A stretch of DNA of 64,000 nucleotides from Vibrio sp. 10N.261.55.A7 (GTDB taxonomy: Bacteria > Pseudomonadota > Gammaproteobacteria > Enterobacterales > Vibrionaceae): assembly GCF_002877365.1 (NCBI RefSeq), contig NZ_MCWZ01000101.1:1-64000 (forward strand), in the 5' to 3' direction. Below the pieces are notes generated by a model that made no database searches, was not told the DNA's origin, and saw nothing but the letters and a program-made list of their open reading frames with translations. The translations under genes were made by a program, and so were the position numbers. Shown here one piece after another: positions 1-64,000 of the stretch; position 1 is the stretch's first letter, and each line of letters opens with the position of its first letter.

Positions 1-627
1 TAAATTATCAATAATTTATTTTTTATTAAACACAAAAAATTGATATCACCTGATGACATCAATTATTCCGCAATCAAATACATCACAAATGGCGACAGAT
101 CGATACTCAACCATCGCCAAGATATTACTTGCCTGGCCTTTGTATCCCAGAAGCCTGCAGCCCAGCACTAAAATTAGGTTATAAGGCATTGAGGGATAAA
201 CACTGAAGCCACCCTCAGAACAGCAGCGAACTCTTGTTACTTCATTCTTAGCGTATGAGATACTTAATTTGACACTGTCTGGTAAACGAAGGATTTATAA
301 TATTCGGGCTAACAGTGATAGTGCTTTTCATCGAACCCTTGAAAGGAGTATAAATGATGTGTAATTTAGTTATCTTCTTCCTTCACTAGCTTTAATAAAA
401 AAGTAAAGACACAGAAAATAAATATGACTTCGAGGTAGTATCGTGGAACAATAAATTTGGCCGAAAGGTTATAGACATTGGCATATCTTAAATGATCCAT
501 GAAATGCTAATTTAGGAAAGTGTGTAATTCAGAAATATCCAAAGACGTGCTAAACCATTCATTATGGCTAATTCATTAGGCTAAGGACGTTAATTTGTTT
601 TACCTCGACATATCAGGTTGGATAAAC
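1..627. other. intergenic, AT-rich, no gene seen
   Basis: I find no supportable gene in this stretch. Bases 1-18 form an 18-bp AT-rich palindrome (8-bp arms around CA). Bases 539-576 are one copy of a degenerate 38-bp repeat whose second copy lies at 5941-5978. The right end abuts the terminal inverted repeat of an IS5-family relic at 628. Confidence 0.5.
539..576 (-). repeat. 38-bp dispersed repeat, copy 1
   Basis: Shares 35 of 38 bases with 5941-5978 (core ATTCATTATGGCTAA). Read on the minus strand both copies give an open peptide containing ELAIMNGL, so both may descend from the same coding element, possibly a transposase N-terminus. I cannot name that element. Confidence 0.6.
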
Positions 628-1125
628 GGCGTTGTTGATCAAATCAGCTTGAAGATCAACGACACCATACTTCGCTAGCCGTTAGCTTCTAACGGGCATA
701 CCTAGTCCTATGACTTTGTTAATCGCTTTGACATTCGCCATGATTTCGCCCACTTGAGCGTTGTAACATCTCAAGCTCAATTTACCGCTTGTTCGTCCTT
801 TATATCGGGACATTGCGGTCTTAGATATTGAACGAGAGTGATAACCAGACTCAGTTTTCCACTCCGCTATCGTTCTATTTTTCAGAGCTGTTACCGCCTC
901 ATTTCTGGGATGCCCGTCTTCCCAAAGACCTGCGGTCTTTCGAGGCGGTATCAACGGAGTACAGTCTTTATTTTTCAGAGTCTCGTGGCAATTTTTTGTG
1001 TCATATGCTCCATCGGCGGATACGGCAGCGACCTTTCTGCGTAGTGGGTTGAGTAACGTCGGTAACACTTCACTATCGCCAACATTGACAAGACTGACTT
1101 CCGCACTAATAGCTTCATGAGTATC
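628..1125 (-). mobile_element. truncated IS5-family (IS903-like) insertion sequence
   Basis: The left boundary at 628-647 reads GGCGTTGTTGATCAAATCAG, close to the remembered IS903-group terminal repeat (GGCTTTGTTGAATAAATCAG). A transposase C-terminus ends about 50 bp inside it, the spacing expected for this group. The other end is missing: the reading frame is broken just upstream of about 1125 and the sequence passes into unrelated DNA and a microsatellite. The element must therefore be dead. Confidence 0.6.
682..1125 (-). pseudogene. IS5-family transposase, C-terminal fragment
   Basis: The frame encodes the C-terminal half of an IS5/IS903-type DDE transposase. Homology starts at a DTHEAISAEVSLVNVGDSEV segment coded from about 1125 downward. 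It continues through ADGAYDTK, which holds the second catalytic Asp region, IPPRKTAGLW, GHPRNEAV and SGYHSRS, and then the family C-terminus LSLRCYNAQVGEIMANVKAI. The internal ATG at 1068 is not the true start. An in-frame stop precedes the homologous part, and the N-terminal half with the first catalytic Asp is absent. About 145 residues remain of the roughly 300 usual for the family. Confidence 0.75.
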
Positions 1126-1226
1126 TGTTTTTCAACTCTGTGCCTGATCCTGTCAGAGAATGCTTTGTACCTCGTGTTTGGTTTCGTTTTTTTGCAGGGT
1201 GCAGCCAATCTTCCCTCTTTCTTTTT

Positions 1227-1302
1227 CCCTCTTCCCTCTTCCCTCTTCCCTCTTCCCTCTTCCCTCTTCCCTCTTCCCTCTTCCCTCTTCCCTCTTCCCT
1301 CT
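1227..1302. repeat. heptanucleotide tandem repeat (CCCTCTT), about 11 copies
   Basis: Nearly eleven uninterrupted copies of CCCTCTT (AAGAGGG on the minus strand) run head to tail, the last copy lacking its final T. Imperfect relatives precede it from about 1211. The array reads through as Gly-Arg-Gly-Lys-Arg-Glu-Glu repeats on the minus strand, but that frame is only a consequence of the repeat. Arrays of this type are prone to slippage. It lies about 110 bp upstream of the aminotransferase gene, between it and the transposase relic. Confidence 0.95.
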
Positions 1303-1415
1303 AGGGATCTTCTAACCAAAAATATCTATTTCAAATTTATTTCGCTATTTTTTCGTCTTCTCATCTCTTGGTACGTCATAGTTGTGTAACCAACGAATAC
1401 TATCGGAGAAATTGA

Positions 1416-2591
1416 ATGTTCAACGTTGAACCAACGCGCAAAGATATCGCAAACAACTTCATCAAAAGTGACAGCCAGATGCTCAATCAAATGTGGGGAA
1501 GTGATGATGTTGTACCCTATTGGGTCGCCGATATGGATTTCCCTATCGCACCAGCTATAACGCAAGAATTGCAGCGCTTAGTAACGCGCGAAACCTTCTC
1601 TTATGAGTTCGATTCTGAGTCAGTGTTCAATGCCATTTCTCAGTGGAATCACACCCGTCACGGCTTAGACCTGAACCCAAAAAATTTCGTACAAGTACCA
1701 GGTGTATTGAGTGCCATCGCATTATTGATCCGCGAGTTCTCTGATAAAGGTGAGGGGGTCCTTATTCAGACGCCTGTCTATCATCAATTTCGCCGTTTGA
1801 TTGAGTCCTCGGGCCGAGTGGCGGTTGATAACACACTCAAGCTTGTCGACGGTCGCTACGAAGTTGATTTTGAAGACTTTGAAGAGAAACTAAAGAATTC
1901 AAACGTTAAAATGGTACTGCTATGTAATCCACATAACCCGGTTGGAAGAGTTTGGAAAAGAGAGGAACTGGAAAAGCTGGTTGCGATTGCAAAGAAATAC
2001 CAAACCATGATCATCAGCGATGAGATCCATGCCGATATCATTTTTGAAGGTTCAGAATTTACCAGCATTGTGTCGCTAAACTACGACAATAGTCTTTCTA
2101 TTATTGGCTCCCCTGCGAAGAATTTCGGGCTCAGCAGTATCTCTAATGGCTACATTTATTCTGACAATTCAGGACTGCACGCGAAAGTAAAAGCGATGTC
2201 AGCATCAATGTCTTTGGATCACGGCAATGCGTTTACTACCTACGCGACCATAGCGGCTTATCGCCATGGTGAAGCGTGGTTTAACGAATTTTTAGACTAC
2301 ACGCAAACCAGCATGAACTGGATTGTCGATTTCCTAGAAACGAATATTCCTGAAATAACGGTGTTTAAACCGGAAGGAACCAACCAGATTTGGTTAGACT
2401 TTTCAGGGCTTGGCTTAACGCCTGAACAACTTCAAGAGTTACTGGTAACACGATCCAAATTGGCGCTGACACCGGGCACCTGGTTTGGAGAGGTGGATAA
2501 GAACTTCTACAGAATGAACTTCGCCTCTCCGCTCCCTCAGATTGAAACCTCATTGAAGCGGCTGTTAAGTGAAATCAAAAAACTCAAATGA
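1416..2591 (+). CDS. PatB/MalY-type PLP-dependent C-S lyase
   Basis: 391-residue fold-type I PLP enzyme of the MalY/PatB branch (cystathionine beta-lyase-like class I/II aminotransferase). Visible landmarks are the branch-typical VADMDF segment at residues 38-42, NPHNPVGR at 171-178, the SDEIHAD motif with the PLP-pyridine Asp at about 202, and the Schiff-base Lys235 in SPAKNFGLS. Length is normal. The start is supported by GGAGAA six bases upstream. Members cleave C-S bonds of cystathionine or cysteine conjugates, giving thiol, pyruvate and ammonia; the real substrate cannot be read from sequence. It lies 51 bp upstream of a glutathione-synthetase-like gene on the same strand, which suggests a sulfur or thiol-conjugate pathway. 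Confidence 0.88.
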   Translation: MFNVEPTRKDIANNFIKSDSQMLNQMWGSDDVVPYWVADMDFPIAPAITQELQRLVTRETFSYEFDSESVFNAISQWNHTRHGLDLNPKNFVQVPGVLSAIALLIREFSDKGEGVLIQTPVYHQFRRLIESSGRVAVDNTLKLVDGRYEVDFEDFEEKLKNSNVKMVLLCNPHNPVGRVWKREELEKLVAIAKKYQTMIISDEIHADIIFEGSEFTSIVSLNYDNSLSIIGSPAKNFGLSSISNGYIYSDNSGLHAKVKAMSASMSLDHGNAFTTYATIAAYRHGEAWFNEFLDYTQTSMNWIVDFLETNIPEITVFKPEGTNQIWLDFSGLGLTPEQLQELLVTRSKLALTPGTWFGEVDKNFYRMNFASPLPQIETSLKRLLSEIKKLK

Positions 2592-2642
2592 TCAACGTTA
2601 CAACCGTGGTATGGCTGAGCAGACGAGAAAAAGTGGAATAAT

Positions 2643-4124
2643 ATGAATACAGAAAAAACCCAACTCGTCTCTCAGCACATCATTGAAGACACCTGTGAAT
2701 GGCAGATCATGCATGGCGTTGCTTTTCGCCAACCAGACAACACGGCAAGGCACGTACCGTTTAGCATGGCGCCAATGACAATGGAACGCTCAGCGTATGA
2801 ACATCTGCGCAAGGTAACGCCTTTGATCGCTAAACTGGTCAGTAATGTGTCTGAGGATCACAGCTTCCTGCAAACATCTTTGAGCGCGATGGCGAGAGCC
2901 GATCCGTTTTTTGGCCGTTTGATGGAACTTCATCATCAAGCGCATGGTGACGCTAGCCACCCCAAACAGCCCGATCGTCAGCCTTTACTCCTAATGAGAA
3001 CGGATTTTATGGATGATCGCCAACATGGTGCCAAGGTGATTGAATTTAACGGAATCGCTGCTGGCATGGGGCCATTTGGGCAACGCGCAACGGAATTGCA
3101 TCAATTTGTGCGCAATCAGTGGGGGAATGTCTATCAACACTACCTAGAAGATGATTCGGCAATACCCGCTGAAAATTGCGGTATGGAGCAGCTCGCGTTA
3201 GGCATAACCACAGCTGCAAGAAGTGTGAAATCCCACTTTTCTGCTATCAACAAAAAGGAAGATCAAGAAAAACCCACCTTCTTAATGGTTGTCCAGAAAA
3301 ATGAGGATAACGTGTACGATCAGCACCTACTAGAGGTCGCATTGCAAAATCAAGGCGTGTGCACGGTGAGGCGCACGTTTGACCAGCTAAGCAGTCAATT
3401 ATCTAGCGGAGAAAATCAACGCCTTATCCTTGAGGGCATTGGTGCCATTGACGCTGTTTATTTAAGAGCAGGATACCAATATTCAGACTATTGGGCGCCA
3501 GAGCTGAATGAAAACATTTGCTGCCACACATTAAGCCAAACTCGCCTGTTTATTGAAAAGCATTATGTCGCAATGAACGCCACCATCAGTCAACAATTAG
3601 CGACCAGTAAGTCCATGCAAATGTTGCTAACCCAAATGCCAGCAGAGCAATACTGTCATTGGGGGCTAACACTGGATGAAGCCAATCTTGTCAAAAGTGT
3701 ACTGGCGGATATGAAGCCAATAACCGCAGAGAGTATTGACTGGTTTAACACCCGTGCAGACAAAAAAGAGTGGGTACTTAAAAATCAGGGCGAAGGCGGT
3801 GGCCATTGCGTATTTGGTGAAGCCATTAGTGCCACGTTGGCCGAATTAAAAACCGATGACTACGACGCGTGGGCGTTAATGCAGCGGCTCTACCCACACG
3901 AGCGTGACACAGCCACCATCGCCGTTCGAGATGGAAAACAAACCGTAGTCGACGACCTTGTCAGTGAGGTGGGATTGTTTACTGTGCATTATCAGGGAAA
4001 ACCTGTGACCGACAATCATGGCTATGCTGGTTATCTTATTCGCAGTAAACCTGCGAGCGAAAATGAAGGGGGCATTCACAGTGGGCAAGGCATCTTGGAT
4101 TCACTTGTTCTGCTCAATCGCTAA
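2643..4124 (+). CDS. eukaryotic-type glutathione synthetase-like ATP-dependent ligase
   Basis: 493 residues, matching in length and motif order the eukaryotic glutathione synthetase family (ATP-grasp), not the roughly 316-residue bacterial GshB. Correspondences to the family as I recall it: RTDFMDD at 119-125; KVIEFNGIAAGMG at 131-143 (family: IEINTIAASF); VYLRAGYQY at 272-280 (family: VYFRDGY); NATISQQLATSKSMQ at 312-326 (family: DIATQLAGTKKVQ); the glycine-rich ATP loop LKNQGEGGGHCVFGE at 379-393 (family: LKPQREGGGNNLYGE); and GGIHSGQGILD at 476-486. It probably joins a glycine-like amine to a gamma-glutamyl dipeptide or a related acceptor. Several acidic or polar substrate residues differ from the eukaryotic enzyme, so a different product is possible. 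Likely co-transcribed with the upstream C-S lyase. GGAATAAT precedes the start. Confidence 0.8.
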   Translation: MNTEKTQLVSQHIIEDTCEWQIMHGVAFRQPDNTARHVPFSMAPMTMERSAYEHLRKVTPLIAKLVSNVSEDHSFLQTSLSAMARADPFFGRLMELHHQAHGDASHPKQPDRQPLLLMRTDFMDDRQHGAKVIEFNGIAAGMGPFGQRATELHQFVRNQWGNVYQHYLEDDSAIPAENCGMEQLALGITTAARSVKSHFSAINKKEDQEKPTFLMVVQKNEDNVYDQHLLEVALQNQGVCTVRRTFDQLSSQLSSGENQRLILEGIGAIDAVYLRAGYQYSDYWAPELNENICCHTLSQTRLFIEKHYVAMNATISQQLATSKSMQMLLTQMPAEQYCHWGLTLDEANLVKSVLADMKPITAESIDWFNTRADKKEWVLKNQGEGGGHCVFGEAISATLAELKTDDYDAWALMQRLYPHERDTATIAVRDGKQTVVDDLVSEVGLFTVHYQGKPVTDNHGYAGYLIRSKPASENEGGIHSGQGILDSLVLLNR

Positions 4125-4154
4125 AGAATAAACCCAGCCATGTAAGAGACGATC

Positions 4155-4194
4155 AACCTCTTCAAAGAACGCAAAAATGTTCTTTGAAGAGGTT
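4155..4194. terminator. perfect 16-bp stem, bidirectional terminator-like hairpin
   Basis: AACCTCTTCAAAGAAC at 4155-4170 pairs perfectly with 4179-4194 across an 8-base A-rich loop. It sits between the convergent ends of the glutathione-synthetase-like gene (ends 4124) and the VOC gene (stop 4200-4202). There is no long T-run on either side, so it is either an unconventional terminator or an mRNA 3'-end stabiliser. Confidence 0.6.
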
Positions 4195-4199
4195 CAAGA

Positions 4200-4697
4200 T
4201 CAATTCGGCGAATGCAACCCCATTCTGTTCCCTTCAGAATCAAGGAAAATAGCAAAAAATCCACTATCGTCAGCGTGTGCGGTTTTAGGGATCACTATTT
4301 CACCGCGATGTTTCACCACTTCATCCAGAACGTTCTGCAGGTTATCTCCCCCATTCAGGTATATCGTTACGCCATTTGACGAGGGTTGGAAGCCTTCTTC
4401 TTTCAAAACAACACCTATAACTTGCTGATTCTCGTAGGGGAATATGCCCATTTCCATGCCTGGCATTTCCATCTTTTCTATATTGATGCCCAAAATGGCC
4501 TGGTAGAAGTCGATTGCTCTAGAAATATCTAATGCTGGAATTTCAAAAATAGAAATATAGCTGTTCATACGTTCTCCACTTTGATTCATAACTGACTCGT
4601 CCTTTTGTTTTTCTGATTCAACCCGGTCTGCGCTGTAACAAGCAGTGTAGCCAAAAACGAATATGGCAACGGTAAAACCCAATATTGCTTTTCTCAT
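4200..4697 (-). CDS. VOC-superfamily (glyoxalase/bleomycin-resistance fold) protein
   Basis: The last ~122 residues form a single vicinal-oxygen-chelate domain: FEIPALDISRAIDFYQAILG opening, a central GIFPYE and GVVLKEEGF strand region, and IFLDSEGNRMGLHS closing. Two starts are plausible. The long form (165 aa) begins with a hydrophobic segment ending GYTACYSA, like a signal peptide or weak lipobox, and has GAGG upstream of ATG4697. The short form (122 aa) starts at ATG4568 with GGAG eight bases upstream and matches the usual cytosolic family length. The gene follows the AraC regulator on the same strand by 86 bp and may be its target. Specific enzymatic function unknown. Confidence 0.78.
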   Translation of the reverse strand: MRKAILGFTVAIFVFGYTACYSADRVESEKQKDESVMNQSGERMNSYISIFEIPALDISRAIDFYQAILGINIEKMEMPGMEMGIFPYENQQVIGVVLKEEGFQPSSNGVTIYLNGGDNLQNVLDEVVKHRGEIVIPKTAHADDSGFFAIFLDSEGNRMGLHSPN

Positions 4698-4783
4698 GTA
4701 ACCTCGAACCCACAGACTGAAATGCTATGGAAAGGTTACGTCGCCAATGGAAAAAGGAATTGTAAAAATGCGACAGATCAAAA

Positions 4784-5596
4784 TCACTTGTAGAAAATAG
4801 ACGAAAGCGCCATGTTTTCATTCCCAAGAAATTCTTTTGGGCTGACTCCGGTAAACTCTTTGAAGTCTTTGATAAAGTGCGACTGATCGTAGTAATCATT
4901 CTGATAAGCAACGTCAGTAAGGCTTTCGTCTTCGTTCAGCATCACTTTTAAGGCACTTTGAAGCCGAATCAATTTACCCAACTGTTTAGGGCTAACCCCA
5001 ATCTGTTTTACGAACTTCCTTTCAAGTTGCCTTCTTTTGGATAAGTCGTCGTTGAGGATCTTGCTAATCGATGTACTTCCCTTTGTTTCGAAGAGTGTCT
5101 CGATTGTGGATTTGACGACACTATCTAACGTTGCTTTTTCATTGAGCTTGCTAAGCAGAAATGACTCGATTATCTCTATTCTCTGCTGCGCATCTGCCGC
5201 GTGAATGATGTCCTGCTCAAGCTTTCTAACCTCTTTTTCCTCAAACAACTCAACTAAGGGGGTCTCAGTATTGGCTAGAGCCTTGATGGGAGCATGAACG
5301 AAATGCGCAAAGCCATAAGGATAGAAGCGGATGGCGAACGTGTTCACGCTCCCTGTCGGCTCAATATAAAAAGGGTCGGTAGTATGGCCCAACACCATAG
5401 CTCTAGGCTGGATTATAAAGCGGTCTTCGGAGGTGTATCTTTTTATATCGTCTCCAAGAATAAAGGCCATTTCGATGGTGCCGTCTGGAATGATTCGCTG
5501 CCTTTGAGTCTCCTCAGTTTTCGGCACTTCCAAAGTCCAGTAACAACTGATTATCGATCCTAGATCTGGGTGTGGCTCAAAGGTCTGATAATTCAT
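4784..5596 (-). CDS. AraC-family transcriptional regulator
   Basis: 270 residues. The N-terminal ~150 residues form the sensing domain common in small AraC regulators (opening FEPHPDLGSIISCYWTLEVP, with a DGTIEMAFILGD strand). The C-terminal ~100 residues contain the two AraC helix-turn-helix units; the second is recognisable in SLTDVAYQNDYYDQSHFIKD followed by FKEFTGVSPKEFLG. It acts as a DNA-binding activator in the cytosol. The VOC protein gene follows downstream on the same strand and is the obvious candidate target. No effector can be deduced. Confidence 0.9.
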   Translation of the reverse strand: MNYQTFEPHPDLGSIISCYWTLEVPKTEETQRQRIIPDGTIEMAFILGDDIKRYTSEDRFIIQPRAMVLGHTTDPFYIEPTGSVNTFAIRFYPYGFAHFVHAPIKALANTETPLVELFEEKEVRKLEQDIIHAADAQQRIEIIESFLLSKLNEKATLDSVVKSTIETLFETKGSTSISKILNDDLSKRRQLERKFVKQIGVSPKQLGKLIRLQSALKVMLNEDESLTDVAYQNDYYDQSHFIKDFKEFTGVSPKEFLGNENMALSSIFYK

Positions 5597-6093
5597 AAGT
5601 GTGTTACTTCCCTATATTATTCCGCCGCTAAAGGGGCTTCCATCAATCTTCAAATCATATTTCAAAAGCAACTGAACCGTCTATTACACGTGCCACAAAC
5701 TCTAATTGTGTTCAGGAAACATTGTCAATATTCATACCTGAGACAGGGCTCAAGATATGTATTTGATGGCGAATGGGCAGCTATACCCTTTCCTGCCTAT
5801 TTCATGACAGACAAAGAAAACAAAGCTTTATGACGTGGAAAAGGGAATTCTGTCACCCCCATGTTGGCCCACCGTAGGGTTGCGATGCGAAGAATATTCC
5901 GAAAAGCCAGAGTGAGCGATGGGTCGTCACTTGGAATTGTCCAAAGACATGTTAAACCATTCATTATGGCTAACTCATACTGAGAGAGTGTCTTTGCTAA
6001 ACTGGTCATTCATAATTTTACTGAGGGATGGCTAACGCGATCTGTCTTGTAGTAATAGCAACCTGAATTGTCCTGAGATTTGGCCCAGAATCA
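5597..6093. other. intergenic with decayed sequence
   Basis: About 500 bp without a convincing gene. It contains the second copy (5941-5978) of the 38-bp repeat also found at 539-576. A 70-codon minus-strand frame covers it, but its composition is not protein-like beyond the repeat itself. The stretch looks like degraded mobile or duplicated DNA. Confidence 0.4.
5941..5978 (-). repeat. 38-bp dispersed repeat, copy 2
   Basis: Counterpart of 539-576 with three mismatches. On the minus strand it lies at the start of a frame opening MTSLAKTLSQYELAIMNGL that soon loses protein character. Same orientation as copy 1, 5.4 kb away. Confidence 0.6.
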
Positions 6094-6303
6094 TCACAAC
6101 TCATGAAGCTTATCAAATTTTCTCTGCTCCATGATTTCCTCAATTTTTTGTCTAGTTTGGGTTATTTTATGGTTAATTCTCTTGGTGTTTTCGCGCAGTT
6201 TTTTAGCTTCCGCCGCCAATTCTTGTTTAACTTCTTTTTTAGTTTTCTTTGGAGCCTCCGAGATAAGATACGTATATAGTTCCGGCTTTGTTGGTTTCAA
6301 CAT
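6094..6303 (-). CDS. small charged coiled-coil protein, unknown
   Basis: 69 residues from ATG6303, chosen because GAGG lies seven bases upstream; a longer frame starting eight codons earlier lacks this. The protein is lysine/glutamate-rich, with a predicted long helix from about residue 18 (EAPKKTKKEVKQELAAEAKK) and heptad-like spacing of hydrophobics to the end. No family recognised. It stands alone, with no neighbour within 400 bp on one side and decayed DNA on the other. Confidence 0.5.
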   Translation of the reverse strand: MLKPTKPELYTYLISEAPKKTKKEVKQELAAEAKKLRENTKRINHKITQTRQKIEEIMEQRKFDKLHEL

Positions 6304-6717
6304 TGTAACCTCTTCGTCAATTATCAAGTTCTCTATAAATATACATATGTACTGAGGGGGTTGTCGGAGAACATCAAAGCGAGAACGTTTTATGGCTTAT
6401 TTTTGTACAGAGTTGAAGCAATATCATGTTTTATAGACAGGCAAGTTTTCATTAGCCACCCTAGTACTCAATCGTCACGTTAAACTCAAAATTCAGGCGC
6501 TTCGGCATTTATTGGGCAATATTCACCGCTCGCATGAAGACATTACACACTGCACTACCTTGTATGTTTGCGTATTAAGTATCTCTGTAAAGACTAAACG
6601 CAAACCATAGCTTTGATCTGAACTTGATTCTTCGTAATTACGCTTGACATTGAAATGACACCCATCTCCATTTGTCATACAATAATTCATATTGTCGAAC
6701 TAACGAATATTGGTCAC
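6304..6717. other. intergenic, nothing recognised
   Basis: About 410 bp between the small coiled-coil gene and the SGNH hydrolase. A TTGACA at about 6645 could serve as a -35 element for the hydrolase, but no well-spaced -10 is obvious. No repeats or structured RNA seen. Confidence 0.3.
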
Positions 6718-7338
6718 ATGAAAACTATCCTATGCTTTGGAGATTCAAACACTTGGGGCTGTTCGCCTGATTTACCTCGTAGATACAACACCGAAGAACG
6801 ATGGACAATGCTTCTACAAGAACAATTACCGACGGATTATAGGGTCATTGAAGAAGGGCTAAATAGTCGAACAACTGTATTGGAAGACCCGTATGAACCA
6901 GGTAAAAATGGGTTGAACTATCTTTTGCCTTGCTTAGAAAGCCATCATCCAGACCTCGTTGTCATCATGTTGGGCACCAATGACCTAAAATCTCGTTTTA
7001 ATGTCACTGCAAGTGATATTTCAAAAGGAGCCGCTAGGCTTGTGCAATTAATACAGAACTTTCGACACAGTTTCATGCCAAATCCACCACAAGTTTTGCT
7101 CGTATCTCCAACACATGTCTTAGAGGTTGACCCTTTAAAAGAAGGATTTACAAACGCAGAAGAGAAGTCAAAACAGTTAGGTCACTACTATAAACGTCGA
7201 GCAGAGGAGTTAGGGTGTCACTTCATCGATGCAGCCTCCTTTATTCAACCGTGTCAAAGAGAAGGTATTCATTGGCAACCAGATCAACATAGTAAATTTG
7301 CAAAGGCTTTAGCGCAGAAAGTCCCAACGATATTATAG
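6718..7338 (+). CDS. SGNH/GDSL-family hydrolase (esterase-like)
   Basis: 206 residues from ATG6718, the start that places the family block I (CFGDSNTWG, nucleophile Ser10) at its normal distance from the N-terminus; the 21 codons upstream are not conserved-looking. Block II Gly47 (EEGLNS), block III GTND (Asn88) and block V are present. Block V reads EGIH (182-185), where most members have DxxH, so the catalytic Asp is apparently a Glu. No signal peptide, so probably cytosolic. Members hydrolyse small esters, thioesters or acetylated sugars; substrate unknown. Monocistronic. Confidence 0.85.
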   Translation: MKTILCFGDSNTWGCSPDLPRRYNTEERWTMLLQEQLPTDYRVIEEGLNSRTTVLEDPYEPGKNGLNYLLPCLESHHPDLVVIMLGTNDLKSRFNVTASDISKGAARLVQLIQNFRHSFMPNPPQVLLVSPTHVLEVDPLKEGFTNAEEKSKQLGHYYKRRAEELGCHFIDAASFIQPCQREGIHWQPDQHSKFAKALAQKVPTIL

Positions 7339-7793
7339 ACCGATATAAACTCTATTCCCGGCTATGATATGTGCTCTACTCTTTGCGTAGCTGGGTCATG
7401 ATGCCTCTCAATGGAACGCTCCCAGGCTAATTTCATGATACTAATACCAACCATTGAAAGTTAATAACGCTCTTTTGCCCCTTTGCAATTTAATGCAATG
7501 ATTCGGTGGCTGAGTGTGTCATTTGAATCACTGTGTTTTTCTTCATAACTGACGTTTAGGGGCGGAGCAAGAATACGCCCATAGCTTTCAAAAGTGGCAC
7601 ATCCGAATACAACTTAATTGATGCAGAATCGTTTTTCGACCTCTGGTACTTTTTGCTCTACGCGCCCAACAATTCAGAATTAGTTAAACTTATAATCGAT
7701 TAATCTAATTAATTTTACTTATTCCACCTTCGCTTCTATCGTTGACGACATCACTCAAATGGAAGAACGCTGACATTACCACAGGAATAAAAT
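7339..7793. other. intergenic with a probable coding relic
   Basis: About 455 bp between the SGNH hydrolase and the ACT-domain gene. The only structure I see is the open, start-less frame at 7560-7703, described separately. The 90 bp before the ACT gene are AT-rich and probably hold its promoter. Confidence 0.35.
7560..7703 (+). pseudogene. possible C-terminal coding relic
   Basis: A 47-codon open stretch bounded by TAG at 7557 and TAA at 7701 has no start codon but protein-like composition (IAFKSGTSEYNLIDAESFFD, then LWYFLLYAPNNSELVKLIID). It reads like the tail of a lost gene. No family recognised; it may also be chance. Confidence 0.22.
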
Positions 7794-8195
7794 ATGACTG
7801 CAATTACTGACTTAGAGATTCTTTTGAAATCCATGTCGCCAGAACTTGTTGAAGGGAACTACGTTTTTTGCACTGTTGACGGTGCATTATCCGATTATTT
7901 AGCATTGGAGCCAATTGCGACTTTTCAAGAAAAAGAGGGACTGACTTTGGTTCTGGAAGAAGAAAAAGCCGCAGCAGCTAAACTCGATTTTGATGCTATC
8001 TTCAGCCTAATAACTTTATCGGTACATTCTAGCCTTGAAGCGATAGGATTAACGGCTGCCTTTGCAACGAAACTGGGTTCGTACGGTATCAGTGCCAACG
8101 TGGTTGCGGGCTATTATCACGATCATATTTTTGTCCAGAAAGAGAAAGCTGACGCTGCGATGAGTGCCCTTAAAGAGTTTTCTGAATCTGAATAG
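7794..8195 (+). CDS. ACT-domain-containing protein
   Basis: 133 residues of the small two-ACT-like family found alone in many bacteria (Pfam ACT_3/ACT_7 type). The N-terminal part contains GNYVFCTVDGALSDYLALEP and FQEKEGLTLVLEE. The C-terminal ACT unit contains LTLSVHSSLEAIGLTAAFAT and a closing VVAGYYHDHIFVQ strand. ACT domains bind amino acids; no catalytic domain is attached, so it may be a small amino-acid sensor. AGGAATAAAAT precedes the ATG. Monocistronic, with unrelated neighbours. Confidence 0.82.
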   Translation: MTAITDLEILLKSMSPELVEGNYVFCTVDGALSDYLALEPIATFQEKEGLTLVLEEEKAAAAKLDFDAIFSLITLSVHSSLEAIGLTAAFATKLGSYGISANVVAGYYHDHIFVQKEKADAAMSALKEFSESE

Positions 8196-8540
8196 TATTT
8201 TGTCAACGGCCTAAAACTTTGGGCAAAAGCAAATTGTCCACTGTCTATAACGGTGGTCTTTTCCGTTTTAGGGTACGAGACGTTATCTGAAAGGGATGAT
8301 CTGGTGGATCCACTCTAACGAGCTTCTTTCCATTTGCGAGCTAGCGAGTATGCTAGCCCATCATTTAGTACCAGCTTAGATGGCACACTGACTATGGCGT
8401 AAATAGACCCTGTCGGTATCATCGATTTACAAAAGAGGTTCAAAATAGCTCAAGAAAAGCACCGAGAAGCGATACAATGCTCAAGTTGCGAAATCGCAGC
8501 ATGGAACACTCATTCACAGAAAACCTGAAAGCAGCCCCAT
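8196..8540. other. intergenic, nothing recognised
   Basis: About 345 bp with no convincing frame, repeat or hairpin. It separates the ACT-domain gene from the YcxB-like gene. Confidence 0.3.
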
Positions 8541-9035
8541 ATGTCTAAAGATTTCGAATTCACCACAGAGTACACCCTCGACAAGACCTTTTTTGCAGAG
8601 TGCTATGATCAAACTAGCCTTCCAACTAAGTTTCCCCAAGCCTATTTTAAGGGAGTACTTTTTCTTATTTTTGGTTTGGCGCTATTAGAATTTCAGCTAC
8701 TGCCTAGCAGCTCTGTGGGTTGGTTCTTTGTTGGTTTGAGTGTTGTAGAGGCGCTCAGTATTTACTTCAAAAGAACCTGGTGGTTATGGCGACAGAAGTT
8801 CAACTCAGGCTCAGGTAGCAAAGTGCTGTTTCAACTTGGCCTGAGTGGTGTCAGTTATAAAAACGGAAAAAATACACGCAGCATCGCCTGGAGTGACATC
8901 GACCAACTTGAGCAAACCGATCTAGGGTTCATTTTTCACATCGGCAAACAGCGCCAATACGTGAGTAAATCCTGCTTAGATGATGAAGCAAAAGCGTTCA
9001 TTATCGCTCAGCACGCGGCATCGAAAACACTCTAA
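8541..9035 (+). CDS. YcxB-like membrane protein
   Basis: 164 residues. Two transmembrane helices lie at about 42-58 and 60-78 (VLFLIFGLALLEFQLL, VGWFFVGLSVVEALSIYF). A cytosolic C-terminal domain follows, with the family-like strand pattern GVSYKNGKNTRSIAWSDIDQ and LGFIFHIGKQRQYVSKSCL. This layout matches the YcxB-like family (Pfam PF14317), whose function is unknown. The start ATG is followed by a charged segment and has only a weak ribosome-binding site. Confidence 0.7.
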   Translation: MSKDFEFTTEYTLDKTFFAECYDQTSLPTKFPQAYFKGVLFLIFGLALLEFQLLPSSSVGWFFVGLSVVEALSIYFKRTWWLWRQKFNSGSGSKVLFQLGLSGVSYKNGKNTRSIAWSDIDQLEQTDLGFIFHIGKQRQYVSKSCLDDEAKAFIIAQHAASKTL

Positions 9036-9173
9036 CGTCAATGTACGTAATATTTGGGAGACAGAAAAAGTCATTCAAGTCTTTTTCTCTTTTGATGAGA
9101 GTGTGTAAATTCTAGTTCAAGTGTCGTGGCTAAATAAAATTGGCCATGACATTGGCCACGACCTTATATCTGA

Positions 9174-9329
9174 TTAAAACCAGATTGGACGCTTTACAGC
9201 CTGTGACATTTCCTCCCTGTACTCTGCATACACACGGCTCTTAACAAGCTCCCCCACCCAGCACAAGCATTCACAAAACACATTTCTACCAAATAAAAGA
9301 TAAATACCACCAATAGCAATCTGGGACAC
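9174..9329 (-). CDS. possible small membrane protein (51 aa) or gene tail
   Basis: An open frame beginning at GTG9329, with AAGGA about ten bases upstream, encodes a hydrophobic start (SQIAIGGIYLLFGRNVF) and a charged tail (KSRVYAEYREEMSQAVKRPI, then WF). The composition is convincingly protein-like. An in-frame stop lies just two codons upstream of the GTG, so it is either a genuine small protein or the C-terminal remnant of a larger membrane protein. No family recognised. Confidence 0.35.
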   Translation of the reverse strand: MSQIAIGGIYLLFGRNVFCECLCWVGELVKSRVYAEYREEMSQAVKRPIWF

Positions 9330-9443
9330 TTTTTATCATTTCCTTCATGCCAGAATCGATTTTCAGAGCAAATAGGACGGGGTTTCCTATCGTATTTCCT
9401 CTCTCGTAACAGCTCATCATTCTACCGATAGAAGGGAAATACA

Positions 9444-10382
9444 GTGGTAAGGAAAATATCTATTTTGGTGTCGACATTACTGGCATCATCAGTCAGCTTG
9501 GCAAATGAGAATCCACAAGGTTTCTCTGGGGATCTGGGTTTGTTTGCGCTCTATAGCGAGGGGAAAAGTAACCTTTCAACCGACAGTGACGCGCTGATCA
9601 CCTCATTAGACAATAACGGCGATTCCATCTCAACGGGCGCTGTATTCCCACTAGGAAACATACGTTACCAATCCGACCGACATCTGTTTTTCGCAGGCCA
9701 AAGTGAAGATACCTTTGTTAAAGGCATTTTGGCTCTTGAGCTGGGTTATGGGTATCAACTCAGCCCGGGTTCACTGCTAAGCCTTGCTGTATCGCCAACC
9801 ATCATAAAAGGAAAAGTTTGGCAAAACCCTTATCTCACCGGAACAAAACGAGTGGAAACCGATATTGAAGGCAACGCATATCGCCTAAAATTCGAAAATG
9901 AATTTCTCACCACCAACCTCGCCTATTATGATCGAGACATTGAATCGGAAGGCTCTCAACACGCTACACTGAATCGTGACGGCAAAGGGTACTTCGCGGA
10001 AATAGCCCTCGTTTTGCCTTTCTCCAGTCACCTGTTTATCGAGCCAAGCCTTTATTATCAAAAGGATGACGCAACGGGAGCGGCTATGGCGTTCGACAAG
10101 CTGGGCGCGGGGGTTTCAGCCACGCTTCTACAGAACGAATACACCTTCATCTTTAACGGAAGATACGCGAAATCAGATTTCAACGCCGTGAATCCGGTTT
10201 TTAACTCCACAAGAAAAGATGACCACCTTAGTCTCACTGCGTCGTTAATCGAGGAAGGCATATTTAATGTTCCACCGCTTAGCTTGATTGCTCAAGTCTC
10301 CTACAGCGAGACAGATTCAAACATCGCATTTTACAGCGAAGAAGATGTCTCATTTCTGCTAGGTAGCTTGTACGAGTTCTAA
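9444..10382 (+). CDS. DUF2860-family outer-membrane protein
   Basis: 312 residues starting at GTG with GAAGGG upstream. A Sec signal peptide is clear (ISILVSTLLASSVSLA, cleavage near residue 20). The mature part is rich in alternating strands and ends in the aromatic LLGSLYEF typical of beta-barrel outer-membrane proteins. Overall it matches the Vibrio DUF2860 family. Function unknown; a small-solute porin or surface protein is a guess. It begins a three-gene plus-strand run with a secreted protein and an exported hydrolase. Confidence 0.8.
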   Translation: MVRKISILVSTLLASSVSLANENPQGFSGDLGLFALYSEGKSNLSTDSDALITSLDNNGDSISTGAVFPLGNIRYQSDRHLFFAGQSEDTFVKGILALELGYGYQLSPGSLLSLAVSPTIIKGKVWQNPYLTGTKRVETDIEGNAYRLKFENEFLTTNLAYYDRDIESEGSQHATLNRDGKGYFAEIALVLPFSSHLFIEPSLYYQKDDATGAAMAFDKLGAGVSATLLQNEYTFIFNGRYAKSDFNAVNPVFNSTRKDDHLSLTASLIEEGIFNVPPLSLIAQVSYSETDSNIAFYSEEDVSFLLGSLYEF

Positions 10383-10505
10383 ACCTGCTTGAACTCAAGT
10401 CGATGGTGTCACGTGCCTCCATCGACGAGTCTATTTAAAAGTGGAATCTTAGACATGGAATGGAAGAACCTTGAGCTTCATTGCAAGAAGATGGAAGAAG
10501 CAACG

Positions 10506-11459
10506 ATGATAATGCGACCTACGATGGTACGACCTATAATGATGCGATCTATGACAAATCTCGCCTATCTCTGTAGTGCTGCCTTTCTATTCGTCTATGC
10601 GCCGATCTGCATGGCGCTTATCAATAGTCAGAATATCGACAAGCCGAATATAGAAACGCGTTTAGAGATGGCTTATCAAGTCAACATCGACGACAAGGCC
10701 GTTGGGACAATGACAAGCATCACTAAACAGAATGATGACGGCGCGTTGTCGATTCAACAGACAACCGATATTACCATCACTGGCTTTTTAGAAGACACGG
10801 CCATTCAAAGTACTTTAGTCGAGCATCATCTCAATCACGGTACTCTTGAACGCTCTGACAACCAATTAGTTCACAATGGCAAGACATTCTGGACACAGGT
10901 CGCGTTATCCAACAACGAGTACCTCGCCGTTCACTCTGAAGTCACGACGTCTGAACAGAAAGAAGAAGCCGAAGCCGTTGAACTGGTTGCAGGAACGGTG
11001 GCTCATTTTATTCCTGGTGCTGGTTACGCGATTTCGCTAGGATCGCTGCTTCTCTCTGATGGCAGCAACACGCCTAAGAACGCGAAATTTACTCAAGATC
11101 ATTTTGATACGAGCTTTGCTGCCCTACCCCAATACTGGCAACGTTCCAATCATTCACTACCCTCAACCGTTACGATCTTTGATACAGAAAGCTTAACTCT
11201 CTTTACCGCGAAGACGAAACTCCTTGGCGAAACTGAGTTTGATGTAAAAACCTCAGCACAGTCGACGTTACCGGAAAAATCCACGTCTGCTTTATCAACA
11301 AAAATAAAAGCGCAACATTACACTTTAGAACCCGACGAGGCCGAACCGATTGAAATTTGGCTTTCAGAATCCGAATCCAACGTTGCCTTTTTCGTCCAAG
11401 TCTTTGGGCACGAGAATGGCGACAGCTACCACATTCAGCTAGAGGAAATGAAAGAATGA
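10506..11459 (+). CDS. secreted protein of unknown function
   Basis: About 317 residues from ATG10506, which has GGAAG nearby. The frame is open back to 10389 with several other in-frame ATGs, so the start is uncertain. A hydrophobic segment (LAYLCSAAFLFVYAPICMA) looks like a signal peptide. The exported part has beta-rich, hydrophilic sequence with one short glycine-rich hydrophobic stretch (AHFIPGAGYAISLGSLLL). The stop overlaps the next gene's start (ATGA), indicating tight translational coupling to the alpha/beta hydrolase. I do not recognise a family. Confidence 0.7.
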   Translation: MIMRPTMVRPIMMRSMTNLAYLCSAAFLFVYAPICMALINSQNIDKPNIETRLEMAYQVNIDDKAVGTMTSITKQNDDGALSIQQTTDITITGFLEDTAIQSTLVEHHLNHGTLERSDNQLVHNGKTFWTQVALSNNEYLAVHSEVTTSEQKEEAEAVELVAGTVAHFIPGAGYAISLGSLLLSDGSNTPKNAKFTQDHFDTSFAALPQYWQRSNHSLPSTVTIFDTESLTLFTAKTKLLGETEFDVKTSAQSTLPEKSTSALSTKIKAQHYTLEPDEAEPIEIWLSESESNVAFFVQVFGHENGDSYHIQLEEMKE

Positions 11460-12460
11460 CATCCTATCGTATTAAGCGTCTTGTTTTGGCCGCGATGTTT
11501 ATCTGTTTTAGTGGGTTTACATTCGCCAACTCAATCGAAGAACGACCTCAATTTCAGCATCAACAGGATTTACTCACTGGTTACTACAAGACACCAGAAA
11601 ATGCAGATGCGATCAAAGGCGTGGTTCTGTTTGTCGCAGGGGATGGCGAAACGCCCTATGACGCCCATGGCTACTACGCGGTCATTTGGCAGGTCATACT
11701 GGATGAAGGCTACGCTGTTTTTAGCTGGGACAAACCCGGCATTGGTGACTCCACCGGAAACTGGCTTAACCAATCGATGCAAGACCGCCAAAGTGAAGTC
11801 AGCGCCGCCATCAATTACGTAAAAAACACCTATGGTTACACAGATGAAAAGATCGGCCTGATGGGATTCAGTCAGGCAGGCTGGGTCGCGCCAGCAGTGA
11901 TGAAAAACAACCCAAACATTGGTTTCATGGTTGGTGTTGGTTATGCGATTAACTGGATGGATCAAGGCTGGTACATGACAAAATCGCGTCTACTCGAAGA
12001 GGCGAAAACGCCAGCCGAAATAGAGATGGCGAGGAAAGAACATTATCAAGAATTAGAATTTTGGGCGACGAACCCTAGCTACCGCGACTACCTTAATAAA
12101 TACAACATTGACTCAAACAACCTGTCAGAAGATCGCTTCAACTTCATCAAAAAAAACGTGCATTCAGACGCCACGGACGACTACATTGGTATTCATCAGC
12201 CCCTTCTTATTTTGATGGGAGATAAAGATGCAAACGTGAGTACCACCCGCACTCACAGAGTATTAACGACTATCTTTGGGCAAGCCAATAACGTCACACT
12301 AAAGGTGGTGCCGAATGCGACTCATGGGTTACTCAAATACCCGGAGTTTGATGAGAGAAATCCGGGGCTTGGCTTCCTATTGAAACTCTATTTCTATGGT
12401 GAACGCGCGTATTCTCCTGAATTTTTGGATGCGCTATCAAGCTGGTTAGAAGCACGCTAG
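11456..12460 (+). CDS. exported alpha/beta hydrolase
   Basis: 334 residues from the ATG that overlaps the preceding stop. N-terminal signal peptide (RLVLAAMFICFSGFTFA). Alpha/beta hydrolase core: oxyanion region VVLFVAGDGETPYD, a DKPGIGDSTG turn, nucleophile elbow GFSQAG with Ser139, probable acid in GDKDANVS (Asp256/258) and His290 in NATHGLL. All triad members are present, so it should be an active periplasmic or secreted esterase/peptidase-like enzyme. The ATGA overlap couples it to the unknown secreted protein, which may be its partner or regulator. Substrate unknown. Confidence 0.87.
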   Translation: MTSYRIKRLVLAAMFICFSGFTFANSIEERPQFQHQQDLLTGYYKTPENADAIKGVVLFVAGDGETPYDAHGYYAVIWQVILDEGYAVFSWDKPGIGDSTGNWLNQSMQDRQSEVSAAINYVKNTYGYTDEKIGLMGFSQAGWVAPAVMKNNPNIGFMVGVGYAINWMDQGWYMTKSRLLEEAKTPAEIEMARKEHYQELEFWATNPSYRDYLNKYNIDSNNLSEDRFNFIKKNVHSDATDDYIGIHQPLLILMGDKDANVSTTRTHRVLTTIFGQANNVTLKVVPNATHGLLKYPEFDERNPGLGFLLKLYFYGERAYSPEFLDALSSWLEAR

Positions 12461-12496
12461 AACTTCGCATCGAGACGGCTTTTTACTACTCTACAT

Positions 12497-13390
12497 TCAT
12501 GACGCACTGATGATTTCGTTGTGGTCTAAGTAGTTTTGCAAGAACATTGAGAATGTCTTCAGCTTCTCTGGAACGTAGGTAAGCTGAGGATATAAAAGGT
12601 ACACATCATTCCCTTGTTCGCTGGCATGATTGGGTAATACTTCGGTTAGCTGCCCGTTTTGGATCTCTTTATGTACATAATAATTAGGCACTCGAATAAT
12701 GCCTTTATGGTTGAGCGCAAGTTGCTTTAACAAATGGTTGTCATTGAGTGATAACCAACCTTCAACGCCATAGTCCTCATTTCGCATCGGCCAGTTTTGC
12801 TGATGCTGAGTCGCTAAGCACTGATGCGCATTAAGATCTTGCACTGCAGTAGGTGTTCCGACTTGGCTTAAATAGTCAGGAGAAGCCACCAAAATGTGAT
12901 GATAGGACAGCAACCGCTTAGCCACCATGTTTTCTGGAGGATCAATGGTGGCACGAATCGCCAAATCGATTTCATTTTTCATCAGGTCATGCGTGGTGAA
13001 ACTTGAATCAATATCAAATCGTATTTCCGGGTGTTCAACTTGGAAGGCAGCGCAAATATCCACCAATAAAACCTCGGTAAACATCTTTGGAGCGGTGATT
13101 CGTAGTAGCCCACTGATCCGCTCATTCTCTTCTTGAACGTGGCCGTCAAACGCTTGAATCTGAGCTCGAAGAGCAAGGCCATGCTTATAGGCTCTCTGCC
13201 CTTCCAAGGTCAACCGCATGTGCCGAGTAGAACGCACCAAGAGTTTGGTTTTCAAATCTTCTTCTAAGGCTTTCACTTGCTTTGAGAGATACCCTTTTGA
13301 GATCCCCAATGCGTCTTTTGCCTCGGTGAAGCTGCCCTTGTCGACAACTTCAAGAAACATCATCAATCGTTCTACGTTCTTAAATTCCAT
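12497..13390 (-). CDS. LysR-family transcriptional regulator
   Basis: 297 residues. The winged helix-turn-helix occupies about 1-60 (VDKGSFTEAKDALGISKGYL, then SKQVKALEEDL). The co-inducer-binding domain follows, with LRITAPKMFTEVLL and PEIRFDIDSSFTTHDLM segments typical of the CrgA/AaeR-like group. It is divergent from the aldo/keto reductase gene, with 178 bp between starts, and is the likely regulator of it and the following HbpS-like gene. Ligand unknown. Confidence 0.93.
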   Translation of the reverse strand: MEFKNVERLMMFLEVVDKGSFTEAKDALGISKGYLSKQVKALEEDLKTKLLVRSTRHMRLTLEGQRAYKHGLALRAQIQAFDGHVQEENERISGLLRITAPKMFTEVLLVDICAAFQVEHPEIRFDIDSSFTTHDLMKNEIDLAIRATIDPPENMVAKRLLSYHHILVASPDYLSQVGTPTAVQDLNAHQCLATQHQQNWPMRNEDYGVEGWLSLNDNHLLKQLALNHKGIIRVPNYYVHKEIQNGQLTEVLPNHASEQGNDVYLLYPQLTYVPEKLKTFSMFLQNYLDHNEIISAS

Positions 13391-13568
13391 GGGTTTCGCT
13401 CTTTAGGTCATGAGTTCTCAAGTGCTATTGCTTCTAGGCGCTATGAGGGTTTCAGGCAATGGTTTACAAGTTTAAGTTTCCAAATATGAAACATTGAATT
13501 TATTCACAAGCCCTATTTAGACTTATAAGGAAACAATACTATACAGGTATTCAAATAGGGAGAACAAA

Positions 13569-14540
13569 ATGAAACAGTACCCAATTAACAAGCACCTACC
13601 CAATGCCAGTAACATCGCCTATGGTTGCATGGGACTTGGTGGAGGATGGGATGACCAACCATTCACGGGGCAAAATACCACTCAGGCGCAACAAGTCATC
13701 GAGACCGCATTGGAAGCCAATATTAACCTCTTTGACCACGCCGACATTTATACCCGTGGCAAAGCAGAATCAGTGTTCGGTGAGGTACTAAAACAATCGC
13801 CTTCTTTGAGAGATCACCTCTACCTACAATCAAAATGCGCGATTCGTTTTGAAGATGAGCAAGCCCCTGGTCGCTATGATTTTTCAGCGGATTGGGTTAC
13901 GCATTCTGTGAACAACAGCCTCAAACGTCTTCATACCGAAACCCTTGATATTCTTCTACTTCACAGGCCAGATCCTTTAATGGAAGTGGATGATCTCGCC
14001 CAAGCACTCAGCAAGCTGCATGAAGCGGGTAAGTTTCAGCATCTTGGTGTGTCAAACATGAGTCATCATCAAATTCAGTTTCTGCAAGCGCACTTGGACA
14101 TGCCCATCATTGCCAATCAAGTTGAGATGTCACTGTCGAAATTGGACGCGTTTAATGAAGGCGTCATGGTGGGCAGTGAAGGCGACCATCAGAATACCTA
14201 TACCCCAGGAACGCTTGAACATTGCCGATTGAACAACATTCAAATTCAGGCTTGGGGCTGCCTCGCACAAGGTGCATTCTCTGAGAAAGGGCTCAGCTCT
14301 GAGCATCAGCACATTCGTGAAACCGCAGAGTATGTCGCCACGCTGTCTAACGCGTATCAAGTACCAACTGAAGCCATTGTGCTGGCTTTCTTGCTTCGCC
14401 ACCCAGCCAATATTCAACCTGTTATTGGCACGACGAACCTAGAACGAATTAAGGCGAGCGCACTCGCAACCAGTATCACCCTTACTCGTGAAGAGTGGTA
14501 CACCTTGTTTGTAAAAGCGCGCAACAGCCGTTTGCCATAG
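13569..14540 (+). CDS. aldo/keto reductase
   Basis: 323-residue AKR barrel enzyme resembling E. coli YdhF. The catalytic tetrad is visible as Asp56 (LFDHADIYT), Tyr61, Lys89 (LQSKCAI) and His132 (LLLHRPDP). The C-terminal NADPH-binding part contains PVIGTTNLERIKA. It should reduce aldehydes or ketones with NADPH in the cytosol. AGGGAGAACAAA precedes the ATG. It runs into the HbpS-like gene after 14 bp, so both form one unit divergent from a LysR regulator. Confidence 0.92.
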   Translation: MKQYPINKHLPNASNIAYGCMGLGGGWDDQPFTGQNTTQAQQVIETALEANINLFDHADIYTRGKAESVFGEVLKQSPSLRDHLYLQSKCAIRFEDEQAPGRYDFSADWVTHSVNNSLKRLHTETLDILLLHRPDPLMEVDDLAQALSKLHEAGKFQHLGVSNMSHHQIQFLQAHLDMPIIANQVEMSLSKLDAFNEGVMVGSEGDHQNTYTPGTLEHCRLNNIQIQAWGCLAQGAFSEKGLSSEHQHIRETAEYVATLSNAYQVPTEAIVLAFLLRHPANIQPVIGTTNLERIKASALATSITLTREEWYTLFVKARNSRLP

Positions 14541-14554
14541 AGAGAAGAATAACC

Positions 14555-14953
14555 ATGCTAGATTTGAACATGACCAAAGCCCTTCTCGACGCGGCCATTG
14601 CAAAAGCCACAAGCGAGAATCAAAACATCGCAGTCTGTGTGGTTGATTCACACGGTGAGTTATTGGGCTACTTACGTATGGAAGACGCCAGTTTTCAGGC
14701 CGGTGTTCTGGCTCAAAACAAAGCCTATACTTCCGCACGCGATCGACAACCCAGCGGTAACCTCGGCGCATGGGCGAAAGAGACAGGGAAAACACTCTCT
14801 TATTGGACCGATGAACGAATCACAGGGTTTAAAGGCGGGCTTCCCATCACCATGAACCGTCAGGTTGTGGGTGGCATTGGCATCAGCGGAATGAGCGAAG
14901 ACGATGACGAACGCTTCGCCAATGCGGTGATTAACTCTTGTGTCGCCGAGTAA
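14555..14953 (+). CDS. HbpS/GlcG-like protein
   Basis: 132 residues from ATG14555 (GAGAAG upstream), the start giving the family's usual N-terminus (MTKALLDAAIAKATSENQNI). It has the Pfam HbpS-like (DUF336) pattern: VCVVDSHGELLGYLRMEDA, NKAYTSARDRQPS and GGLPITMNRQVVGGIGISGM. Members bind haem or flavin-like ligands or degradation products; the role here is unknown. Co-transcribed with the aldo/keto reductase. No signal peptide. Confidence 0.85.
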   Translation: MLDLNMTKALLDAAIAKATSENQNIAVCVVDSHGELLGYLRMEDASFQAGVLAQNKAYTSARDRQPSGNLGAWAKETGKTLSYWTDERITGFKGGLPITMNRQVVGGIGISGMSEDDDERFANAVINSCVAE

Positions 14954-14979
14954 ACCTTTTTTTAAACAGTCAGGAGTAT

Positions 14980-15017
14980 CGAGAACGGATTAGTCAGCCA
15001 ACACTAAACCGTTCTCG
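14980..15017. terminator. terminator-like hairpin between convergent genes
   Basis: CGAGAACGG at 14980-14988 pairs with CCGTTCTCG at 15009-15017; the stem extends inward through TTAG/CTAA with one mismatch. It lies between the HbpS-like gene and the convergent TetR gene. No T-run, so efficiency is uncertain. Confidence 0.45.
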
Positions 15018-15087
15018 CCGTAAACGGCTTGCGTCTCAATGCCTCGACTTTTATGGTTTATTCCTCAAGGGCACGCCCTAAACTGCG

Positions 15088-15678
15088 TTACTTTTTGCCA
15101 AGAATGCCGTAGAAAAAAAGGTGCCCTAGACTTGCAATGTATTCTGCCCCATGCTCTAAAAATCCGCTCTGCTTATAAATACTCATGTTGGCGTTCATAA
15201 AATCGATGATGGCGGTAGGTTGCAAAAATTCAGCAACTTCACCAGCATCTTGACCTTGTTTGACTAACTCCAACATGAATGGAATTTGTCGTTCTTGATG
15301 AAACCGTTCGTAAATTCGGGTGATAGTAGGATCTTGCAAATCAAAATACTTCAGAGCATTGTCATCGACACTTTTGTCACTGCTGCCACCTAATGCAAAC
15401 AGTGCGTTAAGTTTGTCGGGGAAGGCGCACTCCAATAGCAGTATGCTTTCAGCTTCACCCATCGATTGATGCAAGTGTTGCTCAACAATTAACTCAATCA
15501 ATGCGTCTTTAGATCCAAAATAATTGTAAATACTCACCTGTGAAACGTGCGCTTCCTTCGCGATTTCAGTTATGGTTGTCTTCGCTGGGCCTTGGCTAAA
15601 AAAGAGCGCACGAGCGGCCTGTAGTATCTGCTGTTTTTTTTGTTCGGCTCTTTTCTGAAACCCATCTTTTTGCGTCAT
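15088..15678 (-). CDS. TetR-family transcriptional regulator
   Basis: 196 residues. The N-terminal helix-turn-helix is clear (AKTTITEIAKEAHVSQVSIY followed by NYFGSKDAL). The C-terminal ligand domain is unclassified. Divergent from the glycosyltransferase gene (188 bp between starts), which it most likely represses. No clear operator palindrome in the shared promoter. Confidence 0.92.
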   Translation of the reverse strand: MTQKDGFQKRAEQKKQQILQAARALFFSQGPAKTTITEIAKEAHVSQVSIYNYFGSKDALIELIVEQHLHQSMGEAESILLLECAFPDKLNALFALGGSSDKSVDDNALKYFDLQDPTITRIYERFHQERQIPFMLELVKQGQDAGEVAEFLQPTAIIDFMNANMSIYKQSGFLEHGAEYIASLGHLFFYGILGKK

Positions 15679-15866
15679 ATCCCCTCCAAACTTATGAACT
15701 CCATTTTAAGTTTATTTCATATCCTTGACTAGAAAAATAGTTAACGTTAAATTATGAACCAATAGCCCACTAGATTTCATAACTAAATTTGGTACACATT
15801 TTAAGCCGTGCCCCCATGCTCTGAACTTCTAGATTCGTAGGCAATGGTCATAACAAAGGAAGTGAA

Positions 15867-17141
15867 ATGAAAATACTCTTATTGACGGTCGGCTCCCGTG
15901 GCGACGTTGAACCCTTTGTCGCCTTGGGTAAGCAGCTGACTGAGAAAGGGCATCAGGTCGATCTTTGTACCGCCTCTCGATTTCAGTCAATGGTGGAAGA
16001 AAACGGCTTAAGTTACCAATACCTAACCGATGACCTGTTCAAAATCATGGAAGGCAATTCTCTCGAAAGTATGGGGAGCGTGGTCAGTGGTATACAGACC
16101 ATGGCGAAGTTGATCAAAATCTCGAAGCCGATAAACCGTCAAATGATCATGGAAACCATTCAGGCCGGATTAGCCGTGCAACCCGAACTGATTATCTACC
16201 ATCCGAAATGCCTTGCCGCGGTCTCTATCGCTGAGAAGTTCAGTATTCCCGCAATAATGGCGGCGCTGCAGCCTCTGGTGGTAAAAACGGCCAGTTTCCC
16301 ACCAACTGGATTGCCGAACCTAGGTGCATTTATTAATAAACTCAGTTATGGCTTAGTTCATTTAGGGTACAAGCAGTACGCGAAGGAACTCAACCAGCAA
16401 CGTGAAACGCTTTTAGCACTGCCAAAACTCAGCAACAACAAAGGCATTTTAAACCACAGTGACGGCAGACAAGTCCCTGTATTGCACGCTTTCAGTCAAC
16501 ACTTGGTGAAACGACCACAAGATTGGCCACTGCAATCAACCATCACTGGGTACTGGCGATTACCAATTGAAGACAGCAACTACCAACCTTCTCAAGCCCT
16601 GAGCGATTTCTTAGCCCATGACACCACGCCCATTTACATCGGCTTTGGGAGTATGTCTGGAAATGACCCTGCCAAAAAAGCACAACTGTTTATTGATGCG
16701 ATAAAAGAATCGGGTGTCAGAGCGATCATTGCGACAGGCTGGGGTGGCTTGAAAGTTGAAGAGTTACCAGACCATATTCTTGCCATTGAATCGGCCCCCC
16801 ATGATTGGTTGTTTCCCAAAGTAGACGCCGTTGTTCACCACGGTGGCGCTGGCACAACAGCCGCAGGGCTTGCCGCTGGAAGACCGACGTTAATCTGCCC
16901 GTTCTTTGGCGACCAGCCCTTTTGGGGGAAACTAATTGAGATCCATGGTTTAGGGCCAAAGCCGATAAAACAGAAGAAGCTCACGGTTGAAAACCTTGGA
17001 AAGGCCTTAACACAACTGGTTTCAGAGCCAAGATTCAAAGAGAACGCACAGCACTTTTCGACACAACTGACTAATGAAAATGGCGTCGATAATGCAATTG
17101 AGTGGATGGAGAAAAATGGCTTCTTGAAACACGCTCGTTGA
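15867..17141 (+). CDS. GT1-family (UGT-like) glycosyltransferase
   Basis: 424-residue GT-B enzyme. The N-terminus LLLTVGSRGDVEPFVALGKQ is the hallmark of sterol/macrolide-type UDP-glycosyltransferases. The C-terminal donor site includes HHGGAGTTAAGLAAGRP and ICPFFGDQPFWG at about residues 323-350. It transfers a sugar from a nucleotide sugar to a small lipophilic acceptor in the cytosol. Such enzymes decorate lipids or inactivate antibiotics; the acceptor is unknown. AAAGGAAGTGAA precedes the ATG. Divergent TetR control hints at response to a small molecule. Confidence 0.88.
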   Translation: MKILLLTVGSRGDVEPFVALGKQLTEKGHQVDLCTASRFQSMVEENGLSYQYLTDDLFKIMEGNSLESMGSVVSGIQTMAKLIKISKPINRQMIMETIQAGLAVQPELIIYHPKCLAAVSIAEKFSIPAIMAALQPLVVKTASFPPTGLPNLGAFINKLSYGLVHLGYKQYAKELNQQRETLLALPKLSNNKGILNHSDGRQVPVLHAFSQHLVKRPQDWPLQSTITGYWRLPIEDSNYQPSQALSDFLAHDTTPIYIGFGSMSGNDPAKKAQLFIDAIKESGVRAIIATGWGGLKVEELPDHILAIESAPHDWLFPKVDAVVHHGGAGTTAAGLAAGRPTLICPFFGDQPFWGKLIEIHGLGPKPIKQKKLTVENLGKALTQLVSEPRFKENAQHFSTQLTNENGVDNAIEWMEKNGFLKHAR

Positions 17142-17197
17142 TCGTTCCAACATCCACCTAACTGAGCTCAATTGAGAAGAGTCATATCACGTATTTG

Positions 17198-17219
17198 ACG
17201 GCCTTTACATGGCCGTTTT
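17198..17219 (+). terminator. rho-independent terminator
   Basis: ACGGCC, loop TTTACAT, GGCCGT followed by TTTT, 57 bp after the glycosyltransferase stop. Confidence 0.65.
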
Positions 17220-17417
17220 GTCCTCACTACCATCCATAACTGTCTTAAATGGTGGAAAGTGGTGGTAGTCACCTAGCAAGCTGTTCACGATGACCGAGAA
17301 TATTTGGTATTTTTGCGTAGCGTTTTTGTCATGGTTTAAGTGAAGCACAAATCGGGGTTCGATTGTTCAAACTCTCGCTCGATGTGATACAACGTAGTGT
17401 CTGAAAAGGAACTCAAC

Positions 17418-17831
17418 ATGAATAATGAAGTACGAGTCGGCGTTGCGGCCGTTATTTTACGAGACGGTAAGGTTTTACTCGGCGAGCGCATGGGTTCTCA
17501 CGGAGCAAACACTTGGGCGACACCGGGCGGACACCTTGAACTGGGTGAAAGTATTGAAGCGTGCGCCAAGCGCGAAACACTCGAAGAAACGGGGTTAGTG
17601 GTTGAATCATTTCGAAAGTTGGGTTTTACCAACGACATTTTCGACCAAGAGAACAAACACTACGTGACACTCTTTGTTGTGGCGTCTCAATCGAGTGGCG
17701 AACCGATGATAATGGAGCCCAATAAATGTAAGCAATGGAAATGGTTCGAGTTAAATGATCTGCCAGAACCTTTATTTCTGCCACTGACTAACTTACTCAA
17801 AGAATCTAAAGATCTGGCGGGGCTTGCCTAG
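17418..17831 (+). CDS. Nudix hydrolase
   Basis: 137 residues from ATG17418 (AAAGGAACTCAAC upstream); an earlier in-frame GTG at 17397 lacks a ribosome site. A complete Nudix box is present (GGHLELGESIEACAKRETLE followed by ETGL), giving the metal-binding helix for nucleoside-diphosphate-X hydrolysis. The N-terminal VAAVILRDGKVLLGERMGS strand is typical of MutT/ADP-ribose-type members. Substrate unknown. Followed at 57 bp by a LysE exporter on the same strand. Confidence 0.92.
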   Translation: MNNEVRVGVAAVILRDGKVLLGERMGSHGANTWATPGGHLELGESIEACAKRETLEETGLVVESFRKLGFTNDIFDQENKHYVTLFVVASQSSGEPMIMEPNKCKQWKWFELNDLPEPLFLPLTNLLKESKDLAGLA

Positions 17832-17888
17832 TCAGACCTTTCAAAATGCACCCATTCGCACGTTCATCGTTAAAGAGAGGGAAAGTAT

Positions 17889-18530
17889 ATGGACATCAAC
17901 ACCATCTTAGCCTTTATGGCGGTCGCTACTTTACTCGTTATTTCACCTGGCCCTAACGGATTCCTCATCGCTAGAACTGTCCCTGTTTCGGGGAAAAAAG
18001 CTGGCTTTGCAAATATATGGGGCTTTGTCGCTGCGTTTTATGTGCATGGCACTTTATCCATCTTTGGTATTTCAATTCTCTTAGTTCAATCCGCTCAAGC
18101 GTTCTTTGTATTTAAGATGCTAGGTGCTGCATATCTAATCTGGATTGGTGTGAAAGCCATCATCAGTGCCTTCAAAAAGAGTCAAGCGTCACCTAAAAAG
18201 AAAGCACCAATAAGCAGTGCTCGAACTGTCTCCATACGAAGGGCTTTTTCTGAAGGCTTTATCACCAATGTGTTGAACCCGAAAGTGTCTATGTTTTATT
18301 TGGCGGCCTTTCCGCAATTCATGCCTAACTCCGAGAGTGCCCTCAATGCGTATGCGTTAGTCACCGCACATGCAGTGGTTAACTTCCTATGGTTTTCAAT
18401 GATGATTGTGATGCTTTCTAAAATTAAAAGCGCGACCAATAATGGTAAATTTAAGGCTTGGCTGAACGCCATTACAGGCATCGTTTTTATCGCTTTTGGC
18501 TCCAAATTAGCCTTAATGAAGAATGGGTAA
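17889..18530 (+). CDS. LysE-family exporter
   Basis: 213 residues with about six transmembrane segments and the LysE/RhtB signature near the N-terminus (ISPGPNGFLIARTVPVSGKK) plus a central NVLNPKVSMFYLAAFPQF. These inner-membrane carriers export amino acids or homoserine-lactone-like compounds by proton antiport. GAGGGAAAGTAT precedes the start. It may be co-transcribed with the Nudix gene 57 bp upstream. Substrate unknown. Confidence 0.9.
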   Translation: MDINTILAFMAVATLLVISPGPNGFLIARTVPVSGKKAGFANIWGFVAAFYVHGTLSIFGISILLVQSAQAFFVFKMLGAAYLIWIGVKAIISAFKKSQASPKKKAPISSARTVSIRRAFSEGFITNVLNPKVSMFYLAAFPQFMPNSESALNAYALVTAHAVVNFLWFSMMIVMLSKIKSATNNGKFKAWLNAITGIVFIAFGSKLALMKNG

Positions 18531-18639
18531 TCGGCGCTTAAGCCTACACACAGCAACACTTAACAACGCCTTAGCGCCATCAAACAAACGTATGAAATAT
18601 TCGGTAATGATGGTTGGAATGTTTATTTAGGAGTACCCA

Positions 18640-19023
18640 ATGTACATAGGTGAACTGTCTAAAAAGTCTGGAGTAAGTATCAAAGCGATCAGACATTATG
18701 AAGATATCGCTTTAATTAAAACACCAGCGAGACAAGGGAAGTACCGAGTTTATGACGCGAGCTTCCTTGATGTGTTGGCCATGATTAAACTGGCTAAAAG
18801 CTTAGGTTTCACACTGAACGAGCTGCAAAATATTGCCAAAGCTAAAACGGATGAAGGTTTTGTACCAATGGATTTGTTAAAAGATGAAATTGCGAAAAAG
18901 CGGCAAAACATAAAGCAAAAAATGGAAAAAATGAATGAGATGTTGAGCGGGTTAACTCAGCTTGAGAAGGACGTTGCCCATCACAATGCCTGTTTATTGG
19001 AATCTTTTGAAAATAGGGATTGA
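18640..19023 (+). CDS. MerR-family transcriptional regulator
   Basis: 127 residues. The MerR winged helix is at residues 1-70 (MYIGELSKKSGVSIKAIRHY, EDIALIKTPARQGKYRVYD), followed by a dimerisation coiled coil (KKRQNIKQKMEKMNEML). There is a C-terminal CLLESF but no multi-cysteine metal site, so it probably senses an organic ligand or stress. It lies 60 bp upstream of the SDR gene on the same strand. Confidence 0.9.
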   Translation: MYIGELSKKSGVSIKAIRHYEDIALIKTPARQGKYRVYDASFLDVLAMIKLAKSLGFTLNELQNIAKAKTDEGFVPMDLLKDEIAKKRQNIKQKMEKMNEMLSGLTQLEKDVAHHNACLLESFENRD

Positions 19024-19083
19024 CTCTCCTGTTTAGGGGAGAGTTTAAGCTGTTACCTCACACATTGAAATGAGGTAACAAAC

Positions 19084-19860
19084 ATGAAAACAGCATTTAT
19101 TACAGGCGCAACATCAGGTATTGGTTTGGCTTTTGCAAAGTTACTGGCTAAACAAGGTTACTCGCTCATTTTGCATGGACGTAACCAAAGTAAGCTTGAT
19201 GAGCTTGAAAAATCCCTTCCTAATGTCGCGCGGACGATCACCGCAGACCTTGCAGATAATCAACAATTGGACCACCTTTTCACTGAATTAAAGAGCTACC
19301 AAAAAACCATTGACGTTGCCATTAACAACGCAGGTTTTGGGCTGTATGGTCGTCAATTGGAATTGAGCATTGATGAAGTCGAAGGCATGTTGGCGGTGAA
19401 TATTTCTGCGCTCACCAGACTGAGCCATTATTTCGTTTCCACCATGACTGAAGTCGGAAGTGGTCATATTCTTAATGTTGCTTCCACCGCGGCGTACCAG
19501 CCCCAACCCTACTTTGCCGCCTATGCCGCCAGTAAAGCCTATGTCGCCAGCTTTACCGAAGCGTTAGCCGTTGAAACGAAAAACAGTGGTGTCAAACTCA
19601 CTTGCCTGTCTCCCGGACGAACCAATACCGGCTTCTTTACCTTTGATGGTGTGGATACCTCGAAAGACAGCAGTGGCACTTTCGATTTAAAACACCGCGC
19701 TGATCCGGATAAGATCGCTCAATTAGGCTTGAAGGCAATGTTCAAAGGACAGCTTCGTGAAATTCCAACGTTAGAAAATAAGGTTTATGTCTTTCTCAAT
19801 CGACTTCTACCTAGGTCTGTTATATTGGGAATGTATGAAAAAGCGATGATAAACATCTAG
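19084..19860 (+). CDS. short-chain dehydrogenase/reductase
   Basis: 258-residue classical SDR. Cofactor motif TGATSGIG (residues 7-14), NNAG after the fourth strand, and the catalytic Ser with Tyr-x3-Lys in NVASTAAYQPQPYFAAYAAS/KAY. It belongs to the DltE/YqjQ-like group. Reduces or oxidises an unknown carbonyl or alcohol with NAD(P). GAGGTAACAAAC precedes the ATG. Likely in one unit with the upstream MerR regulator. Confidence 0.92.
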   Translation: MKTAFITGATSGIGLAFAKLLAKQGYSLILHGRNQSKLDELEKSLPNVARTITADLADNQQLDHLFTELKSYQKTIDVAINNAGFGLYGRQLELSIDEVEGMLAVNISALTRLSHYFVSTMTEVGSGHILNVASTAAYQPQPYFAAYAASKAYVASFTEALAVETKNSGVKLTCLSPGRTNTGFFTFDGVDTSKDSSGTFDLKHRADPDKIAQLGLKAMFKGQLREIPTLENKVYVFLNRLLPRSVILGMYEKAMINI

Positions 19861-20245
19861 AGGGCTCGCTTTTTTCGCAACCAAACCCGAGCAAAACCGT
19901 TAAAGCGGACAATGAAGAGTTGATGAGTTTAGAACGGGGAACACCTTGTTGCTATCAACGATTTCATTGCCGCTTGATACGGCTTGAGAGGAAAGCAAAG
20001 ACGATGCAAAACTTAGCATTGAATATTTAGACATTTGACGGTAAAACCGTGCCTTGTCTTACCTTTCACAACTCAGTGCCAATCTTCATAACAAGTGAGA
20101 TGGTTACAATCAGGTCTGCAGTAAATAACCTCAATAGCAAGTCCAGTGGCAAATAAAGCCAATGATAAATATTCACTCATAGAGAACCTAGATGAGCACA
20201 CGTGGTAATCTATCGTGTACTCAATCAACGAATTAAGGAGGCGTT
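19861..20245. other. intergenic, nothing recognised
   Basis: About 385 bp without a supportable frame, strong hairpin or repeat. It separates the SDR gene from the RidA-like gene. Confidence 0.3.
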
Positions 20246-20599
20246 ATGCTAGAAAGAAAACAGGGTATTTATAGCGGAAGAAACAAATCTTCGGCCTACA
20301 AAGATTTAGTTTGGACAGTGGCGACCTCATCGGACACCTCATTAGATATTGTTGGCCAAACTGAACTAACGCTCGAAACAATAGAAGCCAACCTCATTGA
20401 GCTTGGCTCAAACAAGCACCGAATTATGAGCGCACAAGTTTACATCAGCGATATGGCGGATAAACCCAAGATGGACGAAGTCTGGAGTGACTGGTTAGGC
20501 AATAACCCAAACGATTGGCCCCAAAGAGCTTGCCTGGGAGTCAATCTAGAAGGTGACGTATTGATTGAAGTCACCGTGACAGCCATTCGCACGCTCTAA
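20246..20599 (+). CDS. RidA/YjgF-family protein
   Basis: 117 residues with the Rid fold signatures: DLVWTVATSSDTSLDIVGQT, a QTELTLETIEANLIELGS helix, and closing PQRACLGVNLEGDVLIEVTV. The substrate Arg is within PQRACLGV. Rid proteins hydrolyse reactive imines and enamines formed by PLP enzymes; this member is divergent from canonical RidA, so exact activity is open. A strong AAGGAGG precedes the start. Confidence 0.85.
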   Translation: MLERKQGIYSGRNKSSAYKDLVWTVATSSDTSLDIVGQTELTLETIEANLIELGSNKHRIMSAQVYISDMADKPKMDEVWSDWLGNNPNDWPQRACLGVNLEGDVLIEVTVTAIRTL

Positions 20600-20722
20600 A
20601 TTCAAACGATCTATATTCCAATAATATAAATAGTTGATAAGGCTCGTGGCATTTTACCAAAGCCATGAACAAACGATCGCCCCAATGACCACTTTAAACG
20701 CGATAAACGATCAGGAGGATCG

Positions 20723-21181
20723 ATGAATCACAGCAATAATAGGTATCTAATCGCTGCGTCTGTGTGTTGCTTTCTGGCCGCCCTAGCCCATTTGGGCTGC
20801 ATTGCCTTTGGTGCTGACTGGTACAGAGCTTTAGGTGCAGGTGAACAGATGGCTCTCATGGCGGAGAAAGGTCTTTGGTATCCAACCTTGGTGACACTCG
20901 CGATAGCAGTGGTTTTATCTGTTTGGGGGCTTTTTGCGCTGTCGGGATCAGGCGCGATTCTCACACTGCCTTTGACACGCACAGTACTCGTGTTGATTAC
21001 AGGGGTTTTTCTTTTAAGGGCCGTCGCCTTTGTTGTGTTAATCCCATCGTTTCCAGACAATTCTTTAACCTTTTGGTTGGTCAGCTCTGGCATCTGTTTA
21101 TTGATAGGCGGTTTATTTGCTGTGGGCACAAAGCAGCAATGGACAAAATTGGCGAGACCTAACAATAATAAAGTTGCTTAA
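20723..21181 (+). CDS. four-helix membrane protein, unknown
   Basis: 152 residues with four transmembrane segments, roughly 10-29, 52-75, 84-106 and 112-132 (for example AIAVVLSVWGLFALSGSGAI, TRTVLVLITGVFLLRAVAFV). Short basic C-terminus. Strong AGGAGG ahead of the start shows it is translated. No family with a known role recognised; it resembles small DUF-type inner-membrane proteins. Confidence 0.75.
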   Translation: MNHSNNRYLIAASVCCFLAALAHLGCIAFGADWYRALGAGEQMALMAEKGLWYPTLVTLAIAVVLSVWGLFALSGSGAILTLPLTRTVLVLITGVFLLRAVAFVVLIPSFPDNSLTFWLVSSGICLLIGGLFAVGTKQQWTKLARPNNNKVA

Positions 21182-21300
21182 AAGGATTTACGACGCGTGG
21201 CATTTTCAACGCATCTAACTCAATCAGTACAGTGTTGCACATTCGTATTTGTACTGTAATCATTCACACCTTGAGCAGGCATCATCAGAATGGAGCAGAC

Positions 21301-21696
21301 ATGATTAAACAAGTTGGAAACACCGAAATTTGCGTTCGCCATAAAGCAACGTGCCATTGTGGCGAAGTAGAGCTTGAGTTACATCTGCCCAATGGGATTG
21401 AAAAACCAAGACGTTGCGACTGCTCGATCTGTCGTCGAAAAGGCGCGATTGTTGCGTCAGTAAAGCTTGATGGCATTCGGATACTAAAAGGGCAAGACTC
21501 GTTGAAGCTCTATCAATTTAATACCAATACCGCCAAACATTATTTCTGCTCGAACTGCGGCATTTATACGCACCACCAACGCCGTTCAGACCCTACTGAG
21601 TATGGTTTTAACGTGGGGTGTTTAGATGGCGTCAACCCCTTTGATTTAGACAGCGTAGTGACTAACGATGGGGTCAACCACCCAGCGGATCGTTAG
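21301..21696 (+). CDS. GFA-family zinc protein
   Basis: 131 residues from ATG21301, chosen over an upstream in-frame TTG because of GGAG eight bases before it. The family zinc ligands are all visible: CHCGEVEL, CDCSICRRKGA and YFCSNCGIYTHHQRR. The family is named for glutathione-dependent formaldehyde-activating enzyme, although most members have untested activity. Monocistronic. Confidence 0.9.
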   Translation: MIKQVGNTEICVRHKATCHCGEVELELHLPNGIEKPRRCDCSICRRKGAIVASVKLDGIRILKGQDSLKLYQFNTNTAKHYFCSNCGIYTHHQRRSDPTEYGFNVGCLDGVNPFDLDSVVTNDGVNHPADR

Positions 21697-21910
21697 TGTT
21701 GAAGCCACACTCCCCAAACTAGCTGTACTCAGCCGTCCACAAGATGCGGCCAAATTTCTCGCCGTATTAGTTTCAAAACTAATACGACTCACACTCTTTC
21801 ATAGGCGATGAAGACAGGCCCGTTTCACTTATTCGTTCATTGTGGCAAACTGACCTGTCCTTCGTTAATGCAATGTTAACCACTGCCGTCACTTTATTTG
21901 AGGTATCAAA

Positions 21911-22540
21911 ATGGAACTTTTACAAGGTTTGCTGCTAATTACATCCATTCACTTATTAGCGGCCGCTTCACCCGGCCCCGATTTTGTGTTGGTCTCTCAG
22001 CAAACATTATCTAATGGAAAAAAAGCAGGAATAATGTGCAGTATTGGCATCGCATTGGGGCTTTCTATCCACATCACCTATTCTGCTTTTGGTTTAGCCA
22101 CCGTCATTGCAAACTCATCGAGCGCATTGTGGGTGATCAAAATCCTCGGTGGGGGCTACCTTATTTACTTGGGTATCAAAGGCCTTAAAGCAAAAGCCGC
22201 AACAACCTCTGTCGAAGAGACCGTCACGCCTAAAAGATACTCTGCAAAGAAAAGCATCGGCGTTGGCTTTTTGTGTAATGCACTCAACCCGAAAGCCCCA
22301 ATTTACTTTGTTTCTCTATTCACGGTGGTGTTGTCGCCGGATATGCCGCTCTATCAAATCGCCATCTACGGTGCCTGGATCATGCTGATTCAATTCGCAT
22401 GGTTTGCTCTCGTTGTCGGTATTTTATCCAGACCCGCCATTAATCTACGTTTTAAACAATCTGGTCACTGGATAGACCGTGTTCTAGGTGGCGCAATGAT
22501 AATGTTGGGTATCAAGGTTATTGCGACGCGCACAAACTAG
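21911..22540 (+). CDS. LysE-family exporter
   Basis: 209 residues, six predicted transmembrane segments, LysE/RhtB signature SPGPDFVLVSQQTLSNGKKA at the N-terminus and CNALNPKAPIYFVSLFTVVL in the middle. It is the second such exporter in the window and is only distantly similar to the first (17889). Exported substrate unknown. GAGGTATCAAA precedes the ATG. Confidence 0.9.
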   Translation: MELLQGLLLITSIHLLAAASPGPDFVLVSQQTLSNGKKAGIMCSIGIALGLSIHITYSAFGLATVIANSSSALWVIKILGGGYLIYLGIKGLKAKAATTSVEETVTPKRYSAKKSIGVGFLCNALNPKAPIYFVSLFTVVLSPDMPLYQIAIYGAWIMLIQFAWFALVVGILSRPAINLRFKQSGHWIDRVLGGAMIMLGIKVIATRTN

Positions 22541-22641
22541 AATGATTACGTTTGCCAGATAGAAACAACGAGGTAGATGCGTTCGTTCGAGTCTGCCTCA
22601 ACACCCTCTGTTTAATAATGCATTATACGTAAGGAGATCAA

Positions 22642-23007
22642 ATGAATAAGATCAATATTAGCGAGAAGTTTGGTTTATTTTCAGAAGAGTGGACACCTAA
22701 AATCATCGCCGAATCCAATGAACAACTCGTCAAGATAGCCAAAGGAAGTGGTGAGCTGGTTTGGCATAAGCATGAAAATGAAGACGAGCTATTTATTGTG
22801 TTTAAAGGGCAGCTAACCTTATTGATGAAATCTGGCAATGTCGTCCTTAATCCCGGTGAAATGTACGTGGTTCCAAAAGGCGTTGAACATTGCCCCAAAG
22901 CAGATCCCGACACCCACTTCATGATGATAGAACCCTCATCAACAGCTCATACAGGCGAAGAGAAAAGTGAAGTAACCGTCGCATCAGAACAACAGGTTTG
23001 GATTTAA
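22642..23007 (+). CDS. cupin-domain protein
   Basis: 121 residues with a single small cupin barrel. Motif 1 is WHKHENEDELFIVFKGQLTL (His and Glu metal ligands); motif 2 is PGEMYVVPKGVEHCPKA. Metal binding is therefore likely. The family includes mannose-6-phosphate-isomerase-like proteins of unknown role. AAGGAGATCAA precedes the start. Confidence 0.88.
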   Translation: MNKINISEKFGLFSEEWTPKIIAESNEQLVKIAKGSGELVWHKHENEDELFIVFKGQLTLLMKSGNVVLNPGEMYVVPKGVEHCPKADPDTHFMMIEPSSTAHTGEEKSEVTVASEQQVWI

Positions 23008-23388
23008 CCCTGTCAGCACGTCTCTATGAATGGCGAGTGGCGAGTAACCACCTACGTTCAATTAAGACTACAACCTTGTTTATACGATCTTAAATACCGT
23101 TCTTTTGCTATCAACATAGCTAGCGAAAAGTTGGATGTGAGGAAAATAAGCGTGCTAAATCTTCATTGTCTCGCCGCTTGTGGATGAAACAGGGATAGTC
23201 ATAGGCTGCTCATATTAACAATCTAGAATAAGTAACAACGAGCGGGCCCACTACAATAGTCACTCTGTTACCGACAATTGTAACCGTAAACAGACTTTGG
23301 GATGGTTGCACCTGCTGTAGTCGGTACGGCTTCCATCGGCCTTAACCTTTACATCGCTGATATTCAGTCATTTTTATGATGAACGTAA
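23008..23388. other. intergenic, nothing recognised
   Basis: About 380 bp between the cupin gene and the terminator of the garK unit. No supportable frame; a short imperfect repeat of GGCGAGT occurs near 23032. Confidence 0.3.
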
Positions 23389-23415
23389 AAAAGGAGCATA
23401 TTGAATGCTCCTTTT
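23389..23415. terminator. bidirectional rho-independent terminator
   Basis: AAAAGGAGCAT, loop ATTGA, ATGCTCCTTTT: an 11-bp perfect stem with A-run and T-run on either side. It lies 45 bp beyond the glycerate kinase stop on the minus strand. Confidence 0.85.
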
Positions 23416-23460
23416 GGCTGTCAGTCTAACAAGACTGTAATCACTGAGGCTTATCGAAAG

Positions 23461-24603
23461 CTATGCGTTACCAAACTGAATAGACAGTGATTTCGCCACG
23501 TTTCGAGAGGTCATCTCCACATTGAAAGCCGCTTCCTTTAGCGCTGTGGGTAAATCAGTCGCGCCCAAAACCACGCTAAAAGCCGCATCGATACCGTGCT
23601 CATGAACAACAGCGCAATCGGCTGCCGTTGAGCCAGCGATAGCGATAACAGGAAGATCAAACTGTTTAGCCGTTCGTGCAACGCCCACAGGGGTTTTCCC
23701 ATGAATGGTTTGGCTATCAATACGCCCTTCGCCTGTGATCACAAGGTCTGCATCTTTCACCACTTCAGAAAGGTTGACCGCATCCATCACAATGTTGATG
23801 CCTGGACGCAGATTCGCGTTAAACAAACCTATCAGAGCCGCGCCTAAACCACCCGCCGCGCCAGCGCCGGATACATCTTTAACGCTCACATCGGTCGCAT
23901 CAAAAATCATTCGTGCATAGTGTTCAAGATTGGCGTCTAAAGTCTGAATCATCTCCGGTGTTGCACCCTTTTGCGGGCCGAACACATTCGATGCGCCTTT
24001 AGGGCCACAAAGAGGGTTATCAACGTCACACGCGACTTCCAGAGCCACGGTGTTCAAACGAGGATCAAGATTCGATAGGTCGATACTTGCAAGCTTATCC
24101 AACGAACCACCACCAAACGCCAACTCATTGCCGCGGCTATCCAGCATTTTTACGCCCAATGCTTGAGCCAACCCGACTCCACCATCGTTTGTCGCACTGC
24201 CGCCCAGACCAATAATAATGTGCTTAACACCGCGATCTAACGCAGACTTAATTAATTCTCCGGTACCATATGAAGTGGTCAACAACGGATTCCGTTGGCA
24301 GGGTTCAACAAGGTGTAATCCAGAAGCCGCTGCCATTTCAATCACAGCGGTAGAGCCATCACCCACAAGGCCAAAAAAGCCTTGCACGGAATCGCCCAAT
24401 GGGCCCGTGACTTGTTGCTCAACAATGACCCCACCTGTCGCATCGACGAGTGACTGAACCGTTCCTTCACCGCCATCAGCCATCGGCAGCTTGATGTATT
24501 GCGCATTTGGCATGACTTGTTTAAAGCCACGCTCAATCGCTGTTGCTACTTCCATTGCCGTTAGGCTTTCTTTGTACGAATCCGGCGCAATAACCACTTT
24601 CAT
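23461..24603 (-). CDS. garK: glycerate kinase (GarK/GlxK type)
   Basis: 380 residues of the bacterial glycerate 2-kinase family: N-terminus VIAPDSYKESLTAMEVA, PMADGGEGTVQSLVDATGG, GLGGSATNDGGVGLAQALG, and VVKDADLVITGEGRIDSQT. It phosphorylates D-glycerate, feeding glycolysis. Length is normal. It lies 22 bp downstream of the GntP permease and probably shares its transcript; the CdaR-type regulator upstream is the likely activator. In E. coli-type metabolism glycerate arises from glyoxylate or glucarate, which fits the ureide cluster nearby. Confidence 0.93.
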   Translation of the reverse strand: MKVVIAPDSYKESLTAMEVATAIERGFKQVMPNAQYIKLPMADGGEGTVQSLVDATGGVIVEQQVTGPLGDSVQGFFGLVGDGSTAVIEMAAASGLHLVEPCQRNPLLTTSYGTGELIKSALDRGVKHIIIGLGGSATNDGGVGLAQALGVKMLDSRGNELAFGGGSLDKLASIDLSNLDPRLNTVALEVACDVDNPLCGPKGASNVFGPQKGATPEMIQTLDANLEHYARMIFDATDVSVKDVSGAGAAGGLGAALIGLFNANLRPGINIVMDAVNLSEVVKDADLVITGEGRIDSQTIHGKTPVGVARTAKQFDLPVIAIAGSTAADCAVVHEHGIDAAFSVVLGATDLPTALKEAAFNVEMTSRNVAKSLSIQFGNA

Positions 24604-24625
24604 ATAGTCGTCCTGATAGTTAAAT

Positions 24626-25981
24626 TTAGAGAAGGACCAAGCTCAATAGGTACACTAGCGTCATCGCTGTAACCCCTTGAACTAAGGTCGCCATAGTTTG
24701 CGCACGATATGCCAAACCTACCGACATACGGCTGAATTGAGACACCACCCAGAAAAAGCTGTCATTCGCATGCGATACTGTCATCGCTCCTGCACCAATC
24801 GCCATCACAGTCAGTACACGACCCATTTCAGAATCAAGACCTAGCTGCGCGAGCATAGGGGCAACCAATGCTGAGGTTGTTACCAATGCAACGGTCGAAG
24901 ATCCTTGAGCCGATTTCAGCGCCGCCGCAACAATAAACGGCATAAAGATACCCACACCTAATGCTGACAACGTAGTGCCTAAATAGTCACCCAGTGGCGT
25001 TGCTTTAAGGACGGCACCAAAGGCACCACCCGCTCCAGTAATAAGCAGGATAGGCGCGGCAGCAACAATGCCTTGGTTAATGCGCTCACCAAATTCTTCA
25101 ATTTTATTGCTTGTTTTCAGAAGTCGTGTTGCCAGCAACAAACCAATGATCAATGCCGTTAGCGGCTGGCCTAAGAAGTTCAGCGCATCAAACAGGAAAC
25201 CATCCCCCAAAGGAAGTGAAGGGAATCGTGCAATAGAGCCAAAACAAATCAATAGAATAGGGACAAAGATAGGCGCGAATGCTTGGCCTGCCGTTGGAAG
25301 TACACCATAAGAGGCTTTCAGCGTTTTCCAATCTTGATTGGCTTCAGCCAACTCATCAGCCTCACCGTCTGGCGCGACGTCTTTAAAGCGGTTAGCCCAA
25401 AGCATTCCGGCTAAAGCAGCGACCGCGGCGACGAACACACCAACGCCAATCACCAAGCCAAGATTGGATTCTAAACCCAGATTACCTGCGGCTGCGATTG
25501 GGCCAGGTGTCGGCGGCACAAACGTATGTGTGGCATAAAGACCGGCGGCTAAGGCAACACTCATCGCGACACTTGAGGTTTTTAATCGATTAGCAAGCGA
25601 CTCTTTTAGAGAGTTTAGAATAACAAAGCCAGAGTCACAGAAAACAGGAACAGACACGATGTAACCAATGATCGTCATCGTGAGCGTTGGGTAACGTTCA
25701 CCAAGCACTTTAATCACGGTATCCGCCATAGTGATCGCGGCACCACTCTTCTCGAGTATCACGCCAATGATGGTACCCAGTACAATAACAAGACCAATGT
25801 AACCCAAAATGCCGCCAAAGCCCGACGCAATGGTCTTAGCAATGCTTTCTGCGGGCAAGCCGTAAGCAAAAGCCGCTAAAAAAGCAGCCAATATGAGTGC
25901 TAGAAATGGATGTACTTTGTACTTTGTTGTTGAAAGGACGATAAACGCTATCACCCCCAACAATATCAAGATAAGTGTCAT
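24626..25981 (-). CDS. GntP-family organic acid permease
   Basis: 451 residues, about 12 transmembrane segments, with GntP-family signatures (GFGGILGYIGLVIVLGTIIG, the PPTPGPIAAAGNLG loop, and ANDSFFWVVSQFSRM). The family imports gluconate and related hydroxy acids by proton symport. Being directly upstream of glycerate kinase, glycerate is the most economical substrate. Promoter probably lies in the 171-bp gap before the CdaR gene. Confidence 0.9.
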   Translation of the reverse strand: MTLILILLGVIAFIVLSTTKYKVHPFLALILAAFLAAFAYGLPAESIAKTIASGFGGILGYIGLVIVLGTIIGVILEKSGAAITMADTVIKVLGERYPTLTMTIIGYIVSVPVFCDSGFVILNSLKESLANRLKTSSVAMSVALAAGLYATHTFVPPTPGPIAAAGNLGLESNLGLVIGVGVFVAAVAALAGMLWANRFKDVAPDGEADELAEANQDWKTLKASYGVLPTAGQAFAPIFVPILLICFGSIARFPSLPLGDGFLFDALNFLGQPLTALIIGLLLATRLLKTSNKIEEFGERINQGIVAAAPILLITGAGGAFGAVLKATPLGDYLGTTLSALGVGIFMPFIVAAALKSAQGSSTVALVTTSALVAPMLAQLGLDSEMGRVLTVMAIGAGAMTVSHANDSFFWVVSQFSRMSVGLAYRAQTMATLVQGVTAMTLVYLLSLVLL

Positions 25982-26152
25982 GGTAATTCCTTGTTCGTTA
26001 TATGTTTCTCCAGCATGGCATCATTGCTTATACTGGGTGCGTCTGTAGGGACGGCACCATTATCGAGAGACTCTGCCTCTATTCCTTTAGGCACATTAAC
26101 AAATTACTTACATTTATAACGCCAAAGATTGTGCACTTGCACATTTGTCTAA

Positions 26153-27301
26153 TTAGTCTTCCACCGTTTTCAGAGCAAGATGCAACTGAATAACATCCTC
26201 TAACTTATTAATATCTAAGCCAGTAATCTCTCCCACCCTATCGAGTCGATACCTCAATGTATTACGGTGAATATGTAACTGTTCACAAGTTTGCGCTAGG
26301 TCGCAGTTTTGCGCGAAATATTGCCTCAGCGTGCGAATCAGCGTTCCTTTTCCATCCTGCTCTTTGAGTGTGTTAATTGGAGCAACCAGAAGATCCGTTT
26401 TCCAAGAGTCTTGTTTCAAACTACTGATGATGACCGACAACTTATGATCATAGAAAAACAGTGAACTGCGAGACGTTGGCATGCACGAGTCTAAGGTTGC
26501 TTTCGCGGTTTCGTAAGAGCGAGCCAACCCTGACAGCCCCTCAAAATAGCCTCCGACAAAAATTTGTATCGCAAAATCACACTCTTTCTTTGCTCGTCGA
26601 ATCAGTTTATCCACTCGAACCTTTTCCGCTGCAATGCACCACTGCTCGTCTTTTACTGTGATGGGCTTGAGTACCACCACTTCATTGCTCGAGACTGACA
26701 CAATGCCAACGATGTTGTCGCGGGCTGGGTATTCCAATAAATTAACCAGCTTATGCAGTTGCTCTTGAGTCACAGTCTTATTCGCTTTAGGCACCACTTT
26801 TACCAGTGCCGCAACACGAGGTTGTACAAGATCAAGATCCAACCGCTCGGCTATCGACATCAGTTGATGATCATTCAGGCTCGAACCGCCAATCAGCTGC
26901 ATTAGCAACTCTTCTCGGTGCCGGTTATTCCACTGAATTTGCGCCATCATTGCCGCTTGCTCAACGATCAACTCTGCGGTCATCTGAACCAATTCACCAA
27001 AGCTTCGTACATCATCCGGAAGCCCTGAAACGCCCACCACACCAATAACGGTGTCTTGATAGACGATGGGAAGATTGATGCCTTCTTTTACACCAATCAG
27101 TGTGCTCGCAACCGTTTTATTGATTTCTACCGTGCGATTGTCATTGATGGCGAGCAATGCTCCCTCATGCGTTCGATGGAGTCGTTTAGGGTCGCTTGAC
27201 CCAATGATTTGCCCATTCTCATCCATCACATTGACGGGGTATTGAATTATTTTGCTGGCTCTTTCGACAATCTGTCGCGCGATCAGTGAATTTAACTGCA
27301 T
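26153..27301 (-). CDS. cdaR: CdaR-family sugar-diacid/glycerate regulator
   Basis: 382 residues. The N-terminal sensor (1-130) is the sugar-diacid recognition domain (ARQIVERASKIIQYPVNVMD, GVVGVSGLPDDVRSFGELVQ). A middle GGDEF-like region follows, and the C-terminal PucR-type helix-turn-helix is clear (TCEQLHIHRNTLRYRLDRVG). Family members activate glycerate, galactarate and glucarate genes when they bind the acid. It lies immediately upstream of, and on the same strand as, gntP-garK. Confidence 0.92.
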   Translation of the reverse strand: MQLNSLIARQIVERASKIIQYPVNVMDENGQIIGSSDPKRLHRTHEGALLAINDNRTVEINKTVASTLIGVKEGINLPIVYQDTVIGVVGVSGLPDDVRSFGELVQMTAELIVEQAAMMAQIQWNNRHREELLMQLIGGSSLNDHQLMSIAERLDLDLVQPRVAALVKVVPKANKTVTQEQLHKLVNLLEYPARDNIVGIVSVSSNEVVVLKPITVKDEQWCIAAEKVRVDKLIRRAKKECDFAIQIFVGGYFEGLSGLARSYETAKATLDSCMPTSRSSLFFYDHKLSVIISSLKQDSWKTDLLVAPINTLKEQDGKGTLIRTLRQYFAQNCDLAQTCEQLHIHRNTLRYRLDRVGEITGLDINKLEDVIQLHLALKTVED

Positions 27302-27482
27302 GGTGATGACTCTTCATTCAAATCAAAATTCAGTATATCCAAACTGAGCCAAACTTCTTGTTCAAACGCACAAATTGTTTCCTGCTTTACTTTCCTGACT
27401 TTGTCTTACGATTGTCGTATTTACCCTGAATTGGCAGCTCAGTCTAACGACAATTCGTAATAACACTGAGTGACGACACAGT

Positions 27483-27544
27483 AAATTATTGATAACGTAA
27501 AGAAGACGATGATTTTCACTTCTTCACTGCGTTATCAATAATTT
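27483..27544. promoter_or_regulatory. 15-bp perfect inverted repeat upstream of the AEC transporter
   Basis: AAATTATTGATAACG at 27483-27497 is exactly complementary to 27530-27544, enclosing 32 bases with a further GAAG/CTTC match. It ends ten bases before the AEC transporter ATG at 27555, where it would occlude or structure the ribosome-binding region. Candidate operator or mRNA leader hairpin. Confidence 0.6.
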
Positions 27545-27554
27545 AAGGGTTTCT

Positions 27555-28430
27555 ATGTTCGAGCAAGTAGTCAATATTCTCTTCCCCGTTTTTGCTCTCG
27601 CTTTCACCGGCTTTCTCGTCAGTCGCTGGCTAAAACCTGATTTCAGTCCGATTAACCAAATCAATATGAATGTCTGTATTCCAGCGCTGGTATTTGCTTC
27701 GTTAGCCACCATGCCACTGGATACAGAGCAGCTCCCATTGATCTACGCGTCACTTGTTGCGGTGTTGGTTCCTGGTTTATTGATGATTCCAATCTGCAAG
27801 TTTTCAGGGCTTAATTTTAAGGCTTGGGCGCCGCCCCACATGTTTCGCAACAGTGGCAATTTAGCCATTCCACTGTTCGCTTATACGTTCGGCGAAGCGG
27901 CGCAATCACCCGCCGTGCTTCTGTTTGTTATGTCAGCTTGTATTCACATCAGCGTTGGATTGGCGCTACTCAGTTCGGGAAACCCGTTTAAACAGATTTT
28001 CACCATGCCCGTTTTTCTCGCAGCAGCGCTTGCCATGATCTTGAACTTATCGGGTATTTCGGTGTGGACACCACTATACGAAGCTAGCTCATTATTAGGC
28101 CAAGCTGCCGTACCGATTATGCTGTTGTCTCTAGGGTCTCAAATGGTCAACCTACGCTTGAGTGGTTTAAAGGTTGGTCTGCTGTGCACTGCACAATCGT
28201 TGTTCACTGGGGCTGTCGCATTCACCCTCATTTACTTCTTTATTCCACTGCCAAAACTGCACCTACAGATGATGGTCTTATTTACCATGTTGCCACCCGC
28301 AGTCATGAATTATCTATTTGCTGAGCGTTTTAATGTTGAGCCTGAAAATGTTGCGTCTATGGTTCTGTTTTCAAACTTCCTCAGCGTCGTCACATTGCCC
28401 GTTTTATTACTGTTTGCTCTTTCTTTGTAG
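27555..28430 (+). CDS. AEC (auxin efflux carrier-like) transporter
   Basis: 291 residues, about ten transmembrane segments in two five-helix halves. Family features include NMNVCIPALVFASLATMPLD, MFRNSGNLAIPLFAYTFGEA and closing PPAVMNYLFAERFNVEP. Bacterial members move malate, malonate or other carboxylates. Substrate unknown; the neighbourhood suggests an organic acid of glyoxylate or ureide metabolism. AAGGG lies near the start, inside or next to the inverted repeat described at 27483. Confidence 0.88.
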   Translation: MFEQVVNILFPVFALAFTGFLVSRWLKPDFSPINQINMNVCIPALVFASLATMPLDTEQLPLIYASLVAVLVPGLLMIPICKFSGLNFKAWAPPHMFRNSGNLAIPLFAYTFGEAAQSPAVLLFVMSACIHISVGLALLSSGNPFKQIFTMPVFLAAALAMILNLSGISVWTPLYEASSLLGQAAVPIMLLSLGSQMVNLRLSGLKVGLLCTAQSLFTGAVAFTLIYFFIPLPKLHLQMMVLFTMLPPAVMNYLFAERFNVEPENVASMVLFSNFLSVVTLPVLLLFALSL

Positions 28431-28524
28431 CGTCTTTCTATACAGCGAGCTTCCCTGTAGCAACTGCCTTGTAGAAACTTGCCTTTTGGTAATAACACCA
28501 TATTAAACAGTGCTTAAAATTGAG

Positions 28525-28552
28525 CGCCCTTCCCATTGGAAAGGGCGTTTTT
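28525..28552. terminator. rho-independent terminator
   Basis: CGCCCTTCC, short loop, GGAAAGGGCG (one bulge) then TTTTT, 95 bp after the AEC transporter gene. Confidence 0.75.
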
Positions 28553-28630
28553 CCGTCTCTAGATGATTTCTAGCGTTGGGGGTTGAAACCTCATCGCCGC
28601 TATTAATCACTATTGAACGCTGTTGAACCG

Positions 28631-29914
28631 TTATTGGATCATTGCACCTTGCTCAACCCACTCACCAATCAGTGATCGCTCATCATCTGTCATTTGAGTC
28701 AGGTTGCCCAACGGCATCACCTTGGTTGTGACGGTTTGAGCCACAATTCGAGGGACATTCGCTTTGATCTCTTCCGGTGTATCAAGAATAACGCCTGCTG
28801 GCGCAGCGGCAAAAGCAGCATGCGATGGTGTGGCAGAGTGACAAACCGAACAACGCTCTTGAATCACATCATTGATCTGTTCAAATGGAATCGTGCTTGA
28901 GTCGCTATGCGCTTCTTGTGAAGAAGCGGCCACAAGCTCTTGCGTTGTCGATTCTGTTTGCGTTGCTGGCTGTACTTGTTCAACCACTGGCTTTTGTACC
29001 ACTGGGGTCATTGATTTCTTCGCATACGGGGATGTCACGAAGGCAAGCGTAATCATACCCAGCGCTGCAATAGGCACTGTCCATGCGTATTTCTGGCTAC
29101 CATGACGTGTATTGAAATAGTGGCGAACCAGGATACTGAAAATAGACAAACCCGCTAAAATCAACCAGTTGTATTCGTGTCCATACGTGCTTGGAAAGTG
29201 ATTACTGATCATAATGAACAGCACTGGCAGCGTTAGGTAGTTGTTGTGACGCGAACGCAGTAAACCTTTTGCTGGTAACGTCGGATCTGGCTCTCTGTTC
29301 TCTTCAATGGCTTTAACCAGATTACGCTGCGCCGGCATGATGATGCGAAATACGTTACCTACCATGATGGTACCAATGATTGCACCAACATGAATGTACG
29401 CACCACGACCACTAAAGACCTGAGACAGACCGTAAGCCGCGCCAACTAGGCCCAAGAATAAAACAAAGCCAAGCAGTTCTGGTTTCTTACCCAGCGGCGA
29501 GTCACAAAGAAAATCGTAAACGAACCAACCCGCGATTAAAGCGCCAATACCAATTGCAATGGCGGTCGTGGAATCAAGTCCTGAACCCGGTGCAATTAGG
29601 TAGATTTCTGCGTTGAGGTAGTACACCACCCCTAGCAGGGCGACACCTGTGATCCATGTGAAATACGCTTCCCACTTAAACCAGTGCAAATGCTCAGGCA
29701 TTTCTGGCGGCGCCAGCTTGTACTTTTCTAGGTGATAAATACCGCCACCGTGAATTGCCCATAAATCGCCCGACAACCCTGTTTTCGGGTTAACACGGTT
29801 TAAGTTGTTCTCTAGCCAAACAAAGTAGAACGATGCGCCGATCCATGCGACACCGACTATCATGTGAACCCAGCGAATTGCTAAGTTCAGCCATTCAGTA
29901 ATATGCGGATCCAT
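28631..29914 (-). CDS. puuD: PuuD-type urate hydroxylase with C-terminal cytochrome c
   Basis: 427 residues. N-terminal ~300 residues carry about eight transmembrane helices of the urate-hydroxylase (DUF989) domain (NLAIRWVHMIVGVAWIGASF, RHNNYLTLPVLFIMISNHFP). After a Q/T-rich linker comes a cytochrome c domain with the haem motif CSVCH (Cys355, Cys358, His359) and a probable axial Met near 400. PuuD oxidises urate to 5-hydroxyisourate at the inner membrane, passing electrons to the respiratory chain instead of making peroxide. Last gene of the puuE-uraD-alc-allA-puuD operon. Confidence 0.93.
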   Translation of the reverse strand: MDPHITEWLNLAIRWVHMIVGVAWIGASFYFVWLENNLNRVNPKTGLSGDLWAIHGGGIYHLEKYKLAPPEMPEHLHWFKWEAYFTWITGVALLGVVYYLNAEIYLIAPGSGLDSTTAIAIGIGALIAGWFVYDFLCDSPLGKKPELLGFVLFLGLVGAAYGLSQVFSGRGAYIHVGAIIGTIMVGNVFRIIMPAQRNLVKAIEENREPDPTLPAKGLLRSRHNNYLTLPVLFIMISNHFPSTYGHEYNWLILAGLSIFSILVRHYFNTRHGSQKYAWTVPIAALGMITLAFVTSPYAKKSMTPVVQKPVVEQVQPATQTESTTQELVAASSQEAHSDSSTIPFEQINDVIQERCSVCHSATPSHAAFAAAPAGVILDTPEEIKANVPRIVAQTVTTKVMPLGNLTQMTDDERSLIGEWVEQGAMIQ

Positions 29915-29969
29915 AATTTACTCCTTTAACACAGCCACGCTCTCGTCTTATTTCTCATCCCAAAGGATT

Positions 29970-30563
29970 TCAATGAGCGATCGCGAACTGTTTTTCATCC
30001 TGATTATTCAAATTAGGGAGATCATCTAAATGCAAAGAAACCAAGTTGTCTTCAAAATGCACTTCATCGCAGTTATTCCCCTCACCGGCGCGATCGACAA
30101 TTAAGAATCGATCCTGTTCGGTGAGCGCTAATACTGGGTGATGCCATACCCCTTTCAAGTAGTTCACGCCCTGTTTGCCATTGCTTAGAAAAGCACGACA
30201 TTGAGATAGGGCTGGGTTGTCTCCCTTAGGGGCTACAACGATTAAATAAGGCTGACCAAGTAAAGGAATGAACGCTTGAGAGCCAAGTGGGTGTCGCTCT
30301 AACATCTTTATAGTTAGCGGGTATTCAAGTGGCGTTGCCTCGAAAATACTCATAATAGTGCGACCACCTTGCTCTTCTACATCGGCACTGGCGAGTTTAT
30401 GAAAACGCTTAGTCGATCCATTATTGATCATAAAGAAATCACTATTTTCAGCTTCTATCACCTCACCAAACTCTGCAAATGCTTGCTTGGTTAATGGTTC
30501 AATCACCAGAGATTGAAGCGTCGTTGTCGCGTTGTCCTTGCTCATGCCACTTTCATTACTCAT
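29970..30563 (-). CDS. allA: ureidoglycolate lyase
   Basis: 197 residues of the AllA family: LTKQAFAEFGEVIEAENSDF, a conserved ERHPLGSQAFIPLLGQPYLI core with the His and Gln near the metal site, and GVWHHPVLALTEQDRFLIVD at the end. It cleaves ureidoglycolate to glyoxylate and urea, the last ureide step. About 15 residues longer at the N-terminus than needed; an internal Met at residue 7 is an alternative start. It lies 40 bp after the allantoicase gene. Confidence 0.92.
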   Translation of the reverse strand: MSNESGMSKDNATTTLQSLVIEPLTKQAFAEFGEVIEAENSDFFMINNGSTKRFHKLASADVEEQGGRTIMSIFEATPLEYPLTIKMLERHPLGSQAFIPLLGQPYLIVVAPKGDNPALSQCRAFLSNGKQGVNYLKGVWHHPVLALTEQDRFLIVDRAGEGNNCDEVHFEDNLVSLHLDDLPNLNNQDEKQFAIAH

Positions 30564-30603
30564 AAAGAGTTCCTACCTAGATTTCGCCATTACTTAACAA
30601 TTA

Positions 30604-31608
30604 CTACTCTGCTTTTGTGCCGAATAAACGTAAACGGCTGATACCACCATCTGGGAAGATGTTCAGTCGAACGTGCGTAACAGCGCCTAAGTCGTTCACC
30701 TGTTCATTAAACTCATGCAGCTCGTGAGCCGACAGTTTTTGAGCAGGCAATAGCTCACGCCAGAAAAGGCTTTGTGTTTCGACTTGGTCGTCGGTTCCGC
30801 CCTTTACGTACGCCGCTTGAATTGAACAACTGTCTGGGTAGTTTCCTTTAAAGTGCGCGGTATCAACGATCACTTGTGAGATATTGGCAGAGTGGCCAAG
30901 TGCAACAATAACCCAATCATTACCAGGGGTGCGTCGACGCGCGGTTTCCCAACCATCACCCATGTTCTCACCTCGACCAGGGCCAAGAATGTTCGATTTT
31001 GTGCCGTAGTGTTCATCACTACACGCCAGCGCACGACCGCCATTTTCAACGGCAGCGAAATCGATTGTCTGCGTGGTACTGAGGTTATCCCAATCCACGC
31101 TCGGGCGACCATAAACACGCAAACGAGCGACACCGCCGTCAGGGTAAATATTCAAACGTACGTGTGTGTAAACTTTGTCGCTGTCAATTTCAGTAAGGTG
31201 GTGCTTGTCACCTTGAAGGCTTGTGGAAGCAATGATCTCATCCCACTCTTGCGACTCAGAAGGTGCGCCTTCAGGGCTGTAACAGGCATCCAACGACGCT
31301 GATGGTGGAAAGTTGCCGGTAAACCAAGTGGTATCAATGTCGACGCCCGCAATCGTGCCCGCTAGACCCAGCTTCACGACGCAGTAGTCATAACCTTCAC
31401 CGCGCTTACGACGACTCTCCCAGCCATCCATCCACTTGCCGTTATCATCGTAGACATCGTCTTTCCATTCAGGCGCTTCACGGCGTAGCATGCGAGACTT
31501 ATCGGCAAAGAAATCATCCGTTGCGTACAGCGCTTCCGCACCTAAACGCTCGTCTGCTAAGTTTGTGTAGCCTTGAAATTGCTCTGTTTTTTCTACTTCT
31601 AGGGTCAT
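30604..31608 (-). CDS. alc: allantoicase
   Basis: 334 residues from ATG31608, preferred over an upstream in-frame ATG because GGAAGGA lies before it. Two homologous allantoicase jelly-roll domains are visible. Each contains the paired motif [20 protein letters not shown] or [20 protein letters not shown], plus [19 protein letters not shown] or [19 protein letters not shown]. It hydrolyses allantoate to ureidoglycolate and urea. Central gene of the ureide operon. Confidence 0.95.
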
Positions 31609-31711
31609 TCGTCTAATTCCTTCCAATGAATCAATTATCAATAAATAATAAAATGAGTACCGAGGCTTTTTTAGGCGCTCGATTTAAGCCGAAACAGTTG
31701 TCGCTGGTGAC

Positions 31712-32227
31712 TTACATGTCTCGGAGGCGAAACAGAGCGATCTTGTTGATCTCTTGAATCGCAGTAGCAAACTCAGTTTCACTATCATTGCCTAATCGCG
31801 TCTCGAACGACTCGAGAATTTGGTAACGATTGGCCCCTTTTACCGCCATGATAAAGGGAAAGTTGAAGCGACTTTTGTAGCTATTGTTATAGGTGGTAAA
31901 TTTAGCAAACTCTTCTGACGAGCATTGATCAATGCCTGCGCCAGCCTGCTCTGAGGTTGAGGCAGCAGTAAGTTCACCGTTCACGGCAGCTCGACCCGCT
32001 AAATCGGGGTGAGCATTAATCAGTGCCAACTGTTTGTCTTGGCTGGCATTCAGCAGTGATGACGACATTTTAAGGTGTAGATTTTCTACGTGGTCATCTT
32101 CATCACTAAGCCCTTGTTCATAAACGACTTGCGCCACCCAAGGACTGTGCTCATACACATCAGCAAAGTGAGAGACGAACGTCTCTTTATCCATTTGAGT
32201 TGGCTGACAAAATCTAAACTGGGTCAT
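31712..32227 (-). CDS. uraD: OHCU decarboxylase
   Basis: 171 residues from ATG32227, which has AAGGAGGGCGCA directly upstream. The signature NAHPDLAGRAA (catalytic His) and TTYNNSYKSRFNFPFIMAVK with FETRLGND closing are diagnostic of 2-oxo-4-hydroxy-4-carboxy-5-ureidoimidazoline decarboxylase. It makes S-allantoin. It lies 27 bp downstream of the puuE stop. Confidence 0.95.
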   Translation of the reverse strand: MTQFRFCQPTQMDKETFVSHFADVYEHSPWVAQVVYEQGLSDEDDHVENLHLKMSSSLLNASQDKQLALINAHPDLAGRAAVNGELTAASTSEQAGAGIDQCSSEEFAKFTTYNNSYKSRFNFPFIMAVKGANRYQILESFETRLGNDSETEFATAIQEINKIALFRLRDM

Positions 32228-32254
32228 TGCGCCCTCCTTGAGCATTAATGATGA

Positions 32255-33166
32255 TTATTTCGAGTATGGGTGCACTTCGTGCCAGTGCTGTGCAATATCG
32301 ACGCGGCGTGTCAGCCACACTCGATCGTGCTGTTTTACGTAATATAAGAATTTACGAAGCGCGGCAATACGCCCAGGGCGGCCAATTAAACGGCAATGTA
32401 GCCCCACCGACATCATTTTTGGTGCGGTTTCGCCTTCGAGATATAAGGTGTCAAAGGTGTCTTTTAAGTACTGATAAAACTGCTCGCCACTGTTAAAGCC
32501 TTGCACGGTTGAGAAGCGCATATCATTGGCGTCTAATGTATAGGGGATCACCAGTTGCGGTTTGCCTGCTTCGGTATGCCAGTAAGGCAGGTCATCGTCA
32601 TACGCATCGGAGTCATACAAAAATCCGCCCTCTTCCGCGACAAGTTGACGTGTGTTTGGGCCTGTTCTTCCGGTGTACCAACCCACAGGTCGTGACCCTG
32701 TCACCTGCTCAATAATGTCAATGGCTTTACTCATGTGCTCGCGCTCAAGATCTTTATCCATGTATTGATAATCGATCCAGCGATAACCATGGCTGCAAAT
32801 TTCGTGGCCGGCTTTCACCATGGCTTCTGCAACGTCAGGGTGACGTTCAATCGCCATCGCAACCGCAAACACAGTTAACGGAATTTGGTATTCATCGAAC
32901 AAGCGAAGAACACGCCATACTCCGGCGCGGCTGCCGTATTCATAAATGGATTCCATGCTCATATGGCGCTCGCCTTTTATCGGCTGCGCAGAAGGAATCT
33001 CGGATAAGAAGGCTTCCGATTCACCATCGCCATGCAGTACGCAACGCTCCCCGCCTTCTTCATAATTAAGGACGAACGAAATGGCTACTTTGGCGTTATT
33101 CGGCCAATGGGGATGAGGTGGATTTTGGCCATAACCAATTAAATCTCGGGAATAATCCTTATTCAT
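32255..33166 (-). CDS. puuE: PuuE-type allantoinase
   Basis: 303 residues of the polysaccharide-deacetylase (NodB) fold that carries metal-independent allantoinase in proteobacteria: RDLIGYGQNPPHPHWPNNAK, VAISFVLNYEEGGERCVLHGD, HEICSHGYRWIDYQYMD, and YTGRTGPNTRQLVAEEGGFL. The context with uraD and alc makes allantoinase the confident choice over carbohydrate deacetylase. First gene of the minus-strand operon, divergent from uraH. Confidence 0.94.
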   Translation of the reverse strand: MNKDYSRDLIGYGQNPPHPHWPNNAKVAISFVLNYEEGGERCVLHGDGESEAFLSEIPSAQPIKGERHMSMESIYEYGSRAGVWRVLRLFDEYQIPLTVFAVAMAIERHPDVAEAMVKAGHEICSHGYRWIDYQYMDKDLEREHMSKAIDIIEQVTGSRPVGWYTGRTGPNTRQLVAEEGGFLYDSDAYDDDLPYWHTEAGKPQLVIPYTLDANDMRFSTVQGFNSGEQFYQYLKDTFDTLYLEGETAPKMMSVGLHCRLIGRPGRIAALRKFLYYVKQHDRVWLTRRVDIAQHWHEVHPYSK

Positions 33167-33373
33167 CCAAATGCTCCTTGCTCAATTCAATAGAGAAACA
33201 ATGTTAATTATAGAACCTACCCTCAATTCGAAATGCGCGGTTAAGCCTGAGACAAATGGGTAATGACTCTATGTCTTTGTAGGAAGAAAACCGTTCACTG
33301 AATTGGCTACCTTAGCCCTGACTCAATAATCGAAGTGGATAAATTTGCTTACCTCTCTAAACCCTACACTTAC

Positions 33374-33385
33374 ATTGTATACAAT
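33374..33385. promoter_or_regulatory. candidate operator ATTGTATACAAT
   Basis: Perfect 12-bp palindrome about 210 bp upstream of puuE and 305 bp upstream of uraH. Resembles GntR/FadR-subfamily sites (inference from general knowledge). Confidence 0.4.
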
Positions 33386-33663
33386 TTTTTATTTTAATGT
33401 AAAGAAAATGTTTATTAAGTTAATTAAAATAAAGTCATACTTTAAAATCAGCAACTTACAACCAAACAGTCATACTAAGATCAATATCACAGTTGGATTA
33501 GAATCGACTAAATCATCAATTACACGTAACAAACCCATAACATTAAGCTTTACTATTCCAAAAATTGTGTACATATTAATAGCACACCCACGAGAACAAC
33601 GTTTCGTGTGAATGTTAAGAAAGACGATCTATTTATAAAGCGAATTATTTCGTAGTAGCTATC

Positions 33664-33691
33664 AAGGAGTGCGCAACCGCGCAGAAGCACA
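33664..33691 (+). promoter_or_regulatory. uraH ribosome-binding site separated from the ATG by a small hairpin
   Basis: AAGGAG (33664-33669) is 22 bases from the uraH ATG, too far for normal initiation. Between them TGCGC (33670-33674) and GCGCA (33679-33683) form a 5-bp stem with loop AACC; if folded, the effective spacing becomes eight bases. Confidence 0.5.
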
Positions 33692-34045
33692 ATGGGAAAA
33701 CTCACAACGCACGTATTAGACACAATGAAGGGAGCGCCTGGCTCAGAAATCAAAGTGGAATTATTCAAGTTTGATGGTGAGCAGCTTCAATCAGTCGGCC
33801 ATACCTATACCAATAACGACGGTCGAACCGACTCCCCGTTACTAGAAGGTGATGAATTTCAATCAGGGAAATATCAACTGGTATTTCATGTCGCAAGTTA
33901 TTTCGAAAAGCAAGGCGTCACGCTCGACGATGTTCCCTTTCTTGACGATGTTGTGATTCGATTTGGACTCAATGACAGTGACGCGCATTACCACGTACCA
34001 CTTTTGGTTTCCCCATACAGTTTTTCAACCTACCGAGGTAGTTAA
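33692..34045 (+). CDS. uraH: 5-hydroxyisourate hydrolase (transthyretin-like)
   Basis: 117 residues. Family landmarks are the opening LTTHVLDTMKGAPGS (first catalytic His), NNDGRTDSPLL with the catalytic Arg, HYHVPLLVSPYSFSTYRGS at the C-terminus with the final His and the diagnostic YRGS. It hydrolyses 5-hydroxyisourate to OHCU, the product used by UraD. No signal peptide, so cytosolic. Divergent from the rest of the ureide genes. Confidence 0.96.
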   Translation: MGKLTTHVLDTMKGAPGSEIKVELFKFDGEQLQSVGHTYTNNDGRTDSPLLEGDEFQSGKYQLVFHVASYFEKQGVTLDDVPFLDDVVIRFGLNDSDAHYHVPLLVSPYSFSTYRGS

Positions 34046-34128
34046 TCTAACGTCGTTAACCGCCAATTCATAAATCAATATAAGGCGACGTTAACGGTTC
34101 AACAGAGCACCAAACTTATTTTATTAGT

Positions 34129-34179
34129 GCTGTTGATCACCGCCCTATTGTCACTGGGTAATAGGGAGCGATTAACAGC
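34129..34179 (+). promoter_or_regulatory. long stem-loop in the uraH-permease gap
   Basis: GCTGTTGATC (34129-34138) pairs with GATTAACAGC (34170-34179, one mismatch) and inside it CCCTATT (34143-34149) pairs with AATAGGG (34160-34166). It ends 71 bp before the permease ATG and could be the uraH terminator or an attenuator. No T-run follows. Confidence 0.4.
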
Positions 34180-34250
34180 AATACAAGAATATCGTTGAAG
34201 TTTTTTCAGATTCAATGACGGAACATAAATAAGAAAAAGGACTTGCTGTA

Positions 34251-35591
34251 ATGAATGAAAGTAAAGCAGATGTACTCAACGAACAGCCTAGTGATGGCTT
34301 GTTAGAGCGCTTTTTTAAAATTAAAGCACACGGAAGCAGTGTAAAAAACGAGCTAATGGGCGGTGTCACCACTTTCGCGACCATGGCGTACATTATCTTC
34401 GTCAACCCACAGATTATGGCCGCTTCAGGCATGGATATGGGCGCTGTTTTTGTCGCCACCTGTATTGGTGCCGCCATAGGTTGTATTTTAATGGGACTGT
34501 TTGCTAACTGGCCCGTCGGGCTTGCTCCGGGCATGGGTCTCAACGCGTTTTTCTCATTCACCGTTGTCAGTGAAATGGGCTACAGCTGGGAAGTGGCACT
34601 GGGTGCGGTATTTATTTCTGGCGTGCTCTTCGTAGGGATGAGTTTTTATAAGGTTCGCGAGTGGATCATTGAAAGTATCCCCCACAGTTTGCGTTACGCG
34701 ATGACTGCTGGTGTGGGTCTGTTTCTGGGGCTTATTGGCCTGAAAACAGCGGGTATCGTTGTTGAAAACCCAGCAACATTAGTTTCATTGGGGGATTTCA
34801 CCAACCCTAACGCACTACTCGCGGCCGTGGCATTCTTAATCATTGCGGTCTTGAGTGAGCGCCGCGTATTTGGTGCTGTTCTTATCGGGATTTTAAGCGT
34901 CACACTGATTGGTATGGCTCTGGGTCTGGTTGAATACGGCGGCTTCTTCTCGGCTCCACCAAGCATTGCGCCCACCTTTATGGCCATGGACATCGCAGGT
35001 GCATTGAACATCTCAATGGTCAGTGTCATCTTGGCTTTCTTATTCGTGAATATGTTTGATACCGCAGGCACATTAATGGGTGTGGCAGATCGTGCAAACC
35101 TCATCAACAAAGAAACTGGCCGCATTGAAGGGCTAAGTAAAGCACTTAAAGCAGACAGTATCGCAAGTGTTGCCGGGGCGTGTGTGGGTTGTCCACCCGT
35201 GACCAGTTACGTTGAAAGTGCAGCAGGTGTAGCAGCAGGCGCTCGAACTGGCCTTTCTGCGATTGTCGTAGGCGCACTGTTTGTCGCGGCCATCTTCCTT
35301 TCTCCTTTGGCCGGTATGATCCCAGCATACGCAACATCTGGCGCGCTCATCTATGTCGCCTTTGTCATGATGAGCAGCATGCAGCACGTTGATTGGAAAG
35401 ATTTCACGAACGGTGCTCCAGCGGCCATGACCGCGCTAATGATGCCATTAACCTTCTCAATCGCTAACGGTATTGCGCTTGGCTTTATTACTTACACCGT
35501 TTTAAAAGTCGCGACAGGTAAAACGAAAGACGTCTCTATCTCGATGTATGTCCTGACCGCTATCTTCGTTGCTAAGCTCGTTTATATCTAA
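34251..35591 (+). CDS. NCS2 purine permease (AzgA/GhxP-like)
   Basis: 446 residues, about 12-14 transmembrane segments. Features of the AzgA-like branch: NELMGGVTTFATMAYIIFVN, NWPVGLAPGMGLNAFFSFTV, NMFDTAGTLMGVADRANLIN, and SYVESAAGVAAGARTGLSAI. Characterised members carry guanine, hypoxanthine or adenine in symport with protons. Location between uraH and a urate/xanthine-type permease fits guanine or hypoxanthine uptake. AAAAAGGACTTGCTGTA precedes the ATG. Confidence 0.92.
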   Translation: MNESKADVLNEQPSDGLLERFFKIKAHGSSVKNELMGGVTTFATMAYIIFVNPQIMAASGMDMGAVFVATCIGAAIGCILMGLFANWPVGLAPGMGLNAFFSFTVVSEMGYSWEVALGAVFISGVLFVGMSFYKVREWIIESIPHSLRYAMTAGVGLFLGLIGLKTAGIVVENPATLVSLGDFTNPNALLAAVAFLIIAVLSERRVFGAVLIGILSVTLIGMALGLVEYGGFFSAPPSIAPTFMAMDIAGALNISMVSVILAFLFVNMFDTAGTLMGVADRANLINKETGRIEGLSKALKADSIASVAGACVGCPPVTSYVESAAGVAAGARTGLSAIVVGALFVAAIFLSPLAGMIPAYATSGALIYVAFVMMSSMQHVDWKDFTNGAPAAMTALMMPLTFSIANGIALGFITYTVLKVATGKTKDVSISMYVLTAIFVAKLVYI

Positions 35592-35607
35592 ACACAGGCT
35601 TAACTCG

Positions 35608-35656
35608 TCTCATTTAAGCCAGCTTTTCTCACCCCATAAGAGAGCTGGCTTTTAAC
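35608..35656 (+). terminator. terminator hairpin after the NCS2 permease
   Basis: AAGCCAGCT near 35616 pairs with AGCTGGCTT near 35645, with inner TCTC/GAGA pairing, and TTTT follows. Confidence 0.65.
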
Positions 35657-35897
35657 TACCTACGTATTTTGCTGCCTTTCAATAGGCAAACCAACCGATA
35701 CAGCACAGCTGTTACAACACAACTGTCACTACACAACGGAATCACGCTCAACGCTGAAGAATGTCCTTCATCGGCTTTGTGCGCCCAAAATTCAGCTCAA
35801 CCACGTTTGATGCTGATATAGCTGACCCTACGCAGTTTGTAGAAGTCATTGTTTTTAAACAACTAAGAGTCTTCATTACACTCTTGAGGAACAGAAC
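35657..35897. other. intergenic, probable promoter of second permease
   Basis: About 240 bp with no gene. No purine-riboswitch-like core was found. GAGGAACAGAAC at its end is the ribosome-binding site of the next gene. Confidence 0.35.
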
Positions 35898-37325
35898 ATG
35901 AAACTTCTCTACACCTTAAACCAGCGCCCTCCAAAAGGCGTGACCCTACTTCTCGCGATTCAACATATGCTCGCCTCTATTGGTGGCATTGTTGCCGTAC
36001 CACTCATTGTTGGCTCATCCATCGGGCTACCCAGTGCAGACATAGTGTCACTGATAAACGCCGCCTTATTAGCATCAGGCATCGTGACCATTGCTCAGTG
36101 TATTGGGATAGGGCCATTTGGTATCCGCCTTCCCGTTGTTATGGGCTCCAGTTTCGCCTTCTTGGGTGTGGCGATCGCCATCGGAAAAGAAGGTGGAGTC
36201 GCCAGTATTATGGGGGCCGCCCTCGTGGGTTCTTTTGTCGTGATCATTGCCAGCTTCTACATGGATAAAGTTCGACAACTTTTTCCAACCGTCGTAAGTG
36301 GCGTAGTTGTCACCTTGATTGGCTTAACCATTTTGCCCGTAGCGATGAATTGGGTCGGTGACTCTCCTACCGTGAGCGAAGAGTTTGCCACCTTGCCTAA
36401 ACTGTTTTTGGCCATCGTATCGCTAGGTATCGTGGTCGCCGTTTCCGTCTACTGTAAAGGTGCGGTCGCAGCGTCTGCCATTGTCATCGGTTTGGCTGGC
36501 GGATACATCGTCGCGCTGTCTTTGGGTATGGTCAATTTAGAGCAACTGAGTACAGCGGCTTGGGTCAGTGGTCCAGAACCGTTTAAATTTGGCCTAACCT
36601 TTTCACTGAGTGCGATCGTCAGCATGAGCTTGGTCTACATCGTTGTTATTGCTGAGGCCACAGGCGACTTTATGGCGCTTGGGAACAACTGCCACGCCAA
36701 AGTCAGTGGTAAAGATCTGCAACGAGGCCTGCTTGCTGATGGCGTAGGCAGCACACTTTCTTCTGTCTTAACCGCAATGCCACTGGCCTCATTTAGCCAA
36801 AACGTGGGCATTGTAGGCATTACAGGTGTTGCAAGCCGATACGTGGTCGCAACAACGGGTGGATTGCTCATTCTAGGTGGTTTATTTCCAAAACTGGCTG
36901 CGTTTGCCGTTACGATTCCAAAACCAGTATTAGGGGGTGTGGGTTTTGTCATGTTCGGCATGATTGCGTACGCCGGCATAAGAATGCTGATAAAGGCCGC
37001 CGATACCAAGCGTAATGCACTGGTCATCTGCTTAGGTTTAGCATCTGGGCTGGCGGTTACCTTTGAACCAAGGTTGCTGCAACACTTGCCTCACGATCTG
37101 TCCAATTTCCTTCATTCTGGTATCACCACTGGCACGATTGTGACGGTATTGCTGAATGTTTTACTTCCAAAATCGAGCGTGAAAGAGCAGCAAGAAGCGC
37201 TTGCAGAAAGCCAACAGCAGGTTGAGGAAGAGATGGCGGAGCAAACCGAACTTCACGTTGCCCAACAACAAGATGTTGAATCAGGCGCATCAACTTCATT
37301 GGCGTCATCTAAGAACTCGGGTTAA
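35898..37325 (+). CDS. NCS2 urate/xanthine-type permease
   Basis: 475 residues of the NCS2 NAT branch: HMLASIGGIVAVPLIVGSSI, IGPFGIRLPVVMGSSFAFLG, the conserved acidic segment VVIAEATGDFMALGNNCHAK, FSQNVGIVGITGVASRYVVA, and IPKPVLGGVGFVMFGMIAYA. It resembles XanQ/UacT and probably imports xanthine or urate with protons. The C-terminal ~50 residues are a hydrophilic Gln/Glu-rich tail, longer than usual. Adjacent 8-oxoguanine deaminase and ureide genes support a purine substrate. Confidence 0.92.
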   Translation: MKLLYTLNQRPPKGVTLLLAIQHMLASIGGIVAVPLIVGSSIGLPSADIVSLINAALLASGIVTIAQCIGIGPFGIRLPVVMGSSFAFLGVAIAIGKEGGVASIMGAALVGSFVVIIASFYMDKVRQLFPTVVSGVVVTLIGLTILPVAMNWVGDSPTVSEEFATLPKLFLAIVSLGIVVAVSVYCKGAVAASAIVIGLAGGYIVALSLGMVNLEQLSTAAWVSGPEPFKFGLTFSLSAIVSMSLVYIVVIAEATGDFMALGNNCHAKVSGKDLQRGLLADGVGSTLSSVLTAMPLASFSQNVGIVGITGVASRYVVATTGGLLILGGLFPKLAAFAVTIPKPVLGGVGFVMFGMIAYAGIRMLIKAADTKRNALVICLGLASGLAVTFEPRLLQHLPHDLSNFLHSGITTGTIVTVLLNVLLPKSSVKEQQEALAESQQQVEEEMAEQTELHVAQQQDVESGASTSLASSKNSG

Positions 37326-37561
37326 CAGATAAAAGCATAATAGAAACAAAACATGATTTGAGATGAAACTCGCTTAAAAGTAAGTCTAAGCTAAAAGCAT
37401 GGTTAACTTATAACCAGTAAACGAAAGCCAAGCAACAAAAACCGCAGCGTAACACTGCACCACAGCGCATGTTTATCTATGATAAAACACTGCATCACAC
37501 TTAAATAACACTGAAAGACCCTCTTCCCTGAAAAGGCTGAGATGGCTAAGGACAACCATGA

Positions 37562-38923
37562 ATGGAAACAATCTGGATTAAGAATCCACTGGCAATTTAC
37601 ACGGGTTCGAATCAAAACGCGGAAGGCGGCCTAGTAGTACGAGATGGTATCATCATTGAACTGCTCGCACGTCATCAAGAACCGAGTTCGATTATTGACT
37701 ACACCGTCGACGCATCACAGCATGTCGTCACTCCCGGGTTAGTAAACACACACCATCACTTCTATCAAACTCTAACCAGGGCTTACCCAGATGCGCTCAA
37801 TAAAGAGTTGTTTCCCTGGCTACAATCTTTGTATCCGGTATGGGCAAACCTCGACACTGAAATGATGAGCGTTGCAACGGAACTGGCGTTCGTAGAATTA
37901 ATGATGTCGGGTTGTACCACGGCTTCAGACCATCATTATCTGTTCCCTGACGGCTTAGAAAATGCAATCGACTTGCAAGTAGAATGCGCACAAACACTAG
38001 GCGTGCGTGCCATACTCACTCGCGGATCAATGAGCCTAGGAGAAGATGACGGTGGGCTGCCTCCCCGTCATACCATTCAAACCGAACAAGCGATTGTGGA
38101 TGATAGCCAGCGACTCATTCGTGACCATCACCAAAGTCATGAAGGGGCAATGACGCAAATCGCGCTTGCGCCGTGCTCCCCTTTTTCAGTGACGACTGAT
38201 CTTATGAAAGAGACAGCACGAATCGCTAAGCAAGAGAACGTCATGACTCACACTCACCTATGTGAAACCATTGATGAAGAAGACTTTTGTTTGGAAAAAT
38301 TTGGCTTACGCCCGGTCGATTACCTTGAAGATGTGGGCTGGCTGAATGAACGAACCTGGCTTGCTCATGGAATTCATTTCAATCTTGAAGAGATTCAGCG
38401 CTTGGGCCGAGCCAAAATAGGCATTAGCCACTGCCCTACCTCTAATATGATGCTCGCCTCAGGTATCTGCAAAAACAATCAGCTGGAAGGCGCTGGCGTT
38501 AATGTGGGTATTGGTGTTGATGGTTCAGCCTCGAACGATGGCTCGAACATGATTGGTGAAGTGCGCATGGCCATGTACTTGCAACGGCTCCAATACGGCT
38601 CTAGTAATGTCTCACATTTTGATGCGCTTCGCTGGGCGACCAAAGGCTCAGCGCGTTCGATGGGGCGACAGGATATTGGTGAGCTGAGTGTGGGTAAGCA
38701 AGCGGATATCTCAATGTTCAAGCTTGATGACATTCGATTTTCAGGCAGTCACGATCCACTAGCGGCCTTACTATTGTGTGGGGCTCAACAGGCCGATCGC
38801 GTGATGATAGCAGGGAAATGGCGAGTTCATGATGGCCAAGTGATTGGGGTTGACCTTGAAGGCTTGATTCACCGACACCGTGCTGCGGCGATGAGATTGG
38901 CCAAGTTGTCGAGCGGTGCCTAG
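37562..38923 (+). CDS. 8-oxoguanine deaminase
   Basis: 453-residue amidohydrolase of the AtzB/TrzA/8-oxoguanine-deaminase group. Metal ligands are visible in TPGLVNTHHHFYQTLTRAYP, THLCETIDEEDFCLEKFG, LAHGIHFN and GVDGSASNDGSNM. The combination NTHHHFYQTLTRA and the purine context indicate 8-oxoguanine deaminase, which gives urate and so enters the PuuD pathway directly. Other purine or triazine deaminases of the group are possible. AAGGA precedes the ATG. Confidence 0.85.
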   Translation: METIWIKNPLAIYTGSNQNAEGGLVVRDGIIIELLARHQEPSSIIDYTVDASQHVVTPGLVNTHHHFYQTLTRAYPDALNKELFPWLQSLYPVWANLDTEMMSVATELAFVELMMSGCTTASDHHYLFPDGLENAIDLQVECAQTLGVRAILTRGSMSLGEDDGGLPPRHTIQTEQAIVDDSQRLIRDHHQSHEGAMTQIALAPCSPFSVTTDLMKETARIAKQENVMTHTHLCETIDEEDFCLEKFGLRPVDYLEDVGWLNERTWLAHGIHFNLEEIQRLGRAKIGISHCPTSNMMLASGICKNNQLEGAGVNVGIGVDGSASNDGSNMIGEVRMAMYLQRLQYGSSNVSHFDALRWATKGSARSMGRQDIGELSVGKQADISMFKLDDIRFSGSHDPLAALLLCGAQQADRVMIAGKWRVHDGQVIGVDLEGLIHRHRAAAMRLAKLSSGA

Positions 38924-39020
38924 TGTCAACCACAAAGAAAACCGATAGAAACGCAATTAGTATCTCGTCATCCGATATTGTCGAATTAGAAGTGCATAGA
39001 TTAGAAAATCGGTAAAACTA

Positions 39021-39057
39021 AAAAGGGGAGCCATTCACGCGAATGGCTCCCCTTTTT
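39021..39057. terminator. strong bidirectional terminator
   Basis: AAAAGGGGAGCCATTC, loop ACGC, GAATGGCTCCCCTTTTT: a 16-bp perfect stem, about 100 bp after the deaminase stop and also facing the convergent YdcH-like gene. Confidence 0.9.
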
Positions 39058-39206
39058 ATCGATCTTCTTTGGTCAGTCAATCTTCAAAAATTCCATCATG
39101 GATTCAAAGCTATCAAGGCAGGGCAAATGCCTTTTGCTTAACGTTGCCCACGATTCATCCACCCACACTCATTTCTTGCCTACGGGTGATCACTCAAAGC
39201 GATCAC

Positions 39207-39464
39207 TTAATTACTGGCTTCTTCATGGTGCTTGGTGAGTTGACGATAAAGCGTATCTTTAAGTTCTAAACGCTGCTGTTTTAAGTCGTGCATATTGGTG
39301 TCATCGATTGGGCTGCCAGAGACTTCCAGTTCTCGAATATCATAATCAAGTTCATGGTATCGCTGCATATCGGCTTTGAACGCGGGGTCGTCGTGGTTAA
39401 GCTGAACAATGTCGAGTTTTAGTTCCGGGAAATCGAGAATAAAGGCGTGATTTTCATTAAGCAT
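39207..39464 (-). CDS. YdcH-like (DUF465) small protein
   Basis: 85 residues from ATG39464 with AGGAAG directly upstream; a GTG two codons earlier is less likely. The sequence is a helical hairpin with NENHAFILDFPELKLDIVQL, DPAFKADMQRYHELDYDIRE, and LKQQRLELKDTLYRQLTKH, matching the DUF465/YdcH family. Function unknown. Confidence 0.85.
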   Translation of the reverse strand: MLNENHAFILDFPELKLDIVQLNHDDPAFKADMQRYHELDYDIRELEVSGSPIDDTNMHDLKQQRLELKDTLYRQLTKHHEEASN

Positions 39465-39589
39465 GGGCACTTCCTATTCAGTCTATGTCATGACTAATAT
39501 AGGAATAATTCAAAGAGATAACTGTGACAGAAAACTCAGAGCAGTAAAATCAGCCACCGCCATCATTCGCACTTTTTAGGGTTCGATAA

Positions 39590-40168
39590 CTAGCCTCGAA
39601 TGTAGCCAAGCAATTGCTTACTTAAACGAGACAGCACCCCTTTTTCAGGGTTCGTGTAAGAAAAGGTGCGTAGGCCATAGATCCCCATTACCAAAAACTG
39701 GGACAACTCTTCACAATCACGATCGGCGGCAATTTCTTTGTTGAGTTGTGCTTCACTTAACTTGTCCATGAAACCGCGCTGCCAATCGTTCAGCATGGTG
39801 CTGATAATGTTCTCTACTTCTTCATCCTGATCGGCCAGTTCGCTGAGGGCTTTCTGTAGCAGACACTGTTTTATTTGTGCGCTTTCACACTCTTCAACCA
39901 CGCCTTGCAGATAGAGTTCTAATCCATCCATCACTGTGCTTTGACTATCAAAAAGCGTAACAAATTCATCGTTTCGTTCAGAACGGTAATGCTCAAGTGC
40001 CGCCACAAGTAAGCCGCGCTTGTTTTCAAAAGCACAATAAATCGACCCAGGATGAAGCCCTGTCGCTGCCTTTAAATCTTGCATACTTGTTTTGCTGTAG
40101 CCCTTGCTAATAAAGGCATCCATAGCTGAGCGTAACACCTTCTCGCGATCAAACTCCGCACTGCGCAT
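39590..40168 (-). CDS. TetR-family repressor, NemR/AcuR-like
   Basis: 192 residues. The helix-turn-helix is YSKTSMQDLKAATGLHPGSI followed by YCAFENKRGLL. Cys102 in KQCLLQKA sits where NemR-type sensors have their reactive cysteine in a GCLL motif, suggesting electrophile or hypochlorite sensing (inference). Divergent from the NemA-like reductase; three tandem palindromes in the shared promoter are presumed operators for this protein. Confidence 0.9.
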   Translation of the reverse strand: MRSAEFDREKVLRSAMDAFISKGYSKTSMQDLKAATGLHPGSIYCAFENKRGLLVAALEHYRSERNDEFVTLFDSQSTVMDGLELYLQGVVEECESAQIKQCLLQKALSELADQDEEVENIISTMLNDWQRGFMDKLSEAQLNKEIAADRDCEELSQFLVMGIYGLRTFSYTNPEKGVLSRLSKQLLGYIRG

Positions 40169-40208
40169 TGTGATTCTCTCTTTTGATAATACCCGTTTAC
40201 CATACCCT

Positions 40209-40305
40209 ATTTTGAATGATTGTTCAAAATAGTACTTGAATGATCATTCAAGTTAGTCTAATTTGAATGGGCATTCAAGTTAGTCTAATTTGAATGGGCA
40301 TTCAA
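40209..40305. promoter_or_regulatory. four palindromic operators, three in a 27-bp tandem array
   Basis: The core TTGAATGnnCATTCAA occurs at 40236-40251 (centre AT, part of an 18-bp perfect palindrome), 40263-40278 and 40290-40305 (both centre GG), at an exact 27-bp period with identical spacers. A diverged relative with arms ATTTTGAA/TTCAAAAT lies at 40209-40230. All are between the divergent TetR and NemA-like genes. Confidence 0.85.
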
Positions 40306-40335
40306 GAAACATTCAATGGATAACGGAAGGTCACC

Positions 40336-41376
40336 ATGCAAAATCTATTTCAACCGCTTGAGCTCAACAATACGATCACACTACAAAACAAAATCTTAAT
40401 GGCACCACTGACTCGCTGCATGGCAGACGATGAATTAGTACCGACTCAAGCGATGGTAGACTACTACGCTAAGCGCGCCGGCACTGGGTTGATCATTTCA
40501 GAAGCCACCATCATTCGACCTGATGGACAAGGCTACCCAAACACTCCGGGCCTATATTCAGAAAAACAAATTGATGGCTGGCGAAAAGTAACCGATGCCG
40601 TTCACCAAAATGGCGGAAAGATTTTTGCTCAGCTTTGGCATACTGGCCGAGTCGCACACCCTCACTTCTTCGACGGTGAATTCGTGCTCGCACCATCAGC
40701 GATCGCAGTCGATGGCTCGGTACCACGAATGCGTGAGTTAACCTACACCGTGCCAAAACCAGCCACTAAAGAAGAATTAGACCAACTCGTTGCAGACTTC
40801 AGCCAAGCAGCGGCTAATGCGATAGACGCAGGCTTTGATGGCGTTGAAATTCATGGTGCCAACGGTTATTTACTTGACCAGTTCTTACACTACAGCAGCA
40901 ACACCCGAGATGATGAGTTTGGTGGCAATGCAGAGAACATGGCTCGATTCCCACTAGCAGTGACTGACGCAGTCTCTGAAAGAATTGGTGCAGACCGTAC
41001 GGCTCTGCGCGTTTCACCGGGCGCATACTTCAACATTGACGCAGATAAAAGAGACCGCACTGTATTTGATTACTTCCTGAAAGAACTCGACGCTCGCAAC
41101 CTTGCCTACTTACACGTTGGTATTTTTGATGACGCCATGGTGTTCGATTACCTAGAAGGCAGTGCTTCTGAGTACATTCGAGCGAACTACTCAAAAACCT
41201 TGGTTGGTGTCGGCAGCTTAACGGCAGAAGCCGGTAGCAAAGCCATTGAAGAGAACAAATTTGATCTTCTTGCGATTGGTCGCCCGCTTATCGCTAATCC
41301 AGATTACGTTGCCAAGGTCAAATCAGGCCAAGCGCTTGTTGAGTACTCTGATGAGATGCTGATGTCCTTGGTTTAA
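40336..41376 (+). CDS. nemA: NemA-like Old Yellow Enzyme (alkene reductase)
   Basis: 346-residue FMN barrel. Signatures are KILMAPLTRCMADDELVPTQ, AQLWHTGRVAHPHFFDG, and the active site VEIHGANGYLLDQFLHYSSN (His175, Asn178, Tyr180). The end ALLAIGRPLIANPDYVAKV-like segment binds FMN phosphate. It reduces electrophilic alkenes such as N-ethylmaleimide or quinone-like compounds with NADPH. Control by the divergent TetR repressor is strongly suggested by the operator array. Confidence 0.93.
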   Translation: MQNLFQPLELNNTITLQNKILMAPLTRCMADDELVPTQAMVDYYAKRAGTGLIISEATIIRPDGQGYPNTPGLYSEKQIDGWRKVTDAVHQNGGKIFAQLWHTGRVAHPHFFDGEFVLAPSAIAVDGSVPRMRELTYTVPKPATKEELDQLVADFSQAAANAIDAGFDGVEIHGANGYLLDQFLHYSSNTRDDEFGGNAENMARFPLAVTDAVSERIGADRTALRVSPGAYFNIDADKRDRTVFDYFLKELDARNLAYLHVGIFDDAMVFDYLEGSASEYIRANYSKTLVGVGSLTAEAGSKAIEENKFDLLAIGRPLIANPDYVAKVKSGQALVEYSDEMLMSLV

Positions 41377-41486
41377 TTCTAGAGTTTAGATTTTAAAAGC
41401 GTTCCATTTTCATGGATGACAACTCCATGCTTTAGCCTACATAGGCGTTGCCCATTAGATACACACTAAATTTCCTTCGATCTTTG

Positions 41487-41511
41487 CCGCCATTTATTGG
41501 CGGTTTTTTTT
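41487..41511. terminator. rho-independent terminator
   Basis: CCGCC, loop ATTTATT, GGCGG, then eight T. Located after the NemA-like gene. Confidence 0.85.
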
Positions 41512-41536
41512 GCTTTCGAGAGCCTTCCTGACTGTC

Positions 41537-42355
41537 TCATTCGCTAACTTCTGAAATATACGCCATCAAAACCGATTTGAGCTGCTCTAACTGTTGCAAA
41601 AACTGAGGCCACTGTTCATTGACTGTGGTCAACTGTTTCGCTTTCACCAACCGCTCCATATCACTGGCCTGTTTCATCAACGCCATCGCACTTATATTGC
41701 CTGCCACACCTTTGAGTGAGTGAAACTCCATTCTTACCGTTTCTAACTCGTTTGAGTTCAGTGTTTTTTCTAGATTGCCAATTTGCGCTGGTAATGAGTC
41801 TAGGAACGTTTTTAAGATCAGCACCATATATTCATCACTGTGATTGAGGCGGCGCAATGCTGATTCCCTGTCCCAAGTAAGTGGGCTATGAACCGAATCC
41901 GTGGGAACACTAGCGGGGATTGACACACGCTTTTCACACGCGACGTTCACTTCGGCATTGACTAAGTATCTTTCTAATTTCAATCGAAGTTTTTGCGTAC
42001 TGATGGGTTTGGATAAATGGTCATTCATGCCTGCTGTAAAACAAATTTTCTCATCCCCTAATGTGCCACTCGCGGTCATGGCAATAATAGGAATCTGCTT
42101 ATAGTCATCGCCCGCTTTACCCTGCCGAATGCTTTTGGTCGCCTCGTAACCGTTCATGACGGGCATTTCACAGTCCATTAAAACCAATTCAATGGGCGCT
42201 TCATTTGTGGTGTCCAACAAAAACTCGATGGCGTCTGCCCCATGTTGAGCGATGACTACCTTAAAGCCTAAATCTTCCAATAACGCCTGTGCAAACCTTT
42301 GGTTCACCTTGCTATCTTCAACGAGCAGAAGTCGTGTGTCTTTAGGGCAATCCAT
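41537..42355 (-). CDS. response regulator receiver fused to HPt domain
   Basis: 272 residues. The receiver domain (about 8-130) has LLVEDSKVNQRFAQALLEDL, the phosphoacceptor Asp in LVLMDCEMPVMNGYEA, IIAMTASGTLG, and the Lys of HLSKPIST. The HPt domain (about 165-265) has the phospho-His in EFHSLKGVAGNIS. There is no kinase or DNA-binding output and no sensor gene nearby. It looks like the detached C-terminal half of a hybrid kinase and probably works as a phosphorelay intermediate. Confidence 0.9.
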   Translation of the reverse strand: MDCPKDTRLLLVEDSKVNQRFAQALLEDLGFKVVIAQHGADAIEFLLDTTNEAPIELVLMDCEMPVMNGYEATKSIRQGKAGDDYKQIPIIAMTASGTLGDEKICFTAGMNDHLSKPISTQKLRLKLERYLVNAEVNVACEKRVSIPASVPTDSVHSPLTWDRESALRRLNHSDEYMVLILKTFLDSLPAQIGNLEKTLNSNELETVRMEFHSLKGVAGNISAMALMKQASDMERLVKAKQLTTVNEQWPQFLQQLEQLKSVLMAYISEVSE

Positions 42356-42473
42356 GTTAACTCTCTATCACTGTATCTTTGTCATGACCTTAATAGTGAT
42401 AAGTCTAGACAAAGATTTAGCCAACGGCGGGTTGGCTAAAAGAAATGTCAGCATGTAGAGGTTTTTTCTATCG

Positions 42474-43562
42474 CTATCGGCCTTTTTTTCGGCTTCTCGA
42501 CTCAGTTTGAATCGTGCTGATCATTTTACCGAACGCTTTGTCTTTGGCGCGTTTTTCAGCAAGCGTTGCGCTGTTAAATGCTTGCTCTCTCATTAGCTTT
42601 TGATAACTGGTAAAGCGCCTCTCTTCCAGTGAACCATCATCGAGTGCTGCCTGAATGGCGCAACCTGGCTCTGCACCATGGCTACAGTCACTGAAGCGAC
42701 ACTGCTCAGCAAGTTGGGTGATTTCCCCAAAGGTATCGCTCACGCCCTGTTCACAATCACTGAGTTGCAGTTCACGCATCCCAGGGGTATCCATCAATAA
42801 TCCGCCTTGTGGCATCCATTTAATGGCGCGATAAGTCGTGGTGTGTCGGCCTTTGCTATCATCTTCTCGAATGGCGCCGGTCTCCATCACTTGCTCACCC
42901 ATTAGCCCGTTGACCAGTGTTGATTTTCCAACGCCAGAGGATCCAAGAAAGGCAATCGTTTTTCCTGTTTTGCAGTAATGACCAAGCTCAGCGAGATGAC
43001 TCGCATCCAAAGTATTGACTGCGTGTACCATCAAGAAGGGATCGAGTGATTGAACTTGCTGGCGTTTCTCTTCAACCTCTGGGCACAAATCGGCCTTAGT
43101 GAGGATGATCACCGGCTCCACATCGGCTTCTTTGGCAATGGCCAGAAAGCGTTCGATTCGGCTGAGGTTAAAATCGTCATTAAGCGAACACACGATGAAA
43201 ACACTATCGATATTCGCAGCAATAAGCTGAGTGTCGACCTTTGAACCCGGTGCTTTACGCTGAAACAGCGATTGCCGTTCAAGTAACTTATGCAAGCGGT
43301 GTTCGTTATCAAACAATACCCAGTCACCGACGCATGCTCGATCATGGTTGGGGGTGAACGTCAGTTTCACTAGCCCTTGTTCGCTCATGACCACAAGCTG
43401 ACTTCGATGTTGCTCTAACACTCGACCCACTTGATAAGCGTCCAAGTCATCAAGACTCAGTTGCTGCTGGAAATAAGGTCTCCAACCAAGTTGCACTAGC
43501 GAGGGTGTTTGCATTTTATTCTCGTCATGGGTTTCATTCATTGGGTTCACGGGTTTCACCAT
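42474..43562 (-). CDS. rsgA: RsgA-type ribosome small subunit-dependent GTPase
   Basis: 362 residues. OB-fold N-terminus, then circularly permuted GTPase: ILTKADLC (G4) precedes GSSGVGKSTLVNGL (G1), RHTTTYRA (G2) and DTPGMREL (G3). The C-terminal zinc knuckle is CRFSDCSHGAEPGCAIQ. It acts in 30S subunit maturation. Start uncertain: Met8 or Met17 are alternatives with similar weak ribosome sites. It may be a paralogue of the housekeeping copy, which I cannot check here. Confidence 0.92.
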   Translation of the reverse strand: MVKPVNPMNETHDENKMQTPSLVQLGWRPYFQQQLSLDDLDAYQVGRVLEQHRSQLVVMSEQGLVKLTFTPNHDRACVGDWVLFDNEHRLHKLLERQSLFQRKAPGSKVDTQLIAANIDSVFIVCSLNDDFNLSRIERFLAIAKEADVEPVIILTKADLCPEVEEKRQQVQSLDPFLMVHAVNTLDASHLAELGHYCKTGKTIAFLGSSGVGKSTLVNGLMGEQVMETGAIREDDSKGRHTTTYRAIKWMPQGGLLMDTPGMRELQLSDCEQGVSDTFGEITQLAEQCRFSDCSHGAEPGCAIQAALDDGSLEERRFTSYQKLMREQAFNSATLAEKRAKDKAFGKMISTIQTESRSRKKGR

Positions 43563-43749
43563 TTGTCATTCTACGGATTGCAACTGTCGCCTAAGTGAAG
43601 ATTAGCGCAGTTCTCACTGTCGGTCTGTGCATTGGTTCTCTAGGTCGTTTGTTCATGGTAATCTATAAAGCGATAGACAGGTCAAGACTTAACGTCATCC
43701 ACCTAATCTTCAGTTACGGGGTTTACGGCAGCGGATCAAGCGAGCAATG

Positions 43750-43778
43750 AAAGCGACACCTCTTAATGGCGTCGCTTT
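43750..43778. terminator. terminator-like hairpin
   Basis: AAAGCGAC at 43750-43757 pairs with GTCGCTTT at 43771-43778, with inner CC/GG. It is 61 bp beyond the ABC-F stop on the minus strand. Confidence 0.5.
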
Positions 43779-43838
43779 ATGAATTCACTCAGTAAACCAC
43801 TTACCTAGCGGTGATTAAGGCCATGACCAATATCAGCA

Positions 43839-45527
43839 TTAATCAAGACGATAAACCTGATTCACCCCACTCTCTTTAACAAAGTCAGCATCATGGCTCA
43901 CGAGCACGAATGGGCCTTTGTATTGCCTCAACACATCAGCCAGAATGCTCTTTGAGTCAAGGTCTAAGTGGTTATCGGGCTCATCCAGCAACAGTAATGG
44001 CTGTTTCTCTTGATGACTCACCACCAGCATCGCCAGCTTCATCTTTTCACCGCCACTGAGTTGGTTCACTGTACGATGAACATCATCTCGGCGAAAACCA
44101 ATGCCTGCGAGCAATGTTCTGGCGTCATTTTCTAGCAAGCCATCGCAAAACAGAACGACGTTTTCGAGCATGGATAATTGCGCTTTCATCAAGCCAAAAT
44201 GCTGGTCAAGATAATACAGTGGCGCGTTGATTCTCCACTCTCCTCCTGCGTGCTCAACATCACCTAGCATGACTTTAAGCAGCGTTGATTTGCCACTGCC
44301 ATTCCCCCCTTCCAAATGCAGTTTGACCGAACTGCTCAGCTGAAGGTTAATCGGATTGCTCTGAACGTAAGGCAGCTGCCCGTTAACGATGGTCACCCAG
44401 TGTCGAGCGCGACTGTCACCCTCTGCCATATACACTTTTTGAGTTTTTAGTTGCTCTTGTCTTACTCGTAGAGATTTTTCTTTTTCTCGCAATTGCTCTC
44501 TTCGACCCCCTTCATTTTTTAAGCGATTCGATACACTGGCCGTTGCGTCACTTCGACGCTGATTCAGCACAATCTTCGGCACTCCCCCTGTCTTCCTTAG
44601 TGCGTTGCCCTTTGCGGCTCTTTGTTCGTATTTTTCTTTGTTCTTTTGGGCTTGGGTTTCTATATGTTTTTTCTGTTTGGTGACACTATTGATCTGCCTT
44701 TCAATCGCGATCACTTCTTGATTTTTCTGCTCTAAATAAAAATCAAAATGGCCACCAAATTGCGTTAAACCCAGCGTTGTTAATTCCCAAATTCGGTCCA
44801 TTTCCCTAAGTAGTTGACGGTCATGGCTTATCAAGAGTAAATCACCTGAAAAACGTTGCATCTGATTGACCAACCACGAACGTCCGTCTACATCCAAATG
44901 GTTTGACGGCTCATCGAGCACCAACAATTCAACGTCTGATTGAAACAGTTGCCATAAACGAAGCCGCGCCAATTGGCCGCCACTGAGCAGGCGACAAGGG
45001 AAGTGTGCATCCGGCGGCAGCTTCATCGCTCTAAGCTGCTGCTCTAGGTCACCCTTAACCGTCCATTGCTCACCAATAGTCGAAAATAGAGCCTCAGAAC
45101 ACTCCCCCGCTTCCACTCTATCCAGCGCCATGATGACCTCATCAAGCTTTAGGTATTCAGCAATGCTCATCTCACTTTCAAGTAGCTCGGAAGGCAACTG
45201 ACTGTAACTCGCTACACGGGCATTGAGCAGCACGCTACCGTGCGTAGGTTCGAGCTGCTTAATCAGCAGAGAGGCAAAGATGGATTTCCCTACCCCATTT
45301 CGCCCAACAAGCCCAATACGGCGATGATTTAGGGTGCAAGAGATGCCTTGAAATAGGTATTCTCCGTCGTCAAATTGGTAGCTCACACTGTTAGCCTGAA
45401 TCAAAGGCGTTGATCGTCGCTTTGAACCAGAGTGTGGTGGATGGGATACGTGTACCGAACGCTGATGCGCGAGCGGTTTATCTTGCAATGGTTTATCAAG
45501 TAATGATTTCGATTGTATATGTGGCAT
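43839..45527 (-). CDS. ABC-F family ATPase
   Basis: 562 residues with two ABC domains and no membrane segments. Domain 1: Walker A GLVGRNGVGKSIFA, signature LSGGQLARLRL, Walker B LLVLDEPSNHLD. Domain 2: EGGNGSGKSTLL, LSGGEKMKLAML, LLLLDEPDNHLDLD. The charged linker between them (QINSVTKQKKHIETQAQKNK and following) is the ribosome-reaching arm. ABC-F proteins act on ribosomes; some protect against antibiotics. About 45 residues precede domain 1, more than usual. AGGAGGCACTTT is directly before the ATG. A 23-codon frame (MATSYAPVLQEALYATYTIE) overlaps its start and could be a leader peptide, though its own ribosome site is poor. Confidence 0.9.
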   Translation of the reverse strand: MPHIQSKSLLDKPLQDKPLAHQRSVHVSHPPHSGSKRRSTPLIQANSVSYQFDDGEYLFQGISCTLNHRRIGLVGRNGVGKSIFASLLIKQLEPTHGSVLLNARVASYSQLPSELLESEMSIAEYLKLDEVIMALDRVEAGECSEALFSTIGEQWTVKGDLEQQLRAMKLPPDAHFPCRLLSGGQLARLRLWQLFQSDVELLVLDEPSNHLDVDGRSWLVNQMQRFSGDLLLISHDRQLLREMDRIWELTTLGLTQFGGHFDFYLEQKNQEVIAIERQINSVTKQKKHIETQAQKNKEKYEQRAAKGNALRKTGGVPKIVLNQRRSDATASVSNRLKNEGGRREQLREKEKSLRVRQEQLKTQKVYMAEGDSRARHWVTIVNGQLPYVQSNPINLQLSSSVKLHLEGGNGSGKSTLLKVMLGDVEHAGGEWRINAPLYYLDQHFGLMKAQLSMLENVVLFCDGLLENDARTLLAGIGFRRDDVHRTVNQLSGGEKMKLAMLVVSHQEKQPLLLLDEPDNHLDLDSKSILADVLRQYKGPFVLVSHDADFVKESGVNQVYRLD

Positions 45528-45984
45528 AAAGTGCCTCCTGTAGGACAGGGGCGTAAGACGTAGCCATAAAAAGGAGCGCCCAAATCTCTAGGCGAAACCT
45601 TAGATAGATCAACACCAAACTATTTACTCATAGGTATATGGCAAAGTAAAACGAGTGCATCTTCTATGTAATGTGTTGTATGTAGGGAATGCAGTTCAAG
45701 ATGAACGACATTCTGGCTCGCAACGAGCGAAAAGCTACGCCTACTAACCCTGTAGATCCAAAAAAATAAATGTGTAAATGGATGACAGGTATTAGTTATT
45801 CATATTGGCGTAAACTCCTAAATGTGGGATGTAGGGAGTGTAACGGCACTTTGTATAAAATAGCAACAAGATCATTATTCTACCTGACTGAACATTGCCC
45901 AAGGACAAGAAAACAAGGACTTTGACAATGTTCATGGCTGCCGTTGAATAGGGATTGTCTTCCGGTGATAGAAAAGAGCACAGG
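45528..45984. other. intergenic, leader of ABC-F gene and unassigned DNA
   Basis: About 457 bp. The first 60 bp are the 5' leader of the ABC-F gene. A 68-codon minus-strand frame at 45792-45998 has poor protein character and I do not call it. No hairpin with a T-run seen. Confidence 0.35.
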
Positions 45985-46290
45985 CTAGATAAAATCATCC
46001 TTAGCTTCTACAAACATGTGGTGATTCATCGCGCCTTCAGAGCGTGCTTTAAAATGAGGGGCATAATCTGAGTCTTCCATCAGCCCTAACGCTGCCGCTT
46101 TGGACGGCCATTCAATGATCACGCACAACGCGGCTTTTTCTCGATCGCCTTCCATCTGATCAAAGCTGCCTGTTCTGGCGAGATACTGGCCACCATGCTT
46201 AGCGACAAGCTTGGTGACCTGTTCAATGTAATCGGGAATCCAATCCGTACTGCTCGGCGTCACTTCTACTACTGAATAATACTTAGACAT
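45985..46290 (-). CDS. DUF1330-domain protein
   Basis: 101 residues of the DUF1330 dimeric alpha/beta-barrel family: YIEQVTKLVAKHGGQYLART, CVIIEWPSKAAALGLMEDSD and YAPHFKARSEGAMNHHMFVE. Function unknown in the family. GAGGTAAAGTAAG precedes the ATG. Monocistronic. Confidence 0.88.
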   Translation of the reverse strand: MSKYYSVVEVTPSSTDWIPDYIEQVTKLVAKHGGQYLARTGSFDQMEGDREKAALCVIIEWPSKAAALGLMEDSDYAPHFKARSEGAMNHHMFVEAKDDFI

Positions 46291-46426
46291 CTTACTTTAC
46301 CTCTATTGATAATTTAGTAAGTTACTATTTACTCAAACAGTATAGGCGCTAGGAAAAGAAACGTGTTGTCGATACATCACTTTGATCAAACCATAGCATT
46401 AGTACATCTTCCCTCACTGCGCACTG

Positions 46427-47962
46427 CTATCTTTTCGGCAACTCCTCGCTCGACAGGTAACCGTCACTATTGCTATCGAGTCGATCAAAATCGTTCCCAA
46501 GTGGGCCTTTCACCTCACTGCGAGACAGTTTGCCATCGCCATTTCGATCCATTTTTTCAAAGTGACCACTTCTCGACTTTTCACCGCTCGATTTTCCACC
46601 GCTCGATTTCATCGATTGATGCCCACTCGGTTTTTGACCCCGCCCCTGATTCATTTGGTTAGATGCACCATTCGCACTGTTCACAAAACTCATAGACGGG
46701 CGTTTAACCTGTGTGGGGGTGTCTACATACTCGCTTGCACCACCCGAGACACAACGAACCATGTTATTAATGCGAATCGCATCGCCTTGTGGGCCGTGCC
46801 CCGTTGGGTAATCACTCGCGTCGCCCACCTTAGGATCGCTACGCTGTGAGCCGGCTCCGTGTACGTCCATCCATTTCCCATTCATGTTGCCCATTGAACG
46901 ACCAAAGGCAATGTATGAACCATTCGCGCCATTACGCAGGTTCACATGAGTGGTACTGCTCCAGTAGCTTGCGTAGTCGCTCTGATTCGCTTCATTCGTT
47001 ATCGAAGTGCTGGCAAAGATAGGATCAATCGCGGGGGAATTGGTTGTCGCAGGTGAACGGGAATAATCCACAATAGATTGCAGCTCTTTCACATTTGGAA
47101 GACGCCAATCACTGCTGACCGCAAGAGTGAGGCTTTCACAGTATTCCAATGCGTTTGGAAAATCCATCGACTGCTGACTGTCTGACTGTTGCCAAACCAG
47201 GCTTGTCGCGGAATCGGTAATGGTGCCGTCTTTATTATCCGAAAACGTATTCACTCCATAATCAGAATGGCCTCGCACCGCTAAGACATAGAAGGTTTTC
47301 TTCCCGCCTCTCGGGCTTTCAATGCCATATCCTTTGATACGCCCATCAATAAAGTTAACGCCAAACACGGTTTCATCTTTATTCATGGTGGTAGAAACAT
47401 ATCGAGTGCTCGACACGAACTGACTGTCAATAAGTCGTTCACCCGCTTTTGTGTCGCCCGCGTTGATCGCAAAGTAACGCCCGTCAATAAAAGGAATGAG
47501 GTTAACCTTGCCTGAGCTGTTAAGCCCGCTTGGGTCTTGACCATCAAACAACACCAGCGAATAGAGCTCTTTGATCGTGGGCAGGCGCCAGTCCGTGAAG
47601 CCGCCAGTGGTAAGCGATGAAACATAGCTCAACGCGTCGTCGTAGCTTAACTTGTCATTGGCATCGATGATTCCATTGCCGTCAGTGTCCGTCGTTTGCG
47701 TCCACATCAAGCGCGTGACATTGTCGCTCACCGTACCGTCACCGTTATTGCTGTAGCTGGGTTGATTGCCCTGGTAGTTCGCGTCTTGCCCTTTAAGGCT
47801 GGAACCGCTCGAACAGCTTTTGCTACTTTTGTTGCCGAAACACTGTGTCTGATGAGTATCGACGATGGGCGTCGTTAACGTTGAAGCCACGCTATTGGTC
47901 ACCAATAACGCGCTGGTGATTAAAGCCAACTGAGTCGGTACATTTCTTATAACCATTGTCAT
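46427..47962 (-). CDS. secreted DUF1566 protein with C-terminal EF-hand pair
   Basis: 511 residues. Signal peptide (LALITSALLVTNSVAS). Two DUF1566 (Lcl C-terminal-like) units are visible by their WRLPTIKELYSLV and WRLPNVKELQSIV motifs, each preceded by an NGDGTVSDN or NKDGTITDS calcium-like turn and WTQ or WQQ. A Ser/Gly/Lys-rich linker follows. The C-terminus holds two EF-hands, DRNGDGKLSRSE and DSNSDGYLSSEE. It is therefore an exported, probably calcium-binding surface protein; adhesion is a guess. Its upstream region is partly duplicated at 58878-58953. Confidence 0.85.
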   Translation of the reverse strand: MTMVIRNVPTQLALITSALLVTNSVASTLTTPIVDTHQTQCFGNKSSKSCSSGSSLKGQDANYQGNQPSYSNNGDGTVSDNVTRLMWTQTTDTDGNGIIDANDKLSYDDALSYVSSLTTGGFTDWRLPTIKELYSLVLFDGQDPSGLNSSGKVNLIPFIDGRYFAINAGDTKAGERLIDSQFVSSTRYVSTTMNKDETVFGVNFIDGRIKGYGIESPRGGKKTFYVLAVRGHSDYGVNTFSDNKDGTITDSATSLVWQQSDSQQSMDFPNALEYCESLTLAVSSDWRLPNVKELQSIVDYSRSPATTNSPAIDPIFASTSITNEANQSDYASYWSSTTHVNLRNGANGSYIAFGRSMGNMNGKWMDVHGAGSQRSDPKVGDASDYPTGHGPQGDAIRINNMVRCVSGGASEYVDTPTQVKRPSMSFVNSANGASNQMNQGRGQKPSGHQSMKSSGGKSSGEKSRSGHFEKMDRNGDGKLSRSEVKGPLGNDFDRLDSNSDGYLSSEELPKR

Positions 47963-47973
47963 TCTGCTTTCCC

Positions 47974-48049
47974 TACTATGAATACTCTTCTTACTTTAGA
48001 TGCTGCTAAGTAAATAAACAGCGCGTCGCGGTAAAGTTGCGTAAAGAGA
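47974..48049. repeat. 76-bp repeat, copy A (upstream of the DUF1566 gene)
   Basis: 71 of 76 bases match 58878-58953 in the same orientation. It begins 11 bp upstream of the DUF1566 start and so covers its promoter and leader. The shared core includes AGCGCGTCGCG. Confidence 0.9.
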
Positions 48050-48271
48050 GCGTCCTACCCTCTTCTTTGATGGCGCATTCATTTTGCGCATCTATTGATA
48101 AACCACTTCCTACGCACGAGCGACCGAATCATGACAAATTCATGTTTATTTGATGATCTTTGTATTTCATTTTTGTGTTTCACATTGGCTATTTATAGTT
48201 TCATCAAAACATTAATAGAAGAGTAATAAATCTTTAATACGAAAAAATCATCATAGCCCATCAGCAAGATA
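48050..48271. other. intergenic, AT-rich promoter region of the ABC importer
   Basis: About 220 bp between the divergent DUF1566 and ABC ATPase genes. No Fur-box-like 19-bp palindrome was seen. TATAGTTT-type AT-rich stretches near 48195 may hold the promoter. Confidence 0.35.
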
Positions 48272-49300
48272 ATGGTGATGTCGATGAGTCTGACAATACA
48301 AAAGATCAGTAAAAAATTTGGGGATGTCGATGCCCTCTCTAATATTGACTTAAATCTGCAACAAGGAGAGCTGGCCGCTCTGGTTGGGCCCTCTGGCTGT
48401 GGAAAAACAACACTACTAAGAAGTATCGCAGGCCTTGAAGAGCCTTCGTCAGGAAAAATCATTATCAATGACACTGTCGTGTATGCAGGCAACGTTTTAG
48501 AAGGCGAGGTCAGCCATAGACGAAAGAATAAACCCATTTCGTTACCAACTCAGCAACGCAACCTCGGTATGGTTTTTCAAGATTTCGCCCTCTGGCCACA
48601 CCTAACCGTCTTTGAGAATGTCGCCTTTGGCCTTCGTGCCCGAAAGCAAACTCAGAATTTAGATAAACGTGTCTCTGATGCACTCGAACAAGTGCAGTTG
48701 AGTCAATTTTCGCAACGCTTCCCAAGCCAATTGTCGGGTGGGCAACAACAGCGTGTTTCGATTGCCCGAGCCATTGTAATTCAACCTCAACTGATCTTGC
48801 TCGATGAACCCTTGTCTGCACTCGACGCTGTCTTAAAAGACCAAATTCAGCAGCTACTCGTTGCCCTTCTCAAGGAGCATCAGTTAACCGCAGTGTATGT
48901 CACTCATGATCAGGCCGAGGCCATGTCAATGGCCGATAAGGTGATGATATTGAATCAAGGTAAAGTGGAGCAATTTGACCGACCAGAAGCCATTTATCAC
49001 AAACCGGCAACTGAGTTTGTCGCCAACTTCATTGGTAAAAATAACCGATTACCCAATAGCAATGGTCGAACCTTTATTCGAATGGAAGCGCTTAAGTTTC
49101 AACAAGCCGCAAACGACAGTGATGTTCGATTCGAAGCCTCAATCAAGAACGCTCGCTTTCAAGGACAGCACTATTTGATTGAAGCGGATGTAGGTGGAGA
49201 ACAGTGGTATTTCTGTGCTCCTAAACGCTTAGAAGCCGGTCAAAGTGTGTCACTTTACTGCGCTCCAGAACACATAAACCAAATTCAGTTACAAGGATAG
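48272..49300 (+). CDS. ABC importer ATPase, Fe(III)/AfuC-like
   Basis: 342 residues. Walker A GPSGCGKTTLLRS, Q-loop MVFQDFALWPHLTVFENVAF, signature LSGGQQQRVSIARAI, Walker B LILLDEPLSALDA, H-loop YVTHDQAEAMSMA. The C-terminal ~90 residues form the TOBE-like regulatory domain seen in FbpC/AfuC. It drives the permease encoded at 50335. Start could also be the ATG two or four codons later. First gene of a three-gene operon; four bases separate it from the binding-protein gene. Confidence 0.9.
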   Translation: MVMSMSLTIQKISKKFGDVDALSNIDLNLQQGELAALVGPSGCGKTTLLRSIAGLEEPSSGKIIINDTVVYAGNVLEGEVSHRRKNKPISLPTQQRNLGMVFQDFALWPHLTVFENVAFGLRARKQTQNLDKRVSDALEQVQLSQFSQRFPSQLSGGQQQRVSIARAIVIQPQLILLDEPLSALDAVLKDQIQQLLVALLKEHQLTAVYVTHDQAEAMSMADKVMILNQGKVEQFDRPEAIYHKPATEFVANFIGKNNRLPNSNGRTFIRMEALKFQQAANDSDVRFEASIKNARFQGQHYLIEADVGGEQWYFCAPKRLEAGQSVSLYCAPEHINQIQLQG

Positions 49301-49304
49301 CAAC

Positions 49305-50267
49305 ATGAAAAAAATCACTCTTTTGGCCATCTCGCTAGGGCTAATTTCTACACCATTAGCGGCGGCGGATCTTACTGTCTATACGGCTGGCCCAAAAGGC
49401 CTCGCCAACAAGCTCATTAAAGATTATGAAGCGGCCTCTGGCAATAAAGTCGTCACGTACCAAGCCACAACAGGTCGTATTCTTGGACGCTTAAAAGCCG
49501 AAGAATCCCGTCCAGTAGCCGACGCAGTAATTCTGGCGTCTTGGCCTGCTGCAATGGGGCTACAAAGTGAAGGATTGTTGCACTCGTTCTCACCAGAAAA
49601 TGCCGAGAAACTGCATGAAGGTTGGAGCAATCAAAATCAGCTATTTGCCTATTCTGGCTCTGCGTTAGGAATTACTTACAACACACGATTAGTTTCAGAT
49701 GCCCCTGCTTCTTTAAAAGCGTACACAGAAAGTGACTGGAAAGGCCAGGTTGTGATTCCCGATCCATCGGAGTCCGGTTCTGCCCTTGATTTCATTTCTG
49801 GTTTTATTGCCAATGATTCAAAAGCCGCATGGGATCTTTTCTCAGCTTGGCATGACAATGAAGTGGATGTTAATGGTGCCAACCGCCCTGCGCTCAATCA
49901 AGTCGTGAACGGTTCTAAGTCTGTCGTACTTGCTGGTGTCGATTACATGGGTTACGGCGAAAAGAAAAAGGGCAATCCAATCGAAGTGATCTACCCAGAA
50001 GAAGGGACTGTAATTGCCCCAAGACCGGCCATGGTGCTTGAATCAAGTAAGAATAAAGAGACCGCAGAAGACTTTGTTGCATACTTACTCAGTGACCGAG
50101 CGCAAAAGATTGTAGCAGACGCATTATTATTGCCTGGTCGAAGTGACATTCCAGCTCACCCAACTCGCCCTAATTACGCTGACATCAAACAGCTCGATTA
50201 TGACTGGAACTGGATGTTCGAAAACCAAGCCTCTGTGACCAACAAATTTGGTGACATGTTCCGCTAA
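49305..50267 (+). CDS. periplasmic substrate-binding protein, Fe(III)/AfuA/phosphonate-like
   Basis: 320 residues with signal peptide (ITLLAISLGLISTPLAAA). Two-lobed binding protein of the Fe(III)-type family: LTVYTAGPKGLANKLIKDYE, GLLHSFSPENAEKLH, GSALGITYNTRLVSD, and AEDFVAYLLSDRAQKIVADA. The adjacent double-Tyr iron ligand of FbpA is not visible: the equivalent region reads AGVDYMGYGEKKK. Substrate could thus be ferric iron, a sugar phosphate (AfuA) or a phosphonate. Spaced four bases from the ATPase gene. Confidence 0.85.
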   Translation: MKKITLLAISLGLISTPLAAADLTVYTAGPKGLANKLIKDYEAASGNKVVTYQATTGRILGRLKAEESRPVADAVILASWPAAMGLQSEGLLHSFSPENAEKLHEGWSNQNQLFAYSGSALGITYNTRLVSDAPASLKAYTESDWKGQVVIPDPSESGSALDFISGFIANDSKAAWDLFSAWHDNEVDVNGANRPALNQVVNGSKSVVLAGVDYMGYGEKKKGNPIEVIYPEEGTVIAPRPAMVLESSKNKETAEDFVAYLLSDRAQKIVADALLLPGRSDIPAHPTRPNYADIKQLDYDWNWMFENQASVTNKFGDMFR

Positions 50268-50334
50268 AAACCGACTTTCTATGGAGGGGGGGACCTCTCC
50301 ATATTCTACTCAATCCATCCATTACTGATTCTTT

Positions 50335-52008
50335 ATGACCACATTCTCAGCGTATATATCGAACGCCAAGTACCTTGTACTTGCTCTTGTTAGCCTCGCC
50401 ATTCTCACCTTAATGCCAATGATCACCATACTCGCCAATAGCGTCTACCAAGGTGGTGATTGGTATTTTATCTCGTTATTCAATCAACTGATTGATGGCT
50501 ATACCATTAGCGTGCTTTGGAATTCTATTCAGCTGGCGTTTCTTGTGACGATTGTAGCTACCCTACTCGCTGCGCCTCTCGCGTGGATAACGGCAAAAAC
50601 AACCTTGGGACGACACAAATGGCTCGACATAGTCATTCTTATTCCTTTCATGACACCTCCATTTATTGACTCAATGGGGTGGATGACTTTTATGAGACCA
50701 AGGGGCTATCTGGAACAACTATTCCCTAGTTTATCAGGGCTCCAATCCGGTTTTTTTTCACTCGCGGGTATGGTTCTGATCATGAGTCTGTCACTGTTTC
50801 CATTTATGTATTTGGTGATCAAAAATAGCCTATTACGTGTGAATGCCAGCCTAGAGGAAGCCGCTACCATCTACGGTGCGTCATCGCGCAGAATTCTCCT
50901 GAAAATCACCGCACCACTTGTACTTTCTGGCTATGTTATGGGCGCGCTTTTAGTGTTTGTCAAAACCATCTCTGAATTCGGAACACCGGCCACTCTCGGT
51001 AAACAGATCGGTTATTACGTTCTCACCACAGAAATTCATCGTTTTACGTCTACCTGGCCGATCGATTTCGCCAAAGCTTCGATCTTATCTCTGGTGTTAC
51101 TGAGCACCAGTATGCTGATGTGGATGGGTCAGCTGTACATCTCTAACCGCTATCAATATCAATTGATTTCAGGTAAAGGCAATCAATCTCGAATCATTGA
51201 TCTTGGTCGTTGGCCGACGCTGCTCTGCTGGGGCATCATTACGGTCATACTCGGGCTCTCGATTGGTGTGCCATACTTCTCGATAACGGCAACAGCTCTG
51301 ATTGATTTAGCGGGTTTGGGATTAAGTTGGGACAACTTAACATTTAAACATTTTCTTCAGGTTTTTGATTCCGATGGCTACGCGTTTGAAGCCTTGTTAA
51401 ACAGCATTCAGCTTAGCCTGATTTCAGCCACACTCTGCGCTGCACTTGGAATTTGGTATGGATTATTGATCGTTAAGGGTCAATCAAAGCTAACTAAAGT
51501 CATCGATTTTGCGAGCCTTTTGTCTAACACGGTGCCCGGGATTGTCGTCGTTTTTGGCCTAATACTATTTTGGAACTCGCCCAATAACCCTGCGCCACTT
51601 TACAACACCAAAGGCATGCTGGTTATCACCTACGTTGTCCTATTTTTACCCTACACAGTTCAGTACGTGAAATCAGCAGCTGAGCAGTTAAGTCACAGCC
51701 TAGAAGATGCCGCCAAAGTCAGCGGTGCTTCTACCTTTTATCACTTTGCCAAGGTTACGCTACCGCTGATTTTTCCTGGAGTGATTGCCGGATGGACAAT
51801 GAGCTTCATAATTGGGCAACGCGAATTAGTCGGTTCGTTAATGGTAAAACCACCTGGTGTTGAAACCACAGCGACGTTCATTTTCAGTGAGTTTGATCAA
51901 GGCAACACAAGCTTAGCAATGGCAATGGCGCTGGTCGTTGTCACCGTCACGGTATCGATTTTGGCGTTACTCAAAATAATAGAATCGAAGCGGTCGAGTC
52001 AAAGCTAG
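50335..52008 (+). CDS. ABC importer permease, two-domain FbpB-like
   Basis: 557 residues with about 12 transmembrane helices arranged as two fused permease halves. Each half has an EAA-like loop, EEAATIYGASSRRILLKITA and EDAAKVSGASTFYHFAKVTL, which contact the ATPase. This fused layout is typical of FbpB/AfuB/PhnV-type importers. Third gene of the operon, 67 bp after the binding protein; ATG follows a T-rich stretch with no strong ribosome site. Confidence 0.92.
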   Translation: MTTFSAYISNAKYLVLALVSLAILTLMPMITILANSVYQGGDWYFISLFNQLIDGYTISVLWNSIQLAFLVTIVATLLAAPLAWITAKTTLGRHKWLDIVILIPFMTPPFIDSMGWMTFMRPRGYLEQLFPSLSGLQSGFFSLAGMVLIMSLSLFPFMYLVIKNSLLRVNASLEEAATIYGASSRRILLKITAPLVLSGYVMGALLVFVKTISEFGTPATLGKQIGYYVLTTEIHRFTSTWPIDFAKASILSLVLLSTSMLMWMGQLYISNRYQYQLISGKGNQSRIIDLGRWPTLLCWGIITVILGLSIGVPYFSITATALIDLAGLGLSWDNLTFKHFLQVFDSDGYAFEALLNSIQLSLISATLCAALGIWYGLLIVKGQSKLTKVIDFASLLSNTVPGIVVVFGLILFWNSPNNPAPLYNTKGMLVITYVVLFLPYTVQYVKSAAEQLSHSLEDAAKVSGASTFYHFAKVTLPLIFPGVIAGWTMSFIIGQRELVGSLMVKPPGVETTATFIFSEFDQGNTSLAMAMALVVVTVTVSILALLKIIESKRSSQS

Positions 52009-52039
52009 CTAGTGCTTAGTGGCTATGACTCGCCCTATA

Positions 52040-52083
52040 AAAATGCCCTCACCTATCATCCATAGATAAGTGAGGGCATTTTC
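52040..52083. terminator. rho-independent terminator
   Basis: AAATGCCCTCAC and GTGAGGGCATTT form a 12-bp stem with inner TATC/GATA pairing, flanked by A-run and T-run; 31 bp after the importer permease and facing the convergent RND gene. Confidence 0.9.
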
Positions 52084-52310
52084 GCGAAAAGCAGTGCGAT
52101 GCTAACCATTCCTAAAAGATAAAACATCTGGTTTTGGGCACTTCAAACTCATTTTTGGACACTTTCGAGTTAGAAAGTGCCGTGGATAAGAAATCAAGTA
52201 ATCACATTTCTGGACAAAAAGTGATAGTGTAAGTCTTACCCATCAGAATTGAGAGTACAGGCGTGAGTTAGCAGTATTGCTACCAATACCGCTACTATAC
52301 CTTTAGATAG
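52084..52310. other. intergenic, nothing recognised
   Basis: About 225 bp between the terminator and the RND pump stop, no frame or repeat of note. Confidence 0.3.
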
Positions 52311-55300
52311 CTATCGTACTCTTCGGTTGCTATCAAATTTTGTTTGTTCGACTTCATTTGGCTTTATGCTGAAGAAAATGGCATACAAGACAGGGATAAT
52401 AACTAACGTTAATAATGTTGCGAAAGTAAGACCAAACACCAATACAACAGACATCGACTTAAAGAACGCATCAAAGAACAGTGGGATAACGCCTAGGACT
52501 GTTGTTAGCGCGCCCATGATAACTGGCCTCACACGGCTTGCCGCAGCATCGATAACGGCATCAAACCTTGGTTTACCTTCAGCAATTTCCAAGTCGGTTT
52601 GATCCACCAAAACAATCGCATTTTTTATCAACAAACCAGACAATGACAACAAGCCCAATATTGCCATGAATTCCATTGGGGTCCCTGTTGCAAGCAAACC
52701 TGCTGACACACCGATTAACGCCAGCGGAACCACGAGCCATATCACCACCGGCTGTTTTACCGTCCCAAACAAGATGAACACCACAATCACCATTGCCAAC
52801 AAACCAAGTGGAATGGTAGATGCTAGGTTTTCATTCGATTCTTTAGAATCACCGTACTCTCCGCCCCACTCCAATTGATAGCCATCAGGAAGAGGAATCG
52901 CTTCAATTTGAGGCCTTAATCGCTCAAATAAATCGGAGGTTAATTCACTCGGAATTGGATCAGACTGAGCTCTGATCTCCCATTGGCGATCAACTCTTCT
53001 TACTAAACCATCGCGCCATACTGTGCGATAGCCGTCGGTAACCTGTCCAATAGGCACCGCATGACCTGTTACCGAGCTGATAACTTGGATATTTTTAATG
53101 TCCCTCACATCGTGACTTTCAGATTCAGGAGCACGAGTAATAATCGGGATCAGCTCATCATTTTCACGATATGCGCCAATATTTTTGCCAGAGAAATTGG
53201 TTTCCAACGCTGAGGCGAGATCTTCACGAGAAACCCCAACTCTTTGCGCCGACTTTTCTGAGTAGATCGGCTCAATAACGCTGATAGGCTGACGCCAGTT
53301 ATCTTTAATTGATAACGCTTTGCCATCTGCCGCCATAATGGCTTTCGCTTGGCTGGCAATCTCTCTCAAGACTTTTGTATCTGGACCACTGAATTTGGCT
53401 TGAATACGGGAACCGCCACCCGGCCCAAGAACAAACTTCCACACTTTACCTTGAGCGTCAGGGAACGACTCATCAATATGGCTTTGAATATCAGCAAGCA
53501 ACCCATCGATGATTCGGTAATCATTAGTTTTAACCAACAATTGCCCATAAGCCGAGTTCGACGACTCTGGAGCGTAGACCAACATGAACCGAGGAACACC
53601 ACCCCCAATGGAAGCTTGAACATCCTCCACGCCATCAAGTGATTGAATATACTTATTTAAACGCTCAACATCATTCTTGGTAGTGCTCGCATCCGTCCCT
53701 TGTGGTAACCAATAGTCAACAACAAATAACGGGGTCGTTGAGGCAGGGAAGAAGCCAGGTTTCACGAACTGAAAACCCCATACCGACACAAAGAACATAG
53801 CAACAATACCAACAACCACTAGGTAACGTTGTTTAAGAGAAACAAACAGCAAACGTTTATACGCTTTGGTGAATCCGCTCTCTTTTTGCTTGCCCTCTTC
53901 GACGACAGTTAACTCTTTAAATAACCAATGACAAAATAAAGGTGTTAACGTAATGGCAAACAACCAACTAAACATCAAGGAAATTAGGATTACCCAAAAT
54001 AGATGTCCGGTATATTCAGCTGTCGCCCCTGGAGCAAAACCTATCGGTGCGAACGCAATGATTCCTACTAACGTTCCGCCGAGTAAAGGCCAGATAGAGC
54101 GTTGAACGATTTGCTTTGCTATCTCTAATTTCTTGGCCCCCGACTTCACGCCAACCAAAATACCTTCGGTAACAACGATCGCGTTATCGACCATCATTCC
54201 TAGTGCAATGATTAATGCACCCAACGAAATTCGGTGCATCGGAATATCAACAAAGTTCATTGTCGCTAGCGTCGCAAAGATTGTAAGCAGAAGAATGGAC
54301 CCAATCACTAACGCAGATTTGAAGCCCATAAAAATGAACAACGTTACGATAACAATCAACAGTGCCGCAATAACGTTTACAACAAAATTTTCAACCGACG
54401 AATCAACAATATTGCCTTGGTGGTAGAACTCATGCAGTTCAATACCTAGCGGTCTTAGATTTTCTGTTTCGGCAATTTTAAGATCGATCTCTTGACCAAT
54501 TTGAACAATGTTACTGCCGAGGACTCCGGATATACCAAGCGCAATTGCGGGCTGACCATTATACAAAAACTCTTTTTCCGTCGGCTCTTGGTAACCACGC
54601 CAAACATTTGCGATATCTTTGAGGTAAATGAGCTTTCCGTCAGAATCTACCGAAATCATTAAATTACGAATAGAATCGATAGAGTCAATGGCGGCAGTCG
54701 GGTCAATCACTAAGCGTTTGCTGCCCACTTTTACACTGCCTGCAGAGACAACTGCATTTTGCTGGCTTAGCATATCAACAATGCTTGAAACAGACAGGCC
54801 AAGCCTTTTTGCATCTTGCTTAGATATTTCTACGTAGATGGCTTCCTTTTTTATACCATCAAGAGAAACACGCGCCACACCGTCTACCTGCAGTAAGGAA
54901 CTCTGCAGTGTTTTGGCGTATTTCTTAAGTTCGAGATTTGAATATCCGTCGCCCGTTAGGAAATAGAGTAAGCCAAATACATCACCAAAATCATCCGCGA
55001 CATAAGGGGTTTGAGCCCCCGGCGGCAGACCTGCAGCCGTATCACTGATTTTATTTCTCAGCTTATTCCAAACCAGTTGTAAATCACCTCGCGTTTTTGA
55101 GGCGTCGTATCTTACTTCAACATTAATCTCTGATTTGCCGTAAGTTGATACTGAGTCAATGGTTTTCACTTCAGCGAGTTGTTGTATCGCTTTTTCCAAC
55201 GGCTCGGTAACTTCAAGAGCAACCTCATGTGGGTTGGCCCCCGGATAACCCGTGACAATCACGGCTTGTCGAATTGTAAACTCGGGATCTTCAAAACGAG

Positions 55301-55397
55301 CCATGTTTTGATATGCTTGCCAACCACCCGCAATGGTTAGCAAAATAACGATGACACTCAGCACCGTATTCTTAATTGTAAATTCAGCTATATTCAT
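52311..55397 (-). CDS. RND multidrug efflux pump (HAE1/AcrB-like)
   Basis: 1028 residues, normal for the family. Twelve transmembrane segments with two large periplasmic loops. N-terminus AEFTIKNTVLSVIVILLTIA; proton-relay helix TM4 contains LGALIIALGMMVDNAIVVTE; TM10-11 region contains MGALTTVLGVIPLFFDAFFK. It exports lipophilic compounds across the envelope using the proton gradient, with the adaptor encoded just upstream (48 bp). No outer-membrane channel gene is present, so TolC-like partner must be elsewhere. Confidence 0.95.
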   Translation of the reverse strand: MNIAEFTIKNTVLSVIVILLTIAGGWQAYQNMARFEDPEFTIRQAVIVTGYPGANPHEVALEVTEPLEKAIQQLAEVKTIDSVSTYGKSEINVEVRYDASKTRGDLQLVWNKLRNKISDTAAGLPPGAQTPYVADDFGDVFGLLYFLTGDGYSNLELKKYAKTLQSSLLQVDGVARVSLDGIKKEAIYVEISKQDAKRLGLSVSSIVDMLSQQNAVVSAGSVKVGSKRLVIDPTAAIDSIDSIRNLMISVDSDGKLIYLKDIANVWRGYQEPTEKEFLYNGQPAIALGISGVLGSNIVQIGQEIDLKIAETENLRPLGIELHEFYHQGNIVDSSVENFVVNVIAALLIVIVTLFIFMGFKSALVIGSILLLTIFATLATMNFVDIPMHRISLGALIIALGMMVDNAIVVTEGILVGVKSGAKKLEIAKQIVQRSIWPLLGGTLVGIIAFAPIGFAPGATAEYTGHLFWVILISLMFSWLFAITLTPLFCHWLFKELTVVEEGKQKESGFTKAYKRLLFVSLKQRYLVVVGIVAMFFVSVWGFQFVKPGFFPASTTPLFVVDYWLPQGTDASTTKNDVERLNKYIQSLDGVEDVQASIGGGVPRFMLVYAPESSNSAYGQLLVKTNDYRIIDGLLADIQSHIDESFPDAQGKVWKFVLGPGGGSRIQAKFSGPDTKVLREIASQAKAIMAADGKALSIKDNWRQPISVIEPIYSEKSAQRVGVSREDLASALETNFSGKNIGAYRENDELIPIITRAPESESHDVRDIKNIQVISSVTGHAVPIGQVTDGYRTVWRDGLVRRVDRQWEIRAQSDPIPSELTSDLFERLRPQIEAIPLPDGYQLEWGGEYGDSKESNENLASTIPLGLLAMVIVVFILFGTVKQPVVIWLVVPLALIGVSAGLLATGTPMEFMAILGLLSLSGLLIKNAIVLVDQTDLEIAEGKPRFDAVIDAAASRVRPVIMGALTTVLGVIPLFFDAFFKSMSVVLVFGLTFATLLTLVIIPVLYAIFFSIKPNEVEQTKFDSNRRVR

Positions 55398-55445
55398 TTC
55401 AATTCGCCTGTTCGTTGGTCGCTTTTACAAACTGATTCAGTAAGG

Positions 55446-56516
55446 TTATTTCCACTCTCTTACTTTCATCCCTTCGTATAGGTAGGCAACACCTGCGCTT
55501 ACTACCAACTCATCTTTTTCCAAACCTGACTCTGCAATTAAGGTATTACCGACGCCTTCCGCAACCGTAATTTCACGTTTCGCCACCTTCATACTCTGTT
55601 TATCGACAACCCATACATAAGTACCCTCGCCATCACTGGTAATGGACGCTAACGGTAAAGTGATGTGACTGCCTGCACTTGGTGCACCGACGTGGACCTC
55701 TATGGTTCCGCTCATACCTGGAAGCACAAGCAAGTCTTTTGGAGATTCAAATTCATAAGTCACTGTATAAGTTTGCGTTGAAGTATCCGCTAAAAGAGTG
55801 GCTTCTTTGTATACCGCATGAATGCTTGTTTCTGGCGCTACATCTAATGCAATGAATGAATCAATTGAACGCTTTTCAAACTGGCGCTTATAGAGTGTAG
55901 CTAGGTAGTCAGCTGGCAAGTCGATAGATGCTTCCAATTTTGTACCGCCAATGAATATAACTGCCGTTTGGCCCCCAGAAATAGCCTGGCCTTGGTCGCT
56001 CATTTTGCTAGCAATGACGCCATCAAACGGAGCCCTTAATACAGAATCGGTTAGCGCTTGCTTTGCCGCATTCAACTGCGCCCGACTTACATCCCTTGAA
56101 GTCACAAGCTCTTGAAACGTACTTTGAGAAATTGCCTTACTTTTTATAAGTTTGCTCGCTCTTTGATACTCTATTTCTGCATTTTTATTTTGTGCTTTGG
56201 CTTTGTTTAAGCTGTTAAGCAACTCGCGCTGATCGAGCTTTGCAATCACATCACCTTTTTTTAGAGCCTGAGCACTTTGCACATCAAATAGCTCGATTTT
56301 TCCGCCAAACGGAAAGCTTAATTCAACGAGTTGATTATCTGTCACAACGGCAGGGAATTTACTCACTTCAACAGCATTATGAATGCCCGTTAAAACCCAC
56401 TTTACTGGGCGAACTTTTTGCTCAGTTTCTTGTGCTACATTGTCGTTATTACACCCAAATAACGCGATGGTCGCGGTCAGAAGTACAAGTGGGCGCATTA
56501 TTGCTTTTTGGCTCAT
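55446..56516 (-). CDS. RND periplasmic adaptor (membrane fusion) lipoprotein
   Basis: 356 residues from ATG56516 (GAGGAAAGGTTA upstream); a frame start nine codons earlier is less likely. The signal peptide ends in a lipobox, LFGC, so it is a lipoprotein. Then come the lipoyl half GDVIAKLDQRELLNSLNKAK, the hairpin KAISQSTFQELVTSRDVSRA, and the second lipoyl half LRAPFDGVIASKMSDQGQAI. The adaptor bridges the RND pump and an outer-membrane channel. First gene of the pump operon. Confidence 0.93.
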   Translation of the reverse strand: MSQKAIMRPLVLLTATIALFGCNNDNVAQETEQKVRPVKWVLTGIHNAVEVSKFPAVVTDNQLVELSFPFGGKIELFDVQSAQALKKGDVIAKLDQRELLNSLNKAKAQNKNAEIEYQRASKLIKSKAISQSTFQELVTSRDVSRAQLNAAKQALTDSVLRAPFDGVIASKMSDQGQAISGGQTAVIFIGGTKLEASIDLPADYLATLYKRQFEKRSIDSFIALDVAPETSIHAVYKEATLLADTSTQTYTVTYEFESPKDLLVLPGMSGTIEVHVGAPSAGSHITLPLASITSDGEGTYVWVVDKQSMKVAKREITVAEGVGNTLIAESGLEKDELVVSAGVAYLYEGMKVREWK

Positions 56517-56610
56517 TAACCTTTCCTCATTCTCAATCCTCAAATCACGTGTTTGTCATAACCAGTAAAAAAGAGGAGAGCTCACTATTACATCAATAAT
56601 ACACCTTTTA

Positions 56611-56635
56611 AAATAGCGGATGAATTCCGCTATTT
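56611..56635. promoter_or_regulatory. perfect palindrome upstream of the efflux operon
   Basis: AAATAGCGGA and TCCGCTATTT, 10-bp arms around TGAAT, 95 bp upstream of the adaptor start and 163 bp after the TetR gene. No T-run. Candidate operator for the neighbouring TetR regulator. Confidence 0.55.
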
Positions 56636-56797
56636 AGACGCTATAATATCAACATGTGGTGGTATTTATGGTTCACACCTAAACTTCAAGTGTGCCTATC
56701 GTGTATCTAAGAATTATAACTCATATCAATCTAATTTATATATAGACATTAATAATTGCTTAAGTGATTAGATTTTTATTAGCAATGAGACTGGCGT

Positions 56798-57229
56798 CTA
56801 GCGTAAATTCACAATAGCATAGCCAATACAAACATAGATGCATTTCAGCACTTCTTCCTCGGCCCCCTGGATAAGATGCTTTAAATTGCTGACTCCCTCT
56901 CGTGTTGGAATAATGGGGGCTGCCGCGAGAATGGCGGACTTAAACTCCTTATTATTGGATAAGCCGTTGACCCAAGAATGATAAAATGCATCCGTCGACG
57001 TGAAATCAAGGTGCTTCATTAGAACTCGATTGAGTTTTAATTTTAGAACTTGAATGAGATCCGCTTTCTTTGGGAAGTGGCGGTTAATCCCTGAGCGAGA
57101 CACGCCACAATGATCGGAAAGATTAGAAAACGTAAGTTGGTTGAAACCTTGCTCTAACGTAATCTTAAAAGCAGCATCAATGATTTTCTGCTTGGTTAAC
57201 TCAGCTTCTGCGACGCTTGCTCTACCCAT
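56798..57229 (-). CDS. short TetR-family regulator
   Basis: 143 residues, shorter than the usual 190-200. The helix-turn-helix is intact (LTFSNLSDHCGVSRSGINRH followed by FPKKADLI). The ligand domain is brief and ends CIYVCIGYAIVNLR. AGAGGATAAACT precedes the ATG. Same strand as, and upstream of, the efflux operon, which it probably represses. Its ending may be native or a truncation. Confidence 0.85.
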   Translation of the reverse strand: MGRASVAEAELTKQKIIDAAFKITLEQGFNQLTFSNLSDHCGVSRSGINRHFPKKADLIQVLKLKLNRVLMKHLDFTSTDAFYHSWVNGLSNNKEFKSAILAAAPIIPTREGVSNLKHLIQGAEEEVLKCIYVCIGYAIVNLR

Positions 57230-57396
57230 AGTTTATCCTCTTATTACCTGAATCTCTCATATCGTATATCAACACGCTGGAAACAAAGCAGTCAAATAAC
57301 ATACAACATTGATAAACCATGCTTGGCAATAGAGACTAAATGATAACCCTGTAATTCTGAGCCCAATTTGAATCTCCAATATTTCATTGTAAACTC

Positions 57397-57410
57397 ACTT
57401 TGGGGCAAAT
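57397..57410. repeat. 14-bp direct repeat ACTTTGGGGCAAAT, copy 1
   Basis: Identical to 58660-58673 in the same orientation. The two copies bracket a single AT-rich gene. Confidence 0.8.
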
Positions 57411-57421
57411 CTGAGCTATAC

Positions 57422-57476
57422 ATATCAGCTAGATCACATACTTTGCTAAATTAGCAATCTATGAATTAGCTGATAT
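57422..57476. promoter_or_regulatory. nested palindromes downstream of the orphan membrane-protein gene
   Basis: ATATCAGCTA (57422-57431) pairs with TAGCTGATAT (57467-57476). Within it lies the independent palindrome TTGCTAA-A-TTAGCAA at 57443-57457. Possible terminator of the gene ending at 57505, operator for the TetR gene starting at 57229, or an element end. Confidence 0.5.
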
Positions 57477-57504
57477 AGCATTAAAAACACCTACAAACTA
57501 CTGA

Positions 57505-58377
57505 CTAGATTTTCTCAAGCACAAAATGCTGCTTTTCTGCTTGCTCTACACTTCGTAGATGCTTTATTAACTCAGTCAGTGGCTTTATCAATTCTTCTCG
57601 TTGCACCCCGCTGTCAGAGTTATCTGTAGTCCTAAGATACGCATGGAGCACCCAAGCGAGTTGACTGTATCTACTTGCTATTCCACTATCTTCAAATTCT
57701 ACAAATGTTGACATATATCTTAATTGATCCATGAAAGATGCGATTGTTCCTACCGCCTTCTCACTAATCATATGCTGGTCTTTAATAACTACTTTTTTAA
57801 TAACTATAAGACTATGACCTTTACCGTTGGTATCTAGTTGCTCTTTTATGTCATTAACTAAGTCTACAAACTTCATCTCATTGGCTAAGTGCATTTCCCC
57901 TTTCTCGATAAAGTCGCAATACTTGAGTGCCACTTGTATCAACTTCTCATACAAATCCATATCCAAAGGTGATATAGGTTTTCTAACTCCTTCCTTGATA
58001 TATGGAAACAGAAACTGGTGAGCATATATCGGCTTAATAGACTCTTTTGGAAAGTTAGCTTCAGCGTATTTAATGAACTCTTCCCTGTGCTTGTAGTAGT
58101 TGGTGAAGATGTTCTGTTCTTGTGAGAGTTCAATCTGTCTAGCTGTTTGGATAGATCGATGGTTCAGAGCGACTAAGCCAACAAGAGGAATGGCAGAGGA
58201 AAGTAATTTGATTGGTATATTAAATAACTCCCAAAAGCACTCTAAGCCAGTATGTGTAGGATCGAATGTTAGCGGTACGGACAGTAGAACCATTCCTGAT
58301 GCTACCATTGATGCAGCAACAGGTATTCCTAGTGCAGTTCTAAACGACCATAGCTGAGTTAGCTTTCTATTCTTCAC
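57505..58377 (-). CDS. orphan membrane protein of unknown function
   Basis: 290 residues from GTG58377, with AGGGAG eight bases upstream. Two N-terminal transmembrane helices lie at about 17-36 and 52-70 (IPVAASMVASGMVLLSVPL, IPIKLLSSAIPLVGLVAL). A helical segment (NHRSIQTARQIELSQEQNIF) and a long cytosolic domain with KHREEFIKYAEANF follow. Two N-terminal helices plus a soluble helical domain recall some abortive-infection and other defence membrane proteins, but I cannot assign a family. Visibly more AT-rich than neighbours and flanked by 14-bp direct repeats, which suggests transfer. Confidence 0.75.
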   Translation of the reverse strand: MKNRKLTQLWSFRTALGIPVAASMVASGMVLLSVPLTFDPTHTGLECFWELFNIPIKLLSSAIPLVGLVALNHRSIQTARQIELSQEQNIFTNYYKHREEFIKYAEANFPKESIKPIYAHQFLFPYIKEGVRKPISPLDMDLYEKLIQVALKYCDFIEKGEMHLANEMKFVDLVNDIKEQLDTNGKGHSLIVIKKVVIKDQHMISEKAVGTIASFMDQLRYMSTFVEFEDSGIASRYSQLAWVLHAYLRTTDNSDSGVQREELIKPLTELIKHLRSVEQAEKQHFVLEKI

Positions 58378-58659
58378 TGAAACAACTCCCTAAGCACTTG
58401 ATAGATATAAACTAACATGGTTCATGAGAGACTATCAGAGTAATGGCTAATTAGATAAGGTGTTTGATCACGTTTCAGTTCACTGCTTAGCATTGGTATA
58501 TATATCGCAACTAGAACAAATCGATACTTTTATCTTCTATTTGTAGATCTTGAGGGTGTAGTGGATTAGCCTGATTGGTAAAATAGTTAGAGTTCTAGAC
58601 ATAATGAAAAGTAAGTCAAATTGAGAGACTTGAAATTAGCCTCAATCCTGCTCTGGCTT

Positions 58660-58673
58660 ACTTTGGGGCAAAT
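58660..58673. repeat. 14-bp direct repeat ACTTTGGGGCAAAT, copy 2
   Basis: Identical to 57397-57410, 1263 bp apart. The core TTTGGGGCAAA is nearly palindromic. Confidence 0.8.
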
Positions 58674-58706
58674 GACGTGTTTATAGTTGGCCTAGTCAAT
58701 GGTCGT

Positions 58707-58740
58707 AGGGGATAAAGGGGTCAAGGGGATAAAGGGGTCA
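58707..58740. repeat. 17-bp tandem duplication
   Basis: AGGGGATAAAGGGGTCA occurs twice without gap or mismatch. It abuts and overlaps the left end of the REP-like inverted repeat. Confidence 0.85.
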
Positions 58741-58869
58741 GGTCTTGCGTTTTGCTTACAGCCAGTAAAATTAGAATAGTGACCTGTTCACTTTATTCCC
58801 TAAACACAAATGGCCTAGCTAAAAAACCAGCCCACCTCATCAAAAAGGCACAAGGCAAGACCTGCCCCC
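58734..58869. mobile_element. REP-like solo inverted-repeat element
   Basis: GGGGTCAGGTCTTGC at 58734-58748 is complementary in 14 of 15 positions to GCAAGACCTGCCCCC at 58855-58869. Such GGTCTTGC/GCAAGACC ends are known to me from the neighbourhood of IS200-like Y1 (RAYT) transposases in gammaproteobacteria; here no transposase lies between them. Probably a non-autonomous remnant. Confidence 0.5.
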
Positions 58870-58877
58870 TATATTTT

Positions 58878-58953
58878 TACTATGAATACTCTTCTTACTT
58901 TAGTTGGCGCTAAGTAAATAAACAGCGCGTCGCGCTAAAGTTGCTTAAAGAGA
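58878..58953. repeat. 76-bp repeat, copy B
   Basis: About 93% identical to 47974-48049, the upstream region of the DUF1566 gene, in the same orientation. No DUF1566-like reading frame lies downstream of it; the REP-like element begins 9 bp away. It is probably the surviving promoter of a deleted paralogue. Confidence 0.9.
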
Positions 58954-59066
58954 AACTTTCTACTCGCCAATTTGGAATGCACCCTGTAACCCTGTAACCC
59001 TGCGCGATATCACCGCAATAACTAAAGGCTTAGATATTTCCGCACTAACGCTGGCGATTAACCAAA

Positions 59067-59981
59067 CTATCCACCGCTAGTCGTTCCGAACTTTTCAATG
59101 ACAAAGTCCAGAAACACCCTGACTCGTTCGGGCTGGTACTCTCCTCCTCGAAACAGCGCACTTAAAGGAAACTTGAGTGGTTCGAACCCAATGTCGACTC
59201 TTTTCAATCGTCCTTGCTCTACATGAGGGGCAGCGATTATGTCAGGTTGATAGCTCACCCCAACTCCAGAAAGCGTCAATTGACGAACCAATCTCGGACT
59301 GTTGCTTTTGAAAACAGCACGCACGGCTTTACTGGTGTTATCTGAGTTCTTACACAATGAACGCGCTATTGGCCAACGAGCGGTCGGGTGAAGGTTGCTA
59401 TCAATAAGACATGGAACGCTATCCGTTAAGCTCGGGGCACTCTCGGTTTCCAAACCATACTGCGCAACCAGTTCAGCCGTTGCGTACAGTGAGCTTTGGG
59501 TCGACATGATCTTACGACAGTTTAGACTAGAGTCGTTCAGTTCACTGGCTCGAAAAGCAATGTCGATACCTTGCTCCACTAAGTCGAGCTTTTGATTGGT
59601 GACGATCAGGTCAATTTGAATATCGGGGTAACGCGTATGAAACTCTGGAATGAATGGGCTGAGTAGCTCTTCAGCGAAGCCTTGTGACGCCGTGATACGC
59701 AGTGGGCCAGACGCCTCATTATTGCTTGCGTGAAGGTGACTGTATAGCTTGTCTACTTGCAATAAAACCTTCTGAGCTTGTTGGTAATATTCTCGGCCAG
59801 ACTCCTCGACTGATAGCTTTCGAGTTGTGCGATTAAACAGTTTCACCCCAAGTTCTTTTTCGACCTGATTGACGTATTTGGATGTGAGAGATTTTGAGAT
59901 CCCTAGTCGTTCAGACGCAGCAGTAAAAGACCCTGTTTCAATCACCGCGACGACTGTTCTCATTCCATCAATAGTGTCCAT
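59067..59981 (-). CDS. LysR-family transcriptional regulator
   Basis: 304 residues. Helix-turn-helix IETGSFTAASERLGISKSLT followed by SKYVNQVEKELGVKLFNRT; effector domain begins LRITASQGFAEELLSPFIPE. CrgA-like group. Divergent from the glutathione S-transferase gene, with about 100 bp between starts, which it likely regulates. No ribosome-binding site is obvious before the ATG. Confidence 0.93.
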   Translation of the reverse strand: MDTIDGMRTVVAVIETGSFTAASERLGISKSLTSKYVNQVEKELGVKLFNRTTRKLSVEESGREYYQQAQKVLLQVDKLYSHLHASNNEASGPLRITASQGFAEELLSPFIPEFHTRYPDIQIDLIVTNQKLDLVEQGIDIAFRASELNDSSLNCRKIMSTQSSLYATAELVAQYGLETESAPSLTDSVPCLIDSNLHPTARWPIARSLCKNSDNTSKAVRAVFKSNSPRLVRQLTLSGVGVSYQPDIIAAPHVEQGRLKRVDIGFEPLKFPLSALFRGGEYQPERVRVFLDFVIEKFGTTSGG

Positions 59982-60083
59982 AGATTATCAACGTTTTGGA
60001 AATTATCATTCCATGTTAGCGGGGTTTTTCTTCTCTGCAAGTTGTTCTTAAATAACCACAACGACAACACTTAGGAGAACACA

Positions 60084-60737
60084 ATGATGAAGCTATATTG
60101 GCACCCGCTCTCAGGGCATGCCCACCGAGCACATATGTTACTGAGCATGCTTGAACTGGATTTTGAATTAGTAGAGGTCAATTTGCGACTGGGCGAGCAA
60201 CAACAGCCTGAGTTTCTGGCACTCAACCCATTTGGACAGATTCCTGTATTGGTCGATGGCGAAACAGTGATACCTGACTCTAATGCGATTTTGGTTTACC
60301 TAGCCAGCGTTTACGACGAGAAACAACAATGGCTACCTCATTCACCAGAAGAGCGCGCGCATGTTGAGCAGTTTCTCTCTCTTGCTGCGTTTCGTCTCGC
60401 GGGTTCGGTGGCTAAGCTTCGAGCGGCGAATCTGTTTAATCGCAGTATCGACAGTGATACGCTCATTCAAGACGCCTATAAACTACTGACTCAGATGCAA
60501 GGCTACCTGGATAAACGACAATGGCTGGTGGGCTCTAACCCAACCATTGCTGACATCGCGCTTTATAGTTACATCAAATTAGCACCCGAAGGTTGCGTCA
60601 GTTTGGACAACTACCCTGTCTTGATAGCGTGGCTCCAACGCATAGAAGCACTGCCTAATTTTGTGCCAATGCAATTGTCGAATGTTGGATTAAGAAAGGA
60701 AACATCAGTAAGTGACGCAGTGGAAGACGTCTACTGA
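60084..60737 (+). CDS. glutathione S-transferase
   Basis: 217 residues. N-terminal thioredoxin-like domain with LYWHPLSGHAHRAHMLLSML, the cis-Pro FGQIPVLVDGE and the glutathione-binding PDSNAILVYLAS. C-terminal all-helical domain with the family Asp in NPTIADIALYSYIKLAP. It conjugates or reduces substrates with glutathione in the cytosol. AGGAGAACACA precedes two adjacent ATGs. Divergent from LysR. Confidence 0.92.
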   Translation: MMKLYWHPLSGHAHRAHMLLSMLELDFELVEVNLRLGEQQQPEFLALNPFGQIPVLVDGETVIPDSNAILVYLASVYDEKQQWLPHSPEERAHVEQFLSLAAFRLAGSVAKLRAANLFNRSIDSDTLIQDAYKLLTQMQGYLDKRQWLVGSNPTIADIALYSYIKLAPEGCVSLDNYPVLIAWLQRIEALPNFVPMQLSNVGLRKETSVSDAVEDVY

Positions 60738-60923
60738 TGAGGCCACTCGATGAATTCGCATTATGGCCCATAGCACTACTTGAATCGTCACAAGATCGAC
60801 GCTGCGCTTTGTACGCCTATATGACGCGAGTCTAATGTGGTCGTCTTGGCTAGACATGCCAATTCTAACAAGCAATGGTCAGCTAATTAGGCTGACCATT
60901 TTTTGATACCGAACAACCGGACG

Positions 60924-61685
60924 CTAACAGGTGTAATACATGCAGATTCGGTTGCCATCGACTTCTTTGATGGTGAATGGGATCTCGTAGATATCACTCA
61001 AGACCGATTCTTGAATCACATCCGATTTACGCCCGCTAATAACTACCTCACCTTTTTTCATCGCAATGACGTTGTCGGAATAACACGACGCAAAGTTAAT
61101 GTCGTGAATCACAATAACGATGGCTTTATTCTGCTCATGAGCCAATCTTTTTAGCGAGCCCATCATGTCTACCGAATGTTTAATATCAAGGTTGTTCAGA
61201 GGCTCATCGAGAAAGACGTAATCGGTATCTTGCGCCACGACCATAGCGATAAAGGCCATCTGCCGTTGACCACCTGATAATTGATCAATGAAACGGTCTT
61301 GAATGTAAGTAATCTCTAGTTGCTCTAGCGCTTTGTCGATAATGCGGTTGTCTTCATCAGTAAGACGACCGTGAGAATACGGGAATCGCCCAAACGACAC
61401 GAGTTCACGCACGGTAAAACGCATATTGATGTTGTTCGACTGACGCAGAACCGCAAGGTGCTTCGCCAGCTCTTGAGTATCCCACTGATTCAGCGGTTTA
61501 TCGCCAATCACCACGCTGCCTGCATCACTTTCCGTTAAACGGCTCGCCATGGAAAGCAGGGTACTTTTACCCGCGCCGTTAGGGCCAATAATGCTGGTCA
61601 CTTCGCCCAAAGGAAACAACGCGTCAGCATTTTTAACGACGTAATTGTCATCGTATTTCTTACTTAAGCCATTAATTTTAATCAT
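60924..61685 (-). CDS. ferric-siderophore ABC ATPase (VctC/YclP-like)
   Basis: 253 residues. Walker A GPNGAGKSTLLSMA, Q-loop LAVLRQSNNINMRFTVRELV, signature LSGGQRQMAFIAMV, Walker B YVFLDEPLNNLD, H-loop VIVIHDINFAS. Sequence type matches the VctC/FatE/YclP group that serves catechol siderophores. Last gene of the operon whose upstream members are two permeases and a binding protein. Confidence 0.92.
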   Translation of the reverse strand: MIKINGLSKKYDDNYVVKNADALFPLGEVTSIIGPNGAGKSTLLSMASRLTESDAGSVVIGDKPLNQWDTQELAKHLAVLRQSNNINMRFTVRELVSFGRFPYSHGRLTDEDNRIIDKALEQLEITYIQDRFIDQLSGGQRQMAFIAMVVAQDTDYVFLDEPLNNLDIKHSVDMMGSLKRLAHEQNKAIVIVIHDINFASCYSDNVIAMKKGEVVISGRKSDVIQESVLSDIYEIPFTIKEVDGNRICMYYTC

Positions 61686-61696
61686 CTCGTCGAACT

Positions 61697-62684
61697 CTAG
61701 TTGAATTTTTGTTTGCTAAGCAGCATCAGGAAGTAAGCGCCACCAACAAAGTTAATGATCACACTGATGGTTGTCTCGAAATTAAGCAGGTTTTCCACTA
61801 CCCACTGGCCGCTTATCAGCATCACGATAGAGAGTAAGCTTGATGCCAGTAACAAAAAGCGGTGTTGGTAACCACTGAACACTTCTCGGGTGAGTGCCAC
61901 AACAATCAAGCCAAAGAACAGCACCGGCCCAACTAACACCGTCGATATCGAGACCAATATGGTGATAACAAACATCACTTTCATGGTGATCTTTTGCGTG
62001 TCTACGCCGAGGCTTTTTGCGTTATCAATGCCTAGCCAGAAGACATCGAGTTTGGGTGCAAGGCGGAAAAGATACAAGGTACTCAACGCAAGCGGAATAA
62101 GGCTCCAGTACACAAGGTCAGAATTTACATTGTTAAAGCTAGCAAACATCGCCCCTTGAATCATGGTGAACTCATTGGGGTCAACCAGCATGGTAAAGAA
62201 GCCCGTTACACTGCCAAAGAGACTACTTAGAACGATACCAATCAGCAGCAGGGTAAAGATGTTGCGATTACCACGGCGAAAGTAGAAACCAAACAATGTC
62301 ATCGCCAGTATCAGCATAATGGCGGTAGTCACCACATAATTTAAACCACTGTTGATCACGATTGGGCTCATGCTGCCAAACAGAACCACCATCAATACTT
62401 GTAGCATCACATACAAGGAATCAAAGCCCAAAATGCTCGGTGTTAAGATGCGATTATTGGTGATGGTCTGAAAGACCAGCGAAGAGGCAGCAATGGCGAT
62501 TGCGGCGATGATGATGGCCAGCACGGCGCGACAAGAAGAATTGATAATTATCGGCTGTCAGCCCTTTGCCAATAAAGAACCCAATGAACACAACGGAAAT
62601 AATAGCCAGAAGAACCACTTTTAAGGGGTTAGTCATTATAAGTTTGCTCATAAACAACGGCTTACTTCTCAACAAGCTAGGCAT
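61697..62684 (-). pseudogene. siderophore permease (VctG/YclO-like), frameshifted
   Basis: The N-terminal ~55 residues (ATG62684; TNPLKVVLLAIISVVFIGFF, NYQFFLSRR) and the remaining 275 residues (VLAIIIAAIAIAASSLVFQT, ITNNRILTPSILGFDSLYVM) lie in different frames. They join near 62520-62530. Both parts together make one FecCD-type permease of about 330 residues. In relatives as I recall them two to three residues separate the RR and VLAI segments, so a short deletion is likely. The downstream part could be made alone from GTG or ATG but lacks the first transmembrane helix. Overlaps the preceding permease gene by eight bases. Confidence 0.8.
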
Positions 62685-63636
62685 TCGACTTATCCTTCAA
62701 AATCAAACCGATGAATACCACTCCACCAAAAATGCTGATGATCATCGAAATCGGTATTTCGTAAGGGAAGATAACGATACGACCAATCACGTCGCACACC
62801 AGAACAAGCAAAGCCCCCCAATACGCTGTCCAGGGCAAATTACGCTTCATGTTATCGCCCATAAACTGCGAGATGATATTCGGAACAATAAGCCCCAAAA
62901 ACGGAATCACACCCACGATCATCACCACCGACGACGACAACACCGCCACCAGCATGACCCCAATCATCACGATTCTTCGATAGTTCAGGCCGATGTTTTT
63001 GGCAAAGCTCTCACCGATGCTGGCCGCGCTGAATTTACTCGCGTAGAGATACGCCAGTATTGATGTTGGAATGGCAAGATAGAGTAGCTCGTAATTCCCT
63101 TTTAATACCGAAGCAAAGTTCGCTACGGTCCAGGAATTAAGGGTTTGGACGAGGTCGTATTTGTACGCAACGAAGGTCGTCAATGAAGAGACAACATTGC
63201 CATACATGATGCCAATCAGCGGGACGAGCATGGCGCTCTTAAACTGCATTCGTTGAATGAATCGCACGAAAACAAGCGTGCCCAACACCGAGAAAGCCAT
63301 GATGATCGACAACTGAATCCAGTTATCAAGTTGAGCAAAAAACACAAGACTGATGATGTAGCCAAGCATGGCACAATCAATGGTGCCTGTGGTTGAAGGT
63401 GCCGCAAAGCGGTTTTGCACGATTTGCTGCATGATCAAACCTGCCACACTTAAACCTGCCCCAGCCAAACCGATGGCAAACAAACGAGGTAAGCGGCTCG
63501 ACATTAAGATTTCAAGCGCGTGCGCGTCACCTGACATCAGTGACTGGAGATTGATATTCGCCACGCCAACAAACAATGAGGCAAAACTTAAAATCGCCAG
63601 ACAGAGTATGGCGATGAAGGGTCTATTTATTTTCAT
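62677..63636 (-). CDS. ferric-siderophore ABC permease (VctD/YclN-like)
   Basis: 319 residues, FecCD family, about nine to ten transmembrane helices. Features: SRLPRLFAIGLAGAGLSVAG, LIMQQIVQNRFAAPSTTGTI, the ATPase-contact region ASKFSAASIGESFAKNIGLN, and VGVIPFLGLIVPNIISQFMG. It is the intact permease half of the importer. It follows the binding-protein gene (48 bp) and overlaps the second permease gene. Confidence 0.92.
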   Translation of the reverse strand: MKINRPFIAILCLAILSFASLFVGVANINLQSLMSGDAHALEILMSSRLPRLFAIGLAGAGLSVAGLIMQQIVQNRFAAPSTTGTIDCAMLGYIISLVFFAQLDNWIQLSIIMAFSVLGTLVFVRFIQRMQFKSAMLVPLIGIMYGNVVSSLTTFVAYKYDLVQTLNSWTVANFASVLKGNYELLYLAIPTSILAYLYASKFSAASIGESFAKNIGLNYRRIVMIGVMLVAVLSSSVVMIVGVIPFLGLIVPNIISQFMGDNMKRNLPWTAYWGALLVLVCDVIGRIVIFPYEIPISMIISIFGGVVFIGLILKDKSNA

Positions 63637-63684
63637 AGTTGAGTCGAAAGTTCGGGCGACAGCAACGCCACCCGAAGAAGTGAA

Positions 63685-64000
63685 TTAGAGTACTTTCTTA
63701 ACGTCGTTGATCATGATCTGAGTCGATTGATAACCACCGGCCGTCAAATACCACGCCGCAGAATCAAGGAACACAACCTTATTGTTCTTCGCCGCTGGCG
63801 TACTGTTCACTAGGTTGTTATCAAAGAACTGCTCAGAACTGGCGTTGCTTGCCCCAATCGCTTGTTGACGGTCCAGAATGAAAATCACATCGGGTTGCGC
63901 ATCGGCCACGTATTCAAACGAAATCAGGTTTCCATGCGGACGAGCCACCGACTCAACATTTTTGCTTTCGCGGGTTTCAAAGCCTAGCTCATCGTAAATC
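63685..64000 (-). CDS. ferric-siderophore binding protein (VctP/YclQ-like), partial
   Basis: Only the C-terminal ~104 residues are in the window; the gene continues past the right edge. The visible part has the helical-backbone binding-protein ending: GLISFEYVADAQPDVIFILD-type strand, DRQQAIGASNASSEQFFDN, and VVFLDSAAWYLTAGGYQSTQ. It delivers the ferric siderophore to the two permeases. First visible gene of the operon. Confidence 0.85.
   Translation of the reverse strand, partial: IYDELGFETRESKNVESVARPHGNLISFEYVADAQPDVIFILDRQQAIGASNASSEQFFDNNLVNSTPAAKNNKVVFLDSAAWYLTAGGYQSTQIMINDVKKVL

What the first reader, a model, noticed from the sequence alone, without database searches (positions are those of the whole stretch)
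57397..58673. AT-rich orphan membrane gene flanked by 14-bp direct repeats
ACTTTGGGGCAAAT occurs at both ends of a 1.28-kb segment that carries only one gene, a two-helix membrane protein with a soluble helical domain, unlike its neighbours in composition. No integrase or transposase is present. It could be a cargo unit moved by an enzyme in trans, and single-gene membrane effectors of this build are often anti-phage. This is the best candidate in the window for a novel mobile defence-like gene, though that role is inference.
Basis: partly seen in the sequence, partly recalled or inferred. Interest (0 to 1): 0.55.

Follow-up and report, generated by a model that had tools for sequence, protein, structure and literature searches.

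The report
Mobile one-gene cassette in Vibrio
A 1.27-kb piece carrying a single membrane-protein gene looks like one member of a family of small mobile gene cassettes in Vibrio and some relatives, which share two special end sequences, carry many unrelated genes including known virus-defence genes, and in which no enzyme to move them was found.

Summary
The two 14-bp repeats exist as stated, but a repeat of that size is not by itself beyond chance. They do mark real ends. The right repeat is the tip of a ~115-bp right end (RE, 58557-58670); 84 of 227 genomes of the genus match part of its consensus, 43 of them over at least 85 bases up to the tip. A ~100-bp left end (LE, 57434-57522) scores more weakly. 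For 32 of 51 REs an LE lies on the inner side facing outward; paired units span 0.8-7.7 kb. Cargo differs between units and includes Drt3a/b, CAP12-TIR and decarboxylase genes. A Drt3 unit is 95% identical, LE to RE only, at unrelated sites in two genomes; at one plasmid site another LE-bearing content sits between the same flanks. Queries with eight tyrosine recombinases found none in the 32 units. The inner 37 bp of RE resemble IS3-type ends. Relatives of the cargo protein sit beside repressors in PM2-like Vibrio prophages; one weakly resembles the retron Ec48 effector. Defence is plausible, untested. The moving enzyme is unknown.

The parts
57389..57401 (.). left target half-site GTAAACTCACTTT outside the unit
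   Evidence: reads outward as AAAGTGAGTTTAC, which fits the flank consensus seen after 51 REs and, more weakly, 47 LEs (this LE is not among the 47); sequence
57402..57407 (.). left core GGGGCA, inside the left 14-bp repeat 57397-57410
   Evidence: in most other LEs the core reads GGACA instead
57408..57522 (-). left end (LE), read outward; model match 57434-57522; contains the palindrome TTGCTAAATTAGCAA (57443-57457) and an inverted repeat 57422-57436/57462-57476
   Evidence: nhmmer E 3e-5, 19.5 bits with a model trained without this genome; inverted repeat. The match stops short of the tip and the inner IS3-type repeat is not recognisable here
57505..58377 (-). cargo gene, 290-aa protein with an N-terminal membrane hairpin, a long helix and an unmodelled C-terminal part
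   Evidence: family motif around HRS..QNxFxNYYKHxEEF in the 13 aligned sequences
58557..58670 (+). right end (RE): IS3-type repeat TGTAGTGGATTAG... at the inner side, tip CTCTGGCTTACTTTGGGGCA at the outer side
   Evidence: nhmmer E 1.5e-29 with a model trained without this genome; consensus matched in part by 84 of 227 genus genomes, over at least 85 bases up to the tip by 43
58665..58670 (.). right core GGGGCA, inside the right 14-bp repeat 58660-58673
58671..58684 (.). right target half-site AATGACGTGTTTAT outside the unit
   Evidence: fits the flank consensus AAAATGAGTTAG; the RE-like copy on own-genome contig C40 (L138) has a similar flank
441..540 (+). a second LE in the window; its cargo and RE would lie left of the contig start
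   Evidence: nhmmer E 7.4e-11, 37.5 bits; sequence

Best explanation
The segment from core 57402 to core 58670 is a non-autonomous mobile cassette: LE, one gene, RE. It belongs to a family in Vibrio and some related genera, in which different genes lie between the same two ends. Shown for the family: paired ends in fixed outward orientation, unrelated cargo, the same unit at unrelated sites, and a different LE-bearing content between the same flanks. Inferred: a recombinase acting in trans, most likely of tyrosine type, joins RE and LE at a 6-bp core inside a 12-6-12 bp dyad, forms a circle, and inserts it into another dyad site. Also inferred: RE-core-LE, as it would lie on the circle, is a 200-280 bp IS3-derived MITE-like sequence that serves as a portable attachment site, so a gene between two such sites becomes a cassette. 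The cargo of this unit is most likely a phage-derived membrane effector for exclusion or abortive infection of other phages (inference).
For: RE consensus in 84 of 227 genus genomes in part, 43 over at least 85 bases up to the tip; RE and LE in the window with models trained elsewhere. LE on the inner side in the correct orientation for 32 of 49 REs and wrong for 0; with a model trained without this genome and a partly different set, 32 of 51 and wrong for 1. Drt3a/b unit: one 4,094-bp block at 95% identity between L111 and L139, nothing else aligning at E 1e-5 in the fetched stretches; L111 and L169 share flanks (98% and 97%) up to TGGACAAAA on the left and from TGGGGCAAA on the right, with different content that has its own LE. 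L090 and L091 share a block ending at GGGGCA. Flank conserved for 12 bases after the RE core, near background from base 14. No relative of 8 tyrosine recombinases among 288 reading frames of the 32 units, with positive controls found. IS3-type ends: a 1,256-bp element with OrfA-like and OrfB-like genes bounded by similar ends. Cargo relatives directly beside LexA-like repressors in the three PM2-like prophages opened.
Against: No enzyme found. No empty site for this locus. The window LE is weak, carries about 14 extra bases before the core and lacks a clear inner IS3-type repeat; its left core is GGGGCA, not the usual GGACA. 19 of 51 REs have no correctly placed LE in the fetched stretch. The alternative contents L169 and L168 have an LE, but their right ends do not match the RE model beyond the tip, and p319 (L168) shares the left flank only further out. 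Counts contain related rows (L120/L121 are one duplicated island; L090/L091 and L111/L139 are the same cargo; L104/L109 share 1.68 kb; two REs of L122 share one LE). LE-like matches also occur alone: 6 at E below 0.01 in 348 kb chosen for another reason. Two copies with both MITE ends intact show no 3-bp target duplication (L093, L124). The cargo's own defence role has no direct support.
Confidence: 0.7

Rival explanations
1. The ends are static IS3-derived repeats (MITEs) scattered beside genes, and units move by homologous recombination between repeats, for example after natural transformation.
For: RE and LE carry IS3-type ends; 11 of 51 REs are followed within 90 bp by a facing LE, giving MITE-like copies of 193-283 bp. 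Lone LE matches occur.
Against: In the L111/L169/L139 comparison the switch between shared and unshared sequence falls inside a core of about 9 bp, and the models find no repeat copy on the outer side; outer flanks are conserved for only 12 bp.
Confidence: 0.13
2. A DDE transposon of the mobile-insertion-cassette kind: cargo between transposon ends moved in trans by an IS3-family transposase.
For: 37-bp match to IS3-type elements with OrfA-like and OrfB-like genes; IS3-type transposases occur in or near some units.
Against: In the units the IS-type ends point outward from the cargo, the reverse of a transposon; the cargo boundary is the core about 100 bp further out; no 3-bp duplication in the two copies that keep both ends.
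Confidence: 0.1
3. The units are minimal relatives of GMT islands or of strand-biased circularising integrative elements (SEs) and are mobilised by those recombinases.
For: GMT islands and SEs are Vibrio elements with tyrosine recombinases and defence or resistance cargo (PMC12039261, PMC10214605, passages seen); SEs also have a 6-bp spacer between inverted end motifs. One locus (L148) holds a unit 4.5 kb from a GmtY-like gene.
Against: In none of 20 loci does the GmtY or GmtY-like gene lie between an LE and an RE; four others have a lone LE and one a partial RE. Only about 9-10 kb on either side was fetched in most, less at some contig ends, so longer islands are not excluded. A three-gene recombinase island near a unit in G018 ends in a different sequence. 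No tyrosine recombinase relative in the units.
Confidence: 0.07
4. Coincidence: a chance 14-bp repeat around an ordinary chromosomal gene.
For: Such repeats arise in 16 of 60 simulated windows.
Against: The RE and LE matches far exceed shuffled windows; the cargo family is patchy, 16 of 227 genomes.
Confidence: 0.03

Closest known systems
Integron gene cassettes (from general knowledge)
   Same: One or few genes per unit, no recombinase in the unit, site-specific recombination at a dyad, diverse cargo, common in Vibrio.
   Different: Here both ends are conserved sequences of about 100 bp split at the middle of the site; attC features and neighbouring integron integrases were not formally tested.
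Mobile insertion cassettes / MITEs derived from insertion sequences
   Same: Insertion-sequence-type ends without transposase, with passenger genes; IS3-type 37-bp ends present.
   Different: IS-type ends face outward from the cargo and are subterminal; unit boundaries are the recombination-like cores.
Gamma-Mobile-Trio (GMT) islands (Mahata et al. 2024, not held here; known from passages of PMC12039261 and recall)
   Same: Vibrio, defence-rich mobile cargo.
   Different: No GmtY relative in the 32 units; none of 20 GmtY loci has the gene between these ends in the fetched stretch.
Strand-biased circularising integrative elements (SE) and Tn554/GInt relatives (PMC10214605, PMC9345347, passages seen)
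   Same: Inverted end motifs with a 6-bp spacer whose two copies may differ.
   Different: SEs encode intA, tfp, intB and srap; no tyrosine recombinase relative was found in the units.
Retron Ec48 2TM effector (NF038235)
   Same: Membrane helices followed by a helical domain; one cargo relative (L119) matches at E 9e-4.
   Different: Below the curated cut-off (18.9 against 65 bits); the window protein does not match; no reverse transcriptase gene in the unit.

Membership tests
LE/RE cargo-unit family (defined here) | RE at one side, complete to the GGGGCA tip | tested here: met
   98.4 bits, E 1.5e-29, model positions 2-115
LE/RE cargo-unit family (defined here) | LE at the other side, facing outward | tested here: met
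   19.5 bits, E 3e-5, positions 5-89 of 102; weak, and the match stops short of the tip
LE/RE cargo-unit family (defined here) | dyad half-sites outside both cores | tested here: met
   AAAGTGAGTTTAC and AATGACGTGTTTAT, judged by eye against consensus AAAATGAGTTAG
LE/RE cargo-unit family (defined here) | empty or differently filled site at this locus | tested here: inconclusive
   no other of 227 genus genomes gave both flanks in one place; at most two candidates per genome scored
GMT island | GmtY recombinase inside the element | tested here: not met
   no relative of a GmtY-like query in the 32 units; GmtY not between LE and RE in 20 loci
SE | tyrosine recombinase genes intA and intB in the element | tested here: not met
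   no relative of 8 tyrosine recombinases in 32 units; SE's own proteins were not used as queries
Integron cassette | attC site with R and L boxes, neighbouring intI | not tested
   only looked at by eye
IS3 mobile insertion cassette | IS ends bounding the cargo, facing inward | tested here: not met
   ends are subterminal and face outward
IS3 mobile insertion cassette | 3-bp target duplication | tested here: inconclusive
   absent in the 2 copies with both ends intact, L093 and L124
Retron Ec48 effector | match to NF038235 above cut-off | tested here: not met
   window protein no hit at E up to 1; best relative 18.9 of 65 bits
Retron Ec48 effector | adjacent reverse transcriptase and ncRNA | tested here: not met
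   single gene in the unit; the only Rfam match in 57000-59200 was a sub-threshold lncRNA hit

The most novel reading that the evidence does not exclude
A general gene-cassette system independent of integrons: an IS3-derived, MITE-like sequence carries a recombination core and acts as a portable attachment site. Any gene that comes to lie between two copies becomes a cassette, moved by an undescribed recombinase supplied in trans, and the system is a major carrier of single-operon defence genes in Vibrio and Shewanella.
Probability: 0.35. Interest if true: 0.87.

Novelty: new variant of a known kind. Interest (0 to 1): 0.62.

Why it matters
If right, small gene units with shared ends can be found by their ends alone, without knowing the cargo. 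That gives a way to list candidate defence genes in Vibrio, explains how single operons such as Drt3 reach plasmids and chromosomes without a recombinase of their own, and leaves one clear enzyme to look for.

Tried and rejected
The 14-mer as sole evidence was rejected as statistically weak. GMT islands as owners: in 20 loci the GmtY or GmtY-like gene never lay between LE and RE in the fetched stretch. A recombinase island in G018 as owner: it lies about 20 kb from the unit and its own end differs. Close relatives of the cargo in genome contigs and viral contigs by peptide patterns: none. Fold searches: no match at E 0.001 or better in BFVD or PDB, on a weak model. Solved structures by sequence: best E 0.05, not meaningful. 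Rfam: only a hit below the gathering score. Literature: searches for the sequence CTTTGGGGCAAA and for SE, GMT, MITE and mobile-cassette terms listed no description of these units; of the listed papers I looked into passages of four only, and most subscription papers are not held, so this is not proof of absence.

Rows dropped before counts: L110 and L113 (same records as L090 and L102), L115-L119 (cargo relatives), REs whose match does not reach the 3' part (for example own-genome C277, L114); L121 was dropped too, and L189-L194 were added. In one search at most 3 candidates per genome were scored, so copy numbers are lower bounds; the figures 43 and 8 for matches reaching the tip were counted by hand from the listings. 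In the cargo scan 64 proteins were given: 62 from the paired units including the window, one from C277 and one from L168; proteins of duplicate units (L091, L121, L139) and three smaller ORFs (two of L122, one of L126) were left out. The Pfam, PADLOC and NCBIfam tallies showed only the first 25 of 61, 112 and 68 families.

Full report
Observation. The 14-mer occurs twice as stated and nowhere else in the 4.94-Mb assembly. In 60 Markov copies of the window, repeats of at least 14 bp at 300-1500 bp spacing occur 0.3 times on average, so the repeat alone says little. The segment holds one convincing gene, 57505-58377 minus strand, and is 37.7% G+C against 45.1% for the window, though the 850 bp to its left are equally AT-rich.

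What the repeat is part of. A search of 227 genomes of the genus with 56600-59400 returned many short matches that stop at the right repeat. The conserved piece is about 115 bp, 58557-58670. Its consensus is matched in part by 84 of 227 genomes; by my count of the listing, 43 of them match over at least 85 bases up to the tip (at most three candidates per genome were scored). In an evenly drawn sample of the order 26 of 394 genomes match in part, several only over the inner 37 bases, and 8 up to the tip, three of them outside the genus. A strict pattern in named genomes found nine records, seven Vibrio and two Shewanella. I call this piece RE.

A second end. Reading outward from cargo in other loci, a different end of about 100 bp recurs, with the motif GCTAATTTAG and a tip of TTTTGTCC, the complement of GGACA. 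I call it LE. With models trained without the window and its genome, the window has RE at 58557-58670 (98.4 bits) and LE at 57434-57522 on the minus strand (19.5 bits); the best values in 20 shuffled windows were 10.0 and 6.7 bits. The window LE is a poor copy: about 14 extra bases before the core, a match that stops short of the tip, and no recognisable inner repeat.

Units. Of 49 REs, in loci fetched because they hold RE, 32 have an LE on the inner side facing outward, and none has one in the wrong orientation; unit lengths run from 771 to 7729 bp. With models trained without this genome, a stricter demand on the RE tip, one row dropped and six loci added, the figures are 32 of 51, and 1 with a wrongly oriented LE. 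Some rows are related to each other, as listed under evidence against. In 19 loci chosen for another reason (348 kb around GmtY genes) the LE model gave 6 matches and the RE model 1 partial match at E below 0.01.

Mobility of the family. The Drt3a/b unit of a Vibrio coralliilyticus OCN008 plasmid (L111) matches another genome (L139; G151, which by the length of its first contig is V. hepatarius) over 4,094 bp at 95%, LE to RE, and nothing else in the two stretches aligns at E 1e-5. At the OCN008 site, plasmid p337 of strain RE22 (L169) has the same flanks, 98% over 1.8 kb on the left and 97% over 4.9 kb on the right, with an aminotransferase, a dihydrodipicolinate synthase relative and a transporter in between and its own LE. 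The change from shared to unshared falls in TGGACAAAA on the left and TGGGGCAAA on the right. Plasmid p319 of strain RE98 (L168) has a third content with an LE; it shares the right flank from the core on, but the left flank only further out. The right ends of L169 and L168 do not match the RE model beyond the tip, so either other right-end types exist or these are altered. Another pair, L090 and L091, shares a block with a WYL-TerB-ATPase-YkgJ operon that ends at GGGGCA with unrelated right flanks.

The site. Aligning 51 REs, sequence outside the RE core is conserved for 12 bases (AAAATGAGTTAG) and near background from base 14; with the RE tip CTGGCTCACTTT this makes a 12-6-12 dyad around GGGGCA. 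Flanks of 47 LEs show a similar but weaker pattern. Both flanks of the window unit fit by eye. Dyad arms around a 6-bp centre are typical of tyrosine recombinases (established knowledge), but the enzyme here is not identified. Queries with eight tyrosine recombinases found none among 288 reading frames of the 32 units, while positive controls were found. Among the listed PF00589 matches in 15 genomes I saw none inside a unit by comparing coordinates by hand (the list is cut).

IS3 connection. The inner 37 bp of RE, TGTAGTGG...TTTGGCCAC...TTAGAG, resembles the ends of IS3-type elements; in L188 a 1,256-bp element with OrfA-like and OrfB-like genes (named by my reading, not by a model search) is bounded by such ends on both sides. 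In the units these ends sit next to the cargo and point away from it. RE, core and LE together therefore look like a MITE with IS3-type ends; 11 of 51 REs are followed by a facing LE within 90 bp, 193-283 bp from the start of RE to the inner limit of the LE match, some of these LE matches weak. Two copies that keep both ends show no 3-bp duplication. I infer that the MITE-like sequence carries the recombination core and that a gene between two copies becomes a cassette. That step is not shown.

Cargo of the family. Sixty-four cargo proteins include matches to Drt3a, Drt3b, PDC-S46, PDC-S35, HEC-06, CAP12-TIR, GmrSD_N, HipA_2, ZntR, a cation efflux pump, UbiD, UbiX, SnoaL_2 and endonuclease I, besides inserted transposases (only the first 25 families of each tally are shown).

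Cargo of this unit. The protein has no hit in Pfam, PADLOC or NCBIfam and one PHROG of unknown function (E 6e-17). Its family is in 16 of 227 genus genomes, own included. Of the 17 loci that this search gave, only the window copy has both LE and RE around it; one other (L208) has a lone LE. In the phage collection, 9 records match, 8 of them Vibrio; in the three I opened, all PM2-like (Vinavirales) prophages of V. cyclitrophicus, the gene follows directly on a gene noted as LexA-like. In G011 it follows a gene that I read as a repressor too. Such prophages carry accessory genes often linked to defence (PMC11630473, passages seen). Two of 13 relatives match the retron Ec48 2TM effector model at E up to 0.1; the best, L119, reaches E 9e-4, 18.9 bits against a cut-off of 65. 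PADLOC 2TM models match one member at E 2e-4 and 5e-4. I take a membrane effector that excludes or aborts other phages as most likely, at about 0.5, with no direct test.

Verdict. Novelty is marked as a new variant of a known kind, because non-autonomous cassettes are known; that the literature lacks these units rests only on the searches listed, and the main GMT paper could not be read.

Noticed in passing
window 441-540 (+): A second LE of the same family (37.5 bits); its unit would run off the contig start.
   Followed up: partly
L114 (own genome contig C277:71000-76500), 1724-3497: Another unit in the same genome, with a Fic-domain-like 454-aa protein as cargo, LE at 3402-3497 and a partial RE at 1725-1785. 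The Fic name is mine, from the sequence, not from a search.
   Followed up: partly
L138 (own genome contig C40), 7988-8101 and beyond: Third RE-like copy of the genome; about 35 bases after its core resemble those after the window's right core, as if both sat in related target sites.
   Followed up: partly
window 58707-58878: REP-like palindrome (GGGGTCAGGTCTTGC... / ...GCAAGACCTGCCCC) with a tandem 17-bp repeat just right of the unit; similar stretches in several genus genomes. The link to REP-associated transposases is recalled.
   Followed up: no
L140 8906-17252 (G018): Three genes in a row, two clearly and one weakly like tyrosine recombinases, plus a RecD2-like helicase, in a stretch of at least 29 kb present twice, in opposite orientation, at 100% identity in one genome.
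   Followed up: partly
L111, L168, L169: One plasmid region in V. coralliilyticus holds three different contents in three strains: Drt3a/b, a 725-aa unknown protein, and an amino-acid metabolism operon.
   Followed up: yes
L168 and L169 right ends; L122 5784-5888; L124 10186-10291: Right ends that share only the GGGGCA tip or a variant (GTCGAAACAAG..GGGGCA) hint at further right-end types of the family.
   Followed up: no
L010-L012, last gene: Relatives of the window gene lie right after the gene noted as LexA-like in these PM2-like prophages, apart from the extra genes next to the integrase in L011 and L012.
   Followed up: partly
window 56798-57229 (-): The TetR-type regulator left of the unit is only 143 aa and matches just 28 residues of a LuxT C-terminal model; possibly shortened.
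   Followed up: no
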